This document shows positions 1-64,000 of a stretch of 64,000 bases of DNA, piece after piece. Below the pieces are notes generated by a model. It worked only from the letters and a program-made list of their open reading frames with translations, was not told the origin of the DNA and ran no database searches. The DNA comes from Methanorbis furvi (GTDB lineage: Archaea; Halobacteriota; Methanomicrobia; Methanomicrobiales; Methanocorpusculaceae). The position numbers and the translations under genes are program-made. The stretch lies in assembly GCF_032714615.1 (NCBI RefSeq), contig NZ_JAWDKA010000001.1, positions 186,001 to 250,000 on the forward strand, written 5' to 3'. The number at the start of each line of letters is the position of its first letter. Within the stretch, counting starts at the first letter, position 1.

Positions 1-283
1 CATTCGGGCCGAGAATCGCAAGAATCTCTCCGCGTGCAACCCCAACAGAAACATTTGCAAGAACCGGATCGCTCCGGTACTCAAAACTCACCCCTGCAAC
101 CTGAAGGATAGCCCTGCCCGGGACATCACCGTGATGCGAATGCGGGCAGTCATGCGAGTGATCATGCGTATGCACGTAACCTTCCACATGCGAATGCGGA
201 TGCACATGACGACCCTCATGAGCATCATGGCCCTCATGACCCTCATGACCCACGTGCTCTTTGTGCTCAGACTCCTCCCTCAC
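1..283 (-). CDS. ABC transporter ATPase with His-rich N-terminus (partial)
   Basis: The N-terminal 94 codons of an ABC ATPase are visible; the gene runs off the left edge. It would power the FecCD-type permease encoded just upstream. Residues 58-94 show the usual start of the nucleotide-binding domain and reach a Walker A beginning (ILGPN) at the edge. The GTG start at 283-281 overlaps the permease stop codon in a GTGA overlap, and no in-frame ATG exists. Residues 1-55 are an extension with 17 histidines (repeats such as GHEGHEGHDAHEG) and one Cys, a composition typical of Zn, Ni or Co binding stretches. The family assignment is firm; metal binding by the extension is inferred. Confidence 0.85.
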   Translation of the reverse strand, partial: MREESEHKEHVGHEGHEGHDAHEGRHVHPHSHVEGYVHTHDHSHDCPHSHHGDVPGRAILQVAGVSFEYRSDPVLANVSVGVARGEILAILGPN

Positions 284-1356
284 ATCCGCCGCCCCCGAAT
301 GATAAGATACAGAAACACCGGAGCGCCAAGAAACGCAGTCAGCACCGCAACCGGCAGAACATGTGGCGCAATAATTGTTCGGGCAACGGTATCAGACACC
401 AGCAGAAGAACCGCACCGCAAACAAAACTTCCCGGAATCAAAAACCGGTGATCATCACCGATCAGCCGACGCACAATATGCGGACAGACAAGACCCACAA
501 AACCGATCACACCAAGAAACGCCACAATCACCGCACTGATAACAGATGCCGCAATCATACCAATCAAACGCGTCCGCTCAACATTCACCCCGAGACCCCG
601 GGCAGTCTCATCACCCGCATCAATCGCATTGTAGTCCCAGCGTTTGAACAAAATGTAGCCAAACGCCGCAACCACCACAACCGCCATAATCCCAAGCTCG
701 GTCCAGCTTGAACGCGACACATCCCCGAACTGCCAGAACACAATCGACGCAAGCTTCGTATCATCCACAAAATACTGAATCGCCATCAGACCCGCACTGA
801 AAAGTGAACTGATAGCAACGCCCGCAAGGACCATCGTCTCAGGAGTAGCCGACCGCATCCGGGCAATCAGAAGAATAATCATCGTCGTCAGCATGCTGAA
901 AATAAATGCACAGAGCGTCGTCAGATACGGATTATGCACGACCACCGCGTCAGCAATACTGCTGCCGGTCGTGCCCGCACCAAACAGCAGAATACCGATC
1001 GCAGCACCAAACGCCGCGGCATTGGAAAGACCCAGTGTAAAAGGAGATGCGAGAGGATTTCGAAGAATCGACTGCATCGCAACTCCTGCAATCGCAAGAC
1101 CGGCTCCCGCAACAACTGCCGTCAGCGCCTGCGGGATTCGAATATTCCAGATGATTCGCTCAAACAGTCCAGTCCCCTGCCCGCCCAGCAGTGTTCCGAG
1201 AATATCAGGGATCGGAATCGAGACCGCACCAACCGACACCGAAACAAAAAACATGATCACAGTGAGGGCAACGCCTGAAAGGATCAGGAGAATTTTTCGT
1301 GCGACATATGCCCGGTACTGTCCTGACGAAGTTTCAGTCTCCATGGCTGCTCTCAC
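280..1356 (-). CDS. FecCD/BtuC-type ABC permease
   Basis: A 358-residue integral membrane permease of the iron-siderophore/cobalamin import family (FecCD, BtuC). It has many hydrophobic segments throughout and family features such as the GAGLAIAGVAMQ stretch near residue 83 and GxIGFVGLVCPHIVR near residue 285. It should form a homodimeric channel fed by the binding protein encoded immediately upstream. The GTG start at 1356 overlaps the binding-protein stop codon (GTGA); an internal ATG at 1344 is the alternative. Gene order is binding protein, permease, ATPase, all tightly coupled. The substrate (iron chelate, cobamide or another metal complex) cannot be read from the sequence. Confidence 0.9.
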   Translation of the reverse strand: MRAAMETETSSGQYRAYVARKILLILSGVALTVIMFFVSVSVGAVSIPIPDILGTLLGGQGTGLFERIIWNIRIPQALTAVVAGAGLAIAGVAMQSILRNPLASPFTLGLSNAAAFGAAIGILLFGAGTTGSSIADAVVVHNPYLTTLCAFIFSMLTTMIILLIARMRSATPETMVLAGVAISSLFSAGLMAIQYFVDDTKLASIVFWQFGDVSRSSWTELGIMAVVVVAAFGYILFKRWDYNAIDAGDETARGLGVNVERTRLIGMIAASVISAVIVAFLGVIGFVGLVCPHIVRRLIGDDHRFLIPGSFVCGAVLLLVSDTVARTIIAPHVLPVAVLTAFLGAPVFLYLIIRGRRM

Positions 1357-2510
1357 AACAGAGGGATCTCCAGCTTCGTGAACGACAAATTCTGCACATT
1401 TGCTTTCAGCTGTTCGTAGACCGGAGCACCGACAACGAATTCGTAGATCTCATCGGCCTTTGCTGCCGGATCAATATCTGCGAACTTGTCCGGGTACAGA
1501 ACTTTTCCGATATAGTACGCGTTTGCAAGGCTTGTCTCATGATTCACGTTCATCGACGTGTGAGGATTTACCGCATACACCTCGCCGTTCTTCACCGCAG
1601 ACAGCCCCTGATACGCTGCATCACTGCCAAACTCGACAACTGCACCGCCTTCTGCTGCGGTAAGCGTTCCAAGATCCACAAAGATCATGTCAGGATCCCA
1701 GGCAAGAATCTGCTCTTTTGCAACTTTTGCATAACCCGTCTGACTCACCTCACCAATATTTGAGGCAACATTTTTTGCACCAAGCAGGGTGAATGCCAGA
1801 TAATTCGGATCGGTCCCGTCAGCTCCGTGAGCTCCGTTGTAGGAAATTCCGCAAACATACACCGTCGGTTTTCCCGCGTCCGGCACGTCTGCAACGCGGC
1901 CTTTCAGATCCTCTTCAACCCCGTTAAAGTACGCGACTATCTCATCAGCACGTTTCTCTGTGTGCAATATTTTTCCAAGCATCCGCAAAGTCTCACGGAT
2001 CTGATCACCTTTGGTGACATAGTCGCCGACATAAAACATCACCACAGGAATACCGGTCTTTTCCGTGATCATGTTGGCGGTCGCAACGTTTGAGCTGCTG
2101 GCGCCTCCCATAAACAGAACCTCTGCACCTGATGCGAGAAGTTTTTCATTGTCAACAACAGCCATTGCAGAGCCGAGGGCCTGACGATTTTTGATCTCAG
2201 GGTTTGCGAGTAGATAGGGTCTCAGCTCATTTGGACGAGTGAAGAGATCGCTGTCCTGATAGTCAACCGCAACAACGCGGTCCAGATTCACATCCAGATA
2301 CACAAAGTACCGCATCGAACCTGATCCGGAAACCGCAATTTTCTGCGGATTGTCAGGAATGGTAACCTCGCGACCGAATGCATCGATTATTGTGATGGTA
2401 CCGGCAGTATTCCCCACATCAGGAGAAGAGACACAACCCGCAGATATGCAGAAAATAGAAAGAAAGACACAAACAAGAAATACAGACACTATTTTTTCGC
2501 TTACAAACAT
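1353..2510 (-). CDS. Substrate-binding lipoprotein of FecCD-type ABC importer
   Basis: A 385-residue extracytoplasmic binding protein of the TroA/BtuF/FepB superfamily. The N-terminus is a signal sequence with a lipobox-like ISAGC, so it is probably lipid anchored. The mature part begins with the usual TITIDAFGREVTIP-type strand and contains the long linker helix expected of class III binding proteins (around residues 165-200). It is the first gene of a three-gene operon with the permease and ATPase, and is transcribed divergently from the FmdE-like gene. A cobamide or iron chelate is the usual ligand for this family; the ligand here is unknown. Confidence 0.88.
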   Translation of the reverse strand: MFVSEKIVSVFLVCVFLSIFCISAGCVSSPDVGNTAGTITIIDAFGREVTIPDNPQKIAVSGSGSMRYFVYLDVNLDRVVAVDYQDSDLFTRPNELRPYLLANPEIKNRQALGSAMAVVDNEKLLASGAEVLFMGGASSSNVATANMITEKTGIPVVMFYVGDYVTKGDQIRETLRMLGKILHTEKRADEIVAYFNGVEEDLKGRVADVPDAGKPTVYVCGISYNGAHGADGTDPNYLAFTLLGAKNVASNIGEVSQTGYAKVAKEQILAWDPDMIFVDLGTLTAAEGGAVVEFGSDAAYQGLSAVKNGEVYAVNPHTSMNVNHETSLANAYYIGKVLYPDKFADIDPAAKADEIYEFVVGAPVYEQLKANVQNLSFTKLEIPLL

Positions 2511-2629
2511 GTTATCAAAATACTATTTTTTCATACTGAGTAATAAGTTTATTCCAAAACGCTCGTCGAACACACGAACATATATTCAGATCAATACTAT
2601 TAATAGTCCTGAGGGGCGATTATGTTGCT
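2511..2629. promoter_or_regulatory. Divergent promoter region (importer / fmdE-like)
   Basis: This 119-base AT-rich gap separates two divergent genes. On the + strand a TATA-like acatatattc lies at 2578-2587, about 45 bases before the ATG of the FmdE-like gene, which would give a short leader. A purine-rich gaggggcga at 2611-2619 may be a weak ribosome site. The minus-strand promoter for the importer should lie around 2540-2570 (AATAAACTTATTA when read on that strand). No clear operator palindrome was found. Confidence 0.4.
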
Positions 2630-3211
2630 ATGAAAGATTTTGCCGATGTCATAGCATTTCACGGTCACGTCTGCGGTGGTCTTGCGCTCGGATACAAAGC
2701 CTGTGAACTTGCCGCACAGGAACTTGGCCTCGACTTCTCTGAAGATGAGGAGATTGTGGCACTCACCGAGACAGACTCCTGTACGGTTGATGCAATCCAG
2801 GTACTGTTCGGCTGCACCGCAGGCAAAGGAAATCTCTTCGTCAACAACTGGGGCAAAACCGCATTCTCCTTCTACCGCCGCGACAACAACACCTCGATCC
2901 GGCTTGTCGCCATCCCGGACGCCGTGCCAAAAGACCCGCGAATGAACGAGCTCAGGCCGAAGATTATGAGAGGAGACGCAACCGAAGGCGAAAATGTCGA
3001 GTACCATCATCTGGTCCACGAACATGTGGATCAGATTCTTTCAATCCCTGCAGAAAAACTGTTTGAGATCAAAGAGACAACGCTCCCCCTCCCAAGTGAG
3101 GCATCCATCTACTATAATGTGATGTGTTCGGTCTGCGGTGAACATGTTGCAGAAGGACGGGCAAAACAGGTGGACGGAAAATACGTCTGCATCCCCTGCC
3201 AGAAAAAATAA
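2630..3211 (+). CDS. FmdE-like protein with C-terminal zinc ribbon
   Basis: A 193-residue protein of the FmdE family (named for a protein copurifying with tungsten/molybdenum formylmethanofuran dehydrogenase). The N-terminal FHGHVCGG motif (residues 9-16) and a conserved Cys near residue 52 are family hallmarks. The C-terminus carries a CxxC...CxxC pair (CSVCG and CIPCQ, residues about 167-191) that looks like a treble-clef zinc site. Length fits the family. Function is not established; a role in molybdopterin or formylmethanofuran dehydrogenase metabolism is inferred from the family name only. No formylmethanofuran dehydrogenase subunit is encoded nearby. Confidence 0.85.
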   Translation: MKDFADVIAFHGHVCGGLALGYKACELAAQELGLDFSEDEEIVALTETDSCTVDAIQVLFGCTAGKGNLFVNNWGKTAFSFYRRDNNTSIRLVAIPDAVPKDPRMNELRPKIMRGDATEGENVEYHHLVHEHVDQILSIPAEKLFEIKETTLPLPSEASIYYNVMCSVCGEHVAEGRAKQVDGKYVCIPCQKK

Positions 3212-3234
3212 TTTTTTTATGAGAGGATGATTTC

Positions 3235-4115
3235 GCCGCCCACGGAAAAACGGAACGCATGCCTTCGGCCTGCTTACCGCTTCGCGGGAACACACGGAGT
3301 TTCACAGAAAAACATCACGGAGCAGACGTGAACAACACGGAATTCATATTCAAATAGGAGTTCCGCGGTGTACTGTTGAGTGGTGAGATCTCGCCTCGTG
3401 AGAAAAAAACCGCCACGGATTCACACGGATTCCAAATTTGCCAATCGTCATTATCTTGCGTTCGGTCGGGACTCCGGCTAATCGCCTGCGTCCTTTTCGA
3501 CCTCACTGGATAATGACTGGCAAATTTTTTTCGGTTTTTTGTTGAGTGGTACATGTGGTTTTGCTTGGAAAAATCAATTACATAATCACACAGATTGCAT
3601 TTTCGGAAAAAAAATGTGCGTGAGTACGATGCAAAAAACATACTCATCATTTCAACAAAAAATCGAAAAATTTGCCAGCTGGTATCCAGTGAGGTCGAAA
3701 AGGACGCAGGCGATTAGCCGGAGTCCCGACCGAGCGCAAGATAACAGCGATTGGCAAATTAAATATCTGTGTGAATCCGTGGCGGTTTTTTTTCACACGA
3801 GACCACGTTCATCAGTTACCTGCTTACAATTTTCAGAAAAAAAGGAACTGAGATCTTTTTGCAATATCACACCGCGTAACTCCTATTAAAAAAAATTCAA
3901 CGAAATTTTTTTCGTGGTATTATATTCGAAATTATTTTTTCTGTACTCATAAAATAGTTTTCAGTTGCCATGTTGAAAAAACTCAACGAAATTATATTTC
4001 CGTGATGTTCACGTCTGCTCCGTGATCTTTTTTTCTGTGAAACTCCGTGTGTTCCCGCGAAGCGGTAAGCAGGCCGAAGGCATGCGTTCCGTTTTTCCGT
4101 GGGCGGAGCTACGAT
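3235..4115. repeat. Family-1 palindromic element, copy 1, interrupted by family-2 element
   Basis: The left arm (3235-3345, starting gccgcccacgg) and right arm (3998-4115, ending gtgggcggagctacgatg) are inverted complements, including the shared core cacggagcagacgtgaac / gttcacgtctgctccgtg. Normally the arms are separated by about 20-110 bases; here about 650 bases intervene, filled by two inverted family-2 hairpins with their own terminal inverted repeats. Both arms carry the optional sub-module gcaggccgaaggcatgcg. It sits between convergent genes. This is best read as a family-1 copy into whose loop a family-2 element was inserted. Confidence 0.85.
3353..3888. repeat. Family-2 element: two inverted hairpin copies with terminal inverted repeats
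   Basis: The ends aataggagttccgcggtgt (3353-3371) and acaccgcgtaactcctatt (3870-3888) are nearly perfect inverted complements. Inside are two head-to-head copies of one conserved hairpin, at 3434-3527 and 3668-3760. Each begins and ends with aaatttgcc / ggcaaattt and encloses ggtcgggactccggctaatc with nested short stems. Short reading frames here repeat the same translated motif only because the DNA is repeated, and they are not credible genes. No transposase is present. Confidence 0.8.
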
Positions 4116-4118
4116 GAG

Positions 4119-4850
4119 TTAAAACAGCGCCCTATCCTTCTTCGCGCCCGCAAGGTTCGCACCGCCAAGCTCCGCATGCCGCAGATCCGCATCGCACAAA
4201 TCCGCCTGCCACAGATCGGCTCCCTCCAGATGCACATGCAAAAGATTCGCACCGCACAACTTCACATGCCGGAGATCCGAACCCTCCAGATGTGCATAGC
4301 ACAAAACAGCCCCGCTCAGATCAAGATTGCGAAGAGACGCCTCCTCCAGATGCGCCCCGTACATCCGAATATCGTTCCCATCCTTGGAAAGCTCCTTCTG
4401 ATACCAGTCATTCCAGAGAGCAATATTTCCTGACTCGGCAGCTGACCGCAGAAGCGAAGCCTGGGTTGCATCATACTTGATCTTTCCTGCCCCGTCATAC
4501 ACCGCAGCATCAGGATTTGCTCCCGACAGCTCTGCTCCGCCAAGGAACGCACGCCACAGATTCGTACCCGAAAGATTTGCATTCGCAAGATTCGCCCGCT
4601 TCAGATACGAATACGAAAGATCCGCACCCTGCAGCTGGGCATACCGCAGATCCGCACCCTCCAGATACCAGTACGCAAGATCTGCACCGGCAAGATGCGC
4701 CCCGTAAGAGTCAGTACTCCGCAGATACTGGGTCTGCACAAGATCTTCCGCATACCAGCCGTTCCACTCCGTAAAGTCCATCGCTTCTGAACAGCGGCGG
4801 AACATCTCGTATTGATCCTGATCAAATCGCGTACGACGTCGTGGCGGCAT
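4119..4850 (-). CDS. Pentapeptide-repeat protein with internal duplication
   Basis: A 243-residue protein made largely of pentapeptide repeats (A-D/N-L-x-x), which fold as a right-handed quadrilateral beta-helix. Two repeat blocks are visible: residues about 50-112 and 164-236. Each block is preceded by a matching segment (EWNGWYAEDL near 29-37 and LWNDWYQKEL near 145-154) followed by YGAHL, so the protein looks like an internal duplication of a linker plus helix unit. No signal peptide is seen. Pentapeptide proteins range from DNA mimics to structural proteins; the role here is unknown. It is flanked on both sides by family-1 palindromes. Confidence 0.85.
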   Translation of the reverse strand: MPPRRRTRFDQDQYEMFRRCSEAMDFTEWNGWYAEDLVQTQYLRSTDSYGAHLAGADLAYWYLEGADLRYAQLQGADLSYSYLKRANLANANLSGTNLWRAFLGGAELSGANPDAAVYDGAGKIKYDATQASLLRSAAESGNIALWNDWYQKELSKDGNDIRMYGAHLEEASLRNLDLSGAVLCYAHLEGSDLRHVKLCGANLLHVHLEGADLWQADLCDADLRHAELGGANLAGAKKDRALF

Positions 4851-4965
4851 TGTGGAAAACCCTCCTTTGATATTCTTATGTATTGGTCTCTATAAGAATC
4901 TGTCTCCGACTCAGGCTTTACCCATAAATTCGTTTGTTGGGGACCGAGGTTCGTCACTAATCGCA

Positions 4966-5144
4966 GCTCCGCCCACAGAAAAGCGGAACACACGGAGCTT
5001 CACGGAAAAAAACATCACGGAGCAGACGAGAACAGCACGGAAATATGATGTTGAATCTGGGTTCCGTGATGTTCACGTCTGCTCCGTGATCTTTGTTCCG
5101 TGAAATTTTCTGTGTTTTCAGATTTTCCGTGGGCGGAGTTGATC
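4966..5144. repeat. Family-1 palindromic element, copy 2
   Basis: A compact, complete copy: left arm gctccgcccacag... with cacggagcagacgagaac, a loop of about 20 bases, and right arm gttcacgtctgctccgtg ending ccgtgggcggagttgatc. It lies between two genes on the minus strand (upstream of the pentapeptide gene). It lacks the gcaggccgaaggcatgcg sub-module. Confidence 0.85.
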
Positions 5145-5152
5145 AAGCCATC

Positions 5153-6328
5153 TCACAAACTACGCTTTTTCAGATACGAATACGCCGCAAGAGACGCCTT
5201 AATCCCTTCACCCGCGGCAACACCAACCTGCTTGCTCTCAACTGACGTCGCATCTCCTGCCGCAAACAAACCCGGAACATTCGTCCGGCAGTTCTCATCA
5301 ACAAGAATCTCGCCTGATGCATTCATCGCAACCTGACCTTTGAACACCGCAGTATTCGGCGTAAGCCCGAGACCAAGGAACAGACCATCGATAACAATCG
5401 TTCTGACATTTTTCATATCAGAAGCCTGGGCAATATCAACAGATGCAACCGTTCGTTCGCCGTGAATCGCCGTGATCACAAACCCTGTCTCAATTACCAC
5501 ATTTTTCTTTGCTCTCAGCCGTTCCACCGAAATCTCATCAGCCTTCAAGGCACTGCGGGAAACAAGCGTCACCTTTGATGCAATATCACTCAGTTCAAGA
5601 GCCATATCGACCGCCGTATTCCCGCCGCCGTAAACCGCAACCTCCTTTCCCTTAAACAGAGGGCCGTCACAGGTCGTGCAGATGGAAACCCCGCGTCCAA
5701 AATACTCCTCTTCCCCCGGGACTCCGCTCATACGCGGAGACCTGCCGAGCGCGGCAATCACCGCATCAGCAGTGAACCTTCTACCCGAAAGAGTCTCCAC
5801 CTGAAATGTATCGCCGGACCGGGAAAATCCGGTCACCACATCATCAAAGATAACGCCGCCGTGCGACTCGGCCTGATCCACAAACAGATTCATCAGCGAC
5901 TCCCCGCTGATCTGATAAAATCCCGGATAGTTTTCAATCTCCGAACTTCTGACAGCCATCCCCCCGCGTGCCCCGCCGATCACCAGAGTCTCGATCTCCT
6001 TTCGTCCGGCATACATCGCAGCAGAAAGTCCCGCAGCACCTGACCCGATAATGATGAGCTCATGATCATCAGGAATGTGTCCGGTCTTGTCGATCAAAAG
6101 CAGCGGCTCAATCTTGCGGCGATCAAATCCGACAATAACCTCTCCATCGATCACAATAACCGGCACCCCGCGCTGACCGGTGAGATCGATCATCTCCCGT
6201 GCGGCATCAACATCCTTGCCGACATCAAGCGAACGATAGGAAAATCCCTTTCCATCAAGCCACGCCTTCAGATTATTACAATGAGGACAATTTTTTGTGG
6301 AATATATGGTAATATCATGAGCATTCAT
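5153..6328 (-). CDS. Glutaredoxin domain fused to thioredoxin reductase
   Basis: A 391-residue flavoprotein. Residues 1-80 form a glutaredoxin/NrdH-like thioredoxin fold with a CPHC active site (14-17) and cis-Pro region GVPVIVIDG. The rest is thioredoxin reductase: FAD-binding GSGAAG near 96-101, active-site CTTC (217-220), NADPH-binding GGGNTA near 234-239 and a C-terminal FAD motif GLFAAGDATS. A single polypeptide could pass electrons from NAD(P)H or a similar donor to its own disulfide domain. An ATG at 6328 is preferred over a TTG two codons upstream. The domain calls are firm; the partner is unknown. Confidence 0.9.
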   Translation of the reverse strand: MNAHDITIYSTKNCPHCNNLKAWLDGKGFSYRSLDVGKDVDAAREMIDLTGQRGVPVIVIDGEVIVGFDRRKIEPLLLIDKTGHIPDDHELIIIGSGAAGLSAAMYAGRKEIETLVIGGARGGMAVRSSEIENYPGFYQISGESLMNLFVDQAESHGGVIFDDVVTGFSRSGDTFQVETLSGRRFTADAVIAALGRSPRMSGVPGEEEYFGRGVSICTTCDGPLFKGKEVAVYGGGNTAVDMALELSDIASKVTLVSRSALKADEISVERLRAKKNVVIETGFVITAIHGERTVASVDIAQASDMKNVRTIVIDGLFLGLGLTPNTAVFKGQVAMNASGEILVDENCRTNVPGLFAAGDATSVESKQVGVAAGEGIKASLAAYSYLKKRSL

Positions 6329-6385
6329 AACCAATTTTCGACGGGAACAAATTAAAAGAGTAGGATTGCGACAGTTTATTCATAG

Positions 6386-6634
6386 GCCTCCCACGGAAAA
6401 ACAACACGGAACAGACAAGAATAACATGAAATAGGACTTACACGGTGCAATTCTGCGAAGTGATGAGACTGCCATGAATAATTTTTCAACACACCTCCCA
6501 TTATGATTTTTTAAACACGAACCACACGAAAAAACACGAATAATTTAAAATTCCGTGGTGTTCACGTCTGCTCCGTGATGTTTTTCAGTGAGATTTTCAG
6601 TGTATTCCGTTTTTCCGTGGGCGGAGTTACGATA
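6386..6634. repeat. Family-1 palindromic element, copy 3 (degenerate, long loop)
   Basis: The right arm is intact (gtgttcacgtctgctccgtg through ttttccgtgggcggagttacgat). The left arm is shortened to cctcccacggaaaaac followed by cacggaacagacaag. The loop of about 130 bases starts with aataggacttacacggtg, which resembles the terminal repeat of the family-2 element seen at 3353, so the loop may hold a decayed family-2 insertion. Confidence 0.7.
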
Positions 6635-6681
6635 TACGGCGAACGTTAGTTGCCAACAAACAACCTTAACCACAAAAAAAA

Positions 6682-7725
6682 TTATTCGGAAACAGAATCA
6701 GTCACTTCCGACTGAACCTGCTTTCCTTTTCGGGCCTCTTTGATAAAAATCTCATAACCGGCCATGGTCAACACCAAAAGAACCGGGCCGAGAACAAAAC
6801 CCAAGAGTCCCATCACCATAGCACCGCCGAAAAATCCGACAAACATCAGCATCGGCCGGATCTCCACCTTCCTTCCGGTAAGTCGCGGTCGCAGAATAAT
6901 ATCCGTCACAACGCACAGCAGGAAATAACCGATCGTACAGATCAGAATAACGCCGCGCCAGTCACCGATCGCAAGCGAGTACAGACCAACAAATATCAGA
7001 ACCATGATCGGGCCGAGGAATGGAATCAGCGCAAACACCGCACACAGCATCGCATAAAACATCTCATGCCCGTATCCGAGCATAAGGAAAAATCCGTACG
7101 CAAGGAAAAACGTCAGCACCGCAAGGAACACATGCACAATGTAGAGCGCGTACAAAATATCCTTCGTCTTCGTAGCCATCAGACCCATGTTGCCCTTCGA
7201 AGTTTCCGGAAGGACCGACCAGAGATCGTCCCAAATCCGGTCGCCCAGAACAATGAAACAGTAGAGCAGGGCAAAGAAGAGAATGACATCAATAATAAGA
7301 GCAGGAACGAACTCCGCAAAACCGAGAACAACTTTGGGAAACGCTGCCGTAATCATCGAAGTAAGTGCATCAACAAACCCTCCCACATCATGACTTCCAC
7401 CCGCATGGCCAAGAATCAAAAAAATCTTGTCTATAATTGTTTTCAGCATGAAAACAAGATACTCCAAGTCCGACAACAGAACAATAATCGCTCCAATGCC
7501 GACACCGACAACACCTGCCGTGATACCTGTGGCAATAAATCCCGCAGAGATCCAATCAGGAACCTTTTTGGAAAGCCACCGGTGAAGCGGCATACACACA
7601 ACAGCTATCGATAAGGAAAAGACGGCAATGAAAAGATAGTCGCGGGCAAGAATTAGGGTGAGAAGAAAAATTGCGGCAATAACAATGAGACTGAAATGAT
7701 CCCGTGCAAAGACGCCAATATTCAT
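6682..7725 (-). CDS. AI-2E family (UPF0118) membrane transporter
   Basis: A 347-residue polytopic membrane protein of the AI-2E/UPF0118/PerM permease family. It has hydrophobic segments at the N-terminus (about residues 10-90), a central soluble stretch, then a cluster of helices with the conserved ALIPFLGPIMV stretch (about residues 240-250). Family members have been linked to autoinducer-2 export or Na+/H+ exchange; which applies in a methanogen is unknown. It stands alone between two palindromic repeats, so it is probably transcribed singly. Confidence 0.85.
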   Translation of the reverse strand: MNIGVFARDHFSLIVIAAIFLLTLILARDYLFIAVFSLSIAVVCMPLHRWLSKKVPDWISAGFIATGITAGVVGVGIGAIIVLLSDLEYLVFMLKTIIDKIFLILGHAGGSHDVGGFVDALTSMITAAFPKVVLGFAEFVPALIIDVILFFALLYCFIVLGDRIWDDLWSVLPETSKGNMGLMATKTKDILYALYIVHVFLAVLTFFLAYGFFLMLGYGHEMFYAMLCAVFALIPFLGPIMVLIFVGLYSLAIGDWRGVILICTIGYFLLCVVTDIILRPRLTGRKVEIRPMLMFVGFFGGAMVMGLLGFVLGPVLLVLTMAGYEIFIKEARKGKQVQSEVTDSVSE

Positions 7726-7792
7726 TGGTTAATACATCGGTTGCCGAGATGATAAACTCACGGAAGCGCGTGGCTTCATTTTTTGCTTCGTT

Positions 7793-8000
7793 GCTCCGCC
7801 CACAGAACACACTGAAGACACAGAAAATATCACGGAAAAACATCACGGAGCAGACGAGAACAGCACGGAATTCACATTTAATATTATATTTCTGTGCTGT
7901 TCACGTCTGCTTCGTGATGTTTTTCCGTGAAATTCCGTGTGTTCCCGCGAAGCGGTAAGCAGGCCGAAGGCATGCGTCTCGTTTTTCCGTGGGTTGATCA
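7793..8000. repeat. Family-1 palindromic element, copy 4
   Basis: Left arm gctccgcccacag...cacggagcagacgagaac, short AT-rich loop, right arm gctgttcacgtctgcttcgtg... The right arm contains the sub-module gcgaagcggtaagcaggccg and ends ccgtgggttgatca. It lies between two minus-strand genes. Confidence 0.85.
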
Positions 8001-8040
8001 TTAATTAAATGCACAAAAAAGTTGGAAATAGAGTGAGAAT

Positions 8041-8541
8041 TTACTCAACAATCTTAAAGGATGCGCCCGGGATGCCGCAGATCGGGCAGCGGTCGGTCGT
8101 CTTGTTGATCTCAATGTTGCCGCAGACCGGACAGAGATACACAGTCTTGACCTCAAAGTCCTTGCCTGCTTTCACTGCTGCGAGCGCCTGCTTGTAGAGA
8201 TCAGCGTGAATTGCCTCTGCCTTCATGGCATGCTCAAACGTGATGAGTGCATCCTGACGGCCCTCAGCCTCAGCGACTTTGATGAACGAGGGGTACATCT
8301 CGTTGGTCTCGTGCAGCTCGCCTGCCATACCTGCCTCAAGATTTGCAACGGTCGTTCCAATGTATCCGCCGACACGAAGAAGACGGCGTGCATGGATCTC
8401 CTCAGCTGCGGAGGTTGCACGGAAAAGCTTTGCAACATGGTCGTATCCCTCGTCTGCGGCTGCTTCTGAGAAAGATTTGTACTTACGGTTTGCCTGTGAT
8501 TCACCGGCAAAAGCATCTGCAATGCATGTCTTAGTGTCCAT
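8041..8541 (-). CDS. Rubrerythrin
   Basis: A 166-residue rubrerythrin. The N-terminal four-helix ferritin-like domain carries the diiron ligands (E-x-x-H pattern at EEIHARRL near residues 47-54 and EAIHADLY near 110-117). The C-terminal rubredoxin-like knuckles are CPVCG and CPICG (about residues 137-156). It acts in the cytoplasm as an NADH- or rubredoxin-linked peroxidase in anaerobes. The gene is monocistronic and is transcribed away from radC across a 132-base gap. Confidence 0.95.
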   Translation of the reverse strand: MDTKTCIADAFAGESQANRKYKSFSEAAADEGYDHVAKLFRATSAAEEIHARRLLRVGGYIGTTVANLEAGMAGELHETNEMYPSFIKVAEAEGRQDALITFEHAMKAEAIHADLYKQALAAVKAGKDFEVKTVYLCPVCGNIEINKTTDRCPICGIPGASFKIVE

Positions 8542-8673
8542 GCACTATTATTTGCCGAAGTTGGGGAATAAAGGTTTGGGATGAGGACTTTGCAGGAGAA
8601 ATTGCGGATCAAATATGAAAAAATACCACGATAATTTAATTACTTTTCTCTGAACAATACTCACATAACCAAG

Positions 8674-9375
8674 ATGAGTCTGAAAAACACCGCCGAGATA
8701 GACCGACCGCGGGAAAAACTGATAGCAAACGGACCGCAAAACCTCACACTCGCAGAACTTGTCGCGGCAATCATCGGCCGGGGCACGGCAGGAAACGATG
8801 CACTCAAGATAGGAAAAATGGTCAGCGACATCCTGATGGAAAACTCCTACAACACCACAGTAAAAGAGATCGCATCCGTTGACGGCATGGGTCCTGCAAA
8901 AGCCTGTCAGATACTTGCCGCGCTCGAACTTGCCCGCAGATTTCCTCCGCCAGACAGAAAACATGCGGTGATCAAACGCGCCGAAGACATCCTGCCGTTC
9001 GTCAGTCAGTACCGCTACGACAAACAGGAAAACGTCGTTGCCGCCACTCTCTCCGGCGCACATGAAATACTCAACATCCGCCTCGTCACCCGCGGACTTG
9101 TCAACGAAAGTCATGTGCATCCAAGAGAAGTGTTTGCCGGCGCCGTCACCGACCGTGCGGCGGCAATAATTCTCATTCACAATCATCCGTCAGGAAACCT
9201 CGCACCAAGCAGACAGGACATACTGGTCACCGAAAAAATTCAGGCGGCAGGAACAATCCTCGGCATCAAACTGCTGGACCACATTATTATAGGCCCCTGC
9301 GATGGCTTCCAAAGCATCCTTGAAGAGGAGGAGGAGTCTGGCGAAAACGATGCAGATTATCAACATGCTCAGTAA
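8674..9375 (+). CDS. radC: RadC-like JAB/MPN-domain protein
   Basis: A 233-residue RadC family protein. The N-terminus is helix-hairpin-helix-like (VDGMGPAKACQILAALEL near residues 69-87). The C-terminal JAB/MPN metal site shows HVHPREVF and HNHPSGNLAPSRQD (near residues 147-185). The RadC repair role proposed in bacteria is disputed, and no biochemical activity is firmly known. The start at 8674 gives the usual family length. RadC is mainly bacterial and is found in some methanogens. Confidence 0.9.
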   Translation: MSLKNTAEIDRPREKLIANGPQNLTLAELVAAIIGRGTAGNDALKIGKMVSDILMENSYNTTVKEIASVDGMGPAKACQILAALELARRFPPPDRKHAVIKRAEDILPFVSQYRYDKQENVVAATLSGAHEILNIRLVTRGLVNESHVHPREVFAGAVTDRAAAIILIHNHPSGNLAPSRQDILVTEKIQAAGTILGIKLLDHIIIGPCDGFQSILEEEEESGENDADYQHAQ

Positions 9376-9409
9376 CACTCACCACAGATCATGCTCTGCC
9401 CCGCATACT

Positions 9410-9585
9410 GCTCCGCCCACGGAAAAACGGAATACACTGAAAATATCACGGAAAAACATCACGGAGCAGACGTGAACAGCACGGAATTTTTTCGATTATT
9501 TTTGGATTCCGTGATGTTCACGTCTGCTCCGTGATGTTTTTTTCCGTAAAATTTCCGTGTGGTCAGTGTGTTCCGTGGGCGGAGC
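9410..9585. repeat. Family-1 palindromic element, copy 5
   Basis: A complete copy with both arms (gctccgcccacgg...cacggagcagacgtgaac / gttcacgtctgctccgtg...ccgtgggcggagc). It is followed at 9586-9625 by a degenerate sub-module (gaccgaagacatgcgaatcg) and lies between the co-oriented genes radC and purA. Confidence 0.85.
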
Positions 9586-9702
9586 AACGGAACAGCGAAC
9601 AGACCGAAGACATGCGAATCGTGAACGGCAGAATATGATACACAGCACCAAAGAAAACCAAGACCTTATGTGAGTGCCAAGCCAAATACTACTGATACAA
9701 TT

Positions 9703-10713
9703 ATGCCAAGCACGATCATTGTCGGCGGCTTTTTTGGTGACGAAGGAAAAGGAAAAATCGTTGCCCACATTGCCCAGCAGGATAAAGCAAAAATTATTGC
9801 ACGCGGCGGTGTCGGTCCGAACGCAGGTCACACCGTAGAAGTGGGTGACAAAAAGTACGGTGTCAGAATGGTACCGTCCGGTTTTGTCTACCCGAACGCA
9901 AAACTCATGATCGGCAGCGGCGTACTGGTGGACCCGCGGGTCTTTGCCCATGAACTCGAAACCCTGCAGTGTGGCGACCGTACCTTCATTGACGGCCGCT
10001 GCGGTGTCATCGAAGAAGAGCACATCTACAAAGACAAGAACGACTCCCACCTCTCAAAGACCGTCGGATCAACCGGCTCCGGATGCGGACCGGCAAACTC
10101 TGACCGCGTAATGCGGACCGCACGGCTCGCACGCGACGTCCCTGAACTCGCCCCGTACATCATTGACGTTGCACAGAACGTCAACGACTCAATCGATGCA
10201 GGCGACTCGGTCATCATTGAAGGAACCCAAGGATTCGGCATCTCTCTTTACTACGGCAACTATCCGTATGTCACCAGCAAAGACACCTCCGCATCCCAGA
10301 TGGCAGCAGACGTTGGTGTCGGCCCGACCAAAATCGACGACGTCATCGTTGTCTTCAAGGCATTCCCGACAAGAGTAGGCGAAGGCCCGTTCCCGACCGA
10401 ACTCTCCCACGATGACTCCATGGCAATGGGCATTCAGGAGTTCGGTACCGTCACCCGCCGCGAACGCAGAATCGGTACATGGGATGGAAAGATGGCACGC
10501 TACTCGGCAATGATCAACGGCTGCACGGCAATCGCCATCACCGGCGTTGACCACATCGACAAGAGCGTCTTTGGCGTCAAAGAGTACAGCAAACTCACTC
10601 CCTCGGTCAAAAAGTTCCTTGATCAGATCGAAGAAGACACCGGCTGCCCGGTCGGCATCATCTCAACCGGACCCGAACAGTCACAGATCATCGACATCAG
10701 AGACGAGCTGTAA
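9703..10713 (+). CDS. purA: Adenylosuccinate synthetase
   Basis: Adenylosuccinate synthetase, which joins IMP and aspartate using GTP in the first committed step to AMP. The N-terminal GFFGDEGKGK phosphate-binding loop is diagnostic, as are the central GSTGSGCG and EGTQGFGIS motifs. The ATG at 9703 gives 336 residues, the shorter archaeal length; a GTG at 9670 would add 11 residues that do not look conserved. Its stop is followed one base later by the Trm112-like gene, so it probably heads a four-gene operon. Confidence 0.93.
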   Translation: MPSTIIVGGFFGDEGKGKIVAHIAQQDKAKIIARGGVGPNAGHTVEVGDKKYGVRMVPSGFVYPNAKLMIGSGVLVDPRVFAHELETLQCGDRTFIDGRCGVIEEEHIYKDKNDSHLSKTVGSTGSGCGPANSDRVMRTARLARDVPELAPYIIDVAQNVNDSIDAGDSVIIEGTQGFGISLYYGNYPYVTSKDTSASQMAADVGVGPTKIDDVIVVFKAFPTRVGEGPFPTELSHDDSMAMGIQEFGTVTRRERRIGTWDGKMARYSAMINGCTAIAITGVDHIDKSVFGVKEYSKLTPSVKKFLDQIEEDTGCPVGIISTGPEQSQIIDIRDEL

Positions 10714-10714
10714 G

Positions 10715-10894
10715 ATGAAGCGCTGGGTCCTCGACATCATCTGTTGCCCTGTCTGCAAAGGAAAGTTTATGCTTACAGAGATGGAGGGTAATGATACAGA
10801 TATTGTCGAAGGACTGCTGACCTGCACATCCTGCAAACGGGTGTACCCGATATCCTCCGGCATCGCAAACCTTCTTCCAAAAGAAGAAAAATGA
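10715..10894 (+). CDS. Trm112-like zinc protein
   Basis: A 59-residue protein with two CxxC pairs (CCPVCK and CTSCKR) and the C-terminal YPISSGIANLLP signature of the Trm112/YcaR family. In archaea and eukaryotes Trm112 activates several RNA and protein methyltransferases by forming heterodimers. It starts one base after the purA stop codon and is followed 12 bases later by the next gene. No partner methyltransferase is adjacent. Confidence 0.85.
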   Translation: MKRWVLDIICCPVCKGKFMLTEMEGNDTDIVEGLLTCTSCKRVYPISSGIANLLPKEEK

Positions 10895-10906
10895 GGTTGA
10901 ACGTAT

Positions 10907-11470
10907 ATGGCCATTGTTGAAATTCAGCTGAATCGTCTTGGAATTAATTCGTTAGAACTTTCCACTGACGCGGTGGACGTGAGCGGAGGAACCGCACTCC
11001 ACGTCCGGTTCATAAACCACGGCTCACCGACCCATGCAACACTCAGATGCGAAGCATCCGCGTACACCGACTTTACCTATGAAAACATCTATGTCGAGAG
11101 CGAGGCCGAGCTTGAGATCAAGATAAGAGAGGAGGCAGGGTCGGGAAGTTTCAACATGCAGGTGATCACCGGCTATGGTATGCGGCGCGAGTCGTTTACG
11201 ATTAATGTGATGAAATTCTGTCCGGTCCCTGCACCGGAGCCGGTCATTTTTCCCGAGGAGCAGGTTGAGATCCCGAAACGAAAACGTTCGAAGGATCTCG
11301 GCAGCGGCGCAGGAAATGTTGCAGTGATTGCAATTATGCCGATCATTGCGGCAGTGATTCTGATTCTCTGGCAGTACCTTCCGTTGAACATCGACGGACT
11401 TGCCATGGCGATCATCATCTACTTAATCATGCTCGCCGGAGTCATCATCGCATGGCGTTCGGCGCAATAA
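10907..11470 (+). CDS. Unknown membrane protein with N-terminal beta domain
   Basis: A 187-residue protein of unknown function. Residues 1-105 look like a beta-rich, immunoglobulin-like domain (alternating strands, no signal peptide). Residues 106-130 are a charged, proline-rich linker (PKRKRSK), and residues about 134-184 hold two transmembrane helices. The topology suggests a cytosolic beta domain tethered to the membrane by a C-terminal hairpin. It overlaps the cbiB start by 19 bases and lies in the purA operon, so its conservation with cbiB would be worth testing. Confidence 0.7.
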   Translation: MAIVEIQLNRLGINSLELSTDAVDVSGGTALHVRFINHGSPTHATLRCEASAYTDFTYENIYVESEAELEIKIREEAGSGSFNMQVITGYGMRRESFTINVMKFCPVPAPEPVIFPEEQVEIPKRKRSKDLGSGAGNVAVIAIMPIIAAVILILWQYLPLNIDGLAMAIIIYLIMLAGVIIAWRSAQ

Positions 11471-12375
11471 CTCTTTTTTTTGCACTGATCTTCGACAGGC
11501 TGATAGGTGACCCCCATTCAAGGTTCCATCCGGTTGCCCTGCTTGGGAGCCTGATAGGACTCTGGGGCAGGACAAATTATTATCCAAAAAAGATGGAACG
11601 GCCCATTGGCATCCTCGGCTGGTTGCTGACGGTTGCCGCGTTCACTCTGCCGTTTCTTCTGATCTGTCTGATACCTGATCAGTACTGGTTCGTTCAGCTG
11701 CCGCTTGCTGTTGTTCTGCTGAGTTTTTGTTTTGCGTCGCGGTCTCTTGAGGAGCATGTTGCAGCGGTTGAAACAGCGCTTTCCAAGGGTGATGCGGAAG
11801 GGAGAGCTGCTGTTCAGATGCTGGTCAGCCGCGATACGGCGAAGCTGTCGCATGAGCATATCAGATCAGCTGCGTACGAGTCGGCTGCGGAGAATCTGGT
11901 GGACAGTATTGTTGCTCCGTTGTTCTGGTTTGCGGTCTTTGAGCTGTTGTTCGGCATGGGCATTGTGGGAGCGGCACTTTTCCGCGCGGCAAACACGATG
12001 GATGCGATGCTCGGCTACAAGGATGATCGTATCCGCATCGGCTGGTTTGCGGCACGGATGGACGACGTACTTGCATACATTCCGGCACGGATCACCGGAG
12101 GGCTTCTGTTGATTCTGTTTGCCTGCCGTGGTCGATACAAAAAAGCTGTTGCCGCATACCGTGCTGACCACAAAAAACGTCCGGGGTTCAACGGCGGCAT
12201 CCCGATGAGCCTCATCGCCGGAGGATGCGGTATTATGTTTGACAAGCCTGGTGTTTACACGATCGGCTCTCCCGAGCGGACACTCGCCGAGGGCGGAGGA
12301 TGCATCATCAGAATTTTGCGGGAAGTGACGATACTTTTTGCCGGGATTGTGATTGTTGTTCTGCTTGTGATCTGA
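11452..12375 (+). CDS. cbiB: Adenosylcobinamide-phosphate synthase CbiB
   Basis: A 307-residue membrane protein of the CbiB/CobD family, which attaches the aminopropanol-type linker to adenosylcobyric acid in cobamide synthesis. The family motif DRLIGDPHSRFHPV sits at residues about 14-27. Later segments match the family (AAENLVDSIVAPLFW near 143; GGIPMSLIAGG near 247). Four or five hydrophobic helices are visible. The ATG at 11452 lies inside the end of the preceding gene, suggesting translational coupling. Methanogens need cobamides for the Mtr methyltransferase. Confidence 0.93.
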   Translation: MAFGAITLFFALIFDRLIGDPHSRFHPVALLGSLIGLWGRTNYYPKKMERPIGILGWLLTVAAFTLPFLLICLIPDQYWFVQLPLAVVLLSFCFASRSLEEHVAAVETALSKGDAEGRAAVQMLVSRDTAKLSHEHIRSAAYESAAENLVDSIVAPLFWFAVFELLFGMGIVGAALFRAANTMDAMLGYKDDRIRIGWFAARMDDVLAYIPARITGGLLLILFACRGRYKKAVAAYRADHKKRPGFNGGIPMSLIAGGCGIMFDKPGVYTIGSPERTLAEGGGCIIRILREVTILFAGIVIVVLLVI

Positions 12376-12380
12376 TCGCG

Positions 12381-12660
12381 GCTCCGCCCACGGAAAATCA
12401 GAACACACGGAAATTTCACAGAAAAACATCACGGAGCAGACGTGAACACCACGGAATTCTAAAACATTTACAACAAAAAAATTTAGCTGGTTTTTTTGAA
12501 AAATTTTCACGGGACATTTTGTGGCATCGCATGATATTTTAAAATAATATTTCCGTGATGTTCACGTCTGCTCCGTGATGTTTTTCTGTGAAATTCCGTG
12601 TGTTCCCGCGAAGCGGTAAGCAGGTCGAAGGCATGCGTCTCGTTTTTCCGTGGGCGGAGC
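12381..12660. repeat. Family-1 palindromic element, copy 6 (long-loop subtype)
   Basis: Both arms are present (gctccgcccacgg...cacggagcagacgtgaac / gttcacgtctgctccgtg...ccgtgggcggagc), with the sub-module gcgaagcggtaagcaggtcg in the right arm. The loop is about 100 bases and starts attctaaaacattta; it is clearly related to the loop of copy 10. The element abuts the birA stop codon and lies between convergent genes. Confidence 0.85.
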
Positions 12661-13626
12661 TCATACAGCACGAACACTGACCTCGCCCGAGGAAAGCGTC
12701 CGTCGTCCGGCAGCAGTCTCCACCACAAGGCCGCCCGAGTCATCCACCGCGACCGCGACCGCATCATGCCATTCTCCTTTTTCCAAAAACCGGATCGGTT
12801 TTCCAAGAATCATGGATCTTCTCCGATACTCATCAAGAAACGACCGGTCGGTCATCGTCTCTGAGAGAGTGAAGAGATGATTTGCAACAACCGCCGCAAG
12901 ACGGTTGCGGGAAAACCCCGGATTTTCCTCAAACAATGATCCTGCAACAGAACGAATCTCCTCAGGAAACTCTGATGCAGAAACATTGATCCCGATACCA
13001 ACCACCACGCACTCAACGCGGCCTGACTCAAACCCGCTGACCGCCTCGCACAAAATCCCGCAGACTTTTCGGCCATCGACAAACACATCGTTCACCCATT
13101 TGATCTCAGGAGTCTGATCCGTCATCTCCTCAACCGCCCGACAGACCGCAACCGCCGCAGCAGTCGTGATCAGCACAGCGTCTGTAAACAAAAGTTCGGG
13201 CCGCAAAACCACACTCAGATAGATGCCGGAATTTTTCGGCGAGTAAAAAGATCTGCCAAGCCTTCCCTTGCCTGCGGTCTGCTCTTCAGCGAGTACCATA
13301 GTTCCGTGAACTGCTCCTGCAACCGCAAGAGCTTTTGCATCATCATTCGTTGAGCCGGTACGTTTGTGAATGATGATCGGCAGCTGCTGATACTTCGGCA
13401 GCAGCCAGGGGCGGATACCCTCCTGCGACAAAATATCTGACAGGGCGTCAAGACAGTAGCCCTTGTTCGTCACCGCAGTAACCGAGTGCCCTTCTGCCTC
13501 AAGCGACTTCACCGCCTTCCACACAGCAGACCTTGACACCCCGAGAGTCGTCGCAAGATCCTCGCCTGAAACAAACGATCCCCGTCTCTCTTCAAGAACA
13601 CGGAGGACAGACTCTTTCACCGTCAT
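12661..13626 (-). CDS. birA: Biotin--protein ligase with N-terminal winged helix
   Basis: A 321-residue BirA-type ligase. Residues 1-65 form a DNA-binding winged helix (SGEDLATTLGVSRSAVWKAV). The catalytic domain holds GKGRLGRSF (biotinyl-AMP loop, near residues 119-127) and KWVNDVFVDG (near 178-187), followed by a small C-terminal domain. It biotinylates carrier domains such as that of pyruvate or acyl-CoA carboxylase, and the winged helix suggests it also represses biotin genes. No biotin genes are nearby. Confidence 0.93.
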   Translation of the reverse strand: MTVKESVLRVLEERRGSFVSGEDLATTLGVSRSAVWKAVKSLEAEGHSVTAVTNKGYCLDALSDILSQEGIRPWLLPKYQQLPIIIHKRTGSTNDDAKALAVAGAVHGTMVLAEEQTAGKGRLGRSFYSPKNSGIYLSVVLRPELLFTDAVLITTAAAVAVCRAVEEMTDQTPEIKWVNDVFVDGRKVCGILCEAVSGFESGRVECVVVGIGINVSASEFPEEIRSVAGSLFEENPGFSRNRLAAVVANHLFTLSETMTDRSFLDEYRRRSMILGKPIRFLEKGEWHDAVAVAVDDSGGLVVETAAGRRTLSSGEVSVRAV

Positions 13627-13637
13627 AAAAAAAGAAG

Positions 13638-14399
13638 TTATGATGCCATCGGTTGGGCAATCACATTCTTCGGCAGCAGGAACTTCACCACAAACTCAGG
13701 GATCGACTTGTCGCTCTGAATCAGCATCTTGAAGTATGCCTGATTTTCCGGAGTGTTTCCCTGATACTCAAGAATAACCTTGTAGTTAATCGTCATCAGG
13801 GGAACTTTTCCAAACAGTGTGGTCAGCTTCGCGCTCTGCTCACCGATCGTTATCGGCTGGCCGCGAACGAGTTTCGTAACACTGCCGTCGGCAGAGAACA
13901 TCATCTCATTTCCGTCAGCAAGGGCAATCAGGGTGTGGCCGCTGATATCAACCGGCTGACCGATGGGGAACCAGACGCCATAGGTTGTGATGTACGGATA
14001 GCTCGTTGCTGATCCTGGCTGTACCTGAACCGACGCGGAGGCGGCAAGCACAATAAGGACAAGGATGATCAGAAGAATAATTCCGCCGATCACCTTACGC
14101 TTGCGGCTCTTGCTTGTCGCCTGCTTCTCCTTTCGTTTAAGCTCCGACTCTTTTGCCGCAAGACGCTGCGCCTCAAGCTCAGACTGCATCTTTGCATCAG
14201 CTGCTATTTTCTGAGACTCCAGCTCCTGTTTCATTCTCATCTCGGTTGCTGCCTTTTCATCTGCGGCTGCAGCAGCAGCATGAGCCTCAGCTTCAGCCTG
14301 AGCTTGGGCTTCGGCCTTTTCCCGATTGAGACGTTCGACTTCTTTTTGCAGCTCCTCGACTTTTTTCGGATCTGCTCCCGTATTCGGGTCTTGACTCAT
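13638..14399 (-). CDS. Coiled-coil, single-pass membrane protein of unknown function
   Basis: A 253-residue protein. Residues 1-100 are a charged, Ala/Glu/Gln-rich coiled coil. A Lys/Arg cluster (KSRKRK) precedes one transmembrane helix (about residues 106-124). The remaining 125 residues form a beta-rich extracytoplasmic domain with no recognised motif. The ATG at 14399 (MSQDPN) is preferred because the longer frame adds an unconserved stretch. It lies 11 bases upstream of birA on the same strand, perhaps cotranscribed. Confidence 0.7.
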   Translation of the reverse strand: MSQDPNTGADPKKVEELQKEVERLNREKAEAQAQAEAEAHAAAAAADEKAATEMRMKQELESQKIAADAKMQSELEAQRLAAKESELKRKEKQATSKSRKRKVIGGIILLIILVLIVLAASASVQVQPGSATSYPYITTYGVWFPIGQPVDISGHTLIALADGNEMMFSADGSVTKLVRGQPITIGEQSAKLTTLFGKVPLMTINYKVILEYQGNTPENQAYFKMLIQSDKSIPEFVVKFLLPKNVIAQPMAS

Positions 14400-14472
14400 A
14401 TAACAGTTGATGGATAAGCGCGGATAAATACTTTTGCTGACGGGGGGAGGAGAAGAGATCAATGAAGATAAA

Positions 14473-14517
14473 ATTTGTCATACTCAAGAACAAGCCTCAT
14501 TATTAATCATGACAAAT
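14473..14517. promoter_or_regulatory. Inverted repeat upstream of porBAGD
   Basis: A perfect 9-base inverted repeat, atttgtcat (14473-14481) and atgacaaat (14509-14517), ends 13 bases before the porB ATG. A further partial atgac half-site overlaps the start codon at 14531. The spacing of 27 bases fits either an operator or a long hairpin. A TATA-like attattaat lies between the arms. Regulator unknown. Confidence 0.4.
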
Positions 14518-14530
14518 ATGATACCATTTC

Positions 14531-15421
14531 ATGACGGAAATTCCAAAAGAGGAGATGCTGTTAAAATGTCCGTCCACCTGTGCCGGGTGCGGATCTTTGC
14601 TGGCACTTCGCTATATTCTGAAGGCCGCAGGAAAGGATACGGTTCTCGTAATTCCTGCCTGCTGCAACAGTGTCATTCAGGGAGTCTATCCCTACATGCT
14701 GCACACAGTCCCTGTGTATAACATCGCCTTTGCAGCTGCTGCTGCCTGCGCCTCAGGAATGAGTGAGGCATTCAGAGCAGTTGGAAAAAAGACCAACGTC
14801 ATCGTGTACGCAGGCGACGGAGGAACCGCTGACATCGGCATTCAGGCTCTGTCCGGTGCACTGGAGCGCGGAGAGGACTTCTTGTACATCTGCTACGACA
14901 ACGAAGCATACGGCAACACCGGTATGCAACGCTCGGGAGCAACACCGCTTGGTGCAATCACCACAACAACCCCGAACGGTAAGACGGTCAACAAAAAAGA
15001 TCTCGACAGAATCATCGAAGCACACAACCTGCCCTACCAGGCAACCGCATGTGCATCGTACCCTGCTGACATCTACAACAAAGTCAAGAAGGCTCTCTCA
15101 ATTCCGGGACCGAAATTTATCCACATCTTAGCTCCCTGCCCGCCGGGCTGGAGAACACCGTCCGAGAAGACGGTTGAGATCGGAAAAATGGCGGTCAAGT
15201 CCGGTATCTGGGTACTCTGGGAAAAAGAGTACGACAAGTTCACCATCAGCGCACCGTCACGCGCAGCAATGAAAAAGCCCTCGCCGGTTGCTGACTATCT
15301 GAAAGCGCAGGGACGATTCCGCAAAGTGGACGACGCAACCGCCGCAAAGATTCAGGCACAGGTTGACAAAAACCTGAAAAAGATCGCAGCAGAAGCTGCC
15401 TACTCGGAGGAAAACGCATGA
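14531..15421 (+). CDS. porB: Pyruvate:ferredoxin oxidoreductase, beta subunit
   Basis: A 296-residue TPP-binding subunit of 2-oxoacid:ferredoxin oxidoreductase. The TPP/Mg motif GDGG (95-98) continues to NEAYGNTG (124-131). The N-terminal cysteines (C13, C17, C20) together with a later Cys near residue 200 fit the 4Fe-4S site of PorB. With porA, porG and porD it makes pyruvate from acetyl-CoA and CO2 for biosynthesis. Pyruvate is the most likely substrate, but other 2-oxoacids are not excluded by sequence alone. Its stop overlaps the porA start (ATGA). Confidence 0.9.
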   Translation: MTEIPKEEMLLKCPSTCAGCGSLLALRYILKAAGKDTVLVIPACCNSVIQGVYPYMLHTVPVYNIAFAAAAACASGMSEAFRAVGKKTNVIVYAGDGGTADIGIQALSGALERGEDFLYICYDNEAYGNTGMQRSGATPLGAITTTTPNGKTVNKKDLDRIIEAHNLPYQATACASYPADIYNKVKKALSIPGPKFIHILAPCPPGWRTPSEKTVEIGKMAVKSGIWVLWEKEYDKFTISAPSRAAMKKPSPVADYLKAQGRFRKVDDATAAKIQAQVDKNLKKIAAEAAYSEENA

Positions 15422-16548
15422 GCGATAAACTGGTGATGTCAACCGGCAACAAGGCCATGGCAGCTGCCGTGAAGATGGTGAAGCCGACCGTGGTCGCAGC
15501 GTATCCGATCACCCCGCAGACCGAAGTCATCGAAGCAATTGCAGAGTACGTGGGCGGCGGCGAGATGGATGCCAGATACATTCCGGTCGAGTCAGAGCAC
15601 TCGGCAATGACCGCATGTATCGGAGCATCGATTACTGGCATCCGCGTGTTCACCGCAACAAGCTCGCACGGACTGCTCTACATGCATGAGATGCTGCACT
15701 GGGCAGCAGGCGCAAGACTTCCAATCGTGATGGGCCAGATCAATCGAACGCTCGCCCCCGGATGGAACATCTGGGCCGAACACTCTGACGCTCTCTCGCA
15801 GCGCGACACCGGATGGCTTCAGGTGTATGTGTCAACAGTTCAGGAAGCATACGATGCAACGATCATGGCGTTCAGAATCGCAGAGGACAACCGTGTTCTC
15901 CTGCCGGTGATGATCAACATGGATGGGTTCCTGCTCTCCCACATCATGCAGCCGTTCGAGATGACCGAGCCCGGAGACTTTGTTCCGCAGATCTCTCTGC
16001 CGCATAAGATCGATGTGAATGATCCAAAAGGTTACGGCGCAATGTCACCATCTGACATTCACTTCACGTTCCGTCATGACATGGAAAAAGCAATGCGTGC
16101 ATCACGCACTGTGATTGCAGAGACCGAAGCCGCGTTTGCCAAACGTTTCGGCAGAAGCTATGCTCCGATCGAAGAGTATCTCTGTGATGATGCGGATGTT
16201 GTGATCGTTGCAATGGGAACTCTTGGTAAAGAAGCAGAGGTCGCCGCAGATATCCTCAGAAAAGAGGGAGTCAAGGCAGGCGTAATGCGCATCCGCTGGC
16301 TGCGTCCATTCCCGATTGATATGAAGATCGAAGGAAAGGATCTGGTAGTGATCGACCGTGACTACTCGTTTGGTTTCGGCGGTGTTGTTGCCGGAGAGAT
16401 TCAGGCACGCTACCCGCAGGCAAAAATTGCAAGCGTGATCGCCGGTCTCGGCGGTCAGGAAGTGACATATGAGGATATGGCGACCTTTGTTCGCACGCGG
16501 AAAGTCGGTACCGAGTTCTGGTTCGGTATTCCTTCGGAGGAGCAGTAA
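15418..16548 (+). CDS. porA: Pyruvate:ferredoxin oxidoreductase, alpha subunit
   Basis: A 376-residue alpha subunit. It has the YPITPQTEVIE motif (29-39), the ESEHSAM segment that contacts the TPP cofactor, and a C-terminal transketolase-like domain (from about residue 240). The ATG overlaps the porB stop by four bases, and its own stop shares one base with the porG start (TAATG). These couplings show one transcription and translation unit. Confidence 0.92.
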   Translation: MSDKLVMSTGNKAMAAAVKMVKPTVVAAYPITPQTEVIEAIAEYVGGGEMDARYIPVESEHSAMTACIGASITGIRVFTATSSHGLLYMHEMLHWAAGARLPIVMGQINRTLAPGWNIWAEHSDALSQRDTGWLQVYVSTVQEAYDATIMAFRIAEDNRVLLPVMINMDGFLLSHIMQPFEMTEPGDFVPQISLPHKIDVNDPKGYGAMSPSDIHFTFRHDMEKAMRASRTVIAETEAAFAKRFGRSYAPIEEYLCDDADVVIVAMGTLGKEAEVAADILRKEGVKAGVMRIRWLRPFPIDMKIEGKDLVVIDRDYSFGFGGVVAGEIQARYPQAKIASVIAGLGGQEVTYEDMATFVRTRKVGTEFWFGIPSEEQ

Positions 16549-17075
16549 TGTACGAGATTCGTATTCACTCACGCGGCGGCCAGGGCGGTGTGACCGCAGC
16601 ACGGATGATGGCAGCAGCAGCCGTGAAAGACGGCAAGTTTGCAACAGCCTGCCCGTTCTATGGAGCAGAGCGTCGCGGTGCACCGATCGTATCGTTTGTT
16701 CGGATTGATGATTCTCCGGTCAGAATCTACTCCCAGATCAAAAAACCTGACATGATCATCATCCTTGACCCGACCGTCATGGACACCGTAAATGTGCTGG
16801 ACGGTCTGAAGGAGGGCGGTTCGATCTTCATCAACACGCATGAGGATGTGCAGTTTCCAAAACAGTTCACCGTGCACAAAGCAGACCTGACCGGAATTGC
16901 ACTCCGCGAGAATCTGGTTGTTGCCGGAAGTCCGATTCTGAACACGCCGGTAATTGGAGCTCTGGCAAAACTCGGACTCTTTACGCCTGAGTCAGGAACA
17001 AAATCCATTACCGAGACGTTTGCCGATCCGAGAAATGTTGCGGCGGCAAAGGAAGCATACAAAGAGGTGAAGTAA
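16548..17075 (+). CDS. porG: Pyruvate:ferredoxin oxidoreductase, gamma subunit
   Basis: A 175-residue gamma subunit with the SRGGQGGVTAAR motif (8-19), the standard start of the PorG/catalytic gamma domain, and the conserved FYGAERRGAP stretch near residues 42-51. It packs against PorA and PorB in the complex. The stop codon is directly followed by the porD ATG with no spacer. Confidence 0.92.
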   Translation: MYEIRIHSRGGQGGVTAARMMAAAAVKDGKFATACPFYGAERRGAPIVSFVRIDDSPVRIYSQIKKPDMIIILDPTVMDTVNVLDGLKEGGSIFINTHEDVQFPKQFTVHKADLTGIALRENLVVAGSPILNTPVIGALAKLGLFTPESGTKSITETFADPRNVAAAKEAYKEVK

Positions 17076-17327
17076 ATGGCGATGCCGAAGATGACGATCA
17101 GTGTTCCAAAGGAAGGGGCAGCAGGGCTTACCGGTTCATGGCGGACGTTCCGTCCTGTGGTGAACCGCGATATCTGCAACCACTGCGGTATCTGTGCAAT
17201 GTTCTGTCCTGATGCAGTAATCGACCCTGACAACGAGGAGATCGATTTAATCTACTGCAAAGGATGCGGCATTTGTGCAAACGAGTGCCCGAAGAAATGT
17301 ATTGTAATGGTGAGAGAAGAGCACTAA
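17076..17327 (+). CDS. porD: Pyruvate:ferredoxin oxidoreductase, delta (2[4Fe-4S]) subunit
   Basis: An 83-residue ferredoxin-like subunit with two complete CxxCxxCxxxC clusters (cysteines 34, 37, 40, 44 and 61, 64, 67, 71) plus the Cys near 75 expected of the pair. It relays electrons from the TPP site to soluble ferredoxin. Last gene of porBAGD; a T-rich stretch (17336-17344) follows. Confidence 0.93.
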   Translation: MAMPKMTISVPKEGAAGLTGSWRTFRPVVNRDICNHCGICAMFCPDAVIDPDNEEIDLIYCKGCGICANECPKKCIVMVREEH

Positions 17328-17409
17328 TACTTTCAATTTTTTCAACCAAGCAGATATCTACTCTGCTCCCAAAAAGATAGTATCTCATTGTAAATGTGGA
17401 CGATGATAT

Positions 17410-19092
17410 ATGTATACGATAGCTAACTTACGAACTGCCGGAAGAGTACTGATGATAGTTCTCCTTGCAGTACTGCTCCTCACCGCAGGATGCATCGATA
17501 CCCGGGAGACCCCGCTGCCGGATGTTGTAACCGAGGAGATGAACGAAACTTTTTCCATCGTATATGAGCATGTCCAGTTTTCAATGGATGCCATGGGAAG
17601 AGACGTGGAAAACACGGCAGTCAGCCAGTCAGGATATTCGTATACGGATCCGTTTTTGAACTCCTCGCTTCAGAAACTGCGTCAGACCTACCCCTGGGCA
17701 CAGTGGGCTGTCCGGTATGACCGCAACAGTACGGTGGTTGCCGGATATCCGGTGTATGGAGCTGACACGCCGTATCTGCGTGACTCATCAGTTACCGAAA
17801 ACGCATTTGCAGATACTGGTTATCTGTTGTCGCAGCCGAAGATCAATACAAAAGGAATGGATCTCATGTCCGTGTCTGCTCCGGTATATACGAGCAGCGG
17901 CGAGTACGACGGATATGTAACTCTCGAGATTGATCCATGGATGTATACTCAGCAGATGATGCGGGAGACAAACTATCCCGGGTACCAGATCTGGATGATT
18001 GATGCATCAGGAGTAGTCTACAGCTCTCCGGAAGGGATTGGAACCGGAGAAAATGTTCTGATTAGTCCGGTATTTGCAGACTCGAAACATGCAGAGATCA
18101 TACAAAATATTCAAACCGTTCCTGAAGGAGTGACGTTCGGGAAAGGATATGATTCGGCGTACATCCGCATGATTGAGAAAGTGTTTCTCTGGAAGAGTAT
18201 GCAGACAGGCGGCAAAAACATCACCGTTATAATGACAGAACCAGTCGAAGAGGTTCCGGTTGTGTATTACGCAGCAGACAATAATCTTACGTCCATGAAA
18301 GACATTGCGACCAATGTCTTCAGTTATGCTGAGAGTAACGGTCAGGAGAAGACGCTTGCGGCACTTAGTGATCCAAAAAGCAGATTTATTCTGGAGGATG
18401 GAGCGGTGTTTGCCTATGATGTCAATGGCACTCTTCTTGCAAATACGGAGCGGGATGAGCTGATCGGGGAGAGTTTCCTAAATTACCATGATGGTTACGG
18501 GGTTGAGACGATTCAGCTGCTGATCAGACGCAGTAGTCAGGGCGGGGGGTATGTGCCCTATTATTATCCGGTGAATGGAGAACTCGGAGAAAATACGGCA
18601 CTGCTTTGTCTGATATATGTTCAGCCGGTGAATGAAACATGGTTTATCGGAGCAGTGCAGCCGCTTTCTTCGACACCGGTTCCGTACAATATTTCCAAAC
18701 GCGATGAGGCGCTGGATAATGTGCTGACCGCTTTCACGTACCTGGAGGAGAACGGAAAAGATGCAACCCTTGCTGCGTTTATGGATCCTGAGGATATTTT
18801 TCTGAAGCAGGGTATCCGGATGTATGCGGTGGACAGGAACGGGACGATTCTTTCTGACGGGAAGCGGCCGTATAATGTGGGAAAGAACGGATTTTTCTTC
18901 ATTGACAGGTACGGCGGGTCCCAGAGCCGGATTGGGGAGATGACAGGAATGAACGGCGGCGGGTATATGCTGTCGCTGCATGATGCACCCAATGGAGGTA
19001 TCCGTGTTGTTCTGGAGTACATCAAACAAGTGGATGATGAGTGGGTTATCGGGACGACGGTTGAGTTGGGGACGGTCGCGGAAACGGTGTGA
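17410..19092 (+). CDS. Cache-domain lipoprotein
   Basis: A 560-residue extracytoplasmic protein with a signal sequence and lipobox ending at Cys28 (LLLTAGC). After it come three tandem Cache-like sensor modules with recurring signatures (GGGYV...P...ETWFIGA; VGKNGFFFIDRYGG). No transmembrane helix or cytoplasmic signalling domain follows, so it is a lipid-anchored sensor or ligand-binding protein that would need a partner. It is paralogous in length and layout to the protein at 46615-48315. The ligand is unknown; single-gene unit. Confidence 0.8.
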   Translation: MYTIANLRTAGRVLMIVLLAVLLLTAGCIDTRETPLPDVVTEEMNETFSIVYEHVQFSMDAMGRDVENTAVSQSGYSYTDPFLNSSLQKLRQTYPWAQWAVRYDRNSTVVAGYPVYGADTPYLRDSSVTENAFADTGYLLSQPKINTKGMDLMSVSAPVYTSSGEYDGYVTLEIDPWMYTQQMMRETNYPGYQIWMIDASGVVYSSPEGIGTGENVLISPVFADSKHAEIIQNIQTVPEGVTFGKGYDSAYIRMIEKVFLWKSMQTGGKNITVIMTEPVEEVPVVYYAADNNLTSMKDIATNVFSYAESNGQEKTLAALSDPKSRFILEDGAVFAYDVNGTLLANTERDELIGESFLNYHDGYGVETIQLLIRRSSQGGGYVPYYYPVNGELGENTALLCLIYVQPVNETWFIGAVQPLSSTPVPYNISKRDEALDNVLTAFTYLEENGKDATLAAFMDPEDIFLKQGIRMYAVDRNGTILSDGKRPYNVGKNGFFFIDRYGGSQSRIGEMTGMNGGGYMLSLHDAPNGGIRVVLEYIKQVDDEWVIGTTVELGTVAETV

Positions 19093-19357
19093 TGTTCGAC
19101 CGGATAAAATGAAATGAAGTTGTCTGTTTGAAAAAAATTATTTTTCTGAAAAGCAATCTCAATACCGGCCAGAATCATCAGAAAAGATGACTCACGCATT
19201 TTGTCAACATTTCACTTCCGATATTGTGAGTGATTTACTTCCGAAAATAGTACCAGCCAAACCCAATGATCACAGATACTTTTCGACCTAAAAACTCTGA
19301 CCAACCACCCCACGGCAAACACTAATCTATCTCCACCGCAAATAATATAGAGATTTT

Positions 19358-20647
19358 ATGCGCATTCCAATAAAAGACGTCACCCCCGAATGTGAACGTG
19401 CAGAAGTTGCCGGATGGGTTCACGAAGAACGTGACCTCGGCGGCCTCACGTTCCTTCTCGTTCGCGACAGAACAGGAATTCTTCAGGTGACCATCCCGAA
19501 GAAAAAGGTCAGCCCCGAAGTGCTCGCCGCAGTCAAAGAAGCAAGCCGCGAATCCGTCATCTCCTGCGAAGGAGTTGTCAAGGCAACCGACAAAGCACCC
19601 GGAGGACGTGAACTTGTCCCGGAGACCTTGAAGGTCATCTCCCGTGCAGACACCCCTCTGCCGTTGGATGTCTCGGAAAAAGTTCCGGCAGAACTGGACA
19701 CCCGCCTTGACAACCGCTACCTTGACCTCAGAAAGCCTCGCGTCAACTCGATTTTTCTGATCAGAAACGCTGCACTTCGTGCAGTCAGCGAGTTCCTCTG
19801 GGACCACCACTTCACCCAGGTCCAGACCCCGAAGGTCGTCGCAGCCGCAACCGAAGGAGGGACAGAACTCTTTCCCCTCGCATACTTTGACAAGGAAGCA
19901 TTCCTCAACCAGAGCCCGCAGCTCTACAAGCAGATGCTCATGAGCGCAGGATTTGACCGTGTGTACGAAATCGGCCCGATCTTCCGCGCAGAAGAGCACA
20001 ACACCGTCCGCCACTTAAACGAAGCAACCTCAATCGATATCGAGATGTCCTTTGCTGACGAGAAGGATGCGATGAAGGTCCTCGAAGAGGTCGTCTCCTA
20101 TGCCTACGGAAAAGTTGCCGACACGTGTAGTAACGAACTCGCCGTCCTCGGCTTAAACGACTTCGAGGTGCCAACAGCACCCTTCCCGAAGATCACCTAT
20201 CAGGAGGCAATTGAGATCGCAAGCAAAAAAGGCGAGGCACTCACCTTCGGCGACGACCTCACCACCGCAGCAGAGAAAATTGTCGGCGAAGAGATGGGAA
20301 CCATGTACTTCGTCACCGAGTGGCCGTCCTCAACAAGACCGTTCTACACCATGGCCTTCGAAGACCGCCCAGAAGTCTGCCGTGCGTTTGACATGATGCA
20401 CCCGAGAATGGAACTCTCCTCCGGAGCCCAGCGCTGCCATGTTCACAGCAAACTTGTCGAACAGATCAAAGGAAAGGGCCTCAACCCGGACGCATTCGAG
20501 TTCTACCTCAACCCGTTCCGCTACGGTATGCCGCCGCACGCAGGATGGGGACTTGGCGCAGAGCGTCTTGTGATGACCATGCTTGATCTGCAGAACATCC
20601 GCGAAGGCGTACTCTTCCCCCGCGACCGGCACAGAGTCAGCCCGTAA
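19358..20647 (+). CDS. aspS: Aspartyl-tRNA synthetase, archaeal type (probably non-discriminating)
   Basis: A 429-residue class IIb synthetase with an N-terminal OB fold (residues 1-100) and catalytic motifs FRAEEHNT (motif 2) and GLGAERLVM (motif 3). Residues at positions known to set tRNA discrimination in archaeal AspRS are His22 and Pro81 here, in place of Trp and Lys of the discriminating Thermococcus type. This suggests it charges both tRNA-Asp and tRNA-Asn, with Asn-tRNA completed by an amidotransferase. The discrimination call is an inference from remembered alignment. Monocistronic. Confidence 0.95.
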   Translation: MRIPIKDVTPECERAEVAGWVHEERDLGGLTFLLVRDRTGILQVTIPKKKVSPEVLAAVKEASRESVISCEGVVKATDKAPGGRELVPETLKVISRADTPLPLDVSEKVPAELDTRLDNRYLDLRKPRVNSIFLIRNAALRAVSEFLWDHHFTQVQTPKVVAAATEGGTELFPLAYFDKEAFLNQSPQLYKQMLMSAGFDRVYEIGPIFRAEEHNTVRHLNEATSIDIEMSFADEKDAMKVLEEVVSYAYGKVADTCSNELAVLGLNDFEVPTAPFPKITYQEAIEIASKKGEALTFGDDLTTAAEKIVGEEMGTMYFVTEWPSSTRPFYTMAFEDRPEVCRAFDMMHPRMELSSGAQRCHVHSKLVEQIKGKGLNPDAFEFYLNPFRYGMPPHAGWGLGAERLVMTMLDLQNIREGVLFPRDRHRVSP

Positions 20648-20660
20648 AAATATTTTTTTT

Positions 20661-20790
20661 GCTCCGCCCACGATTCGCATGCCTATAGCCTGCTTACTGC
20701 TTCGTTGCTCCGCCCACGGAAAAACGGAACACACAGAATTTTTCCGTGAAGCTCCGTGTTTTCAGATTTTCCGTGGGCGGAGCTACGATA
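20661..20790. repeat. Family-1 palindromic element, copy 7 (short, core deleted)
   Basis: Contains the outer arms (gctccgcccacggaaaaacgg / ttttccgtgggcggagctacgat) but lacks the cacggagcagacgtgaac core. On its left is a module bounded by direct repeats of gctccgcccacg (20661-20672 and 20706-20717) that encloses attcgcatgcctatagcctg. It lies between convergent aspS and polC. Confidence 0.75.
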
Positions 20791-20809
20791 TGCGGAGGAA
20801 ACACGCATT

Positions 20810-23800
20810 TCAAAAAAAGTCAGACAAATCCATCTGCTGTTTCTCTTCCTGCCCGAACGTTGACCAGATGTTCATCTCCGTCACTGCAATTCTTTGATTC
20901 GTGTACTCGGACAACTGATAATGCTCGGCCATGTACTTCGCAATCTCCAGATACTTTGTCACATTTCCTTTATGCATCGTCGCCTTCAACACAGCCCCGC
21001 ACTTTGTACACTTCCCTGAGATCGGAATCCTGCGAAAACTTGTCTTGCATCGTGGGCAGCGGAATGACTGCTTCGAAAACGAACGCAGGTTACCGATCAT
21101 ATCAGGCATCAAGTGGCTGTTGATGATTCGCTCCGCAAGATCATTTGTCTCAACAGCCCTGATGCGGTCGGCAAGATCAAGCTCTGCCTTGATCTTGTCG
21201 GTCGTTCCCTTCAGGATGGGATTGGTGTACATCGTATCAAGCGGGCCTGCGGAGATGTCCTGCGTATCATGCGTGAACGAGAATCCTTCAAACTGCTCGG
21301 GAGTCCCCACGCGGTTCTCCACATGATCCACAATTTTTTCCAGATTTTTCGGCGGCGTGTAGGTCAGGCACGCCTCATACACCGCGAGCGGATAGCGGCT
21401 CATCACATCCACGTTCAGCGTCTCCTTATCAACCTCTTTCGGGTTCAGCGTCGTGGTCAAAACGAGCGGAGCATCCATCGTGCCGCCGCGGGTACTCGGA
21501 AGGAAGGAACGCGAAAAGTTCACGAGTCCGTCCATCAAAAGCATCACGCAGTCCTCATCGCCGTCGCAGTTCCGCCGTTTTGCCGCATGATAAAACGGAT
21601 GTGCATACCCTGCCTTCGCCTTCGTAAACCCGATCAGTCTGGCAAGAACGCCTGCACTCGTGTGCGGAGCAAGGCCAAGAATCAGCTGGCCAACCAGATC
21701 CTCTGAGGTTTTTGCGCAGTAGAACGGATCAAGTCCGTAGAGTTTTTCAAGCAGCTGATCGATGTAGTTTGCCACCCGCACCAGATACTCGCCGCAGTCC
21801 TCGGAGACTAAGATGTCCTGCGGGTTTAACTCGATCAGCTGATCAGGAGAAGTCAGTTCAGCGCCGTGCATGTCCTTAGTGTAGCCGATAGACCGAAGTT
21901 TCTCCACCGAAACCGCAATCTCTGCCGGACGGAAATGCGTCAAGGGCAGATCGATCATATCATAACGGACCGTTCCGTCCCGGAACACATACACCTCGTT
22001 TGCCGCACGAAGAATTCCTTTCTCGAGCGGCTCAACCACACGCTCTTTTGAGATAAGTCCGCGGACACCTTTCAGCTCGGGAATTTCATTTGCCGCAATA
22101 CCGGTAACCGCAAGAGCAGCGTTATACTCCTGACGAAGACTCATCACGCTGTCTTTCTGGCAGACAAGCGGTGCACCGCATCGCATGCACACCTCTTCTC
22201 CCGGCTGGCCGAGAGTGTTGCATCGCGGGCAGCGATAAACCGCGTCGGTGTGTGAGCCGCAGCTGCACCTGCTCTTGAACGTCACCGCACCGCAGGACGG
22301 ACACTTCCGCTCTCCGGTCTCGACATGGATCATGCCTTCCACCTGTCCGCTCGTCACTGCGGTTCCCGAAAACATATCACCAGACAGATCCGCATTGCAG
22401 AACTTTGCCGCGTTGTCGATCGACCGCTTCATGCCTCCCGACTCACCGATCGGAAACAGCACGTGAACCGGCGGCTTCATTTTTCTGGGAGCAGACTTCC
22501 CCGGCCTGCCCATACGCCCGCCGATGCGGGTTCCGGCTTTGGACCGCATCTTCATTCCTGAAAGGTACGCAGCCATCGCAAGACCGTTCGTGAAAGGAGG
22601 TCGTGTGTTCCATGTCGCATTTCTTTCAAGCGAGTACGACAGACCGAGGCCTGCGATTAAGGCAAGCGGCGTTTTGATCACATACTGACCGTTTTCCACC
22701 GTGTGGGGAACGAGGAGTTCCTCAAGTACTGCCTTCACCGCAGGATCCTGCGGGATGTAGAGCACACCGTCCTTCACTGATCCGGTTTTTGCCACGGCGT
22801 CAGAGAGGAAAAGAAGCTGCTCTTCAGTGCAGTCATCCCAGAACCAGGTGAAGTCTGGATGCAGATACGCACCTTCAGCGACGAACGAGATTGCCTCAGC
22901 CTCACTCTCAGGATGGCGGGGACCGCCTTCCTGAATCCACCACTCTTCGCAGTAGCTCGGCGGCGCAAGCACGTGATTGTTCTCAAGGAACTCACCGTAC
23001 GAGATCAAAATCTCGCCGACGTCAAGGATGTACTCAATCTCTTTTGCATCAACATGCTTGTTCGCCTCTTCAAGAGTATCGATTCGCAGGATCTCACCTG
23101 AGGTCAGGCGCACAGTCGGCCCTTCGATCGAGTCGCAGGGCACAACACCGCAGGCTTTGCCTGGCCGCTCCACCTTCATCTGGGTCCCGACCGCGAGATA
23201 ATCATCCAGCACGTGAAGTGTCGCCGGATTAAATCCGCAGGTTGCAAACCCGGTGTTTCGTCCGCGTCCGAGCCGCAGACGAAAACCCCCTTTGCGCATC
23301 GGATACGAAAACGGCGGACGGCCTGCAAGCATATCCCGCATGTACTTGTCTTTTGGATGAATGCCCGGCTCTTCTTCTTCATCAGAAGTAGACGCAGTTC
23401 CTGAGATCAGCGTCTCCAGCCACTCCCATCCGTCAAGACGCATTTTTGCAACATTCTTCTGAATCTTTGGCGCCTTCAGTCCGATACCTTCGGCAATCAC
23501 CAGACACATACCGCCGCGAACAACGTTCGTCTCCACGCGCTCAAGGTTCCGGTGTCCGGAGATCTCTTCTTTTTCCGTCGGCTCGCCATCGATACAGACC
23601 GGACAGTTTTGGATGATGAGGCGGATATCATCATCTTTGGGGAGGTACTGCATACTCTGAATGCCGTTGTACTGCTTGATCTCCTCAATGTACCGTTCGA
23701 CCTCCTCCTCCCGCGGCTTGTAGCGGTCAAGGTTTAACAGCCTCCGCACATAATCGCCGACAAGGACCGACAATGCCTGGGCTGTTCCGCCTGCGGAACG

Positions 23801-24241
23801 AATCGGGCCTGCATAATAGATCACCAGATACTCTGACCCGTCATCATTTTTCTTGATCCCGACTTTGCCGATACCTTCAGTTGGCGCTGCGACCACACCC
23901 TCCGTAAGCAGCGCCATCGACGCACGAATCGCATGATCAAGAATCTCTTCGCGGGTCGTCTCTCCGAACTGGCGGGACACAAACGCATCACCAATCTTCA
24001 GCGACGCCTCCTCGCGGCTCATCCGCTCTTCCAGTTCGCGGATACATGCAGCAACTCCTTTGTAGTTTAGGAGCGCCTCAACACGTCCTGCAAGATCACT
24101 TGCAATCGGGATCTCCACTTCGGTTCGCGGATCAAACCCTTTCGCCTTTGCTGCCTGTGCAACCTCCATCGCCCGGTCGAGTTCACTGATTAAATGATCC
24201 AGATACGCACGATAGCGGGGTGAGGTTGCAAGTTCAGCCAT
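20810..24241 (-). CDS. polC: DNA polymerase D (Pol II) large subunit DP2
   Basis: An 1143-residue catalytic subunit of the euryarchaeal replicative polymerase. Catalytic acidic motif NCDGDEDC and downstream [11 protein letters not shown] are intact. Zinc ribbons are visible (CPSCG...CSCG, CPRCN...CMRCG near residues 625-700 and CPRCKTS...CTKCG near 1075). The C-terminal QMDLSDFF is a PIP box for PCNA. No intein interrupts the motifs, and the length matches intein-free DP2. It is the last gene of the run DUF432, mscS, HEAT, polC, only two bases after the HEAT gene. The small subunit DP1 is not in the window. Confidence 0.97.
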
Positions 24242-24243
24242 AA

Positions 24244-24723
24244 TTAATACTCAAAGATGTGGAGCTTTGCAAGCGTCAGCTCTGCACAGAGCTTCACCTG
24301 CGGGTCGCGACCGTTCGCCGCCTCAACAAGTGCGGGAACAGCTTTTGCCTCCAGCCGCTCAAGAGCTGCAGACGCCATGCCTCTAGCGGTGGGATTCGTT
24401 GAAGAGAAGAGCGAGATTAAGGAAGGCACTGCGTCCTCACCAAACGAGGCGAGAACTGCACCGTAATATTTTTGGATATCCATATTTTGCTCAATCTCTG
24501 CGTACTCCAAAATGATCGGAATAATTCCCTGCCCCATCTTGACAAGTGATCTCCCAAGATACCAGCGGTTGTCCAATGTTGCATCAGACATCTCGGCGAT
24601 CACAATCGGCACAATTCTTTCCGGTGCGGTGCGGCCTGCTGCTGCGATTGCATCGACAGCGGCATGCCGGACTTCGAGGGACTCATCATTGAGGGAACTA
24701 AAACACGCGTTCAGATTTTCCAT
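24244..24723 (-). CDS. HEAT-repeat protein
   Basis: A 159-residue all-helical protein with about four HEAT-like repeats ([39 protein letters not shown]). Such repeats serve as protein-binding scaffolds. It overlaps the mscS stop by one base and stops two bases before polC, so it should be coexpressed with both. A link to replication or to membrane tension sensing is speculative. Confidence 0.8.
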
Positions 24724-25736
24724 TATTTCACCTGGGCAACATTTTCCGGAGCTGACTGTTCCCTGCCGGGACCAGCGGTCTGGAGATATTCGGGAGAGGA
24801 GGAGGGCTGCATCGGACGGCCGTACATTGCCCGGTCCAGCGACTTGTTCTGATCATGGCCAAACCAGACGACGTTCTGATCGAACGGAATGACAATGCCT
24901 GCGGCACGAAGAGCCTGCACAATTTTTCCGAGAAGTTCGGTCTTTGCATCCCACCAGTATCCGGACGGGGCCCAGATACGAACCAGAAGGTTCGAGCCGT
25001 TCGGGCCGAGGTTGTCCACGAACACGGAAGGGGCAGGACTCTTCAGGGCATACGGATGTTTGTCGACCGTATCCTTGATGATTTTCATCGCTTTTTCTGC
25101 ATCATCCTTGTACCGGATGGTGATGTTGTAGTCAAAGCGTCGTGCGATATGGGCAACGTAGTTGGTGATGTCTGAGGTGAACATCGCTTCGTTCGGCACG
25201 CGGACATAGACGCCTTTGTAGGTACGGAGCGTTGTTGACATCAGGCCGATGTCCTCGACGTAGCCTTCGGTTCCTTTGACGGCGATGTTGTCGCCAAGGC
25301 TTACCGGCCGCTCAAACATCAGCAGAAGACCTGAGATGAAGTTGGAAAGAGTGCTTTGACTCGCAAAACCGATCGCAACCGCAATGATTCCTCCGGCAAC
25401 CATCAGACCGCTGAAGTCAATGCCGAGCGGGGTGCTGACCGCGAGGAATCCGAAGAAGTAGATGGTCCAGCGGGTGAGCTTTTCCATGAAGGCGAGATTG
25501 CCTTTGTCAATCTTTCCGGAGAACATCCTGCGCACGATGTTGGAGAGCAGTTTTGCAATGATGAAGGTTGCGGCAATGATGACGACGACAGCGATGATGT
25601 CGCCGTAGGTCATGGCGATGCCAAAACTTTCGAAGGGTTTTGTTGCAAGGAAACTTGTGTTTTCAACGTTTGTGGAAAGCGATTCCGCCCCGTTGAACAG
25701 ACTGTCCATGATGCCGGAGACGTTAATCTCAGCCAT
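24723..25736 (-). CDS. mscS: MscS-family mechanosensitive channel
   Basis: A 337-residue MscS-like channel. It has three N-terminal transmembrane helices (residues about 28-150), with the glycine-rich pore helix (GGIIAVAIGFASQSTL) followed by SNFISGLLLMFERP. The cytoplasmic beta/alpha-beta domain follows (about residues 165-290) and a disordered Gln/Pro-rich tail. It should release osmolytes on hypo-osmotic shock. It lies one base after the DUF432 gene, a neighbourhood known in archaea. Confidence 0.92.
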   Translation of the reverse strand: MAEINVSGIMDSLFNGAESLSTNVENTSFLATKPFESFGIAMTYGDIIAVVVIIAATFIIAKLLSNIVRRMFSGKIDKGNLAFMEKLTRWTIYFFGFLAVSTPLGIDFSGLMVAGGIIAVAIGFASQSTLSNFISGLLLMFERPVSLGDNIAVKGTEGYVEDIGLMSTTLRTYKGVYVRVPNEAMFTSDITNYVAHIARRFDYNITIRYKDDAEKAMKIIKDTVDKHPYALKSPAPSVFVDNLGPNGSNLLVRIWAPSGYWWDAKTELLGKIVQALRAAGIVIPFDQNVVWFGHDQNKSLDRAMYGRPMQPSSSPEYLQTAGPGREQSAPENVAQVK

Positions 25737-25737
25737 T

Positions 25738-26670
25738 TCAGATCAGCCCCAGGTCCATGGTGAAGACGGTATCCACAAGCGAGCCGGAGACATTGGAGAA
25801 TGCCGACATTTTTCTTGGTTTGTAGAGACGAATCGAGCGGGACATCTCAGGCCTGAGAGGTCGGTCAACACCGGCAACGTCAGCACTTTCGCGATTCAGA
25901 ATGGTCATCTCAGCAGCCATTGAGACGACGGAGTCATCATAGTGGATGAACATTCCTTTTTCATAGATGATGACGCGTGACACATACACCCATTCGTCGG
26001 TGGTGTTCTGAATGGTGAGCCTGAGAACTCCTTCTTCATAATTTTTCACCTGCGGCGGATAGGCATGAACCTGCGATTTGTGCCATTTGGTGATGACGCC
26101 GCGGTGGGATGAGCCGTACATAGAGTACTTTGGCTGCTTGAAGGTGAACACGTCAATCACATCGGTCTCTCCCTTGGACTCGATGAAGACACCAATCTCG
26201 ATCGGGAACGTGAGGAAAATGACGGTTTTGCCGTTCGGCTCGATCATGATCTCGCTGAATTTAATCTCCAGAAAGTCGGTGACCGGATCAGGAACATAGA
26301 GCGGCTCAACCGGATGGATGATCATGCGGGCGCCTGCTGAGGAGGAGATGGTTGCTTCGCGGACTGCTTTTCCGATCGCACGATGATAGTGATACATGCC
26401 GCGGCTCTGTTCAACCGCGAGGGAGAGGCCGGCAAAGTTGACGGCATAGTCAAACGTGAACCTGCCATAGGCAAAGGCAGGGATCTCGTCTGAGGATTCG
26501 TCATCCACAGGCGGGGTAGCAGAAGCTGAGGAGGGGGCGGACGGTGAAGTCTGTACTGGCTGCTCGGTAGATTTGCGACGGGTAATTCTTCTCAGCGGTA
26601 TTGTCGTTCCCTCCGGTTGGTTGATGAATACGTTGGAGGGAAAACTATAATGCAGTTTCGTATTGGGCAA
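25738..26670 (-). CDS. DUF432 family protein
   Basis: A 310-residue protein resembling archaeal DUF432. A disordered Ser/Pro-rich stretch (residues about 30-60) is followed by a beta-rich domain containing GRFTFDYAVNFAGLSL and IIHPVEPLYVPDP. No signal peptide or membrane helix is seen. DUF432 genes often neighbour mscS, as here (one-base gap), so a role as a channel partner is plausible but unproven. Likely first gene of the operon ending in polC. Confidence 0.7.
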   Translation of the reverse strand: MPNTKLHYSFPSNVFINQPEGTTIPLRRITRRKSTEQPVQTSPSAPSSASATPPVDDESSDEIPAFAYGRFTFDYAVNFAGLSLAVEQSRGMYHYHRAIGKAVREATISSSAGARMIIHPVEPLYVPDPVTDFLEIKFSEIMIEPNGKTVIFLTFPIEIGVFIESKGETDVIDVFTFKQPKYSMYGSSHRGVITKWHKSQVHAYPPQVKNYEEGVLRLTIQNTTDEWVYVSRVIIYEKGMFIHYDDSVVSMAAEMTILNRESADVAGVDRPLRPEMSRSIRLYKPRKMSAFSNVSGSLVDTVFTMDLGLI

Positions 26671-26680
26671 GAGGGGGGTT

Positions 26681-26992
26681 ACGTTCTGCTCCGCCCACGA
26701 CTCTCATGCCCTTGGCCTACTCACTACTTCGTTGCTCCGCCCACGGAAAAACGGAACACACTGAATGCCACAGAAAAAAACATCACGGAGCAGACGTGAA
26801 CAACACGGAAATAAATTATTTAGGACTTACCCAGTGGTGAGTTTCATTGTTTGGAATTTTATCTGTCATTGATTTCGCTTTGAGTAAACACGAAACTTCA
26901 TTTTCAAATTCCGTGATGTTCACGTCTGCTCCGTGATGTTTTTCTGTGAAATTTCCGTGTGTTCCGTTTTTCTGTGGGCGGAGCAGAACGTA
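26681..26992. repeat. Family-1 palindromic element, copy 8 (extended, long loop)
   Basis: The outermost ends acgttctgctccgcccac and gtgggcggagcagaacgt are perfect complements. A duplicated terminal 12-mer gctccgcccacg (26688 and 26733) brackets the sub-module. The loop of about 100 bases begins with taggacttacccagtggtgag, like the family-2 end at 3353-3385. The core cacggagcagacgtgaac / gttcacgtctgctccgtg is intact. Confidence 0.8.
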
Positions 26993-27010
26993 ATGGAAAA
27001 AAGAAAAAAA

Positions 27011-28072
27011 TTATGTTGATCCGGCAATAGGCGGAACTTCATCTGCTGTAGCAGGATCAGCGACCGGATCCTCCGGCGGCTTGATTGCCTCGACGACTTT
27101 TGCAATCTCGGCAGGGTTTGGAAGATCGCCAAGGATGCTCTCGTCGAGATCAAGTGGGGCCGCATCATCAACCTCGGTAAGATCTTCAGCTCCAAGGAAT
27201 TTTGCCCCCTGCTTGATGAGGGTCGAGACCTCGAACGGGAAGATAATCTTCGTTGCCTGACCGTCCGCCATCTTCTGCAGAGCGTTCAGCGAGAGAACCG
27301 TAATTGCTCTCTTGTCAAGAGGACGCGAGCCGAGCGCCACAATCCGCAGACCCTGGGCTTCTCCCTGCGCCTGCAGAATTTTACTCTGACGTTCGCCTTC
27401 AGCGCGGAGAATCTTACTCTGCCGCTCACCTTCGGACTCAAGAATCATACTCTGACGAAGACCTTCTGCTTTCAGAATCGCCGCACGCTTCTCTCCGTCA
27501 GCACGAAGAATTGCCGCACGCCGCTCACGTTCCGCCGCGGTCTGCTCGGTCATTGCCTGCTTGACGGCACCAATCGGGTTGACCTCTTTGATCTCAACAC
27601 GCTCGATCTTGACACCCCACTGATCGGTCTCCTTATCGAGAATATCTCTGAGGCGGCGGTTGATCATGTCACGGTTGTAGAGAACCTCGTCAAGCTCCAT
27701 GTCACCAATGATGCCACGAAGACTCGTTTGCGCAAGAGCCACTGTTGCCTGACGATAGTTTGAGACCTCAAAGTATGCCCGCTCAGGATCCATCACGCGG
27801 ACGTAGATGATCGCATCGACATCGGTAGGCGAGTTGTCTTTGGTGATAACCTCCTGGGACGGAACATCGATGACCTGGGTTCTGAGATCCAGTTTGATGA
27901 CCGTTGTGATGAACGGCACGACCCATTTGAATCCGGGATTCATCTGGCCCACATAGGTTCCAAGACGAATCGCCAGACCCTTCTGGTACGGCTGGATGAT
28001 CACAACACCTTTTGCAAAGATATAGAGAATGATAATTATCAGTACGATAGAGATGAGAGTAAATATGTCCAT
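27011..28072 (-). CDS. SPFH/Band-7 (stomatin-like) membrane protein
   Basis: A 353-residue stomatin/prohibitin-like protein with an N-terminal transmembrane helix (residues about 5-25) and an SPFH domain (about 25-190). A helical coiled region follows with tandem repeats of the form AILxAEGxRQ (about 195-255), and the tail is acidic and proline rich. Such proteins form membrane-bound rings. It is coupled to nfeD, the classical partner, whose stop lies directly upstream. Confidence 0.92.
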   Translation of the reverse strand: MDIFTLISIVLIIIILYIFAKGVVIIQPYQKGLAIRLGTYVGQMNPGFKWVVPFITTVIKLDLRTQVIDVPSQEVITKDNSPTDVDAIIYVRVMDPERAYFEVSNYRQATVALAQTSLRGIIGDMELDEVLYNRDMINRRLRDILDKETDQWGVKIERVEIKEVNPIGAVKQAMTEQTAAERERRAAILRADGEKRAAILKAEGLRQSMILESEGERQSKILRAEGERQSKILQAQGEAQGLRIVALGSRPLDKRAITVLSLNALQKMADGQATKIIFPFEVSTLIKQGAKFLGAEDLTEVDDAAPLDLDESILGDLPNPAEIAKVVEAIKPPEDPVADPATADEVPPIAGST

Positions 28073-28537
28073 TTAGGAAACCTCCTCAACGGTTATGTGA
28101 ACGCCGCTCGCGGCGGTCACCTGTATTTTTGTTCCGGCCGCAATTTTTGCGCCCGTGCTTTTTGCGCTCCAGACAACGCCTGCAATATCGACTTTGCCGG
28201 AGATTGTATCTGGAACCACCTCAACAACAACATGGCCGGTTTTTCCGATAAGCGAGTCCCTGCCGGTTGTGATCGGTTCCTGATCCGGAGACAGTCTCCG
28301 GTACAACAGAACACTGATCACCGCCGCAACGATTGCGGCGAGAACGGCAACGCCGACACCGACCGGCGATGCAAAGATGTCAACTCCGGCAAGGACCATG
28401 AGTCCGAGAACGATCATGGCGGTTCCGGGCACAGCCATGAAAAATCCAGGCGTTGTCGCTTCGATGACAAGGAAAGCCGCGCCAGCGACTATGAGGACCC
28501 AAGGGAGTACCGCAGGGTCCAAAAGTGTTTCAAGCAT
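28073..28537 (-). CDS. NfeD-family membrane protein
   Basis: A 154-residue NfeD-like protein with three or four N-terminal transmembrane helices (residues about 5-85) and a C-terminal OB-fold (about 95-154). The ATG at 28537 (MLETLLDPA) is chosen because the frame upstream of it reads into a palindromic repeat (APPTE/KLSVFRFSVGG-type translation) and has no family similarity. It ends directly before the SPFH gene. NfeD/stomatin pairs are thought to organise membrane microdomains. Confidence 0.88.
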   Translation of the reverse strand: MLETLLDPAVLPWVLIVAGAAFLVIEATTPGFFMAVPGTAMIVLGLMVLAGVDIFASPVGVGVAVLAAIVAAVISVLLYRRLSPDQEPITTGRDSLIGKTGHVVVEVVPDTISGKVDIAGVVWSAKSTGAKIAAGTKIQVTAASGVHITVEEVS

Positions 28538-28609
28538 GGTATAATGTAGTAATAGCAGGGGAGAGGCAATAAATGGTAGGGTGCGGTTTGGTTTTGTGTT
28601 GCGGGCATT

Positions 28610-28830
28610 GATCGTAGCTCCGCCCACGGAAAATCTGAAAACACTGAGCTTCACGGAAAAAAACAGCACGGAGCAGACGTGAACAACACGGAATTTGGAA
28701 ATAATCGAGCGTAATCTATTTCCGTGATGTTCACGTCTGCTCCGTGATCTTTTTCAGTGGGATTTCCGTGTTTTCAGATTTTCCGTGGGCGGAGCAGTGA
28801 ACAAGGCGGAAGCATGCGAATCGTGGGCGG
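28610..28830. repeat. Family-1 palindromic element, copy 9
   Basis: Complete copy starting gatcgtagctccgcccacgg; core cacggagcagacgtgaac / gttcacgtctgctccgtg; right end ccgtgggcggagc at 28795. A degenerate sub-module (ggcggaagcatgcgaatcgtgggcgg) follows to 28830. It is one of two copies placed between divergent genes. Confidence 0.85.
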
Positions 28831-28923
28831 TTCATGTAAGACCAAAGCCGATGGGTCCCACCCGAAGGATGATAATTTTTTACACCCAATATCTTGCAAA
28901 CCAAAAAATTGGCAGGAGCTCTT

Positions 28924-30354
28924 ATGAATCACGGACCAGTTCTTCAGTACTTTGAGGAGATCACAAAAATCCCCCGCCCCTCAAAACACGAAGAAAAAAT
29001 GCGGAGGTACCTTCTGGCATTTGCAAAAGAACACAATCTTTCAGCACGCGAGGATGCCGCAGGCAACATCTGCATCGTCCGCGAGCCGGACCCTGCCTGC
29101 CGGAGTGCTCCGGCAGTTGTTCTGCAGTCTCACATGGACATGGTCTGTGAAAAGGATCAAACGAAGACAATCAACTTCGAAACAGATCCGATCGAAACAG
29201 AGATTGTCGGCGACTGGATTTGCGCGAAAGGAACAACGCTTGGCGCAGACAACGGCATCGGCATCGCCTACAGTCTTGCGGCTCTGACCGAAAATATCAG
29301 GGCTGGAAAAATCGAGTGCCTGTTCACGGTCGATGAAGAGACCGGACTTACCGGCGCAAAAGCGGTCTCGGCAGAGATGTTTGAAGGCTCGCTTTTGATC
29401 AATCTTGACAGCGAGGAGGAGGGAGCGATTTGTACCGGATGTGCCGGAGGAGTGGAGACGGTTGCTGAGATCTCATGGACGCCAGCGCCGTCTCCGGCAG
29501 AAAATATCTACTTCCGGTTCACCATCGACGGACTTTCCGGCGGACACTCAGGAATGGAAATTCATCTCGGACGGGCAAACTCGATAAAAATTCTTGCAGA
29601 ATTTCTTGCAAAAATTCCCGGAGCAACCATATGCAGACTCTTTGGAGGAAATTTATCAAACGCAATCCCGAGGCATGCAGAGGCGATCTTTGGCGTTCCG
29701 GCGGCGGACGTCGAAGATGTCAAGAACATGTTCTCTGCGTTTGCGTGCGAGACCACACAAAAATATCAGAAAACTGATCCGGACATCGCTCTCTCGCTTG
29801 AACCCGGATCGTTCGAGGCCGAGAGCATCCCTGCCGGCGTTGCCAAAAGTCTCGTCGCAGCGCTTGACGCATGCAAGAATGGAGTGATTGCAATGAGCAC
29901 AACCATTCCTGATCTTGTGCAGACCTCAACAAATCTGGCGGCATTAGAGATGAAGAACAACTCACTCACGATCACAACGCTCCAGAGAAGTGTTGCGGAG
30001 TCGGAAAAAACCGCAGTGTCAGAGGAAATTACCAAGCTGTTTGAGCAATGCGGAGCCGTTGTTACAACAGAGAATGAATTCCCCGGATGGATGCCGGACC
30101 CGGACTCACCGCTTTTGCAAACAGCAGTTATTGTGCATGAAAAAATCTACGGGAAAAGGCCACTGATCGGGGCGACGCACGGAGGGCTTGAGTGCGGACT
30201 GTTCCGAAGGGTTCGCCCTGAACTTGACATGATCGCAATCGGGCCGAACATTACCGGCGCCCACTCGCCACAGGAACGAATGCAGATATCTTCTGCAAAT
30301 CGCGTCTGGGAATATCTCTGCGAAATTCTTGAGACGATCGGAGAGAAGAAGTGA
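28924..30354 (+). CDS. pepD: Aminoacyl-histidine dipeptidase (PepD-like M20 peptidase)
   Basis: A 476-residue M20 zinc dipeptidase. Metal site motifs are SHMDMV (near residue 74), GADNGIGIA (near 108) and DEETGLTGA (near 136), with GGLECG toward the C-terminus. It hydrolyses dipeptides such as beta-Ala-His in the cytosol. The ATG at 28924 has a good ribosome site (aggag at 28914-28918); an upstream TTG at 28894 lacks one. The stop overlaps the next gene's GTG (GTGA). Confidence 0.92.
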   Translation: MNHGPVLQYFEEITKIPRPSKHEEKMRRYLLAFAKEHNLSAREDAAGNICIVREPDPACRSAPAVVLQSHMDMVCEKDQTKTINFETDPIETEIVGDWICAKGTTLGADNGIGIAYSLAALTENIRAGKIECLFTVDEETGLTGAKAVSAEMFEGSLLINLDSEEEGAICTGCAGGVETVAEISWTPAPSPAENIYFRFTIDGLSGGHSGMEIHLGRANSIKILAEFLAKIPGATICRLFGGNLSNAIPRHAEAIFGVPAADVEDVKNMFSAFACETTQKYQKTDPDIALSLEPGSFEAESIPAGVAKSLVAALDACKNGVIAMSTTIPDLVQTSTNLAALEMKNNSLTITTLQRSVAESEKTAVSEEITKLFEQCGAVVTTENEFPGWMPDPDSPLLQTAVIVHEKIYGKRPLIGATHGGLECGLFRRVRPELDMIAIGPNITGAHSPQERMQISSANRVWEYLCEILETIGEKK

Positions 30355-31589
30355 CCAAAGTTTTTGCTTCATCTCTGGATCTGTTTCAGCTGTACTTGGG
30401 AGACCCAAAGCAGGCATTTCAGATCTGTCTTGCAGTTGCGCTTGCGGGGCGAATTGATGCAGAGCGGCTGCGTGATGCAGTCGCCCGCACTGCCGCGGAG
30501 TTTCCCATTCTCTCCGGCAGATTTGTCGGGGGAAGAGAGTTGGGATATTTTCTTTTGAGCTTGGGCCCGAACCGGGCCCAGGTCCCGGTTATTGTGACGG
30601 ACCAGACGCCTGATTCCGTCATGACAACGCTGCATCCGGAAAATGATGCGCTGCTGCGGATCACCATCTGCCGCGGTAAAGATTCTGACACGCTGATCTT
30701 TTCGGTCGCTCATCTCCTGACGGATTTTCGCGGACTGATGAAGATCGCAGAACAGATCGGTGATCAGTACAGGATGCAGAAATTATTTGGAGAAAATTTT
30801 TCGCCGAAAAAAATTGACCGGACACTTGCGATGGTGTTCGAAAAATTTTCCGAAAACGAGCTTGCAAAAATTTTTGCAACTGAAGAGGAACGAACCCGGG
30901 AAACTTTTTTGTACAAAAAATATTTTTCCGTCACTCCCGATGCGAATGCGATTCTCCTCAGGGCCGACGCGGGACCTGAGACGTTAGCACGAATGAAAAT
31001 TTTTGCAAAAAATTTTGGCGCAACGATTCATGATCTTCTGGTTGCAGCGTACGCTGAAGCGCTGCGTGATCATCTTTGCAGGTCAGGGACTAAGATTCCG
31101 AAAAAAATTCCTCTCTGCTCAACGGTTGATCTTCGCAGATATATTTCTGAAGAAGAGGAAACGCCTGCGGCAAACTATACGATTCCCTACTGGTCGGGGG
31201 TTGTCTGCGGAGAAAATTTTTCCGCGACTGTTTTGTCAGCAGTACAGCTGTCGAAACATCTGAAGGAGAACTTCATTGGTATCGGAGCGGCAAAACCGTT
31301 TACAACCGCAAAAATTTCACCGGAGGATGCGGAGAAGTTTGCCGGCATTCCGTTTCTTACCAACCCGGGAGTTGTTCCGGAAAATTTTCTGAACTTTGGT
31401 GATAGCGTCGCGGTTACGGACATGGAGTTCTGCAGCGTAGCGGAAGGAGGGATGCCGTTTTCAATCACGGTGCTGACCTACCGGAATGTTCTGCACTTCT
31501 GCATTACTGCAGGGGATGCAACCGCTGAAATTGCGGAGCGCATTCTTTTGCGGATGATGGAGATTCTTGAGTCGATAGAGACTGAGTGA
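30351..31589 (+). CDS. Condensation-domain-fold acyltransferase, function unknown
   Basis: A 412-residue protein with the fold pattern of the NRPS condensation/alcohol acetyltransferase superfamily. HLLTD at residues 121-125 matches the HxxxD catalytic motif. The rest fits two chloramphenicol-acetyltransferase-like lobes (second lobe from about residue 210). No carrier protein or adenylation domain is nearby, so it is a stand-alone enzyme that may join an acyl donor to an alcohol or amine. The GTG start overlaps the pepD stop, suggesting a linked substrate. AT-rich, phenylalanine/lysine-rich stretches occur in the middle third. Confidence 0.7.
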   Translation: MTKVFASSLDLFQLYLGDPKQAFQICLAVALAGRIDAERLRDAVARTAAEFPILSGRFVGGRELGYFLLSLGPNRAQVPVIVTDQTPDSVMTTLHPENDALLRITICRGKDSDTLIFSVAHLLTDFRGLMKIAEQIGDQYRMQKLFGENFSPKKIDRTLAMVFEKFSENELAKIFATEEERTRETFLYKKYFSVTPDANAILLRADAGPETLARMKIFAKNFGATIHDLLVAAYAEALRDHLCRSGTKIPKKIPLCSTVDLRRYISEEEETPAANYTIPYWSGVVCGENFSATVLSAVQLSKHLKENFIGIGAAKPFTTAKISPEDAEKFAGIPFLTNPGVVPENFLNFGDSVAVTDMEFCSVAEGGMPFSITVLTYRNVLHFCITAGDATAEIAERILLRMMEILESIETE

Positions 31590-31678
31590 TTATATTGCAT
31601 GCGGTTTTACTTCGAGGAACCACGGATCACAGAATCACACCGCGTACATCCCGGCTAAAAAAAAATATTTTGGCAGAG

Positions 31679-33514
31679 TTACTCCACCAGTTTTTCTTCA
31701 TCAGGCTTCCATGTCGGAACTTTTCTTCCGATCGCCAGAAGCACTCCCACCAGTATTGCCATCGTGATGAGAAGCGTGATCCACACATTCATGCCGAAAC
31801 CAACGATGATGTAGCCGACAACAACAACAGCCGCAATCGTCAGCGCATACCATATCTGCGTATCCACGTGGTCAATCAGACTGCACCCGGCCCCCATTGC
31901 CGAGAGAATCGTCGTGTCCGAGATAGGAGAACAGTGGTCGCCAAAGATTGCACCGGTCAGAACACCCGATGAACAGATAACAATGTATGAGTACATCTCA
32001 GGATCCGGCGTGCCGGAAGAAAATCCTGCAATTGCTGCTGCAAGCGGGATCACAAGCGGCAGAAGAATTGCCATCGTACCATACGCAGTTCCTGTTGCAA
32101 AGGAGATAACTCCGGCAACAATAAAGATCAGTGCAGGAACAATCCACATCGGCAGAGATTCAGACAACGCACCGACAAGATAGTGTGCGGTTCCAAGATC
32201 ACCGATGATGGACCCGATCGACCAAGCGAGAATCAGAATGATGCACACAAACAGCATCGACTTCATACCATGCGCCCAGGTTTCGATACCAACCTTCAAC
32301 GTAAAGATCTTCTGGACAAAACCCATAATGATCGCAACAATACATGCGAGCAGTGCGGCCTGGAACAGAACAATACTTGCATCAGACGCACTGTAGGCTT
32401 CACGCACCGCGTCGAAGAATCCAAGCTGGAGGAACATTTCAGGAGTGAGATCAGGATTGATTCCAGCTCCCGCCATAATAGCAGACGCACCGTTTGTGTA
32501 GAACAGAATCAAAGCCGAGACGATCAGGACACCAACCGGAATGATTGCATTCCAGATGTTTGCCTTGACCACTTTTTTCGACTGCTTTACCACCGCATGA
32601 TCCTCTTCAGGGATGACGGTGTCATCCTGCAGAACCATGTCATCGTCAGTCTCAACCTCAGAGTCCGGACGAAGTGTTGCGCCGGTATTGCGGGAACGCA
32701 GTTCTGCGGTAAGCATGGGACCGTACTCGCGAAGGAGCATTGCCGAGGCAAACACGAAGAAGAGTGCAAGGATGTTGTAGAATCTGTACGGAATCGTGTC
32801 AATGAAGATGCTGTATGCAGAGACTCCGGTAATGCCGGCAATTGCAAGACCTTCATTGATGTTGACAAGTTCAGTCCCAATCCATGTTGAGATAACAAAG
32901 ATACCTGCAATAGGTGCTGCCGTTGAGTCTACAATGTAGGAGAGACGTTCACGGGATATGCGGAATTTATCGCAGACCGGCCGCATGATCGGACCTACAA
33001 TCAGAGCATTTGCATAGTCATCGAAGAAGATGATAAAACCCATGACCCATGTTGCAAGTTGTGCGGTTCTGGGACCTTTTGCCCGCTTGGCAACCGCTTC
33101 TGCGACGGCACGCATGCCGCCCATCCGGGTGATGAGTGCGATTAAGGCACCGATCACAAGGACCTGCATGATGATACCTGCATTCCAGCGGTCAGCGAGA
33201 GTTCCGATAAAGTACTCGGTTGAGCCGAAGAATGCCCCGCCGATAGCGCCAATGATGTCGCCGCCAAGAAGGGCAAGCATCCATGCACCGGAAAGTACGC
33301 CAAGGAACAGGGAGAGAATGACATTTCTTGTGAGGAATGCCAGAATCAGTGCGAGAATTGGCGGTATCAACGTCCAGACGCCGAGAATCTGAGCATATTC
33401 TGCTGCAGACCCTCCTTCGGGAGCGGCGCCGACAAGACCGGTTGCGAGCGGTATTGCAAAGGCGACGATCACCACAATCAGGGCGATGATATCAACCATT
33501 TTTGATTTTTCCAT
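31679..33514 (-). CDS. Na+/H+ antiporter, NhaC family
   Basis: A 611-residue polytopic protein of the NhaC/ion transporter superfamily with 12 or more predicted helices. Typical sequences include FFDDYANALIVGP (near residue 168) and GAIFGDHCSPISDTTILSAMG (near residue 525). It is longer than classic NhaC because of a charged central cytoplasmic loop (about residues 285-320). It may exchange Na+ for H+, important for sodium-dependent methanogenesis, although amino acid exchange is also known in the family. Confidence 0.88.
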   Translation of the reverse strand: MEKSKMVDIIALIVVIVAFAIPLATGLVGAAPEGGSAAEYAQILGVWTLIPPILALILAFLTRNVILSLFLGVLSGAWMLALLGGDIIGAIGGAFFGSTEYFIGTLADRWNAGIIMQVLVIGALIALITRMGGMRAVAEAVAKRAKGPRTAQLATWVMGFIIFFDDYANALIVGPIMRPVCDKFRISRERLSYIVDSTAAPIAGIFVISTWIGTELVNINEGLAIAGITGVSAYSIFIDTIPYRFYNILALFFVFASAMLLREYGPMLTAELRSRNTGATLRPDSEVETDDDMVLQDDTVIPEEDHAVVKQSKKVVKANIWNAIIPVGVLIVSALILFYTNGASAIMAGAGINPDLTPEMFLQLGFFDAVREAYSASDASIVLFQAALLACIVAIIMGFVQKIFTLKVGIETWAHGMKSMLFVCIILILAWSIGSIIGDLGTAHYLVGALSESLPMWIVPALIFIVAGVISFATGTAYGTMAILLPLVIPLAAAIAGFSSGTPDPEMYSYIVICSSGVLTGAIFGDHCSPISDTTILSAMGAGCSLIDHVDTQIWYALTIAAVVVVGYIIVGFGMNVWITLLITMAILVGVLLAIGRKVPTWKPDEEKLVE

Positions 33515-33611
33515 AAGAACACACCTCAGATAATAATTACCTGAATGAAAAAGATATTAAACGAGAATATATTTATGATCTTTGTTTTTCGGGATTGGTG
33601 TTTTTCATCCA

Positions 33612-33940
33612 GCTCCGCCCACGATTCACATGACTATGGCATGAACACTGCTCCGCCCACGGAAAAACGGAGCACGCGGAAATTTCGCGGAAAAAACAGC
33701 ACGGAGCAGACGTGAACAGCACGGAATTCTAAAACATTGATACAACAAAAAAATTTAATTGGTTTTTTGAAAACTCGTCATGAAACATTTTGCAGCATCG
33801 CATGAAATTCTAAAACAATATTTCCGTGCTGTTCACGTCTGCTCCGTGATCTTTTTCTGCGGCATTCAGTGTGTTCCCGCGAAGCGGTAAGCAGGCCGAA
33901 GGCATGCGTTCCGCTTTTCCGTGGGCGGAGCCGTGATCAG
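33612..33940. repeat. Family-1 palindromic element, copy 10 (long-loop subtype)
   Basis: Left end has the duplicated 12-mer gctccgcccacg bracketing a decayed sub-module. The inner stem reads gtgaacagcacgg / ccgtgctgttcac, a matched change from the commoner gaacatcacgg / ccgtgatgttc. The loop of about 105 bases (attctaaaacattgat...) is homologous to that of copy 6. The right arm holds gcgaagcggtaagcaggccg. Confidence 0.85.
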
Positions 33941-33974
33941 GGCGAAGCTGATCAATCAAGATGTAAAACACGAA

Positions 33975-35468
33975 TTATTTCTCCGCAACGCAGAGTTTCA
34001 TCACTGACTTTCCTTTCAAAAAAAGTTTTTTAGAAGCGACAAGATCCTGCACAACACCCATCACCTCGGCCCTGTCGTAATCTTTTGCCGCTCCATAGAA
34101 CGAATGAGTCGTGAGTCCTGAACTTTTTGTGTGTGCCCGGTCAAGGCCGAGAAGAAAAGAAACAAACGATGACATCGTCATCTGGCCGCTGAGATCTTTT
34201 GCAGCATCAAAAACAATCTTCGAAAGATCTCCTGAAGGGGCCGCGATCTTTTTTGGTTTTGTGTTGGACCGATCACAGATGTCACAGTTTTTGCATGGCG
34301 AAATATCCTCGCCAAAGTAGGAGAGGAGGGTCTTACGCCGGCAGCCGGACGTCGTGCAGTAGCTGTACATATCAGCAATTTTTCCTTTTGCAATCCGCAG
34401 CCTCTGGGTATCAGTGAACTCACGTTCCAGCATGGACGAGATCTTTGCCCGGTCGCCTGATGAGTAGTAGAGGATGCAGTCCGAGGGTTTTCCGTCGCGG
34501 CCTGCCCGACCCGTCTCCTGATAATAGGACTCAAGGTCTTTGGGGAGATGGGCATGAATGACGTATCTGACATCCGGTTTATCGATTCCCATGCCGAACG
34601 CGACCGTTGCACAGATAACGCGGATCGTGTTGTTCAGAAATCCTTCCTGAATCCGGTTGCGCTCAGGCGTCGGCATGCCGGCATGGTACGGGCTTGCAAG
34701 AATATGATGGCGTCTCAGCCGCTCGGCAATTTCTTCGCAGCTTGCACGAGAAAAACAGTAGATGATGCCTGAAACGTTCGGGTTGGCAACCACGTAACTG
34801 ACAATTCTCTGGATGCGCACCATGCCAATCGACTCCTCATAGGCTTCGTATCTGAGATTTTTCCGGTTGAAGCTGCCGACGTACTCGCGGGGATTTTTCA
34901 TGCCAAGCTCGCGGACAATGTCTTCGCGGACGCGTTCAGTCGCGGTCGCGGTGAGGGCGATGACCGGAACGTTTGGAAATTTTTCCCGCAGAACTTTGAT
35001 CTCGCGGTACTCGGGCCGGAACTGGTGCCCCCACATCGAGATGCAGTGGGCTTCATCCACCGCAAAAAGTGCGACGCGGCAGCGTGAGAGTACCTGAAAA
35101 AATGCAGGAGTGACGGCACGCTCGGGCGAGACGTAGAGGATGCGGAGACTGCCTGAAGATATTTCCCGTTCGACACGGAGTTTTTCATCATAGGTCTGGG
35201 TGCTGTTGAGGGTTCCGACCCGCACGCCCTGAGCAGAAAGGGCGTCCACCTGATCCTTCATGAGGGCGATCAAAGGCGAGATGACAACAGTCATTCCTTC
35301 AAGCATCATGGCCGGGAGCTGGTAGCAGAGGGATTTTCCACCACCAGTTGCCATGACTGCAAGAACGTCTCGGCCCGCGACCACATCGCTGATGATCGCC
35401 TCCTGATTGGGCCGGAACGTCTGGTGGTGGAAGAATGCTTCCAGAGTTTTTTGGATGTCCTGCGTCAT
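33975..35468 (-). CDS. recQ: RecQ-type DNA helicase
   Basis: A 497-residue superfamily 2 helicase with Walker A ATGGGKSLCYQ (near residue 40), DEAH box (near residue 138), and motif VI QETGRAGRDG (near 325). The RecQ zinc-binding site follows (CRRKTLLSYFGE...CKNCDIC, near 375-400). There is no HRDC domain; the C-terminal 90 residues are a short winged-helix-like region. It unwinds 3'-5' in recombination and fork repair. Monocistronic, bounded by repeats. Confidence 0.95.
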   Translation of the reverse strand: MTQDIQKTLEAFFHHQTFRPNQEAIISDVVAGRDVLAVMATGGGKSLCYQLPAMMLEGMTVVISPLIALMKDQVDALSAQGVRVGTLNSTQTYDEKLRVEREISSGSLRILYVSPERAVTPAFFQVLSRCRVALFAVDEAHCISMWGHQFRPEYREIKVLREKFPNVPVIALTATATERVREDIVRELGMKNPREYVGSFNRKNLRYEAYEESIGMVRIQRIVSYVVANPNVSGIIYCFSRASCEEIAERLRRHHILASPYHAGMPTPERNRIQEGFLNNTIRVICATVAFGMGIDKPDVRYVIHAHLPKDLESYYQETGRAGRDGKPSDCILYYSSGDRAKISSMLEREFTDTQRLRIAKGKIADMYSYCTTSGCRRKTLLSYFGEDISPCKNCDICDRSNTKPKKIAAPSGDLSKIVFDAAKDLSGQMTMSSFVSFLLGLDRAHTKSSGLTTHSFYGAAKDYDRAEVMGVVQDLVASKKLFLKGKSVMKLCVAEK

Positions 35469-35526
35469 GGCGGTGTATGATTAGTTATCCGGCAAGGTGC
35501 ATTATAAAATAGTGTGATTCGGCTAC

Positions 35527-35905
35527 TGATCATTGTGATATCATGAAATGATTTAATTGATTCTTTTCTGAAAAATGTAAACGGGTTAGTGGTGAGTGTG
35601 GCATTGTGTGAAAAAACAACCACAGATTCACGCAGATTCCAAATTTGCCAATCGCTGTTATCTTGCGTTCGGTCGGGACTTCGGCTAATCGCCTGCGTCC
35701 TCTTCGACCTCACTGGATAACAGCTGGCAAATTTTTCGGTTTTTTGTTGGAGTGGTATGTGATTTTTCTCAGTGTGTTCACTCACATTTTTTTTCAAAAA
35801 TGCAATCAGTGTGAAACAGTAATTAATTTTTCCAAGTAAAACCACGTACATCACTCATCCTCTTACGTTTTCCAGAAAAAAAATCAACTAAATCTTTTTG
35901 TGAGA
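35527..35905. repeat. Family-2 element, single hairpin copy
   Basis: The central hairpin at 35641-35733 has arms aaatttgccaatcgctgttatc / gataacagctggcaaattt and an inner ggtcgggacttcggctaatc with nested stems. The outer flanks are themselves imperfect inverted complements (ttctgaaaaatgtaaacggg near 35571 against cctcttacgttttccagaa near 35858), giving about 55-base terminal repeats. It directly adjoins family-1 copy 11. It lies between the divergent recQ and VOC genes. Confidence 0.75.
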
Positions 35906-35908
35906 GCA

Positions 35909-36038
35909 CAAAAAACATCACGGAACAGACAAGAACATCACAGAATTCGAAAATAATTTATTTCCGTGATGTTCACGTCTGCTCCGTGATGTTTTTTCTG
36001 TGAAGCTCCGTGTGTTCAGATTTTCCGTGGGCGGAGCA
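35909..36038. repeat. Family-1 palindromic element, copy 11 (left end missing)
   Basis: The right arm is complete (gttcacgtctgctccgtg to ccgtgggcggagc). The left arm starts only at aacatcacggaacagac; the outer left part is replaced by the family-2 element, consistent with insertion or recombination at that point. Confidence 0.8.
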
Positions 36039-36094
36039 AAAATGATGATGTGATGCCCCAGAGTAGATAACCGATCAGGTACAACTGTTTTCCT

Positions 36095-36469
36095 ATGAAG
36101 TTCACGATGATTCACAATAATATCAATGTGCTGAATCTGGAAAAGTCGATGAAGTTTTATGAGGAGGCTCTTGGCCTTACCGAAGTGAAACGCATCGCTC
36201 CTGAGTCCGGGGAGTTTATTATCGTGTATCTGGGAGACGGATCAGGATGCCACAAGCTGGAGCTGACCTGGCTGCGGGACCGCGATGAGCCGTACGATCT
36301 CGGCGACAATGAGTTCCATCTTGCGTTTGGTACCGACGATTACGAAGGCGCTCTTGCAAAACACACAAAGATGGGATGTGTTGAGTTCATCAATGAAGAG
36401 ATGGGAATTTATTTCATCACCGATCCTGACGGTTACTGGCTTGAGGTGCTCCCTCCGGGAAGAGGATAA
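36095..36469 (+). CDS. VOC-family protein, glyoxalase I-like
   Basis: A 124-residue vicinal oxygen chelate protein with two beta-alpha-beta-beta-beta modules. Likely metal ligands are His7 (MIHNNINV), Glu near residue 50, His near 68 (EFHLAFGT) and Glu near 119 (WLEVLPP), the pattern of lactoylglutathione lyase. It may detoxify methylglyoxal, though methanogens lack glutathione, so the thiol cofactor would differ. Monocistronic with a strong terminator. Confidence 0.85.
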   Translation: MKFTMIHNNINVLNLEKSMKFYEEALGLTEVKRIAPESGEFIIVYLGDGSGCHKLELTWLRDRDEPYDLGDNEFHLAFGTDDYEGALAKHTKMGCVEFINEEMGIYFITDPDGYWLEVLPPGRG

Positions 36470-36499
36470 AAAAATTGAATGCGGCCTGTGAAGTGAGGC

Positions 36500-36533
36500 G
36501 CGGGAGACGATTCTCCCGCACGAAATTTTTTTT
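36500..36533 (+). terminator. Hairpin and T-tract terminator
   Basis: A perfect 8-base stem (gcgggaga at 36500-36507, tctcccgc at 36512-36519) with loop cgat is followed by eight T at 36526-36533. It lies 30 bases after the VOC gene stop codon. Confidence 0.75.
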
Positions 36534-36960
36534 GTTATCTCTTATAGTTTGTAATGCGGCGATGCTGATGCATCTGATTCCAGTTGCATCTGCGGGGCAC
36601 AGGGTTTGCAATCAGACCATGTTTATTGATTCTGGATTGCAAGCTGTACATCTCGGTGAGGTGCGACCTGTTTTTTCTTTTCGTTTGTGTTCCAATCATA
36701 ATTATTCCGTTCAGCCTGAACAAGGCGAAGAGAGAGTCGGCCTGTTGGTAAAAAATCGCTACACGTACTCGTATAAAGTACGAAAAAATATGGAGAAGAT
36801 CATAGATTCTGTCCGAAGGAGGTGGGCCTCAGCGTATCCACTGAGGTGCAACTATAATATTCTCCAAATAGTGGACGTTTCAGAATCTATACCATTTCGA
36901 TCAGTCTGTATTTCGGTAGTGAGAGCTGATATATTTTCTGGAGGTTGCGGCTTTGATCGT
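36534..36960. other. Gap without a credible gene; possible structured RNA at 36802-36890
   Basis: No convincing coding region is present: the one long frame continues into the adjoining repeat. The segment holds a 10-base perfect inverted repeat (atagattctg 36802-36811, cagaatctat 36881-36890), inside which tcc/gga can extend the stem and cctcag/ctgagg (36827-36832, 36841-36846) forms a second hairpin. The strand is unknown. Confidence 0.4.
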
Positions 36961-37170
36961 ACGGTAGCTCCGCCCACGGAACATTCTCGGAAAAAAACAT
37001 CACGGAGTAGACGTGAACAACACGGAATACAAAAATAATCGAAAAAATAATTTCCGTGATGTTCACGTCTACTCTGTGATCTTTTTTTCTGTAAAATTTC
37101 CGTGTGTTCCCGCGAAGCGGTAAGCAGGCCGAAGGCATGCGTCTCGTTTTTCCGTGGGCGGAGCTGATCA
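36961..37170. repeat. Family-1 palindromic element, copy 12
   Basis: The left core reads ggagtagacgtgaac and the right core gttcacgtctactc: both carry the complementary change from the consensus gcagac/gtctgc, so pairing is kept. The right arm contains gcgaagcggtaagcaggccg and ends ccgtgggcggagctgatca. It precedes the 3' end of ilvC. Confidence 0.85.
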
Positions 37171-37196
37171 AAACCAAAGAAAACAAACAAAAAAAA

Positions 37197-38183
37197 TTAT
37201 TTTCCGCCGGAAATTATTCTGCGGACCTCTTCCCCGGCCTTCTCCAAACCGCACTCCTTCTCCAGCCGCACAAGTGAAGTGTACTGCGGATGATTCACCA
37301 GATTTTCCAGCAGCCACTCGCGGGCGAACGCACCTGAACGAATCTCTGCAAGAATCTCCTTCATCGCAGCTCTCGTCTCCGGCCCTGCCATTCGGGGGCC
37401 GCGGGTCAGACCGCCGTACCCGGCAGTCTTCGACACCGAGTCATGCATTTTCGTAAACCCTCCCTCATACAACAGATCCGCAATAAGCTTCAGTGAATGC
37501 ATGCACTCAAAGTACGCCATCTCCGGTTCGTAACCTGCCGCAACAAGCGTCTCATACGCGGCCTTCATCAGATTCATAACACCGCCGCAGATAACCGCCT
37601 GCTCACCGAAAAGATCCGTCTCGGTCTCATCCGCAAACGTGGACTCCATAATAACAGAACGGGCAGAACCAATTCCCTTCGCAAATGCAAGTGCAGTCTG
37701 CTTTGCGTGGCCTGTCACATCCTGATGAACAGCAATCAGAGAAGCCGCGCCCGACCCCTCAACATAAAGTCTGCGAACCTGCGGACCCACACCTTTTGGT
37801 GCGACCATGATAATATCCAGATTCGGCGGAGGCGTTATCTGACCGTAATGAATCGTAAAACCATGGGCGAACACAATCGCCTGACCGTCATGCGTCCAGG
37901 GAAGAACATCGCGGCGGAATATCTCAGCAGCCGACTCATCAGGGACCAGCATCGCAACAACATCCGCTGCGGCCACCGCATCGCACACCGGCATTACGGT
38001 AAAACCATCCAGACTCGCCGTCTCAAAACTTTTTCCAGGCCGAACTCCCACAATGACAGCAAGACCACTGTCACGAAGATTTTGTGCCTGGGCGCGCCCC
38101 TGAGAACCGTATCCAATCACTGCCACCGTTTTTTCGGCGATTACCGCCCAATTAACGTCAGCATCATAATATTTTTTCAGCAT
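37197..38183 (-). CDS. ilvC: Ketol-acid reductoisomerase
   Basis: A class I ketol-acid reductoisomerase of valine, leucine and isoleucine synthesis. The N-terminal NAD(P)-binding motif GYGSQGRAQAQ lies near residue 25, and the Mg-binding helical C-terminal domain contains the conserved ETDLFGEQ and EMAYFEC motifs. The ATG at 38183 (MLKKYYDADVN) gives the canonical start and 328 residues; an in-frame ATG at 38201 adds six. Only about 130 bases separate it from the divergent mptA start, and no other ilv gene is adjacent. Confidence 0.95.
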   Translation of the reverse strand: MLKKYYDADVNWAVIAEKTVAVIGYGSQGRAQAQNLRDSGLAVIVGVRPGKSFETASLDGFTVMPVCDAVAAADVVAMLVPDESAAEIFRRDVLPWTHDGQAIVFAHGFTIHYGQITPPPNLDIIMVAPKGVGPQVRRLYVEGSGAASLIAVHQDVTGHAKQTALAFAKGIGSARSVIMESTFADETETDLFGEQAVICGGVMNLMKAAYETLVAAGYEPEMAYFECMHSLKLIADLLYEGGFTKMHDSVSKTAGYGGLTRGPRMAGPETRAAMKEILAEIRSGAFAREWLLENLVNHPQYTSLVRLEKECGLEKAGEEVRRIISGGK

Positions 38184-38312
38184 ACGCGTTATTGATAACA
38201 TAGGTCAGGACACGTATAAAATTATATACCCTCATGGCTATACAGATAGATGCACGTTAACCCGCCAGTTCCTGTTGTGAATATTTCGGCGAGTAACGAA
38301 GGATATAGTATA

Positions 38313-39248
38313 ATGTCATTACCAGATGTGCAGTCCACTGCTCCTGACGTACGAATTAGCCTGACCCGTGTCGGTGTGAAAAATGTCAAGAAGCTCGTTG
38401 TAGTTGGACGCCCCGGCAAAGCACGCCCGGCAATTTTCATCTCCGACTTCGACGTCTTTGTCGATCTCCCAAGCAGCCTGAAAGGCGCAAACCTTTCCCG
38501 CAACTTCGAGGTCATCGACGAGGTACTGCAGCAGGCAACCTCCGGCGACGTCCGTGGTATTGAAGATGTGTGTGGAATCGTCTCCCGAAAACTCCTCGAC
38601 CATCATGAGTATGCGGACAGGACCGAAGTGTTCATGCGCAGCTTCTACATGATCAACCGCGACACGCCGGTCTCCAAGACCTCGTGTCAGGAGGTCGTGA
38701 ATGTGTACGCACATGCGATCGCCCAGAGAACCGACGGTGAACCAATCGTTCGCAAGAGTGTGGGTGCAGAGGTTACCGGTATTACCGCATGCCCCTGTGC
38801 ACAGAACATCATGAAGGATCATGCAATGCGGGTGATGCAGGACCTGCAGATCGCTGACGATAAAATTGATGCATTCTTCCAGGAAGTTCCGATGGCGAGC
38901 CACAACCAGCGCGGACGCGGATTCCTCTGTGTGGAAACAGATGATGACATCGTTGTTCCGCTTGAGTCGATCGTGAACGTTCTCAAAGAGTCCATGAGTG
39001 CAAAGATCTATGAACTCCTCAAACGCGGAGACGAGAGCTACGTCGTCATGGCAGCTCACAAGAATGCACGGTTTGTAGAGGATTGTGTGCGTGAGATGGC
39101 ACGTCAGGTAGTAACCACCTTCGTCAACCTCCCGGGCGACACCCACATTACGATCCGCCAGACGAACGAGGAAAGCATCCATCAGCATGATGCATACGCA
39201 GAGCGCAAGGCAACTCTTGCCGAACTGCGTGAAGAACTGAACATATAA
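38313..39248 (+). CDS. mptA: GTP cyclohydrolase MptA (FolE2-type)
   Basis: A 311-residue type IB GTP cyclohydrolase, the iron-dependent archaeal form that makes the cyclic phosphate of 7,8-dihydroneopterin, first step to tetrahydromethanopterin. Diagnostic segments are EVTGITACPCAQN (Cys metal ligand) and SHNQRGRGFL near residue 190. The ATG at 38313 (MSLPDVQ) fits homologues; a frame from 38250 adds 21 unlikely residues. Monocistronic. Confidence 0.93.
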   Translation: MSLPDVQSTAPDVRISLTRVGVKNVKKLVVVGRPGKARPAIFISDFDVFVDLPSSLKGANLSRNFEVIDEVLQQATSGDVRGIEDVCGIVSRKLLDHHEYADRTEVFMRSFYMINRDTPVSKTSCQEVVNVYAHAIAQRTDGEPIVRKSVGAEVTGITACPCAQNIMKDHAMRVMQDLQIADDKIDAFFQEVPMASHNQRGRGFLCVETDDDIVVPLESIVNVLKESMSAKIYELLKRGDESYVVMAAHKNARFVEDCVREMARQVVTTFVNLPGDTHITIRQTNEESIHQHDAYAERKATLAELREELNI

Positions 39249-39655
39249 CACTCCCAACCTACTTTTTTTCGGATAACTTTTGTTTATACGGATTTCGCCG
39301 GTATTTTCTCGGAATTTTCCCGGAGCGCATAAGAAAGAGCCGGACATGGGAAAATCATGTATCACAAAATTCGGAAGAAATTGGAAAAAACCTGATCATT
39401 TTGCACAAAGTGCTATTTTGAGTTAATGTTGTAACACCCATTGCGAGTTAAAAAATATCATCGTGTGAATATTCAAATAAAATCAGAAATAATCGGGAAA
39501 ATACCTGCCCGCGGAAAGAGGAAATCTTTAATAAATCCTATGAAAGAAAATTAAGATAGCGTACTTCGGTACGTGTCATTAACCCAAAAGGACAATGGTA
39601 ATTTTCCTGTATAGCTGATCGAACAACCTAAAATATTTAGGATGAGGCGATAACA
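39249..39655 (+). promoter_or_regulatory. frh upstream region with promoter and two leader hairpins
   Basis: No gene is seen in these 407 bases. A TATA-like tttaataaat at 39527-39536 with purine-rich ggaaa before it would start a transcript near 39560. There a very stable hairpin, cgtac-ttcg-gtacg (39560-39573, a UUCG tetraloop), would sit at the RNA 5' end. A second hairpin cctaaa-ata-tttagg (39627-39641) lies just before the ribosome site gagg (39644-39647) and the TTG start. These could tune mRNA stability or translation of the hydrogenase. Confidence 0.5.
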
Positions 39656-41023
39656 TTGTCGAAAGTAGTAGAAATTTCCCCGACCACCAGACATGAGGGT
39701 CACTCCAAGCTCGTTTTGAAAGTAAACGATGAAGGAATCATTGAGCGCGGAGACTGGCTTTCCATCACACCGGTTCGTGGAGTAGAAAAGCTTGCCATCG
39801 GTAAGACCTATGAGCAGGTTCCCAAGATCGCATCCCGTGTGTGTGGTATCTGTCCGATTGCCCACACTCTTGCCGCAACAGAGGCAATGGAAGCATCGAT
39901 GGGTGTAGAGATCCCAGACGACGCATATCTTCTGCGTATTATTCTCCAGTGTGCAAACAGACTGCACTCCCACGCACTGCATGACATTCTTGCACTGCCG
40001 GATATGTACCTGCCAGGCACTGACTCGAAGATCAACCCGTTCTCTCCCGAAGAGCCGGTCAGATCCGTTGCAAAACGTATCCAGACCCTGCGTATGATCG
40101 GTCAGACCATTGGTGAGATCGTAGGCGGAGAAGCAGTACACCCGTCCAACACCCGTGTTGGTGGTATGTACAAGAATATCACTCCGCGTGCAAGAACCAA
40201 GATCTATGACCTTGCAAAGCAGGCACTCCCGCTCGCACGCGAGCAGATGGAGTTCATGATTGCAATCTTCGAGAACTATGGAAAACGTGACTGGGCAGAG
40301 ATGTGCGGTCGCGAAGTTGCAATCCCGAAAGACCTTGGTTTCCACAACCAGGGATACATGGCAACCGACCCGTGCTACGGAAGCTCTTCTCTTGACGAGC
40401 ACCCGACCTGGGACCCGGCACGCTGGCTCGAAGTCAGACCCTGGGACTGGTACATGGGCGAAGAGGATATCACCCTCGAAGACCCGGCATACCCGGTTGG
40501 CGGAACCACCAAAGCAGGCGGAAAAGCCTGGCCGCAGATGCAGGCATGCACTGGTGTCCCACTCTACGACGGACAGCCCGTCGAAGTCGGACCGCGTGCA
40601 CGTCTTGCAACGTACAGAAACTACGACCGCAAGGGAGCCATTGGACTCAACATTGCACGTGAAATGGAATACATGGACTCCGTCTACAAGATGATTGAGG
40701 CAGCAGATGCCATCAACACTTCCGGAAGCGTCGTTGCAGACGTCATTCCGCAGGGCGACGGATCCATCGGATGGGCAGCAAACGAAGCACCGCGTGGCGC
40801 AGACGTTCACCTTGCAAAGGTACGCAACGGCAAAGTCGAGTGGTTCTCTATGCTCGTTCCGACCACCTGGAACTTCCCGACCTGCAGCCGTGCACTTACC
40901 GGCGCACCATGGGAACTTGCAGAAGTCATTGTCCGTGCATATGACCCCTGTGTATCCTGTGCAACCCACATGATTGTACTGGATGAAGACAACCGGCTTG
41001 TGGCACAGAAGCTCCTTGAGTGA
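39656..41023 (+). CDS. frhA: F420-reducing hydrogenase, large (alpha) subunit
   Basis: A 455-residue [NiFe] hydrogenase large subunit. Nickel-iron ligands come from RVCGICPIAH (Cys63, Cys66) and DPCVSCATH (Cys432, Cys435). The 17 residues after His438 should be removed by the protease FrhD on maturation. It oxidises H2 for reduction of coenzyme F420 in a complex with FrhG and FrhB. The start is a TTG with gagg upstream; the first residues (MSKVVEISPTTRHEGH) match family starts. Stop overlaps frhD by four bases. Confidence 0.97.
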   Translation: MSKVVEISPTTRHEGHSKLVLKVNDEGIIERGDWLSITPVRGVEKLAIGKTYEQVPKIASRVCGICPIAHTLAATEAMEASMGVEIPDDAYLLRIILQCANRLHSHALHDILALPDMYLPGTDSKINPFSPEEPVRSVAKRIQTLRMIGQTIGEIVGGEAVHPSNTRVGGMYKNITPRARTKIYDLAKQALPLAREQMEFMIAIFENYGKRDWAEMCGREVAIPKDLGFHNQGYMATDPCYGSSSLDEHPTWDPARWLEVRPWDWYMGEEDITLEDPAYPVGGTTKAGGKAWPQMQACTGVPLYDGQPVEVGPRARLATYRNYDRKGAIGLNIAREMEYMDSVYKMIEAADAINTSGSVVADVIPQGDGSIGWAANEAPRGADVHLAKVRNGKVEWFSMLVPTTWNFPTCSRALTGAPWELAEVIVRAYDPCVSCATHMIVLDEDNRLVAQKLLE

Positions 41024-41514
41024 GTATATACATGGATGGACTGTTTCCAGAAGTAATAATCGCCGGTGTCGGTAACGAACTCTTTGGCGACGACGGATTT
41101 GGTCCCGCCGTGATCAGAGCACTTTCCGAGCATGAACTTCCCGACAATGTGAAAGCTATGGATGTGGGTCTTGGCGGCCCGCACCTTATTTTTTCCATGA
41201 TCGATCCGGAAGAGACGAAGAAACTGATCATTGTGGACTGCATGGATTTCGGGGGAGAACCCGGAAACCTGACAAAGATCCCCGCCGACCTTCTGCCCAA
41301 AGGCAGAGAAGAGCGTTACATGGATGCCCATTCCGGAAATCTGCTGGATCCTATCGGCAGACTGAAAGGAAAGATGGAAATTATTGTTCTCGGATGCCAG
41401 CCCGCGTATATACCAGCTCCGGACAGCGAAGAGTTCGCTCTTGAGCTGAGTCCGGAAGTACAAGGGGCCATTCCCAAAACTGTTAGTATCATCTTGAAAG
41501 AAATAGGAAGCTAA
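41020..41514 (+). CDS. frhD: Hydrogenase maturation protease FrhD
   Basis: A 164-residue HycI/HyaD-type endopeptidase that removes the C-terminal tail of FrhA after nickel insertion. The metal-sensing motif GNELFGDDGFG is near residues 17-27, and further conserved acidic and His positions (MDAHSGN) occur near residue 107. A GTG at 41020 overlaps the frhA stop; an ATG at 41032 is an alternative start. It lies inside the operon between alpha and gamma subunits, as in other methanogens. Confidence 0.93.
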   Translation: MSIYMDGLFPEVIIAGVGNELFGDDGFGPAVIRALSEHELPDNVKAMDVGLGGPHLIFSMIDPEETKKLIIVDCMDFGGEPGNLTKIPADLLPKGREERYMDAHSGNLLDPIGRLKGKMEIIVLGCQPAYIPAPDSEEFALELSPEVQGAIPKTVSIILKEIGS

Positions 41515-41515
41515 A

Positions 41516-42481
41516 ATGGGATTATTCGATAAATTCAAAAGCTTACTGTTCGGAAAAGGCGATGTCAGCGAGGGAACGCAGGACGAAAAGCCTGTTGCCA
41601 GTAAACAGGATGAGCCTGTGTCAGCAATGCACAAATCGCCTGTTAACGAGGCAAAGCCGGCTGACATGAAGGTCGAACAAAAGCCAATTATTCAAAAACC
41701 AAAGGAGGAGAAGCCAGTGGCTGACAAGATTACTGTAGGACACGTACACATGAGCGGATGTACCGGATGTCTCGTGTCCCTTGCAGATAACTACGAAGGA
41801 TTACTTACTATCCTTGACAAATACGCTGACCTCGTCTACTGCCTGACGCTCGCCGATGTGCGCCACATCCCGAAGATGGATGTCGCACTGGTCGAGGGTT
41901 CCGTCTGTTTAAATGACGAGTGCTCAATGGAAGAGATTCTGGAAACCCGTGAGAACGCAACAATCGTTGTGGCTCTTGGAGGATGTGCCTGCTATGGAAA
42001 CACCACCCGCTTCTGCCGTGGTGGCCAGCAGAACCAGCCCCAGCACGAGGCTTTCCTGCCGATCGGCGATCTGATCAAAGTCGATGTCTACATCCCAGCA
42101 TGTGCACCGACCCCGCAGCAGATCCGTAACGTGTGCTTAATGGCATACTTACTGCTGAAAGGCAACGACGAACAGAAGGCACTTGCAACTGCATACCTCA
42201 CCCCGCTGATGAACCTTGCAGCAGCAGGAACCGAGGCATGCGGATGCGACCTGATGACCGAAGTCATCAACCAGGGCCTCTGCTGCGGATGCGGCAGCTG
42301 TGCAGCAGCATGTACTGTTCGTGCAGTTACCATGCAGTACGGCAAGCCGCAGATCGAGCGCGATCTGTGTATCAAATGCGGCGCATGCTATGCACAGTGC
42401 CCGAGAAGCTTCTTCAGCTTCGACGTCTGTGGACAGTATGAATCGATTACGAACCTCATTGGAGAGGTCATGAAACCATAA
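41516..42481 (+). CDS. frhG: F420-reducing hydrogenase, small (gamma) subunit with N-terminal extension
   Basis: The iron-sulfur small subunit that relays electrons from FrhA to FrhB. The proximal cluster ligands start at Cys82 and Cys85 (SGCTGC); a C-terminal ferredoxin-like part holds CCGCGSC...C and CIKCGACYAQC. The long frame (321 residues) has a 67-residue extension beginning with an amphipathic MGLFDKFKSLLFG and a Lys/Pro/Glu-rich linker. A second start, GTG at 41717 with an excellent aaggagg site (41702-41708), yields the usual 254-residue protein (VADKITVGHVHMSGC). Both forms may be made. Confidence 0.93.
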   Translation: MGLFDKFKSLLFGKGDVSEGTQDEKPVASKQDEPVSAMHKSPVNEAKPADMKVEQKPIIQKPKEEKPVADKITVGHVHMSGCTGCLVSLADNYEGLLTILDKYADLVYCLTLADVRHIPKMDVALVEGSVCLNDECSMEEILETRENATIVVALGGCACYGNTTRFCRGGQQNQPQHEAFLPIGDLIKVDVYIPACAPTPQQIRNVCLMAYLLLKGNDEQKALATAYLTPLMNLAAAGTEACGCDLMTEVINQGLCCGCGSCAAACTVRAVTMQYGKPQIERDLCIKCGACYAQCPRSFFSFDVCGQYESITNLIGEVMKP

Positions 42482-42498
42482 GGTCGGAGGCGAAAAAA

Positions 42499-43371
42499 AT
42501 GGAATATCTTGGACAATACAAGGCAGTCTACAAAGCCAAAGCCGGCTGTGAAGACATTCTCGCAAAGTCCCAGGACGGAGGAATCGTCACCGCAATGTTT
42601 GCCTACGCACTTGAGACAGGCATTATTGACGGAGCAATCGTCGCTGGACCAGGAGACGAGGCATACAAGCCTGAGCCGATGATCGCCACCACCGTTGACG
42701 AGCTTCTCGCAGCACGTGGAACGAAATACTCGATCTCTCCGAACATGGCCCTGATCAAGGAGGCAACCCGCAGCTACGGTCTTGATAAGATCGGTATTGT
42801 TGGTACTCCCTGTCAGATTCAGGCACTTCGTAAGGCACAGCTCTATCCGATCGGACTGCGTGACGTTCCAGACAAGATTGCACTGGCACTGGGTATCTTC
42901 TGTATGGAGAACTTCCCGTACCAGGGTCTCTTCCAGATGGTTGAAGACCACTGTGCAACCAAGATCGACAACGTCACCAAGATGGACATCGGAAAGGGCA
43001 AGTTCAGTGTTTACACCGAGCGCGGTGTGAACTCTCAGATCCCGCTGAAGGTTACTCACAAGTACGAGCAGCCGGGATGCCACGTGTGTCTTGACTACGT
43101 TGCAAACATGGCAGATATCTCTACCGGATCCGTCGGAACTCCGGACGGATGGTCTACCGTCTTCGTCCGCTCCGCAGCAGGAGAGGCAGCCTTCAACAAG
43201 GCAGTCGAAGCAGGCTGGATCATTGCAGAGTCTATGGACGGTGTCAAGCCAGGACTTGAACTCGTCACCAAACTCGCAACTGAGAAGATCACCAAGAACC
43301 AGAGCTACATCGAGCACCGCAACCACGCGGAGCACGCTGCACTCAAACCACTGCGCAACCCATACATCTAA
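42499..43371 (+). CDS. frhB: F420-reducing hydrogenase, beta subunit (F420- and FAD-binding)
   Basis: A 290-residue FrhB family subunit that binds FAD, a [4Fe-4S] cluster and F420 and carries out the final hydride transfer. Family features include the KSQDGGIVTAMF start near residue 23, GTPCQIQALR near 114 and CxxC-type Cys positions in the C-terminal third (PGCHVCLDYVANMADIS). A clear ribosome site (ggagg at 42486-42490) precedes the ATG. Last gene of frhADGB. Confidence 0.96.
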   Translation: MEYLGQYKAVYKAKAGCEDILAKSQDGGIVTAMFAYALETGIIDGAIVAGPGDEAYKPEPMIATTVDELLAARGTKYSISPNMALIKEATRSYGLDKIGIVGTPCQIQALRKAQLYPIGLRDVPDKIALALGIFCMENFPYQGLFQMVEDHCATKIDNVTKMDIGKGKFSVYTERGVNSQIPLKVTHKYEQPGCHVCLDYVANMADISTGSVGTPDGWSTVFVRSAAGEAAFNKAVEAGWIIAESMDGVKPGLELVTKLATEKITKNQSYIEHRNHAEHAALKPLRNPYI

Positions 43372-43383
43372 CCGTGTCCCAAG

Positions 43384-43425
43384 GGTTGTACATGTACCCA
43401 CCCCTCTCGGGTACAACCTATTTTT
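43384..43425 (+). terminator. Hairpin terminator of the frh operon
   Basis: An 8-base stem, ggttgtac (43384-43391) and gtacaacc (43411-43418), encloses a 19-base loop and is followed by five T at 43421-43425. It begins 13 bases after the frhB stop codon. Confidence 0.65.
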
Positions 43426-43467
43426 GAAAATTGTTTTCATGAGTTTTTTTCTGCTTGCTCACTGCCT

Positions 43468-43664
43468 GTTCCGCCCACGGTTCGCATGCCTACGGCCTCC
43501 TACTCACTGCTCCGCCCACGGAAAAACGGAGCACACTGAAGTACCACAGAAAAAAAAACATCACGGAGCAGACGTGAACAGCACAGAAATATTGTTTCAA
43601 ATGTAATTCCGTGATGTTTTTCAATCAAATTTCCGTGTGCTCCGTTTTTCCGTGGGCTGATCAT
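43468..43664. repeat. Family-1 palindromic element, copy 13 (right core deleted)
   Basis: The left side has a duplicated terminal 12-mer (tccgcccacgg at 43470 and again at 43512) bracketing ttcgcatgcctacggcctc. The core cacggagcagacgtgaac is present on the left, but the matching gttcacgtctgctccgtg is missing from the right arm, leaving an unpaired left core. The right end is ccgtgggctgatca. Confidence 0.8.
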
Positions 43665-43725
43665 AAGCCGTCCACGATTCGCACAATCGATGATGTTTTT
43701 GTGCTCTCTGCACCAATGAGTATGT

Positions 43726-44616
43726 ATGACTGAGGAGAAGGATCGTCCGACAGATACCGTACCGGCAGAAAAAAATCCTCCAAAAAAGCGGAGGGTTACC
43801 AAGAAGAAGGCGGAAACAGAGACGGTCCAGCTTCCCTCGGAAACTCCTGCCGTAACAGACAAAAAAGATATCATCCATCTTGAAGCAGTTGAAGCTCCAT
43901 CAGCGGCAGAAAAACCTGAAGAGAATGATATCGAACGTCCGCACAAACCGGTTCCTGCACAGTTCCTCGCTGACCTTGCACAGTTCGCTGACATTTTGGA
44001 AAAAACGCCGACCGTCCTTGATCCGATCCGCGAAGTGTTCGAGTACCATCTCGTAGACCCGATCGATCGCAAAACATTCCCGAGAATCGTGAACGCAATG
44101 TCGATGCTGCTCGGACCATCAGCCACAATGGTGGTCATGACCGCATGCCACGTAAACGCAGCAGCATTCTTTGAAGATTTACTGTATGTAATCAAGGACG
44201 AAAAGAGCCGCAGTGCTGCATGGGTAATCCAGCATCTGACAGCCCTCTACGGCAACCGCGTCCAGCAAGCATACACACTCTCGGCAGGAACAATGGACGA
44301 GGACTGGCACACAGTGGACGTCAACACCTACAAGCGGGAAGGAGAAAATCCGTACTGGACGGTTGACATGATCGTCATGCTCTACTCAGGACAGGAAAGC
44401 AGAATCAAAATGACACCCGACTCGGTCTTTCAGCTGGTGGAAATTCTTGCAGCAGAGATCGGCCGAAACATTCCGATCGAAAATGTGGATCCAAACCTCG
44501 TGAAAAAATGCGAAGAGAATCTGAAAACATTTTACGAAAAATTCTATGGAAAAAAATCCACAGAAAAATCCGATGAAGAGTCTGCTGACGAAGATGATCC
44601 TGCAGGCTACGCATAA
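43726..44616 (+). CDS. Conserved-looking protein of unknown function
   Basis: A 296-residue soluble protein with no motif I recognise. Residues 1-75 are charged, Lys/Pro/Glu rich and probably disordered (PPKKRRVTKKK). Residues about 80-265 look like a compact mixed helix/strand domain (FPRIVNAMSMLLGPSATMVVMTACHVNAAAFF begins it). The tail is Lys/Glu/Asp rich. It stands alone about 60 bases after a palindromic repeat, downstream of frhB but separated by a terminator. No signal peptide. Confidence 0.65.
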   Translation: MTEEKDRPTDTVPAEKNPPKKRRVTKKKAETETVQLPSETPAVTDKKDIIHLEAVEAPSAAEKPEENDIERPHKPVPAQFLADLAQFADILEKTPTVLDPIREVFEYHLVDPIDRKTFPRIVNAMSMLLGPSATMVVMTACHVNAAAFFEDLLYVIKDEKSRSAAWVIQHLTALYGNRVQQAYTLSAGTMDEDWHTVDVNTYKREGENPYWTVDMIVMLYSGQESRIKMTPDSVFQLVEILAAEIGRNIPIENVDPNLVKKCEENLKTFYEKFYGKKSTEKSDEESADEDDPAGYA

Positions 44617-45114
44617 TTTTTTTTAAATTTTTTTCACACCAATAATCACATACGCTGAAATTTTCTCTGCTGCATCCTCTCCGGCATTTATGAGAGAACG
44701 AAGTCAAAGAGTATCAATAATATAATTTATTAACAGAATGACGTAAAAATTTTCAAAAAAAAACATGACATGCTTTGCTCACGAAGAAAAAAAAAATACT
44801 TTGCCAATCCCCAAACAAATGGAAAAATCGAGAGACATATTGAGACATTGATATTATTGGAAAAAATAATCCAGTGACATAATCACGTGAAATTTCACAG
44901 TAATCCAAAGTGCCAAACTCAGGATGAGATATTTTTACACGCGCCTGAAGCCGAAATTGTTATCAGAGCATTATAATTACTTGTTTTGAGAAAACGCTTG
45001 ATTTTCGGAATTTGGTGAGAGAGAAAAGTGCAATCCAATTTTGAAATATAGCATCGAGACCTGCGTAAAGACAATATGTATTGAAGCCGGATACTATAGT
45101 TATACATCTATTGG
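44617..45114. other. 498-base AT-rich gap without a gene
   Basis: No frame of usable length and no RNA gene was recognised. A T-rich run (attttttttaaatttttttc) immediately after the preceding stop codon may act as a terminator. The last 60 bases should contain the promoter of the following lipoprotein gene. No palindrome of the repeat families is found here. Confidence 0.5.
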
Positions 45115-46596
45115 GTGATTATCGCGACCAGAAAAAACACTCTCTCAATTTTCATCATAGTGCTCTTACTCCTCGGCGTGTTAATCGCCGCAGCCGGATG
45201 CGTACAGGAAAAACCGACCTATGTCGTAGCCGTCAGTCCATCATTCTCCCCGTTTTCCATGCAGGTACAGGGAACCGGAGAGGCGTATGGAATTGACATC
45301 GACGTTCTCAACGCGATCGCCGAAGATCAGGGCATCAGGTTCGTGTATGAATTTTGGGATCATGCAGTCATTCAGTCAAAACTCGATAACGGAGAAATTG
45401 ATCTGATAACTGCCTGGATCATAACACCGAAACGTCAGGAAAAATATCTGTTCTCTGATCCGTATATCGTTACCGGACAGACAATTGTCGTCAGAAAAGA
45501 TTCCAACCTAACCATAGATGATGTTCTCTCGGGAAACGCCATAATCGCCTATGACAAAGGCAGCGTCTACGAAAACTTGCTCGAAGAACATTTCGGCACA
45601 GAAACATTCAACAAAATGGTTGCTGAGAAAAAGATCATCGCCAAATACACACAGGACGCTACCCTCTACGCTATCCTCACCAGAGAAGCGGATGCAGTTA
45701 TTGGCACAGATTTTGTTCTTGGAGAAAAACTTCATCAATATTCACCTCTCACCTCCCTTGGATACATCACCGACAAAAATGATGTAGGATTTGTCGCTGA
45801 CAAATCAAACGAGGAACTAATCGCAAAAATCAATGCCGGTCTTGCAAACATCGTCGCGTCTGAAAAATACGACAAAATTATGCAAAAGCATCACGTGGCA
45901 CAGTTGAAGGACGAGTATCTGGTCGGCATCTCAGAAGAGAACTGGCCGTTCACCTACGTTGGTGAAGACGGAAACCTGACCGGATTTGATACTGAGTCGC
46001 TTGAGTGGATTGCAGAAAAGAATGGATTTACGGTGACCTATGTCAATATTCCATGGTCGAAAAATATCAACGCGGTTGCCACCGGTAAAGTTGACATGTG
46101 GTACTCAGGAATGGTCATCACCGATGAACGATCCGCCAAAGTCAGCTTCTCAACACCATACTATGCCGCAGGAGTGGGAGTCGGATGCGCAAAAAATCGT
46201 CCGATCACAAAAAATAACTTTGAGTCCGGCACGGTTGTCACCGGTTATGTCACAAAGACCATCATGGGATACTGGCTTGAAGATCAGTATGATCAGAAAC
46301 GGTATGCGGAGATGGTGGAAACCGGAATGATCAAAGAGTACGCAACCACCAGTGATCTCCTTAACGCCTGTCTTTCAGGAGAGGTTGACTGCATCGTTGT
46401 ACATGAACCACTCCTTAAATCGATGGCAAATCAAAATGATATTCAGATCGTATCTACCTATGATACGAAAAACATGTGCGGTGTTGCAATACAGAACGGC
46501 AACATCCCCCTGCAGGATCTCATAGACAGAGGTCTCGCTGACCTGGAAGCATCAGGAAAGCGTGCGGAACTGATGGAAAAATATCATCTCAGCTAA
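45115..46596 (+). CDS. Lipoprotein with two tandem amino-acid-type solute-binding domains
   Basis: A 493-residue extracytoplasmic protein. A signal sequence with lipobox ends at Cys29 (IAAAGC). Two type-II periplasmic binding domains (SBP_bac_3 type) follow, at about residues 34-258 and 264-493; each opens with a similar strand (SPSFSPFSMQ and SEENWPFTYV). Start is a GTG. No permease or ATPase is nearby; it is followed after 18 bases by a Cache lipoprotein, suggesting a sensory or ligand-capture unit. Ligand unknown. Confidence 0.82.
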   Translation: MIIATRKNTLSIFIIVLLLLGVLIAAAGCVQEKPTYVVAVSPSFSPFSMQVQGTGEAYGIDIDVLNAIAEDQGIRFVYEFWDHAVIQSKLDNGEIDLITAWIITPKRQEKYLFSDPYIVTGQTIVVRKDSNLTIDDVLSGNAIIAYDKGSVYENLLEEHFGTETFNKMVAEKKIIAKYTQDATLYAILTREADAVIGTDFVLGEKLHQYSPLTSLGYITDKNDVGFVADKSNEELIAKINAGLANIVASEKYDKIMQKHHVAQLKDEYLVGISEENWPFTYVGEDGNLTGFDTESLEWIAEKNGFTVTYVNIPWSKNINAVATGKVDMWYSGMVITDERSAKVSFSTPYYAAGVGVGCAKNRPITKNNFESGTVVTGYVTKTIMGYWLEDQYDQKRYAEMVETGMIKEYATTSDLLNACLSGEVDCIVVHEPLLKSMANQNDIQIVSTYDTKNMCGVAIQNGNIPLQDLIDRGLADLEASGKRAELMEKYHLS

Positions 46597-46614
46597 ACCC
46601 AGGAGAGAGTCATT

Positions 46615-48315
46615 ATGAGAATTGAACATGCCCACAAACTACTTCTGCTAGTACTGATCGGATGTGTAATTGCAGTACTATCTGCAGGCTGCATAACCAC
46701 AGACAAAGAGATCACCTACACCGAACTGAGCAGTGAAACTGAAGAGGCACTTGCTGATTTCGCCGATGATATCAGAACCATGTATACCACCTGCGTTCTT
46801 GATATGTACTATCTTGGCGATCAGATCGGTAAAGCGGAAACAGAAAAAGATGTGCAGCGGATCATCAACGATTATTATGCAGAAAAGATCTGGATAAACA
46901 GAATTGTCTACTACGACGCTGCCGGAAACTCTGTTGAAACACCCATTTACTCTCCGGGAAAAATATCTGATACAATTCCCGTGCCAACCGAGGAGGACTT
47001 CATTTCATCCGGCGGAGCTGTTAATTTCGGCCCGGTCTACATTCCTGAACTCGGAATGATGGAACTGCTCTATGCGCCGGTCTTCAGTCCCACAGGCGAG
47101 TACAAGGGATGTCTGCTCATTGCAACAGAAGCCTATCTCCTCCTGCAGGAGGGACACCGTCTCGCAGATGGCGTCAAGTACGGAGATTATGCCATCCTCC
47201 TCGCCAACCGTGACGGAGTTATCACCTATGCAACACAGCAGGAGTACATTGGAACCAAACTGGAAAAAGGAGTTCCCAATAAGATCAGAAACAGCATAAT
47301 TATTCTTCAGGATGATCTAACCGGCGCATATCAGTATGCAGGAAAAGACGACACCCAAGTTACCACTGCATGGGAAAAAGTGCTCGTTCACCAAAATGAG
47401 TACTCCATTTTCCTCACCAAAAATGATAATGACGCGCCGGTAAACTATGGGGATCAGTTTACCCCGCAACCGGATCAGATGCGTGACGATGTGACGGCGA
47501 TATGGAGATATGCATTTACCAGTGGATCAGAACCTGCGATGGAGCGTATCAACGGAGGTTTCTATTTCTATGAAGTGTATGCCGTAAGTACTGACGGAAC
47601 GATTCTTGCCGCACCTCCTGATAAAAAGGAAACCATTGGTCTGAACTACATCAACGGACGCGGACGGTACGGTATATCGTATATGAAACAGATGATCACA
47701 ACCGCACAGCAGGGTGGAGGATACATAGCCTACTTCGATCCTTCGGATGATACCCAGCTGTCTGAGGCAGGACTCTTTACGATCGCTTATGTGATGCCGG
47801 TAAATGATGACTGGTTCATTATGGGTCTGAGTCCCGGAGCAACAAATTATACGGAGATCAATAACAAGGCCTCAGGAGATGTTGCGACTGTTGTCCGGGC
47901 AATTCTCGGATACGCCCATGAAAAAGGGGTCGAGAATGCCATCAAAAAAATAGCGGACAATCCGGGAGCAAACGGAACGGTGTTTACCGAGGACATATCC
48001 ACAAATGTAGATAATATTGTGATCTTCGATTACAATGGAACAATACATGCCAACATGCAGGTTCCGGAGATGAACGGGGAAAACGCGATGTATTATACCG
48101 ATCTGTTCGGATCATCGGTGGTTCGTAAATCCGTGATAATTGCAAAATCCGGCGGTGGAATTACCTATGACTATCAGTGGGATGATGGTGGCATTCCCAA
48201 CTACGCGGATCTGTGGCTGTACTCAATCGAGCCGATCGATGACACCTACTTCACGCTTGCCGGGACAACGGTTATCACGACGGAAAATTATGTGAAAAAC
48301 GGCATCCGGAAATAA
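46615..48315 (+). CDS. Cache-domain lipoprotein, second paralogue
   Basis: A 566-residue lipoprotein with lipobox ending at Cys26 (VLSAGC). Like the protein at 17410-19092 it carries several Cache-type modules (QGGGYIAYFDP...NDDWFIMGLSPG; SGGGITYDYQW) and no cytoplasmic domain. It starts 18 bases after the double binding-protein gene, with ggaga as a ribosome site, so the two are probably one transcript. Likely an extracellular small-molecule sensor or receptor component; downstream signalling partner unknown. Confidence 0.8.
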   Translation: MRIEHAHKLLLLVLIGCVIAVLSAGCITTDKEITYTELSSETEEALADFADDIRTMYTTCVLDMYYLGDQIGKAETEKDVQRIINDYYAEKIWINRIVYYDAAGNSVETPIYSPGKISDTIPVPTEEDFISSGGAVNFGPVYIPELGMMELLYAPVFSPTGEYKGCLLIATEAYLLLQEGHRLADGVKYGDYAILLANRDGVITYATQQEYIGTKLEKGVPNKIRNSIIILQDDLTGAYQYAGKDDTQVTTAWEKVLVHQNEYSIFLTKNDNDAPVNYGDQFTPQPDQMRDDVTAIWRYAFTSGSEPAMERINGGFYFYEVYAVSTDGTILAAPPDKKETIGLNYINGRGRYGISYMKQMITTAQQGGGYIAYFDPSDDTQLSEAGLFTIAYVMPVNDDWFIMGLSPGATNYTEINNKASGDVATVVRAILGYAHEKGVENAIKKIADNPGANGTVFTEDISTNVDNIVIFDYNGTIHANMQVPEMNGENAMYYTDLFGSSVVRKSVIIAKSGGGITYDYQWDDGGIPNYADLWLYSIEPIDDTYFTLAGTTVITTENYVKNGIRK

Positions 48316-48378
48316 TCCGGCAATCTTTTTTTTATTTTTTAGATTTCATAATTTTTCGGTGTTGTCTATTAATTCCTA

Positions 48379-48580
48379 GCCTCCCACGGAAAAACAGAAC
48401 ACACAGAATAAAAAAACATCACGGAGCAGACGTGAACACCACTGAATCCGAAAACGATTCATTTCCGTGATGTTCACGTCTGCTCCGTGATGTTTTTCTG
48501 TGAAATTTTCGTGTGCTCCGTTTTTCCTGCGAAGCAGCGAGCAGGCCGAAGGCATGCGAATCGTTGGCGGAGCTACGATC
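48379..48580. repeat. Family-1 palindromic element, copy 14
   Basis: Left arm cctcccacgg...cacggagcagacgtgaac, loop of about 20 bases, right arm gttcacgtctgctccgtg. The sub-module gcgagcaggccgaaggcatgc lies near the right end, which reads ggcggagctacgatc. It lies between convergent genes. Confidence 0.85.
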
Positions 48581-48717
48581 AATGCCGGACAGTGTGTGCC
48601 AATAAATGAATTTATGGGCAAAGCCTATTTCATAATTTTTCGTGCATGAAATTTTTTTTGGCTTTGCCGGCGGTAACCACGTGCCACAGATAGTTCAAAA
48701 AATATGTTGAAAAAATG

Positions 48718-49977
48718 TTAACGGATTTCGTGGATGACCATGCCAGACAAAAGTTTCGGCTCAAACCATGTTGACTTCGGCGGCATGATCATTGCGTTGT
48801 CCGCAACATCAATGACTCCCTGGGCGGTTACCGGCTGCATGATAAATGCTGCCGAGTACTCTCCTGCGTCCACTTCTTTGACAACGTCTGCGAGCGGAAC
48901 AATACCACCAACAAACGCAATGCGGGGATCACCGCGGGGATCGATGATGCCAAGCATGTCGTCAAGCACCGACTCCTGCAGAACAGAGACGTCGAGTCTT
49001 TCGATCGCATCTGCATTCGGGTCAACCGGACGGGTCAGCTCATACCACTCGCTCTCCAGATACAGATGAATGATGTGGGTCGAGCCGTCAGCTTTTGCCA
49101 TTGGCGGAACAGCATTTTTCGTCGTGTCAACTTTTTTGATCGGGGTTACGGTAAACCGTAAGCCAAGGTCGCCGAGGAACTGATCAGCATTCATGCCGGC
49201 AAGGTCACGGACGAGACGGTGGTAGCCGTAGATTCTCACTTTGTCGTGAGCAAACAGAACGCTCATGAATCGCTCTGCATCAGGCGTAGATCTGCCTTCG
49301 GCAGACCGGCGGTCAAACACATTTGCCGAGGACTTCGCCCGGTGGTGACCGTCGGCGATGTAGAGATTCGGGATCGCGGCAAACATCTGTTCAAGGTTTG
49401 CGATCTCTTTTGCATCATCGACGCGGTAGATCTGGTGCAGGTTGCCTCCGGCAGAACGGTACTCGCCAAACGGCTGCATGGAGTCTGCGAGGGCCGAGAT
49501 GTGGGCGTGAACAGCTCCCGGATCTTTATACAGCAAAAACACCTGACCGGTGTGGGCGGAGACGGCATCGATGTGGCGGGTGCGGTCCTCTTCTTTGTCG
49601 TAGCGGGTCAGCTCATGCTTTTTGATGATGTCATCCTTATACTCAGCAACGCTGACGCAGGAGATGAGGCCGGTAAATGTTTCGCCGCCAAGGGTGATGC
49701 GGTAGAGATAAAATGCCGGACGATCGTCATCAACGAGCAGGCCGGATTTTTTCATCTGTTCAAACATTTCATGGGCACGTTCATAGATGCGGTCGTCGTG
49801 CGGGTCGATGTCCTGCAGTTCGGCATCGGGCCTGATAACGCGGAGAAGGGTTTTGTCGTTCTTCGCAATTTCTGCTGCTGCTTCTTCGACACTGATCACA
49901 TCATAGGGAACGGACGGAACGAAAGTGTACGCCGCGTCGGATGGGTGGAGGCCGGTAAACGGATATATGGTAACCAT
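48718..49977 (-). CDS. DUF1015 family protein
   Basis: A 419-residue protein matching the DUF1015 (COG4198) family, distantly related to ParB-like nucleotidases. The N-terminus (PFTGLHPSDAAYTFVPSVPYDVI) and the YIADGHHRAKSS motif (near residue 210) are characteristic. Some archaeal relatives are free-serine kinases, so ATP-dependent phosphorylation of a small molecule is possible; this is inference. Divergent from rimI. Confidence 0.8.
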   Translation of the reverse strand: MVTIYPFTGLHPSDAAYTFVPSVPYDVISVEEAAAEIAKNDKTLLRVIRPDAELQDIDPHDDRIYERAHEMFEQMKKSGLLVDDDRPAFYLYRITLGGETFTGLISCVSVAEYKDDIIKKHELTRYDKEEDRTRHIDAVSAHTGQVFLLYKDPGAVHAHISALADSMQPFGEYRSAGGNLHQIYRVDDAKEIANLEQMFAAIPNLYIADGHHRAKSSANVFDRRSAEGRSTPDAERFMSVLFAHDKVRIYGYHRLVRDLAGMNADQFLGDLGLRFTVTPIKKVDTTKNAVPPMAKADGSTHIIHLYLESEWYELTRPVDPNADAIERLDVSVLQESVLDDMLGIIDPRGDPRIAFVGGIVPLADVVKEVDAGEYSAAFIMQPVTAQGVIDVADNAMIMPPKSTWFEPKLLSGMVIHEIR

Positions 49978-50027
49978 GAGTGGTAAGACTCCCTATAATA
50001 TAGTTCGGTGACAATACTAAAATAACA

Positions 50028-50510
50028 ATGGTAGTGGTGAACGGGGTTGGCGGGACGGTTGCAGGCTGCACGATCCGCAAGGCGTCTATTGAGGACATTC
50101 CGGAGATCTACCGGATTGAGCTGATGTGTTTTTCGGACCCCTGGGATTACAAGGGAATGATTGAGATGATGACGGTGTTTCTGACCTCGTTTTATGTTGC
50201 CGAGGCGGACGGACGAATCGTAGGGTTTGCAGCAGGAGCGGTTGAGGAGACGGATGAGGAGAAGTACGGTCATGTCTGTAATCTTGCGGTTGTTCCTGAG
50301 CTTCGCGGATTTGGTCTCGGACGTTTGCTTCTCCGAAGACTTGAACGGGATTTTTTCCTCGACAGCTGCCGGGCCTGCAGTCTGGAGGTGCGGGTGAGTA
50401 ATACTTCGGCTCACGGGTTTTATGAAAAAATCGGGTACGAGGATGTGATTGTGTTCGGGGAGTACTATGCAGATGGCGAGGATGCGATCGTGATGATGCG
50501 GTGGTTCTGA
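50028..50510 (+). CDS. RimI-like N-terminal acetyltransferase
   Basis: A 160-residue GNAT acetyltransferase. The acetyl-CoA loop ELRGFGLGRLLLRRL is near residues 89-103, and the NTSAHGFYEKIGY segment near 125-137 is typical of RimI/archaeal Nat. It probably acetylates protein N-termini. The ATG at 50028 gives a short N-terminal extension (MVVVNGVGGTVAG) before the conserved TIRKASIEDIPEI; this remains the only plausible start. Confidence 0.88.
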   Translation: MVVVNGVGGTVAGCTIRKASIEDIPEIYRIELMCFSDPWDYKGMIEMMTVFLTSFYVAEADGRIVGFAAGAVEETDEEKYGHVCNLAVVPELRGFGLGRLLLRRLERDFFLDSCRACSLEVRVSNTSAHGFYEKIGYEDVIVFGEYYADGEDAIVMMRWF

Positions 50511-50526
50511 TAGGGGGATGCTTTTT

Positions 50527-50739
50527 TTTCAAACGCGAATAACGCGAATAGCGCGAATAAAAAAATCGCCAATGGCGATTTTTAGGGAAAATTCATTGAT
50601 AGTATTTTTTTTTAATGAATATTGCATACAAATACACTCCTCTTTCCAAAAATCGCCATTGGCGATTTTTTATTCCGCGAAGCGGTGAGCAGGCCGCAGG
50701 CATGCGATTCGCGCTATTCGCGTTATTCGCGTTTGAAAA
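50527..50739. repeat. Family-3 palindrome with triple CGCGAATA arms
   Basis: Outer arms tttcaaacgcgaataacgcg... (50527-50560) and ...cgcgttattcgcgtttgaaa (50707-50739) are complementary, each with three near-tandem CGCGAATA units. Inner inverted copies aaaatcgccaatggcgattttt (from about 50561) and aaaaatcgccattggcgatttt (from about 50645) are themselves palindromic. The right side contains ccgcgaagcggtgagcaggc and ggcatgcg, the same sub-module as family 1. Confidence 0.8.
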
Positions 50740-50810
50740 AAACAGATTCCCCAAACAAAATTTTCTGATACGAGACAGAGGTTTATCTCTTCCTGCGCCA
50801 ATACTTCGGT

Positions 50811-51143
50811 ATGAACTATGATCCAAAGTCCCTGATCGGAACACCGGTTGATCTCAGCTCCCTCACCGAGTACCAGCCCGGATCGGTTGTCTCCCGGATG
50901 GTTATCAACAAAAAATCAGGAACAGTCACCGCGTTTGCGTTTGAAGCAGGCGAAGGACTCTCGGAACACACAGCCCCTTACGATGCACTGGTAATCGTGC
51001 TTGAGGGCGAAGCTGACATTCCGGTCGGGGGAACCCCTCATCATCTGAAGCAGGGACAGATGATCATTATGCCGGCAAATGTTCCGCACGCAGTACACCC
51101 GACTACCAGATTCAAGATGATGCTTGTAATGATTCACGAGTGA
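50811..51143 (+). CDS. Small cupin-domain protein
   Basis: A 110-residue single cupin barrel. Cupin motif 1 is present as GEGLSEHTAPYDALVIVLEGE (residues about 48-68) and motif 2 as GQMIIMPANVPHAV (about 83-96), giving His/Glu ligands for one metal. Many such proteins are enzymes or sensors whose function cannot be guessed. Monocistronic; next gene begins 127 bases on. Confidence 0.85.
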   Translation: MNYDPKSLIGTPVDLSSLTEYQPGSVVSRMVINKKSGTVTAFAFEAGEGLSEHTAPYDALVIVLEGEADIPVGGTPHHLKQGQMIIMPANVPHAVHPTTRFKMMLVMIHE

Positions 51144-51270
51144 GCGGTATGGCCTGAGAAGAAAATATATTTTCTATTTTTGGTCAACAACATGTAATTA
51201 ATTTTTCAGAAAAAATAATCCCATATTTTTATGTAAAGAAGCTGAATATATACCATTAAGGAAGTTTTCC

Positions 51271-51957
51271 ATGAAACTGATAACCGTGGCAGGCCCGCCC
51301 TCATCAGGAAAAACTTCGGTTATCCTGCGGCTTGCAGATATCTTACGTGAAAGAGGAAAAACAATAGGCGTCGTCAAATTCGACTGCCTCACCTCCTTTG
51401 ATCGCGACCGGTACACCGAGTACGGCATTCCGGTGCAGGTAGGATTTGCCGGAAAATTCTGCCCTGATCATTTTTTCATCAGCAATGTCGAGGACGCAGT
51501 CAGATGGGGAACAGAGCAGGGCTTTGACATTCTCATCACCGAAAGCGCAGGCCTCTGCAATCGCTGCTCTCCGCATATCAGAGGCGTTCTTGCGATCTGC
51601 GTGATTGACAACCTTTCAGGTGTTCACACGCCAAGAAAAATCGGGCCGATGCTCAAGTTCGCCGACATAGTTGTGGTCACCAAAGGAGACATCGTCTCCC
51701 AGGCAGAACGCGAGGTATTCATGTTCAACATCCGGCAGGTTAACAGCAGCGCAAAAATAGTTTTCATCAACGGAATTACCGGACAGGGAGCGTTTATGCT
51801 TGGGAAACATGCCGAGTCCGCACCAGATACGGCAAGCCTTCGCGGCTGCAAACTCAGATTCACCACGCCGTCTTCGGTCTGTTCCTACTGTACCGGAGAA
51901 ACACGAATCGGCGAAGAGTATCAGATGGGAATGCTGCGCAAAATGGAGTTTCCATGA
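51271..51957 (+). CDS. SIMIBI-class GTPase (HypB/UreG/CooC-like)
   Basis: A 228-residue P-loop protein with Walker A GPPSSGKTS (residues 8-16). It has an ITESAG segment (switch-like, near 90) and NxxD-type specificity position replaced by TKGD (near 137). Conserved cysteines CNRCSPH (near 96) and CSYC (near 209) suggest a metal site. Related GTPases insert nickel or guard cofactors. The stop overlaps the next gene by four bases (ATGA), so it is translated with the ABC-type ATPase. Confidence 0.8.
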   Translation: MKLITVAGPPSSGKTSVILRLADILRERGKTIGVVKFDCLTSFDRDRYTEYGIPVQVGFAGKFCPDHFFISNVEDAVRWGTEQGFDILITESAGLCNRCSPHIRGVLAICVIDNLSGVHTPRKIGPMLKFADIVVVTKGDIVSQAEREVFMFNIRQVNSSAKIVFINGITGQGAFMLGKHAESAPDTASLRGCKLRFTTPSSVCSYCTGETRIGEEYQMGMLRKMEFP

Positions 51958-52964
51958 CCGAAGATCTCTACGAAATCATTGCAGGAACAACCCTTGGAGA
52001 ACTTCTTGAGACCCATCCGGTTGCCGCAGATTTCTTCGTCAACTACAATCTGCAAAATCTTAAGGACAATCTCCCTCTCAGCGAAGCGCTGGATTATGCA
52101 GACGAAAACACCCTCATCGACTTCGGGCTGGACAAAGCAACCGTTCTTGATCAGCTTGTCCGGTTTCTTGAGACCGTTGCAGAGGAAAAACAGACCACAG
52201 CAGTTGAAGAGATCACCATCCTCGGAGGCCAAACAAAATCCGGAGAGGCCGAGGAGTTCACGCTCTCGATAAAACCTGGCGAGATCGTAAGCATCGTCGG
52301 GCCTACAGGATCAGGAAAAAGCAGACTTCTTGCAGACATTGAGTGTCTTGCCCAGCGGGATACGCCGACAAAACGTCTGATCCTTGTCAACGGCAAAACC
52401 CTTGAGGATGAGGAACGGTTTGCGATGGACGGACGACTCGTCGCCCAGCTGTCGCAGAACATGAACTTCGTGATGGACCTCTCGGTTGAAGAATTCTTCG
52501 AGATGCATGCAAAAAGCAGACTGCATCCCGATCCCGTCAGCGTCGCAGCCGAATGTTTTGCTGCGGCAAACGAACTTGCCGGAGAAAAGTTTACACCCGA
52601 TACCAAAGTCACGCAGCTTTCCGGCGGACAGTCGCGGGCTTTGATGATCGCAGATACTGCATGCATGAGTGCTTCACCAATCGTTTTGATCGATGAGATC
52701 GAGAACGCCGGTGTTGACCGGAGACAGGCGATTCGCATGCTCGCGAAAAACGAAAAAATTGTTCTCATCTCAACGCATGATCCCCTCCTTGCCTTAATGG
52801 CCGGAAAGAGGCTTGTGATCAAAAACGGCGGTGTTCACGCAGTCATCGAAACAACGCCTGAGGAACGCGAGAGCCTCGCAAAAATTGAGATGCTGGACAA
52901 CACGCTGCAGTCCATTAGAAACAGACTGCGGACCGGAGGGAGAATAACTCCTGATACAATCTGA
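51954..52964 (+). CDS. ABC-type ATPase with N-terminal DUF1858-like domain
   Basis: A 336-residue protein. Residues 1-75 resemble the DUF1858/ScdA-N helical domain (TTLGELLETHPVAADFF...LPLSEALD). The rest is an ABC nucleotide-binding domain: Walker A GPTGSGKS (near 120), signature LSGGQ (near 223), Walker B IVLIDEIE (near 244) and switch STHD (near 270). There is no membrane partner, so this is probably a soluble ATPase for assembly or trafficking rather than transport. Middle gene of the GTPase/ATPase/DUF364 operon. Confidence 0.82.
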   Translation: MTEDLYEIIAGTTLGELLETHPVAADFFVNYNLQNLKDNLPLSEALDYADENTLIDFGLDKATVLDQLVRFLETVAEEKQTTAVEEITILGGQTKSGEAEEFTLSIKPGEIVSIVGPTGSGKSRLLADIECLAQRDTPTKRLILVNGKTLEDEERFAMDGRLVAQLSQNMNFVMDLSVEEFFEMHAKSRLHPDPVSVAAECFAAANELAGEKFTPDTKVTQLSGGQSRALMIADTACMSASPIVLIDEIENAGVDRRQAIRMLAKNEKIVLISTHDPLLALMAGKRLVIKNGGVHAVIETTPEERESLAKIEMLDNTLQSIRNRLRTGGRITPDTI

Positions 52965-52973
52965 GGAAAGATT

Positions 52974-53735
52974 ATGTGGAAAATGTACGATGAAATTATT
53001 GCAGGGATTCCCGCGGAATACACGGTTGACGATCTGATTAACGGCTGTTACAACTCTTTTGTCAGAAGCGGCAGTGGTGCCGGTACTGCAGGGCTTATCC
53101 CAATTGACAGCCGTCCGGAACTTTTGCGCCGCGAACTTGGCATGCCGCTTCGTGAACTTGCTGAAGCGGTGAAGTCCTGGAACTATGTGGAGGCATCAAT
53201 CGGTCTTGCGGCGATCAATGCCTATTACAATAATCCTGAAGTTGCGGCATCGAATGGAGTTGAGCTTGCGGCATCCAGAATTACCGAGGACCGGAAAAAT
53301 GATCCCTTCATCATGTCCCAGAACAGGATCAAGAACAAAAAAGTCTGTGTCGTCGGCCACTTTCCGCATCTGGAACAGCTGTTTGCGCCTGTCTGCGATC
53401 TCTCGATCGTTGAAACAACGCCCGGACCTGAGGATTATCCCGAACCGGCTACTGATTATCTGATACCAGAGGCTGACTTCGTGTTCATTACCTGCGCAAG
53501 CATCATCTACAAAACCCTGCCAAGGTATCTGAAACTCTCAGAAAATGCGGAGAACGTGGTTATCGTTGGTCCTTCAACTCCTCTTGCTCCGGCACTTTTT
53601 GAGTTCGGCGTTGATGACATCTCCTCGTTTGTGATTCGCGATGCGGATCATGCGAAAAGGATTGTGCAGGGACTGGATATGGATAGAATCTACTCCACCG
53701 GCCAGAAGGTCAGTTGGAAGAGGGAAATTTTGTAA
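52974..53735 (+). CDS. DUF4213/DUF364 (putative metal-chelation fold) protein
   Basis: A 253-residue protein with a DUF4213-like N-terminal part (residues about 1-95) and a DUF364 C-terminal domain (about 100-253, VCVVGHFPHLEQL...VVIVGPSTPLAPALFEFG). The family has been proposed to bind heavy metals from its structure and from links to anaerobic cobamide synthesis; the activity is unproven. It begins 9 bases after the ATPase stop codon and converges on the pilin operon with only six bases between stops. Confidence 0.82.
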   Translation: MWKMYDEIIAGIPAEYTVDDLINGCYNSFVRSGSGAGTAGLIPIDSRPELLRRELGMPLRELAEAVKSWNYVEASIGLAAINAYYNNPEVAASNGVELAASRITEDRKNDPFIMSQNRIKNKKVCVVGHFPHLEQLFAPVCDLSIVETTPGPEDYPEPATDYLIPEADFVFITCASIIYKTLPRYLKLSENAENVVIVGPSTPLAPALFEFGVDDISSFVIRDADHAKRIVQGLDMDRIYSTGQKVSWKREIL

Positions 53736-53741
53736 ATTTGT

Positions 53742-54215
53742 TTACGGAATCGCGATCTCTCCTGAGGAGATCGGGCTGCCGGTCCGAAGATCATAGAACC
53801 GATACGTCAGATGATTGCCTGAAGAGATCTCAAAGGAGCTCCACTGAAACTTTCCATCCGATTCGGATTGGATGTAAAACCGATCACCGAGGGAAATCGT
53901 TGATGAGTTCGAGTAACTTATCAGCCTCCCTCCCTCGGCGGTGTTGCGGAGTATTGTGTACTGTGAGGGGTATTCGCGGACGCCGAGGCGAAGTTCAACC
54001 TGATTCAGGACAAAAGCATCACCGGCGATGTTTTCGAAGATGATATTTTTGCCGTGAACGCCGGACGCGATGATCGTAGCAGTTATTGGTTTTTCGTTAC
54101 TGCTGACCGCACTGCTCATGGCAACTGCCACAAGACTCACAAGAATGAGCGTGATCGTCAGCATTAAGAGAACGCCGACGACCTCGGATACTGCGAAATC
54201 GGTTTTTTTCATCAT
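53742..54215 (-). CDS. Type IV pilin-like protein (157 aa)
   Basis: A short archaeal type IV pilin-like protein. The class III signal (MMKKTDFAVSEVVG) is followed by a hydrophobic helix (VLLMLTITLILVSLVAVAMSS) that forms the pilus core; the rest is a beta-rich head. It would be cut by a PibD/EppA-type peptidase not found here. Last gene of the pilus operon, overlapping the preceding pilin gene by four bases. Confidence 0.82.
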   Translation of the reverse strand: MMKKTDFAVSEVVGVLLMLTITLILVSLVAVAMSSAVSSNEKPITATIIASGVHGKNIIFENIAGDAFVLNQVELRLGVREYPSQYTILRNTAEGGRLISYSNSSTISLGDRFYIQSESDGKFQWSSFEISSGNHLTYRFYDLRTGSPISSGEIAIP

Positions 54216-54682
54216 GGTTCCTCCAGAAGGATGGTGTCTTTAAAAAGAATCGAGTTTGTGGGGAGATGATAGAGGCGAAGCTCAAGAGGGGTGGAGCGTT
54301 TGATGTACTGCACAAACTGACTCTCGGAAATTTTCAGAAGTGATGCGGTGTTTGTCAGATTTTTTGTACTGACTATCTCTCCGGTGCGCCAGCTGCTGCT
54401 TTCAGAAACTACTGAAGCCGGAAAGGAGCTCTCATGTGAATCGATGAATGTGGTGATCTTACAGTCAGCGATCGGCAGAGCATCGCTGCCGCGATGTTCG
54501 AAGATGATAGAAAAATCTCCCCCGCTGCCGGAGCTGTAGGCAACAATATCAACCGATGGCGAAGGCGTCGATGTCTGGGCAAGACCGCCTGCATAGGCAG
54601 CAAGAACAGCAGTGAAGATGATGACGAGAACAAGAAGCAGCATGACGCCGACAACCGGAGACACCGCAGAGTCGCGGGTCAT
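54212..54682 (-). CDS. Type IV pilin (156 aa)
   Basis: A 156-residue pilin of the archaeal type IV pilin N-terminal family (DUF1628-like). The MTRDSAVSPVVGVMLLLVLVII start is the standard signature, with cleavage expected before AVSPVV. The globular part is Ser/Thr rich. Overlaps both neighbours by four bases, so translation is coupled. Confidence 0.87.
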   Translation of the reverse strand: MTRDSAVSPVVGVMLLLVLVIIFTAVLAAYAGGLAQTSTPSPSVDIVAYSSGSGGDFSIIFEHRGSDALPIADCKITTFIDSHESSFPASVVSESSSWRTGEIVSTKNLTNTASLLKISESQFVQYIKRSTPLELRLYHLPTNSILFKDTILLEEP

Positions 54683-55431
54683 GTAACACTCACCTCAATC
54701 TGCAAAATCTTCAGCGTGACGTTTACTGAAGAGAGAATTGGTTCGGAGTCGAACATTATGGAGGTATTGTGGTACGTTTTCTCCTTCACAGCCACAGCGT
54801 TCAACCGAATTTTTGCAATCCCTGAGCCGGTCACAGAACTCTTTCCGTCGGCAGGAATCATCGACACAATCTGCATCGTGTAGTTTTCACCGGACGGCAC
54901 GGGACGCATCGCAGTCAGCCATTTGTTGATCGTTTCGCTCTCCTGATCTGTTCCCATCTTGACCGTATGAAGAATAAGATCAGCCGGGGTTTTCTTGGTA
55001 CCTTTGGTTATCCAGACAACACCGTTCTGATACAGATAGCCCTGCAACTCCCACGAAGAGTACGAAGGAGTGTACGAAACAGATGTCGTCTCAACATCAA
55101 ACTCCTCTCCTCCGACAGTGATGCTGACAATGTTTTTCTTTTGAAGTTCAATTGTTCCACTCGACTTCACCAAACTTAGGAGAATGTCTCCGCCGCCGAG
55201 GGGAACGGGTTCTGAGAACTGGGCAGGGCGGCCAAGTGAGTAGAGGTTGTCAACATCAGAGGAGAGACGTTGAAATGCGTACTGTACCTCTTCGCTGTGC
55301 AAAATCTCTGACTGTTGTTTGAGTCCCGGGATGTAGGTTGCTGAGTAGATGGCGATGCATGTTGAAAGAATTGCGAGAATCAGCATCAGGGCAATCACGG
55401 TAGAGACCGCCTCATTGTGATCGGATTTCAT
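54679..55431 (-). CDS. Large pilin-like protein (250 aa)
   Basis: A 250-residue pilin-like protein with N-terminal signature NEAVSTVIALMLILAI followed by a short helix, and a head of about 210 residues containing a central beta domain. It is larger than its neighbours and may be a minor or tip pilin. Overlaps both neighbours by four bases. Confidence 0.75.
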   Translation of the reverse strand: MKSDHNEAVSTVIALMLILAILSTCIAIYSATYIPGLKQQSEILHSEEVQYAFQRLSSDVDNLYSLGRPAQFSEPVPLGGGDILLSLVKSSGTIELQKKNIVSITVGGEEFDVETTSVSYTPSYSSWELQGYLYQNGVVWITKGTKKTPADLILHTVKMGTDQESETINKWLTAMRPVPSGENYTMQIVSMIPADGKSSVTGSGIAKIRLNAVAVKEKTYHNTSIMFDSEPILSSVNVTLKILQIEVSVT

Positions 55432-55847
55432 TTTATGAACACCTCTGCATGGATCACACTTCTGGAGGTCGTAACCCGTATCTCATATGTTCCAGAGAAA
55501 AGATCAGTGACCGATGCCGCAACATTTCCGCCGAGATCAAACACCTCAACAGGATTGCCGAAGCAATCATACACTTCATCGATTGGAAGAGTAATCCGGT
55601 CGCCGCCGGCCTTCGGCGTTGCCGTAATGATCAGATCTTTTTTGTCCACCCAGTCCCCTCCTTTGTGCCAGAAGATCAGATGAGAATCATTGTGGCTCAT
55701 GGAGACGGTCGCGACCGTTTCGCGGTCGCCCGGCAGAAGATTGAACGCAGACGTTGCAAACAGTGACACTAAAATGATCACCAGAACTAAAATCAGCATC
55801 TCACCCACAACCGAGGTAATAGCATTATCAGATGTATCGCAGCTCAT
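55428..55847 (-). CDS. Small pilin-like protein (139 aa)
   Basis: A 139-residue pilin-like protein beginning with the hydrophobic signature NAITSVVGEMLILVLVIILVS; the conserved Glu at the fifth position of the mature form is present (VVGE). It lies between the TadC-like gene (9-base gap) and the large pilin (four-base overlap). Confidence 0.8.
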   Translation of the reverse strand: MSCDTSDNAITSVVGEMLILVLVIILVSLFATSAFNLLPGDRETVATVSMSHNDSHLIFWHKGGDWVDKKDLIITATPKAGGDRITLPIDEVYDCFGNPVEVFDLGGNVAASVTDLFSGTYEIRVTTSRSVIHAEVFIK

Positions 55848-55856
55848 GATTTTTTC

Positions 55857-57662
55857 CTACAAAATAAAGACAAACATCACAATCGTTGCCGAGAGGAGAA
55901 TGATCGAGTGTTTCAGCCCGCAGAGAATACTGTTCGCCGAGAGCTGGCCTGCCATAATGCCGGAGAAGAATGCAAGAATGATACCGATGTGAAACATATC
56001 GGTCTTGTTCGAGGTGAGATCAAAGCTGATATCATACGCAGAAAAACTGGAGATGAATGCAACGTTCATCTGGTACGCCGAGTAAAGATAGATGCCAAAC
56101 GACAGATAAATTACCGCCAGATAGACGAATGAAACATTCAGCCGCTTTGATTTCATCTTCAGATAATGTTCAAGGTCTGCGATCGCAATCGTTAAAATTT
56201 CCCGAATGTAATCAGTGACTTCGCTCGCTTTCACCAGAAGCGAGATGGCCCGCTTCACCGAGACAAGACCGATACGCTCCTCCATTCTGACAAGTGCTCC
56301 GGCAAGAGATGAACCGTATCTGAGTTCATCAGACACCACTCTGATCTCTGAAGAGAGCACACCGGTCTTGTTGCCTGAGATCATGAAGATGGCTCCCTGA
56401 AGCGTCATGCCGATGTCACGCATATCGGCAATCTCCCGCAAAAATTCCGGCAGCTGGGTTTCAACCTTGTTCACATATCTGCGGCGAATCTCATACGCTG
56501 TCATCAAAGGAAACATCGCAGCTATTCCCATAATGCAGATGAGAGCTTGAAGGGTGAAGCTTGGAAAAACGTTTCCAAACGCTCCTGTAAGGTAGGAGAG
56601 GAACACAACGCCTGCAAGAATACAGCCGATAACCATCGGAATTGTGTAGTCTGAGATGAAAAATTTGATCGGGTGTCTGACAATTTCAAGAAGTTTGAGC
56701 ATCTGTTTGCGGCTGTTCAGCTGCTTGATGAATGCAGCATCAGGCGTTGTCTCAATGCCCGGTGCAAGGAGTTCGGTGCCGTACTCGCTGTCACGTATCT
56801 CACGGCGGGTGATATCAAGGTTGTCGGGCGGCAGAAGAATGTAGAGGATGAAGATAAGGGCAACTGCTCCGAGCGGAAGCCCGATGTACATCAATGGCAT
56901 GATTCCTGCAAGCGTGCTCTGGCCGGAAAGATTTTGGGCGACCAGCATGATGATGATCGCAATTGGTCCTGCGACAAACGCGGTCACATAAATTTCTGCG
57001 ATCATCTCCAGAAACTGTAACAGTGCCTCAAGTTCCTGTCTTGCAAGTTCGCGGTACGACTCGGATTTTGCATTGAAAAAGTTGGTGAGGTTGCCTCCCG
57101 AGCGATAGACCAGCATCAGATCATTTAAAAGTTCTCGGAAGTTTTCCGAAGGTGTGACCGAGATGGTGTTCTCCATCGCAGTCAGAAGATCCTCGCCGAA
57201 CAACTCCACGTCCCGAACGATGAGTCCGCACTCTCTGGAGACTTCGCCGTAGAGATCTGCCGCGTCATACACGCTGCGAAAAATGTCGTAGAGCGTGATC
57301 GTTGAGGAGAGGGCCTGCATGTAGGTGATTGCATACGGCAGGTCCATATCGATTTTCGTTTTTCTTCCCTGTGCCTCAAGCTGTGGATAGTAGTAAAGCG
57401 CAGCAAAGACACCAGCAGGAGCGAGGACTATCGCGAACAGCATCACGAGCCATTGGGGAAGAAAGGGAATCGGATTGAAGCTGATCTCAAAGACAAAGAA
57501 CAGAACTCCAACCATCATCATGAGGAGAGCTGAAAAAGCCGTGAGGAGAATGGTCAGCATCATGTACTGATCTACCGGAACAGTGATGTGGGCTGAACGG
57601 AGCGTTCCGGCCATCTGTCTGTTGAAGAGAAGCCGGTCGATGAAACTTTTCGTTTCGGTCAT
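55857..57662 (-). CDS. TadC/FlaJ-like pilus platform protein
   Basis: A 601-residue membrane protein with two type II secretion F (GspF) domains, at about residues 115-245 and 385-510, separated by transmembrane pairs. It is the membrane anchor of an archaeal type IV pilus and works with the neighbouring ATPase. Transmembrane helices are seen near residues 35-100, 210-270, 340-385 and 530-600. Overlaps the ATPase gene by four bases. Confidence 0.88.
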   Translation of the reverse strand: MTETKSFIDRLLFNRQMAGTLRSAHITVPVDQYMMLTILLTAFSALLMMMVGVLFFVFEISFNPIPFLPQWLVMLFAIVLAPAGVFAALYYYPQLEAQGRKTKIDMDLPYAITYMQALSSTITLYDIFRSVYDAADLYGEVSRECGLIVRDVELFGEDLLTAMENTISVTPSENFRELLNDLMLVYRSGGNLTNFFNAKSESYRELARQELEALLQFLEMIAEIYVTAFVAGPIAIIIMLVAQNLSGQSTLAGIMPLMYIGLPLGAVALIFILYILLPPDNLDITRREIRDSEYGTELLAPGIETTPDAAFIKQLNSRKQMLKLLEIVRHPIKFFISDYTIPMVIGCILAGVVFLSYLTGAFGNVFPSFTLQALICIMGIAAMFPLMTAYEIRRRYVNKVETQLPEFLREIADMRDIGMTLQGAIFMISGNKTGVLSSEIRVVSDELRYGSSLAGALVRMEERIGLVSVKRAISLLVKASEVTDYIREILTIAIADLEHYLKMKSKRLNVSFVYLAVIYLSFGIYLYSAYQMNVAFISSFSAYDISFDLTSNKTDMFHIGIILAFFSGIMAGQLSANSILCGLKHSIILLSATIVMFVFIL

Positions 57663-59347
57663 CGACTCCTCTGTTCTGTTATGATTGTTTCGCGAATTGC
57701 GGCCTCCACTTCGGGCGGTGTTGTTTTTCCGCCAGCAACCATTCTCTCGAGCGCAGTCCTTCGGACTGCAAGTTTTGCCTCAAGCTGTTCCCGCGACCAG
57801 TTGTTCTGGTAGGCTATGTTGTCAAAGACCGAGGAGTTTTCATAGCTTTTGACGAACGTATCCGTCAGATGATCCCAGGTGAAGAGCGGCTGCCAGTTGA
57901 TGCCAACTTCTCCGACCGTGATCTCGTTCAAGGAAAGACAGCGGCGAAATCCTTTGCCCTCGCCATAGAGCAGACTTTGAACCAGAATAAGGTTTAAGGC
58001 GCCGAACATGGCGACCGGAACGTTAATCGGATTATGCGTGAGCCGGTTGATTGCCTCTTTGACGTTTCCTGCATGCAGCGTTGAGTAAGTGGTGTGGCCG
58101 GTGTTCATCGCCTGAAAAAGTGTCTGGGCTTCTTCGCCGCGGACTTCTCCGACGATGATGTACTCAGGCCGCTGTCTGAGTGCAGCCTTCAGGAGCGAGA
58201 ACATGCTGATGTTTCCCATACCGGAAACATTGGCAACGCTTTCCCTCGTTTTCATCGGCAGCCAGTTGGTGTGCGGCAACTGAATTTCGCGGGTGTCTTC
58301 GATGGAGACAATTTTCGCAACCGAGGGGATGAAAAATGATGCCGCGTTCATGGTAGAGGTCTTGCCGCTCGCGGTACCTCCGGCGATGATCATGCTTTTG
58401 CGGTTTTCGACCGCGAGCCAGATGTGGGCCATGAGATCAGCACTGTAGGTGTTGGATGCGATGAGATCGGCCGGCGTCATCGGGTCGACTTTGAATTTGC
58501 GGATGGTGAACGAACTTCCTTTGGAGGAGATGATGTCAGAGTAGGTCAGCTGCGCCCGACTGCCGTCAGGAAGGGCTGCGTCGATAAGAGGCGTTGTGAG
58601 AGATAACTGTTTGTCAGCTTTCTGGGCAAGCTTCAGAACATATTTGTTCAGCTCGATTGCGTCGAACAGACAGTTGGTCTCAACGTTTGCAAACCGTCGG
58701 TGATACAAAAAAATCGGAATGTCAGCACCATTACAGGTGATGTCTTCGATCTTTTCATCATGCATGAGGGGATCGAGTCTGCTGTAGCCGAGAAAATTTC
58801 GGTTGAGGTAATAGATGAGAACGCCGATTCGGTCCGGTGTTATTTCGGGATCAAAGGTGCTGATAACATCTCTGAGCATGCCAAGGTCCAGACCGAACTC
58901 TCCGCGTTTGCGCACGGTGTCGTAGACCAGCATGGACCGCAGGTGTTCGAAGGTTTCTTCGAGAACGACGAGTTCCTTTTCTGAGATCTTCGGCTCAACT
59001 ATCTCGTAGTGGATGTGGGAGACTTCGTCGCGATAGATGTTGGTGTATGCATACGGCGGTGTAAGCCAGTAGCGATCAAGCACTTCATGTTCTGTTGCAA
59101 ACTCCGGGAGTTCGAGGATCATCGGAGGTTCTTCAAAGATAATTTTTTGTTCGTTAGATTTTTTTTCAAAAAGATTTCCCAGAGAAAATTTTTTTGCGGC
59201 TGTCTCTTTTTTTTCTTCAGGAGAGGGCTCTTTTCTCAACGAAAAAAGTTCACGAAGATGATGCGTGGTAAATTTTTTTTCAGAATTTATCGCGGCCTCT
59301 TCATCGAATTGTTTTTTTGCAGGAAAGTGCGATGTCTTCAACTGCAT
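57659..59347 (-). CDS. Archaeal type IV pilus assembly ATPase (TadA/FlaI-like)
   Basis: A 562-residue secretion ATPase. It has the conserved GspE/FlaI domain with Walker A GGTASGKTST, the EDTREIQLPHTNW segment and a VGEVRGEEAQTLF Walker B/His region. An N-terminal part of about 90 residues is charged and rich in Lys/Glu. The ATG at 59347 (MQLKTSH) is chosen; an upstream in-frame ATG at 59488 gives an implausible Cys/His-rich tail. First gene of the operon ATPase-TadC-four pilins; it drives pilus polymerisation. Confidence 0.9.
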   Translation of the reverse strand: MQLKTSHFPAKKQFDEEAAINSEKKFTTHHLRELFSLRKEPSPEEKKETAAKKFSLGNLFEKKSNEQKIIFEEPPMILELPEFATEHEVLDRYWLTPPYAYTNIYRDEVSHIHYEIVEPKISEKELVVLEETFEHLRSMLVYDTVRKRGEFGLDLGMLRDVISTFDPEITPDRIGVLIYYLNRNFLGYSRLDPLMHDEKIEDITCNGADIPIFLYHRRFANVETNCLFDAIELNKYVLKLAQKADKQLSLTTPLIDAALPDGSRAQLTYSDIISSKGSSFTIRKFKVDPMTPADLIASNTYSADLMAHIWLAVENRKSMIIAGGTASGKTSTMNAASFFIPSVAKIVSIEDTREIQLPHTNWLPMKTRESVANVSGMGNISMFSLLKAALRQRPEYIIVGEVRGEEAQTLFQAMNTGHTTYSTLHAGNVKEAINRLTHNPINVPVAMFGALNLILVQSLLYGEGKGFRRCLSLNEITVGEVGINWQPLFTWDHLTDTFVKSYENSSVFDNIAYQNNWSREQLEAKLAVRRTALERMVAGGKTTPPEVEAAIRETIITEQRSR

Positions 59348-59838
59348 CAGATGCCTCCGGTGTATCGTGCCGGAATTTTTCCAACACATATGCCTGATAC
59401 AAGTAGGAGGAGAATGACTGTAATCAGAATTTTTTTCGGAATCATGGTTTTTTCTATGCTCCTGTATTACAAAACGGAGGGAGGACACCGGAAGGACGAC
59501 ACAACTAGCTGCAGTGCCGCTAAACAGAATGCTTGATGTCTGGCGATTTTTTTAAATGCGATGTATTTTTGGTCATTGATAGAATCAATTGGTGTAATTT
59601 GTGAGAGAGGGGGCAGGTTGTATTACATACTAATAATATTTAATTTACACCATAAATACATAAGGATAACTTAACTTGTAACCGACGGAGAAATGACGGA
59701 CTCTGTGATCATTTCTCCGACATAGATTTGAAAAAAAGAGAAAAGCGCAGATTATGTATGAACGTGGCTCTTATTCCATATCCAATAAACAAAAATTCAA
59801 AAAAAAAGAATCAGATGGATCACAGCCCATCTTAGCAT
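59348..59838. other. 491-base gap holding the pilus operon promoter
   Basis: No convincing gene. The segment separates two pilin transcripts on the minus strand. A strongly AT-rich stretch at about 59620-59670 (taatatttaatttacac) is the best place for the ATPase promoter. T-rich runs near 59790-59820 follow the stop of the 59839 pilin and may terminate it. Confidence 0.4.
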
Positions 59839-60363
59839 TTATGCCTGTACAACACCTTTTGCTTTGGCAAAGGTACCGGACTCATCGACAAGTTCAACAT
59901 AGAAAGATTTTCCTATGGCATTTCTGCTGTCATCAAGATCACAGGTGATCATCCACGGCTGCCTGGACTGTCCGTACTCTTCTTCAAGGGCATCCTTAAT
60001 GGTCGCTGCACTGACATAGAGTGATGTTCCAGTGGAGAAAGCAGATGCAATCTTTGAACTTTCGAGCGGAATTTCATAAGCATAATCAGTCATTCCAGTC
60101 TCTTCGCCCGGACGAATCCATACGGAAAAATCAGTCGGCGTACTGGATGAACCAGTGTTGGTAATGATCAACCCATTGGATTGACTATAGGAAACTTCCA
60201 TTACGACAGTTGGGCGGATTTCTGCAGTTGTCGCCAGACCTCCGGCGAAAGCACTGACCAATGCGGCAATAATAATCGTAACTACGAGCATGAGCATGAC
60301 TCCGACTACAGGAGAGACAGCGTCATTCTTCTCTGGAGAATTATTTGTGTTCATACTGATCAC
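59839..60363 (-). CDS. Type IV pilin (174 aa)
   Basis: A 174-residue pilin with the full signature KNDAVSPVVGVMLMLVVTIIIAALVS. The head (about 130 residues) is Ser/Thr rich and beta-like, ending with GVVQA. The GTG start overlaps the stop of the preceding pilin (GTGA); an ATG at 60354 is the alternative. It forms a two-gene unit with the 280-residue pilin, apart from the ATPase operon, so these may be major pilins. Confidence 0.87.
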   Translation of the reverse strand: MISMNTNNSPEKNDAVSPVVGVMLMLVVTIIIAALVSAFAGGLATTAEIRPTVVMEVSYSQSNGLIITNTGSSSTPTDFSVWIRPGEETGMTDYAYEIPLESSKIASAFSTGTSLYVSAATIKDALEEEYGQSRQPWMITCDLDDSRNAIGKSFYVELVDESGTFAKAKGVVQA

Positions 60364-61214
60364 CGTACCTTCACATCTTCAGAATAGATCTGCTGTCCGC
60401 TGGGAGTGTAAATCAATCTGACATTGACAGTATCTCCTGATTTCAGAATATCAACAGTTTTTCGATCATCAACTTTGTAGACGTAGATCTTTCCACTCGA
60501 GCGTGTAGCCCTATATCCATCACTTGGATAGAAGAATTTTGTTTCACCACCAATAGTGACTTTAATGCCGCTCGGAGTATCCTGATCGTTCACTGTTCCA
60601 TAGGGAGTTAACTGTTCTGTTGTAACCTCACTGGTAGAAACACCATTGACTACTGCATCACCATCAACCTGTCCACCTGATCCAAGGATGTAACCCAACT
60701 CATACTCTCCCTGAGCAGACATGGAAACACCATTATACAGTGAGTAATTTCCAAACCACTGGCCGATATTCTCCTGACTCCAGGCATATTTACTGCTGCT
60801 TTCCCCTCCAGAATCCGTTGCCTCATCGTAACCAACGGTAAATCCTGTGCCGTTAATTTTCATTCCAAGGCCAAATGGTCCAGCATCATAGTACGTTTTT
60901 GAGGCACTGGGAACAACTGTTCCAGTGTACAGGACACCATTTTTCGCCATTGTAGTAACGAGTTTAAGATTCGCTGTGTCAATTGGTTCACTGACAGAGA
61001 GTACTTTCATCGAAAAACTCAGATCATCAGCGTCGATCGTTGTCTTGATAGATGCGGATGGCGTGGCCTTTTGGGTTGTGATTAACCCGCCGGCGAACTG
61101 ACTCACCACCGCTGCGATAATGATAGTTACCACCAGCATCAGCATAACGCCGACAACAGGGGATACTGCATCATCTTTTTTGGTGTTTGTTCTGCGCTGC
61201 ATAATATCACACAT
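60360..61214 (-). CDS. Type IV pilin (about 284 aa)
   Basis: A long pilin with signature KKDDAVSPVVGVMLMLVVTIIIAAVVS, and a head of more than 230 residues, Gly/Thr/Ser rich and without Cys. The ATG at 61214 (MCDIMQRRTN, with ggggat just before it) is chosen; an ATG at 61202 would also serve, while longer frames lack sense. First gene of a two-pilin unit. Confidence 0.83.
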   Translation of the reverse strand: MCDIMQRRTNTKKDDAVSPVVGVMLMLVVTIIIAAVVSQFAGGLITTQKATPSASIKTTIDADDLSFSMKVLSVSEPIDTANLKLVTTMAKNGVLYTGTVVPSASKTYYDAGPFGLGMKINGTGFTVGYDEATDSGGESSSKYAWSQENIGQWFGNYSLYNGVSMSAQGEYELGYILGSGGQVDGDAVVNGVSTSEVTTEQLTPYGTVNDQDTPSGIKVTIGGETKFFYPSDGYRATRSSGKIYVYKVDDRKTVDILKSGDTVNVRLIYTPSGQQIYSEDVKVR

Positions 61215-61823
61215 TCGTATCCCCACATCTAACAACTCAGGAGATAACATGTTAGGATACGTGGACACCACTTATAAGTTAATAGTATGACTTTTACAAT
61301 AAGTAAATATCAATATATTTACACTGTCAATATCGTTTAATATACTCACGTAGGTATTATTTTGTTGCGCGCATAGATTTCATCACAAGTCAGCAAAAAT
61401 TCAGGGTTAATAACCATAATTTACCCAATTAACACAAATTATTCTCAAAAACACAATCAAACATCAGAATGCAGAATCGGCCGGCTATCAAAATAGAATT
61501 ATAAAGTCCATCTATTTTTCAACACCCTAAACCATTCCCATTCCAAAAAACAGCCTCAAAACCCATATATAAAGGTCGCTTAAACGGCATCACAAAATAG
61601 TGATTGTAGACGAGTGTTTTCTCAAAAAATCGCAAAAATCATAGTAAAAAGAACATATGCGCCATATAACGCATCTTAGATAACCAAACACCCTCGATCA
61701 TATTATACACGACCCGATTACAATGGGTGTAAAACCTTGAAATTTGCCTCAAATTCAAAAAATAAACCCTAAAAGAGAAGAAATTTTTCCCATATAAAAC
61801 GCAGCCAAGTGAGTGATAAAAGA
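61215..61823. other. 609-base AT-rich region upstream of the pilins
   Basis: No gene recognised. A TATA-like catatataaagg occurs at 61564-61575 and could serve either strand. A small hairpin atgcg-ccatataa-cgcat is at 61657-61674. On the minus strand, ATG-proximal cttataagt (about 61272-61280) is close to the pilin start. The segment may contain the pilin promoter and possibly an untranslated RNA on the + strand; neither is proven. Confidence 0.4.
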
Positions 61824-62681
61824 TCACTTCTCCCACCAGATGTGCGCTGTCCGCGAAACTCCCGGAATCACATACCCAGACTCCTCACGCACCGCCCGGT
61901 CCAGAAGAAATGCGTCCACAACATTTCTCTGCCACTCTTCGGAGACCGACATCCGGTTATAGTAATCCTCCTGCATCGCGGAGAATGATTCGTAATGCTG
62001 ACTCTTGTCCTTTGTTTCTATCATGATATTTGCATAGATGCCAAGCTGGCAGAGAGCATTCCACAAAATATCCGCGTCCGCCTCGCTGCAGTACGGCTCA
62101 CCATGAAGAAGCGGCCACAGCTCCACGTTCCCGCCCGATGAAGAAGGCGGCGTTAAAAACCAGTAGAGATGAACAGCATGGCGTGCGGCCGCATCCATCT
62201 TCAGAAGACTGTTTTTGATATCTCCCATGATCAACGATCGCGACGCAATCACAATATCATGTACTCCCGCCTCCTCAGGCGTTACATCCTCCCAACGTTT
62301 GCGAATCTCCCGGATTGGCGGAGCATTCACCGTTACACGATAACGTTCCATCGCAACTCCCATCGGCTCTGAGGGTTCGACCGTTGTCACCAAACATCCT
62401 GCAAGTGAAAGCGGCACAGCAAGAGTTCCCGGGCCCGCACCGATATCAAGAACTGAAGATCCTTTGGGAATCCCCATCTCTTCTATCTGCTTTTCGATTC
62501 GTGACGGATCGCCTGAGATAACATTCTGGGAAAACCGATCAACCACACCCTGATCTGACCAGAATTTTCCGCCGCCCTCGCCCATCTTCTCCTTCTGCGC
62601 AGTGGATCTGGCATGCTGCTCATCCCACAGACGGCAGTAGTCAATAGATGCCGGGGACTCCCCTGAAGTGTGAAAACTCAT
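61824..62681 (-). CDS. Class I SAM-dependent methyltransferase (second of tandem pair)
   Basis: A 285-residue methyltransferase. Motif I is SSVLDIGAGPGTLAVPLS, followed by the acidic VEPS motif II; C-terminal GVSRTAHIWWEK is shared with its neighbour. The ATG at 62681 (MSFHTSGE) is favoured; an ATG at 62741 adds an unlikely 20 residues. It appears to be an ancient duplicate of the gene at 62753 with strong divergence. The substrate is unknown. Confidence 0.82.
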   Translation of the reverse strand: MSFHTSGESPASIDYCRLWDEQHARSTAQKEKMGEGGGKFWSDQGVVDRFSQNVISGDPSRIEKQIEEMGIPKGSSVLDIGAGPGTLAVPLSLAGCLVTTVEPSEPMGVAMERYRVTVNAPPIREIRKRWEDVTPEEAGVHDIVIASRSLIMGDIKNSLLKMDAAARHAVHLYWFLTPPSSSGGNVELWPLLHGEPYCSEADADILWNALCQLGIYANIMIETKDKSQHYESFSAMQEDYYNRMSVSEEWQRNVVDAFLLDRAVREESGYVIPGVSRTAHIWWEK

Positions 62682-62752
62682 ACACTCTATACAAAGCGCT
62701 GAGATGTAATCAAATATATCCAAGTATACCGAAAAAATCAATCAAAAATAAT

Positions 62753-63586
62753 TTACCAATGCGAATTTTTCTCCCACCAGATATGTGCCGTCTTCGAGAC
62801 GCCGGAGATGCATAACTCAGCATCAGCAGCAATATGATCACGCACATACGCAGCGGCAATTTTTTGCTGCCACTCTTCCCTGATACACAACCTGCGGCAG
62901 TAATGAGAAATGATCTCATCTTCTGCGGCAGTTCGCCGCTCCTTTTCTACATGCTCCACGAAAAGATTCGGATATATCCCAAGCTGACAGAGACAACTCC
63001 AGAGAAGATCAGCTCGAGGCTCAAACGCGAACTCGGTTCCATGCAGCTGCGGCCACAGAGCCGCATTCACCTCAGCCCATGACGGAGGGGAGAGAAACCA
63101 GAATAAATGAACTGTGTTCCGTGCGACCGCATCCATCTTCAGAAGAGAAGCACCGATATCATCCAGCCCGAGCGACAGCGAAGCTATCACAACATCGTAA
63201 TTTCCGATATCGGTTGCGTCCACATCCTCCCACCGGCAGGGTATCTCCTGAATTTCCGGGGCATGCATAATGTTCCGATACTCCTGCATTGCAGACCGCA
63301 TGTGTTTGGACGGTTCAACCGCTGTCACAAAGCATCCTGCACGTGAAAGCGGCACCGCAAGCGTGCCGGGACCGGCACCGATATCAAGAACAGAGGATCC
63401 TTTGGGAATCTGCATCCTCGCAAGCTGATTTTTGATCCTCGCACGATCCTTGTCAAACAAGCGGTCCAGAAAACGGCTGACGTTTTGGGAATCCTCCCAA
63501 AAACTTTTGCCGTCGCTAAAGATCTGTTTCTGGCGGTTGGCCGCCTCATGCTGTGCATTCCAGAGTGAAAGGTAGTCAACCGCCAT
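62753..63586 (-). CDS. Class I SAM-dependent methyltransferase (first of tandem pair)
   Basis: A 277-residue methyltransferase with motif I SSVLDIGAGPGTLAVPLS and VEPSKHM. It shares its N-terminal layout (YLSLWNAQHEAANRQK versus YCRLWDEQHARSTAQK) and C-terminus with the following paralogue. The ATG at 63586 (MAVDYLSLW) lies six bases after the stop of the binding-protein gene, so these genes may form one transcript. Function unknown; association with an iron/cobamide-type importer is suggestive. Confidence 0.82.
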   Translation of the reverse strand: MAVDYLSLWNAQHEAANRQKQIFSDGKSFWEDSQNVSRFLDRLFDKDRARIKNQLARMQIPKGSSVLDIGAGPGTLAVPLSRAGCFVTAVEPSKHMRSAMQEYRNIMHAPEIQEIPCRWEDVDATDIGNYDVVIASLSLGLDDIGASLLKMDAVARNTVHLFWFLSPPSWAEVNAALWPQLHGTEFAFEPRADLLWSCLCQLGIYPNLFVEHVEKERRTAAEDEIISHYCRRLCIREEWQQKIAAAYVRDHIAADAELCISGVSKTAHIWWEKNSHW

Positions 63587-63591
63587 GATAG

Positions 63592-64000
63592 TTATCTCAG
63601 AGTTTTCTTCCAAACGAAGAGAGCTGTAGCCGCAAGACCTGCAAGCATGCCAAATATCGGGACCGAGGACTTCGTTTCGGCAGGCGTGGCTGCAGAAGTT
63701 TCTGACGTTGCATAGATCATCAGATCGTTCAGCTCAGCGTCTGTTAGATCATAGTGGAAGAACAGCGAGTAGAACTCCTTCACGCGGGTATCGATGTCGT
63801 ACTCGAACACATCAGGATACATCAGGTTCCCGATCCAGATCATCGACAGCAGCCGCTGAATCGACGGCGGTCCTCCCATCCAGTTGTGCGGACCGTTTGG
63901 CGCCTCATAGACATTGCCGTTCTGAACCGCAGAAAGCGTTCTCCACATGGGATCGTTCATGATCTTCTGATAGTAGGCATGATTGTCAGCATAGGAAACG
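63592..64000 (-). CDS. TroA/BtuF-type binding protein, C-terminal part (partial)
   Basis: The C-terminal 136 residues or so of a binding protein of the iron-siderophore/cobamide type (NDPMWRTLSAVQNGNVYEAP, IWIGNLMYPD). The rest lies past the right edge. It ends with a predicted membrane anchor, a hydrophobic helix starting SSVPIFGMLAG and a basic KKTLR tail, a layout seen in archaeal surface proteins processed by archaeosortase-type systems. It differs from the lipoprotein at 1353-2510. Confidence 0.8.
   Translation of the reverse strand, partial: VSYADNHAYYQKIMNDPMWRTLSAVQNGNVYEAPNGPHNWMGGPPSIQRLLSMIWIGNLMYPDVFEYDIDTRVKEFYSLFFHYDLTDAELNDLMIYATSETSAATPAETKSSVPIFGMLAGLAATALFVWKKTLR

Follow-up and report, generated by a model that had tools for sequence, protein, structure and literature searches.

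Between an fmdE-type gene (positions 2630-3211, + strand) and a pentapeptide-repeat gene (4119-4850, - strand) of the window (the whole 64 000-nt stretch of DNA analysed here, part of the genome of a methane-producing archaeon with Methanocorpusculum species as its nearest named matches) lies copy 1 of a dispersed palindrome, family 1, whose arms are held apart by an element of a second family, family 2 (Table 1). The outer 77 nt of the two arms are 100% complementary (4030-4106 on the right side). The sequence-only reading had placed the arms about 650 bases apart, far above the usual loop, and this agrees with our measurement of ~640 nt between the arms and 671 nt from core to core. Among the 34 family-1 copies with exact arm cores the core-to-core gap has a median of 71 nt and lies between 31 and 170 nt in 30 copies, the exceptions being 415, 491, 671 and 705 nt. 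An Rfam search over the whole window gave zero matches.

Table 1. Positions in the window of the split family-1 palindrome, the family-2 element within it and related features.
Feature	Position	Strand	Basis or remark
Left arm, family-1 palindrome copy 1	3236-3350	+	115-nt inverted match, 93%, to 12543-12657
Left target-site copy TTCAAA	3349-3354		5/6 bases equal to right copy
Family-2 MITE, 531 bp, non-coding, TIR-bounded	3355-3885	.	genome copies, ends, ORFs without Pfam match
Left terminal inverted repeat (TIR) TAGGAGTTCCGCGGTGT	3355-3371	+	
Left internal inverted arm of MITE	3403-3529	+	127 nt, 90% complementary to 3666-3792
Right internal inverted arm of MITE	3666-3792	-	
Right TIR, reverse complement of TAGGAGTTACGCGGTGT	3869-3885	-	
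Right target-site copy TTAAAA	3886-3891		
Right arm, family-1 palindrome copy 1	3989-4106	-	
Relic MITE end TAGGACTTACACGGTG in loop of family-1 copy 3 (6386-6627)	6432-6447	+	palindrome in G019 has a short uninterrupted loop
Second family-2 copy, truncated, TIRs not detected	35534-35857	-	beside family-1 copy 35893-36037

The ends of the family-2 element (TAGGAGTTMCGCGGTGT) had been described as near-perfect inverted repeats of 19 bases; the inverted repeats are real, with a length of 17 nt, and the two extra bases belong to the target (AA/TT). The two inverted hairpins of that description are likewise present (Table 1), and the element folds as a single strand with -194.9 kcal/mol (z = -25.8 against shuffles). 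Its open reading frames gave no Pfam matches. The 17-nt end occurs 60 times in its own genome (≤ 2 mismatches) against 0 occurrences of the same end read backwards, so that these ends are not a product of chance; several congeners carry up to ~50 occurrences (reversed control again 0), a single match was found beyond the genus, in one genome, and a scan of IMG/VR for the ends returned none. Matching stretches of family 2 number 56 in the genome, many being both orientations of one palindromic copy, and whole-element copies at unrelated loci share 99%, 92%, 90%, 85% and 78% identity, the closest (L002, on another contig) differing by 2 mismatches and 4 gap columns. Being short, non-coding, bounded by TIRs and dispersed in copies with defined ends, family 2 is a new MITE family of familiar type.

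The target duplication that the sequence-only reading had proposed to look for is imperfect at copy 1 itself (TTCAAA against TTAAAA, 5/6), and a clear 6-bp excess emerges over the genus. The 99% copy L002 has an exact TTAGAA on both flanks, and an exact 6-bp duplication is present at 20 of 69 end-pairs drawn from the genus, where swapping flanks predicts 1.6 and 300 shuffles gave 6 at most; the list holds a few nested or overlapping pairings, which should merely dilute the signal. As an exact 7-bp match was found in only one of the 69 pairs, we take the length of the duplication to be 6; its consensus over the 20 exact cases is TTNNAA, and in some MITE copies it is 5 bp. If each end is shifted outward by one base, these data give 4 bp in 24/69 pairs; copies with TTTCAG and TTCCCG favour 6. 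At two loci of this genome (L006 and L149) a MITE is present where the nearest relative, hereafter G019, has an empty site with a single copy of the target.

A candidate source of mobility was detected on contig C4 (L087, 185483-186585), where family-2 ends with 1 and 0 mismatches (TAGGACTTACGCGGTGT / TAGGAGTTACGCGGTGT) flank a transposase gene that takes up the interval between them, the element being 1.1 kb long, as is ordinary for an IS. The protein matches Pfam DDE_5 and NCBIfam IS701_2 (NF049921; E 1e-62, 212 bits); the curated threshold of the latter, 250, is meant for a whole protein and lies above the score of the partial L087 frame. With its DDE transposase, its size of 1.1 kb and its short TIRs, L087 resembles the IS701 family (IS701_2 group of NF049921); family 2 differs from that family in having no transposase, in its 6-bp duplication (5 bp in some copies) and in its preference for TTNNAA. 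The reading frame of L087 is broken in the assembly, and this locus is the sole strong IS701 match found in the genome; because the genome (1.85 Mb) is a draft of 26 contigs that is 95.8% complete, an intact IS701 source could be missing from it. Beyond the 17-bp ends no sequence common to L087 and family 2 is evident, and no full-length homologue of the transposase was seen in congeners, G019 giving only fragments. Three elements of other genomes considered as intact parents (L070, L077 and L083, with 1.4-1.5 kb between ends) were rejected, their open reading frames having no recognisable transposase, with parts masked. The nested insertion had been put forward as good evidence that family 2 is or was mobile, and the dispersed copies with the same ends, the 6-bp duplications, the empty sites at L006 and L149 and this putative parent IS all uphold that view.

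We consider it very probable that a family-2 MITE, moved in trans by a transposase of the IS701 family (with 6-bp TTNNAA-like duplications), inserted in the loop of copy 1. From the sequence evidence at L087, an IS701-type transposase acting in trans is the likely source of this mobility: such a DDE transposase would recognise the 17-bp ends and insert the MITE at AT-rich sites resembling TTNNAA, duplicating 6 bp of the target. Here the MITE would have entered the AT-rich loop of a pre-existing family-1 palindrome in the fmdE/pentapeptide gap, widening the arm spacing from ~100 bp to ~640 bp, so that at this locus the palindrome presumably came first and the MITE second. The nested insertion itself is real, recent and an ordinary type of event. 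A comparable case is MITEAba12, mobilised by ISAba12, which is 111-114 bp in length and makes 9-bp duplications that are kept in 40% of copies (PMC6382973). Both are non-autonomous, share their ends with a coresident IS and have AT-rich duplications (20/69 exact in family 2), whereas family 2, at 531 bp, is the larger of the two, contains long inverted arms in its interior and would depend on a different IS. Our literature search found no description of an IS701-type MITE group in Methanocorpusculum; the present data document such a group, which is abundant, together with its ends and target duplication.

It is unlikely that the MITE is moved by a transposase of some other type, with the IS701 gene of L087 as a passenger. 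The sole IS701 gene found in the genome is frame-broken, which would suit a passenger. The classical IS701 family makes 4-bp YTAR duplications, shorter than the 6 bp that fit the present data best, and ISAba11 is IS701-related. Six base pairs also exceed the 5-bp duplication reported for ISAba11 (PMC7885321). However, the L087 gene occupies the interval between two matching ends, in an element whose 1.1 kb is an ordinary IS size, and inspection of TIR-bounded elements (a subset checked for open reading frames, some of them masked) turned up no other transposase.

The orthologous fmdE/pentapeptide gap of G019 measures about 55-57 bp (reading ...TTTTTTTCGTTAAGAGACTTTGATTAATCGTGGGCGGAGCTATG...), contains no MITE and keeps of family 1 a 12-bp tip alone, CGTGGGCGGAGC. 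The sequence-only reading had pointed to the orthologous gap in close relatives as the place for an empty-site comparison, naming an orthologous locus devoid of both elements and with a different arm spacing as the sign that they arrived together; because the G019 gap lacks nearly all of both elements, the comparison is uninformative at this locus, neither deciding the matter nor amounting to that sign. Nearly everything of the two elements was either deleted from this gap or never present in it, and the retained 12-bp tip suggests loss there, not a clean empty site. M. petauri and M. faecipullorum keep fmdE and have another gene as its downstream neighbour, so that they provide no empty-site comparison. 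A single composite of 870 bp, made up of arms and MITE and arriving as a unit, would agree with a G019 gap lacking nearly all of both elements and with the identity of the outer 77 nt of the arms, but we judge it very improbable: arms alone and MITE alone occur at many other loci, the composite as such was not encountered again, other nested cases involve different MITEs or loop positions, and the 12-bp tip suggests loss in G019. Family-1 copies that lack a MITE are common, as are MITEs away from family 1, and for this reason we treat the two as separate entities.

Two further observations concern this neighbourhood in G019. The adjacent genes (G019:C2:165402-166763) diverge very unequally from those of the window, the pentapeptide protein being 98% identical and FmdE 76%, which suggests recombination or gene replacement between the two. 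Family-1 copy 2 (window 4914-5147) and its immediate flanks are absent from the orthologous gap of G019, by deletion there or by gain here, and the breakpoints do not match the palindrome ends.

Insertion into family-1 loops was also seen elsewhere, with 6 of the 30 TIR-bounded elements of this genome lying in such loops (L001, L007, L147, L150, L151 and L158), in addition to further relics (L092, L271 and a copy at 26784). The element at L147 has an exact TCGTG duplication, and its orthologue in G019 (L223) is likewise occupied and nested; the ends and the duplication are kept, the MITE interior differs and both internal palindrome arms have changed together. At L025 and its G019 counterpart L226 the same site holds TIR-bounded inserts of 332 and 142 bp with quite different interiors, the ends and the duplication again being retained. 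Rearrangement of palindrome loops evidently acts on these repeats, given such differing interiors at shared sites (L147 against L223, L025 against L226), and both families are long imperfect palindromes, but the idea that family 2 is immobile and merely an expanded or rearranged loop, e.g. by replication template switching, is scarcely credible against the transposition signatures of fixed ends, an excess of 6-bp duplications, near-identical dispersed copies and empty sites. Insertion of a mobile MITE accounts for some palindrome arms standing hundreds of bases apart, and long palindromes act repeatedly as MITE landing sites.

A strong preference for hairpin loops was considered and rejected, as 6/30 corresponds to P ~0.003 if loops make up 5% of the target and to 0.07 if they make up 10%. 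Because this loop share is an estimate, we claim only a modest enrichment, which may reflect the AT-richness of the loops alone. Repetitive extragenic palindromes (REPs) have arms far shorter than those of family 1. They are targeted by ISPpu9, ISPpu10, ISPa11 and ISPsy8 (PMC1525189), which family 2 resembles in inserting in dispersed intergenic palindromes and from which it differs in that its preference is partial (6/30). Two family-2 copies, L003 and L006 (G000:C6:97765 and C4:63060), are inserted into another kind of palindromic repeat (GCGAATA...AATCGCCATTGGCGATT) or next to it.

Family 1 is confined to two genomes, this one (145 arm cores on one strand, 146 on the other) and G019 (64 and 59); the remaining genomes are at background. 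Its copies in the window lie between genes of every relative orientation and are therefore not simply terminators; in G019 some are found at orthologous places in restructured form and others are absent. General homogenisation of arms within a copy was rejected, since an arm's own partner ranks 16th of 35 (median) and is hardly closer than the arms of other copies; copy 1 is an exception, its own arms ranking first as partners.

A GxxExxY gene (TIGR04256, E 1e-43) occupies the family-1 loop of 491 nt (L257, G000:C1:183000-184000, ~2 kb to the left of the window), whereas the orthologous place in G019 has different sequence with neither palindrome nor GxxExxY gene. GxxExxY (PF13366/TIGR04256) is a PD-(D/E)XK nuclease-like protein that was hardly mentioned in the literature we searched. 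A PF13366 search of 41 genomes gave matches in 18, from which 30 loci were retrieved (L277-L306), and 21 of these were testable, with full flanks and a full domain. In Methanocorpusculum the gene lies inside a long palindrome at 17 of the 21 testable loci, compared with 0 of 41 control genes: the inverted arms close on both sides of the 17 genes reach local scores of 41-192, against ≤ 20 at 25 fmdE loci and ≤ 17 at 16 loci of the pentapeptide gene; a score of 40 is reached in 1% of random window slots. IS701-type ends around these genes were also considered; a recognisable end lies within 1.5 kb at 3/30 loci, so most GxxExxY genes are not in detectable IS701-bounded elements. The link between gene and palindrome is an association, in which the gene may be either part of the palindrome life cycle or a passenger. 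We offer only tentatively, and with more doubt than belief, the idea that the dispersed Methanocorpusculum palindromes, family 1 and its analogues, are gene-less versions of a mobile palindromic element that carries GxxExxY in its loop as its own gene, and that IS701-type MITEs land in the same loops. That GxxExxY genes lie inside palindromes offers a starting point, open to testing, for work on a protein family that has hardly been studied.

G002, G007, G010, G018 and G023 have GxxExxY genes of another class, which form inverted pairs ~1.4-7 kb apart whose two ends belong to different sub-families; none of the few looked at lies obviously in a palindrome. This genome has one further GxxExxY gene (L303 / L011, G000:C3:91911-92755), 96 bp from a TIR-less copy of the family-2 interior.
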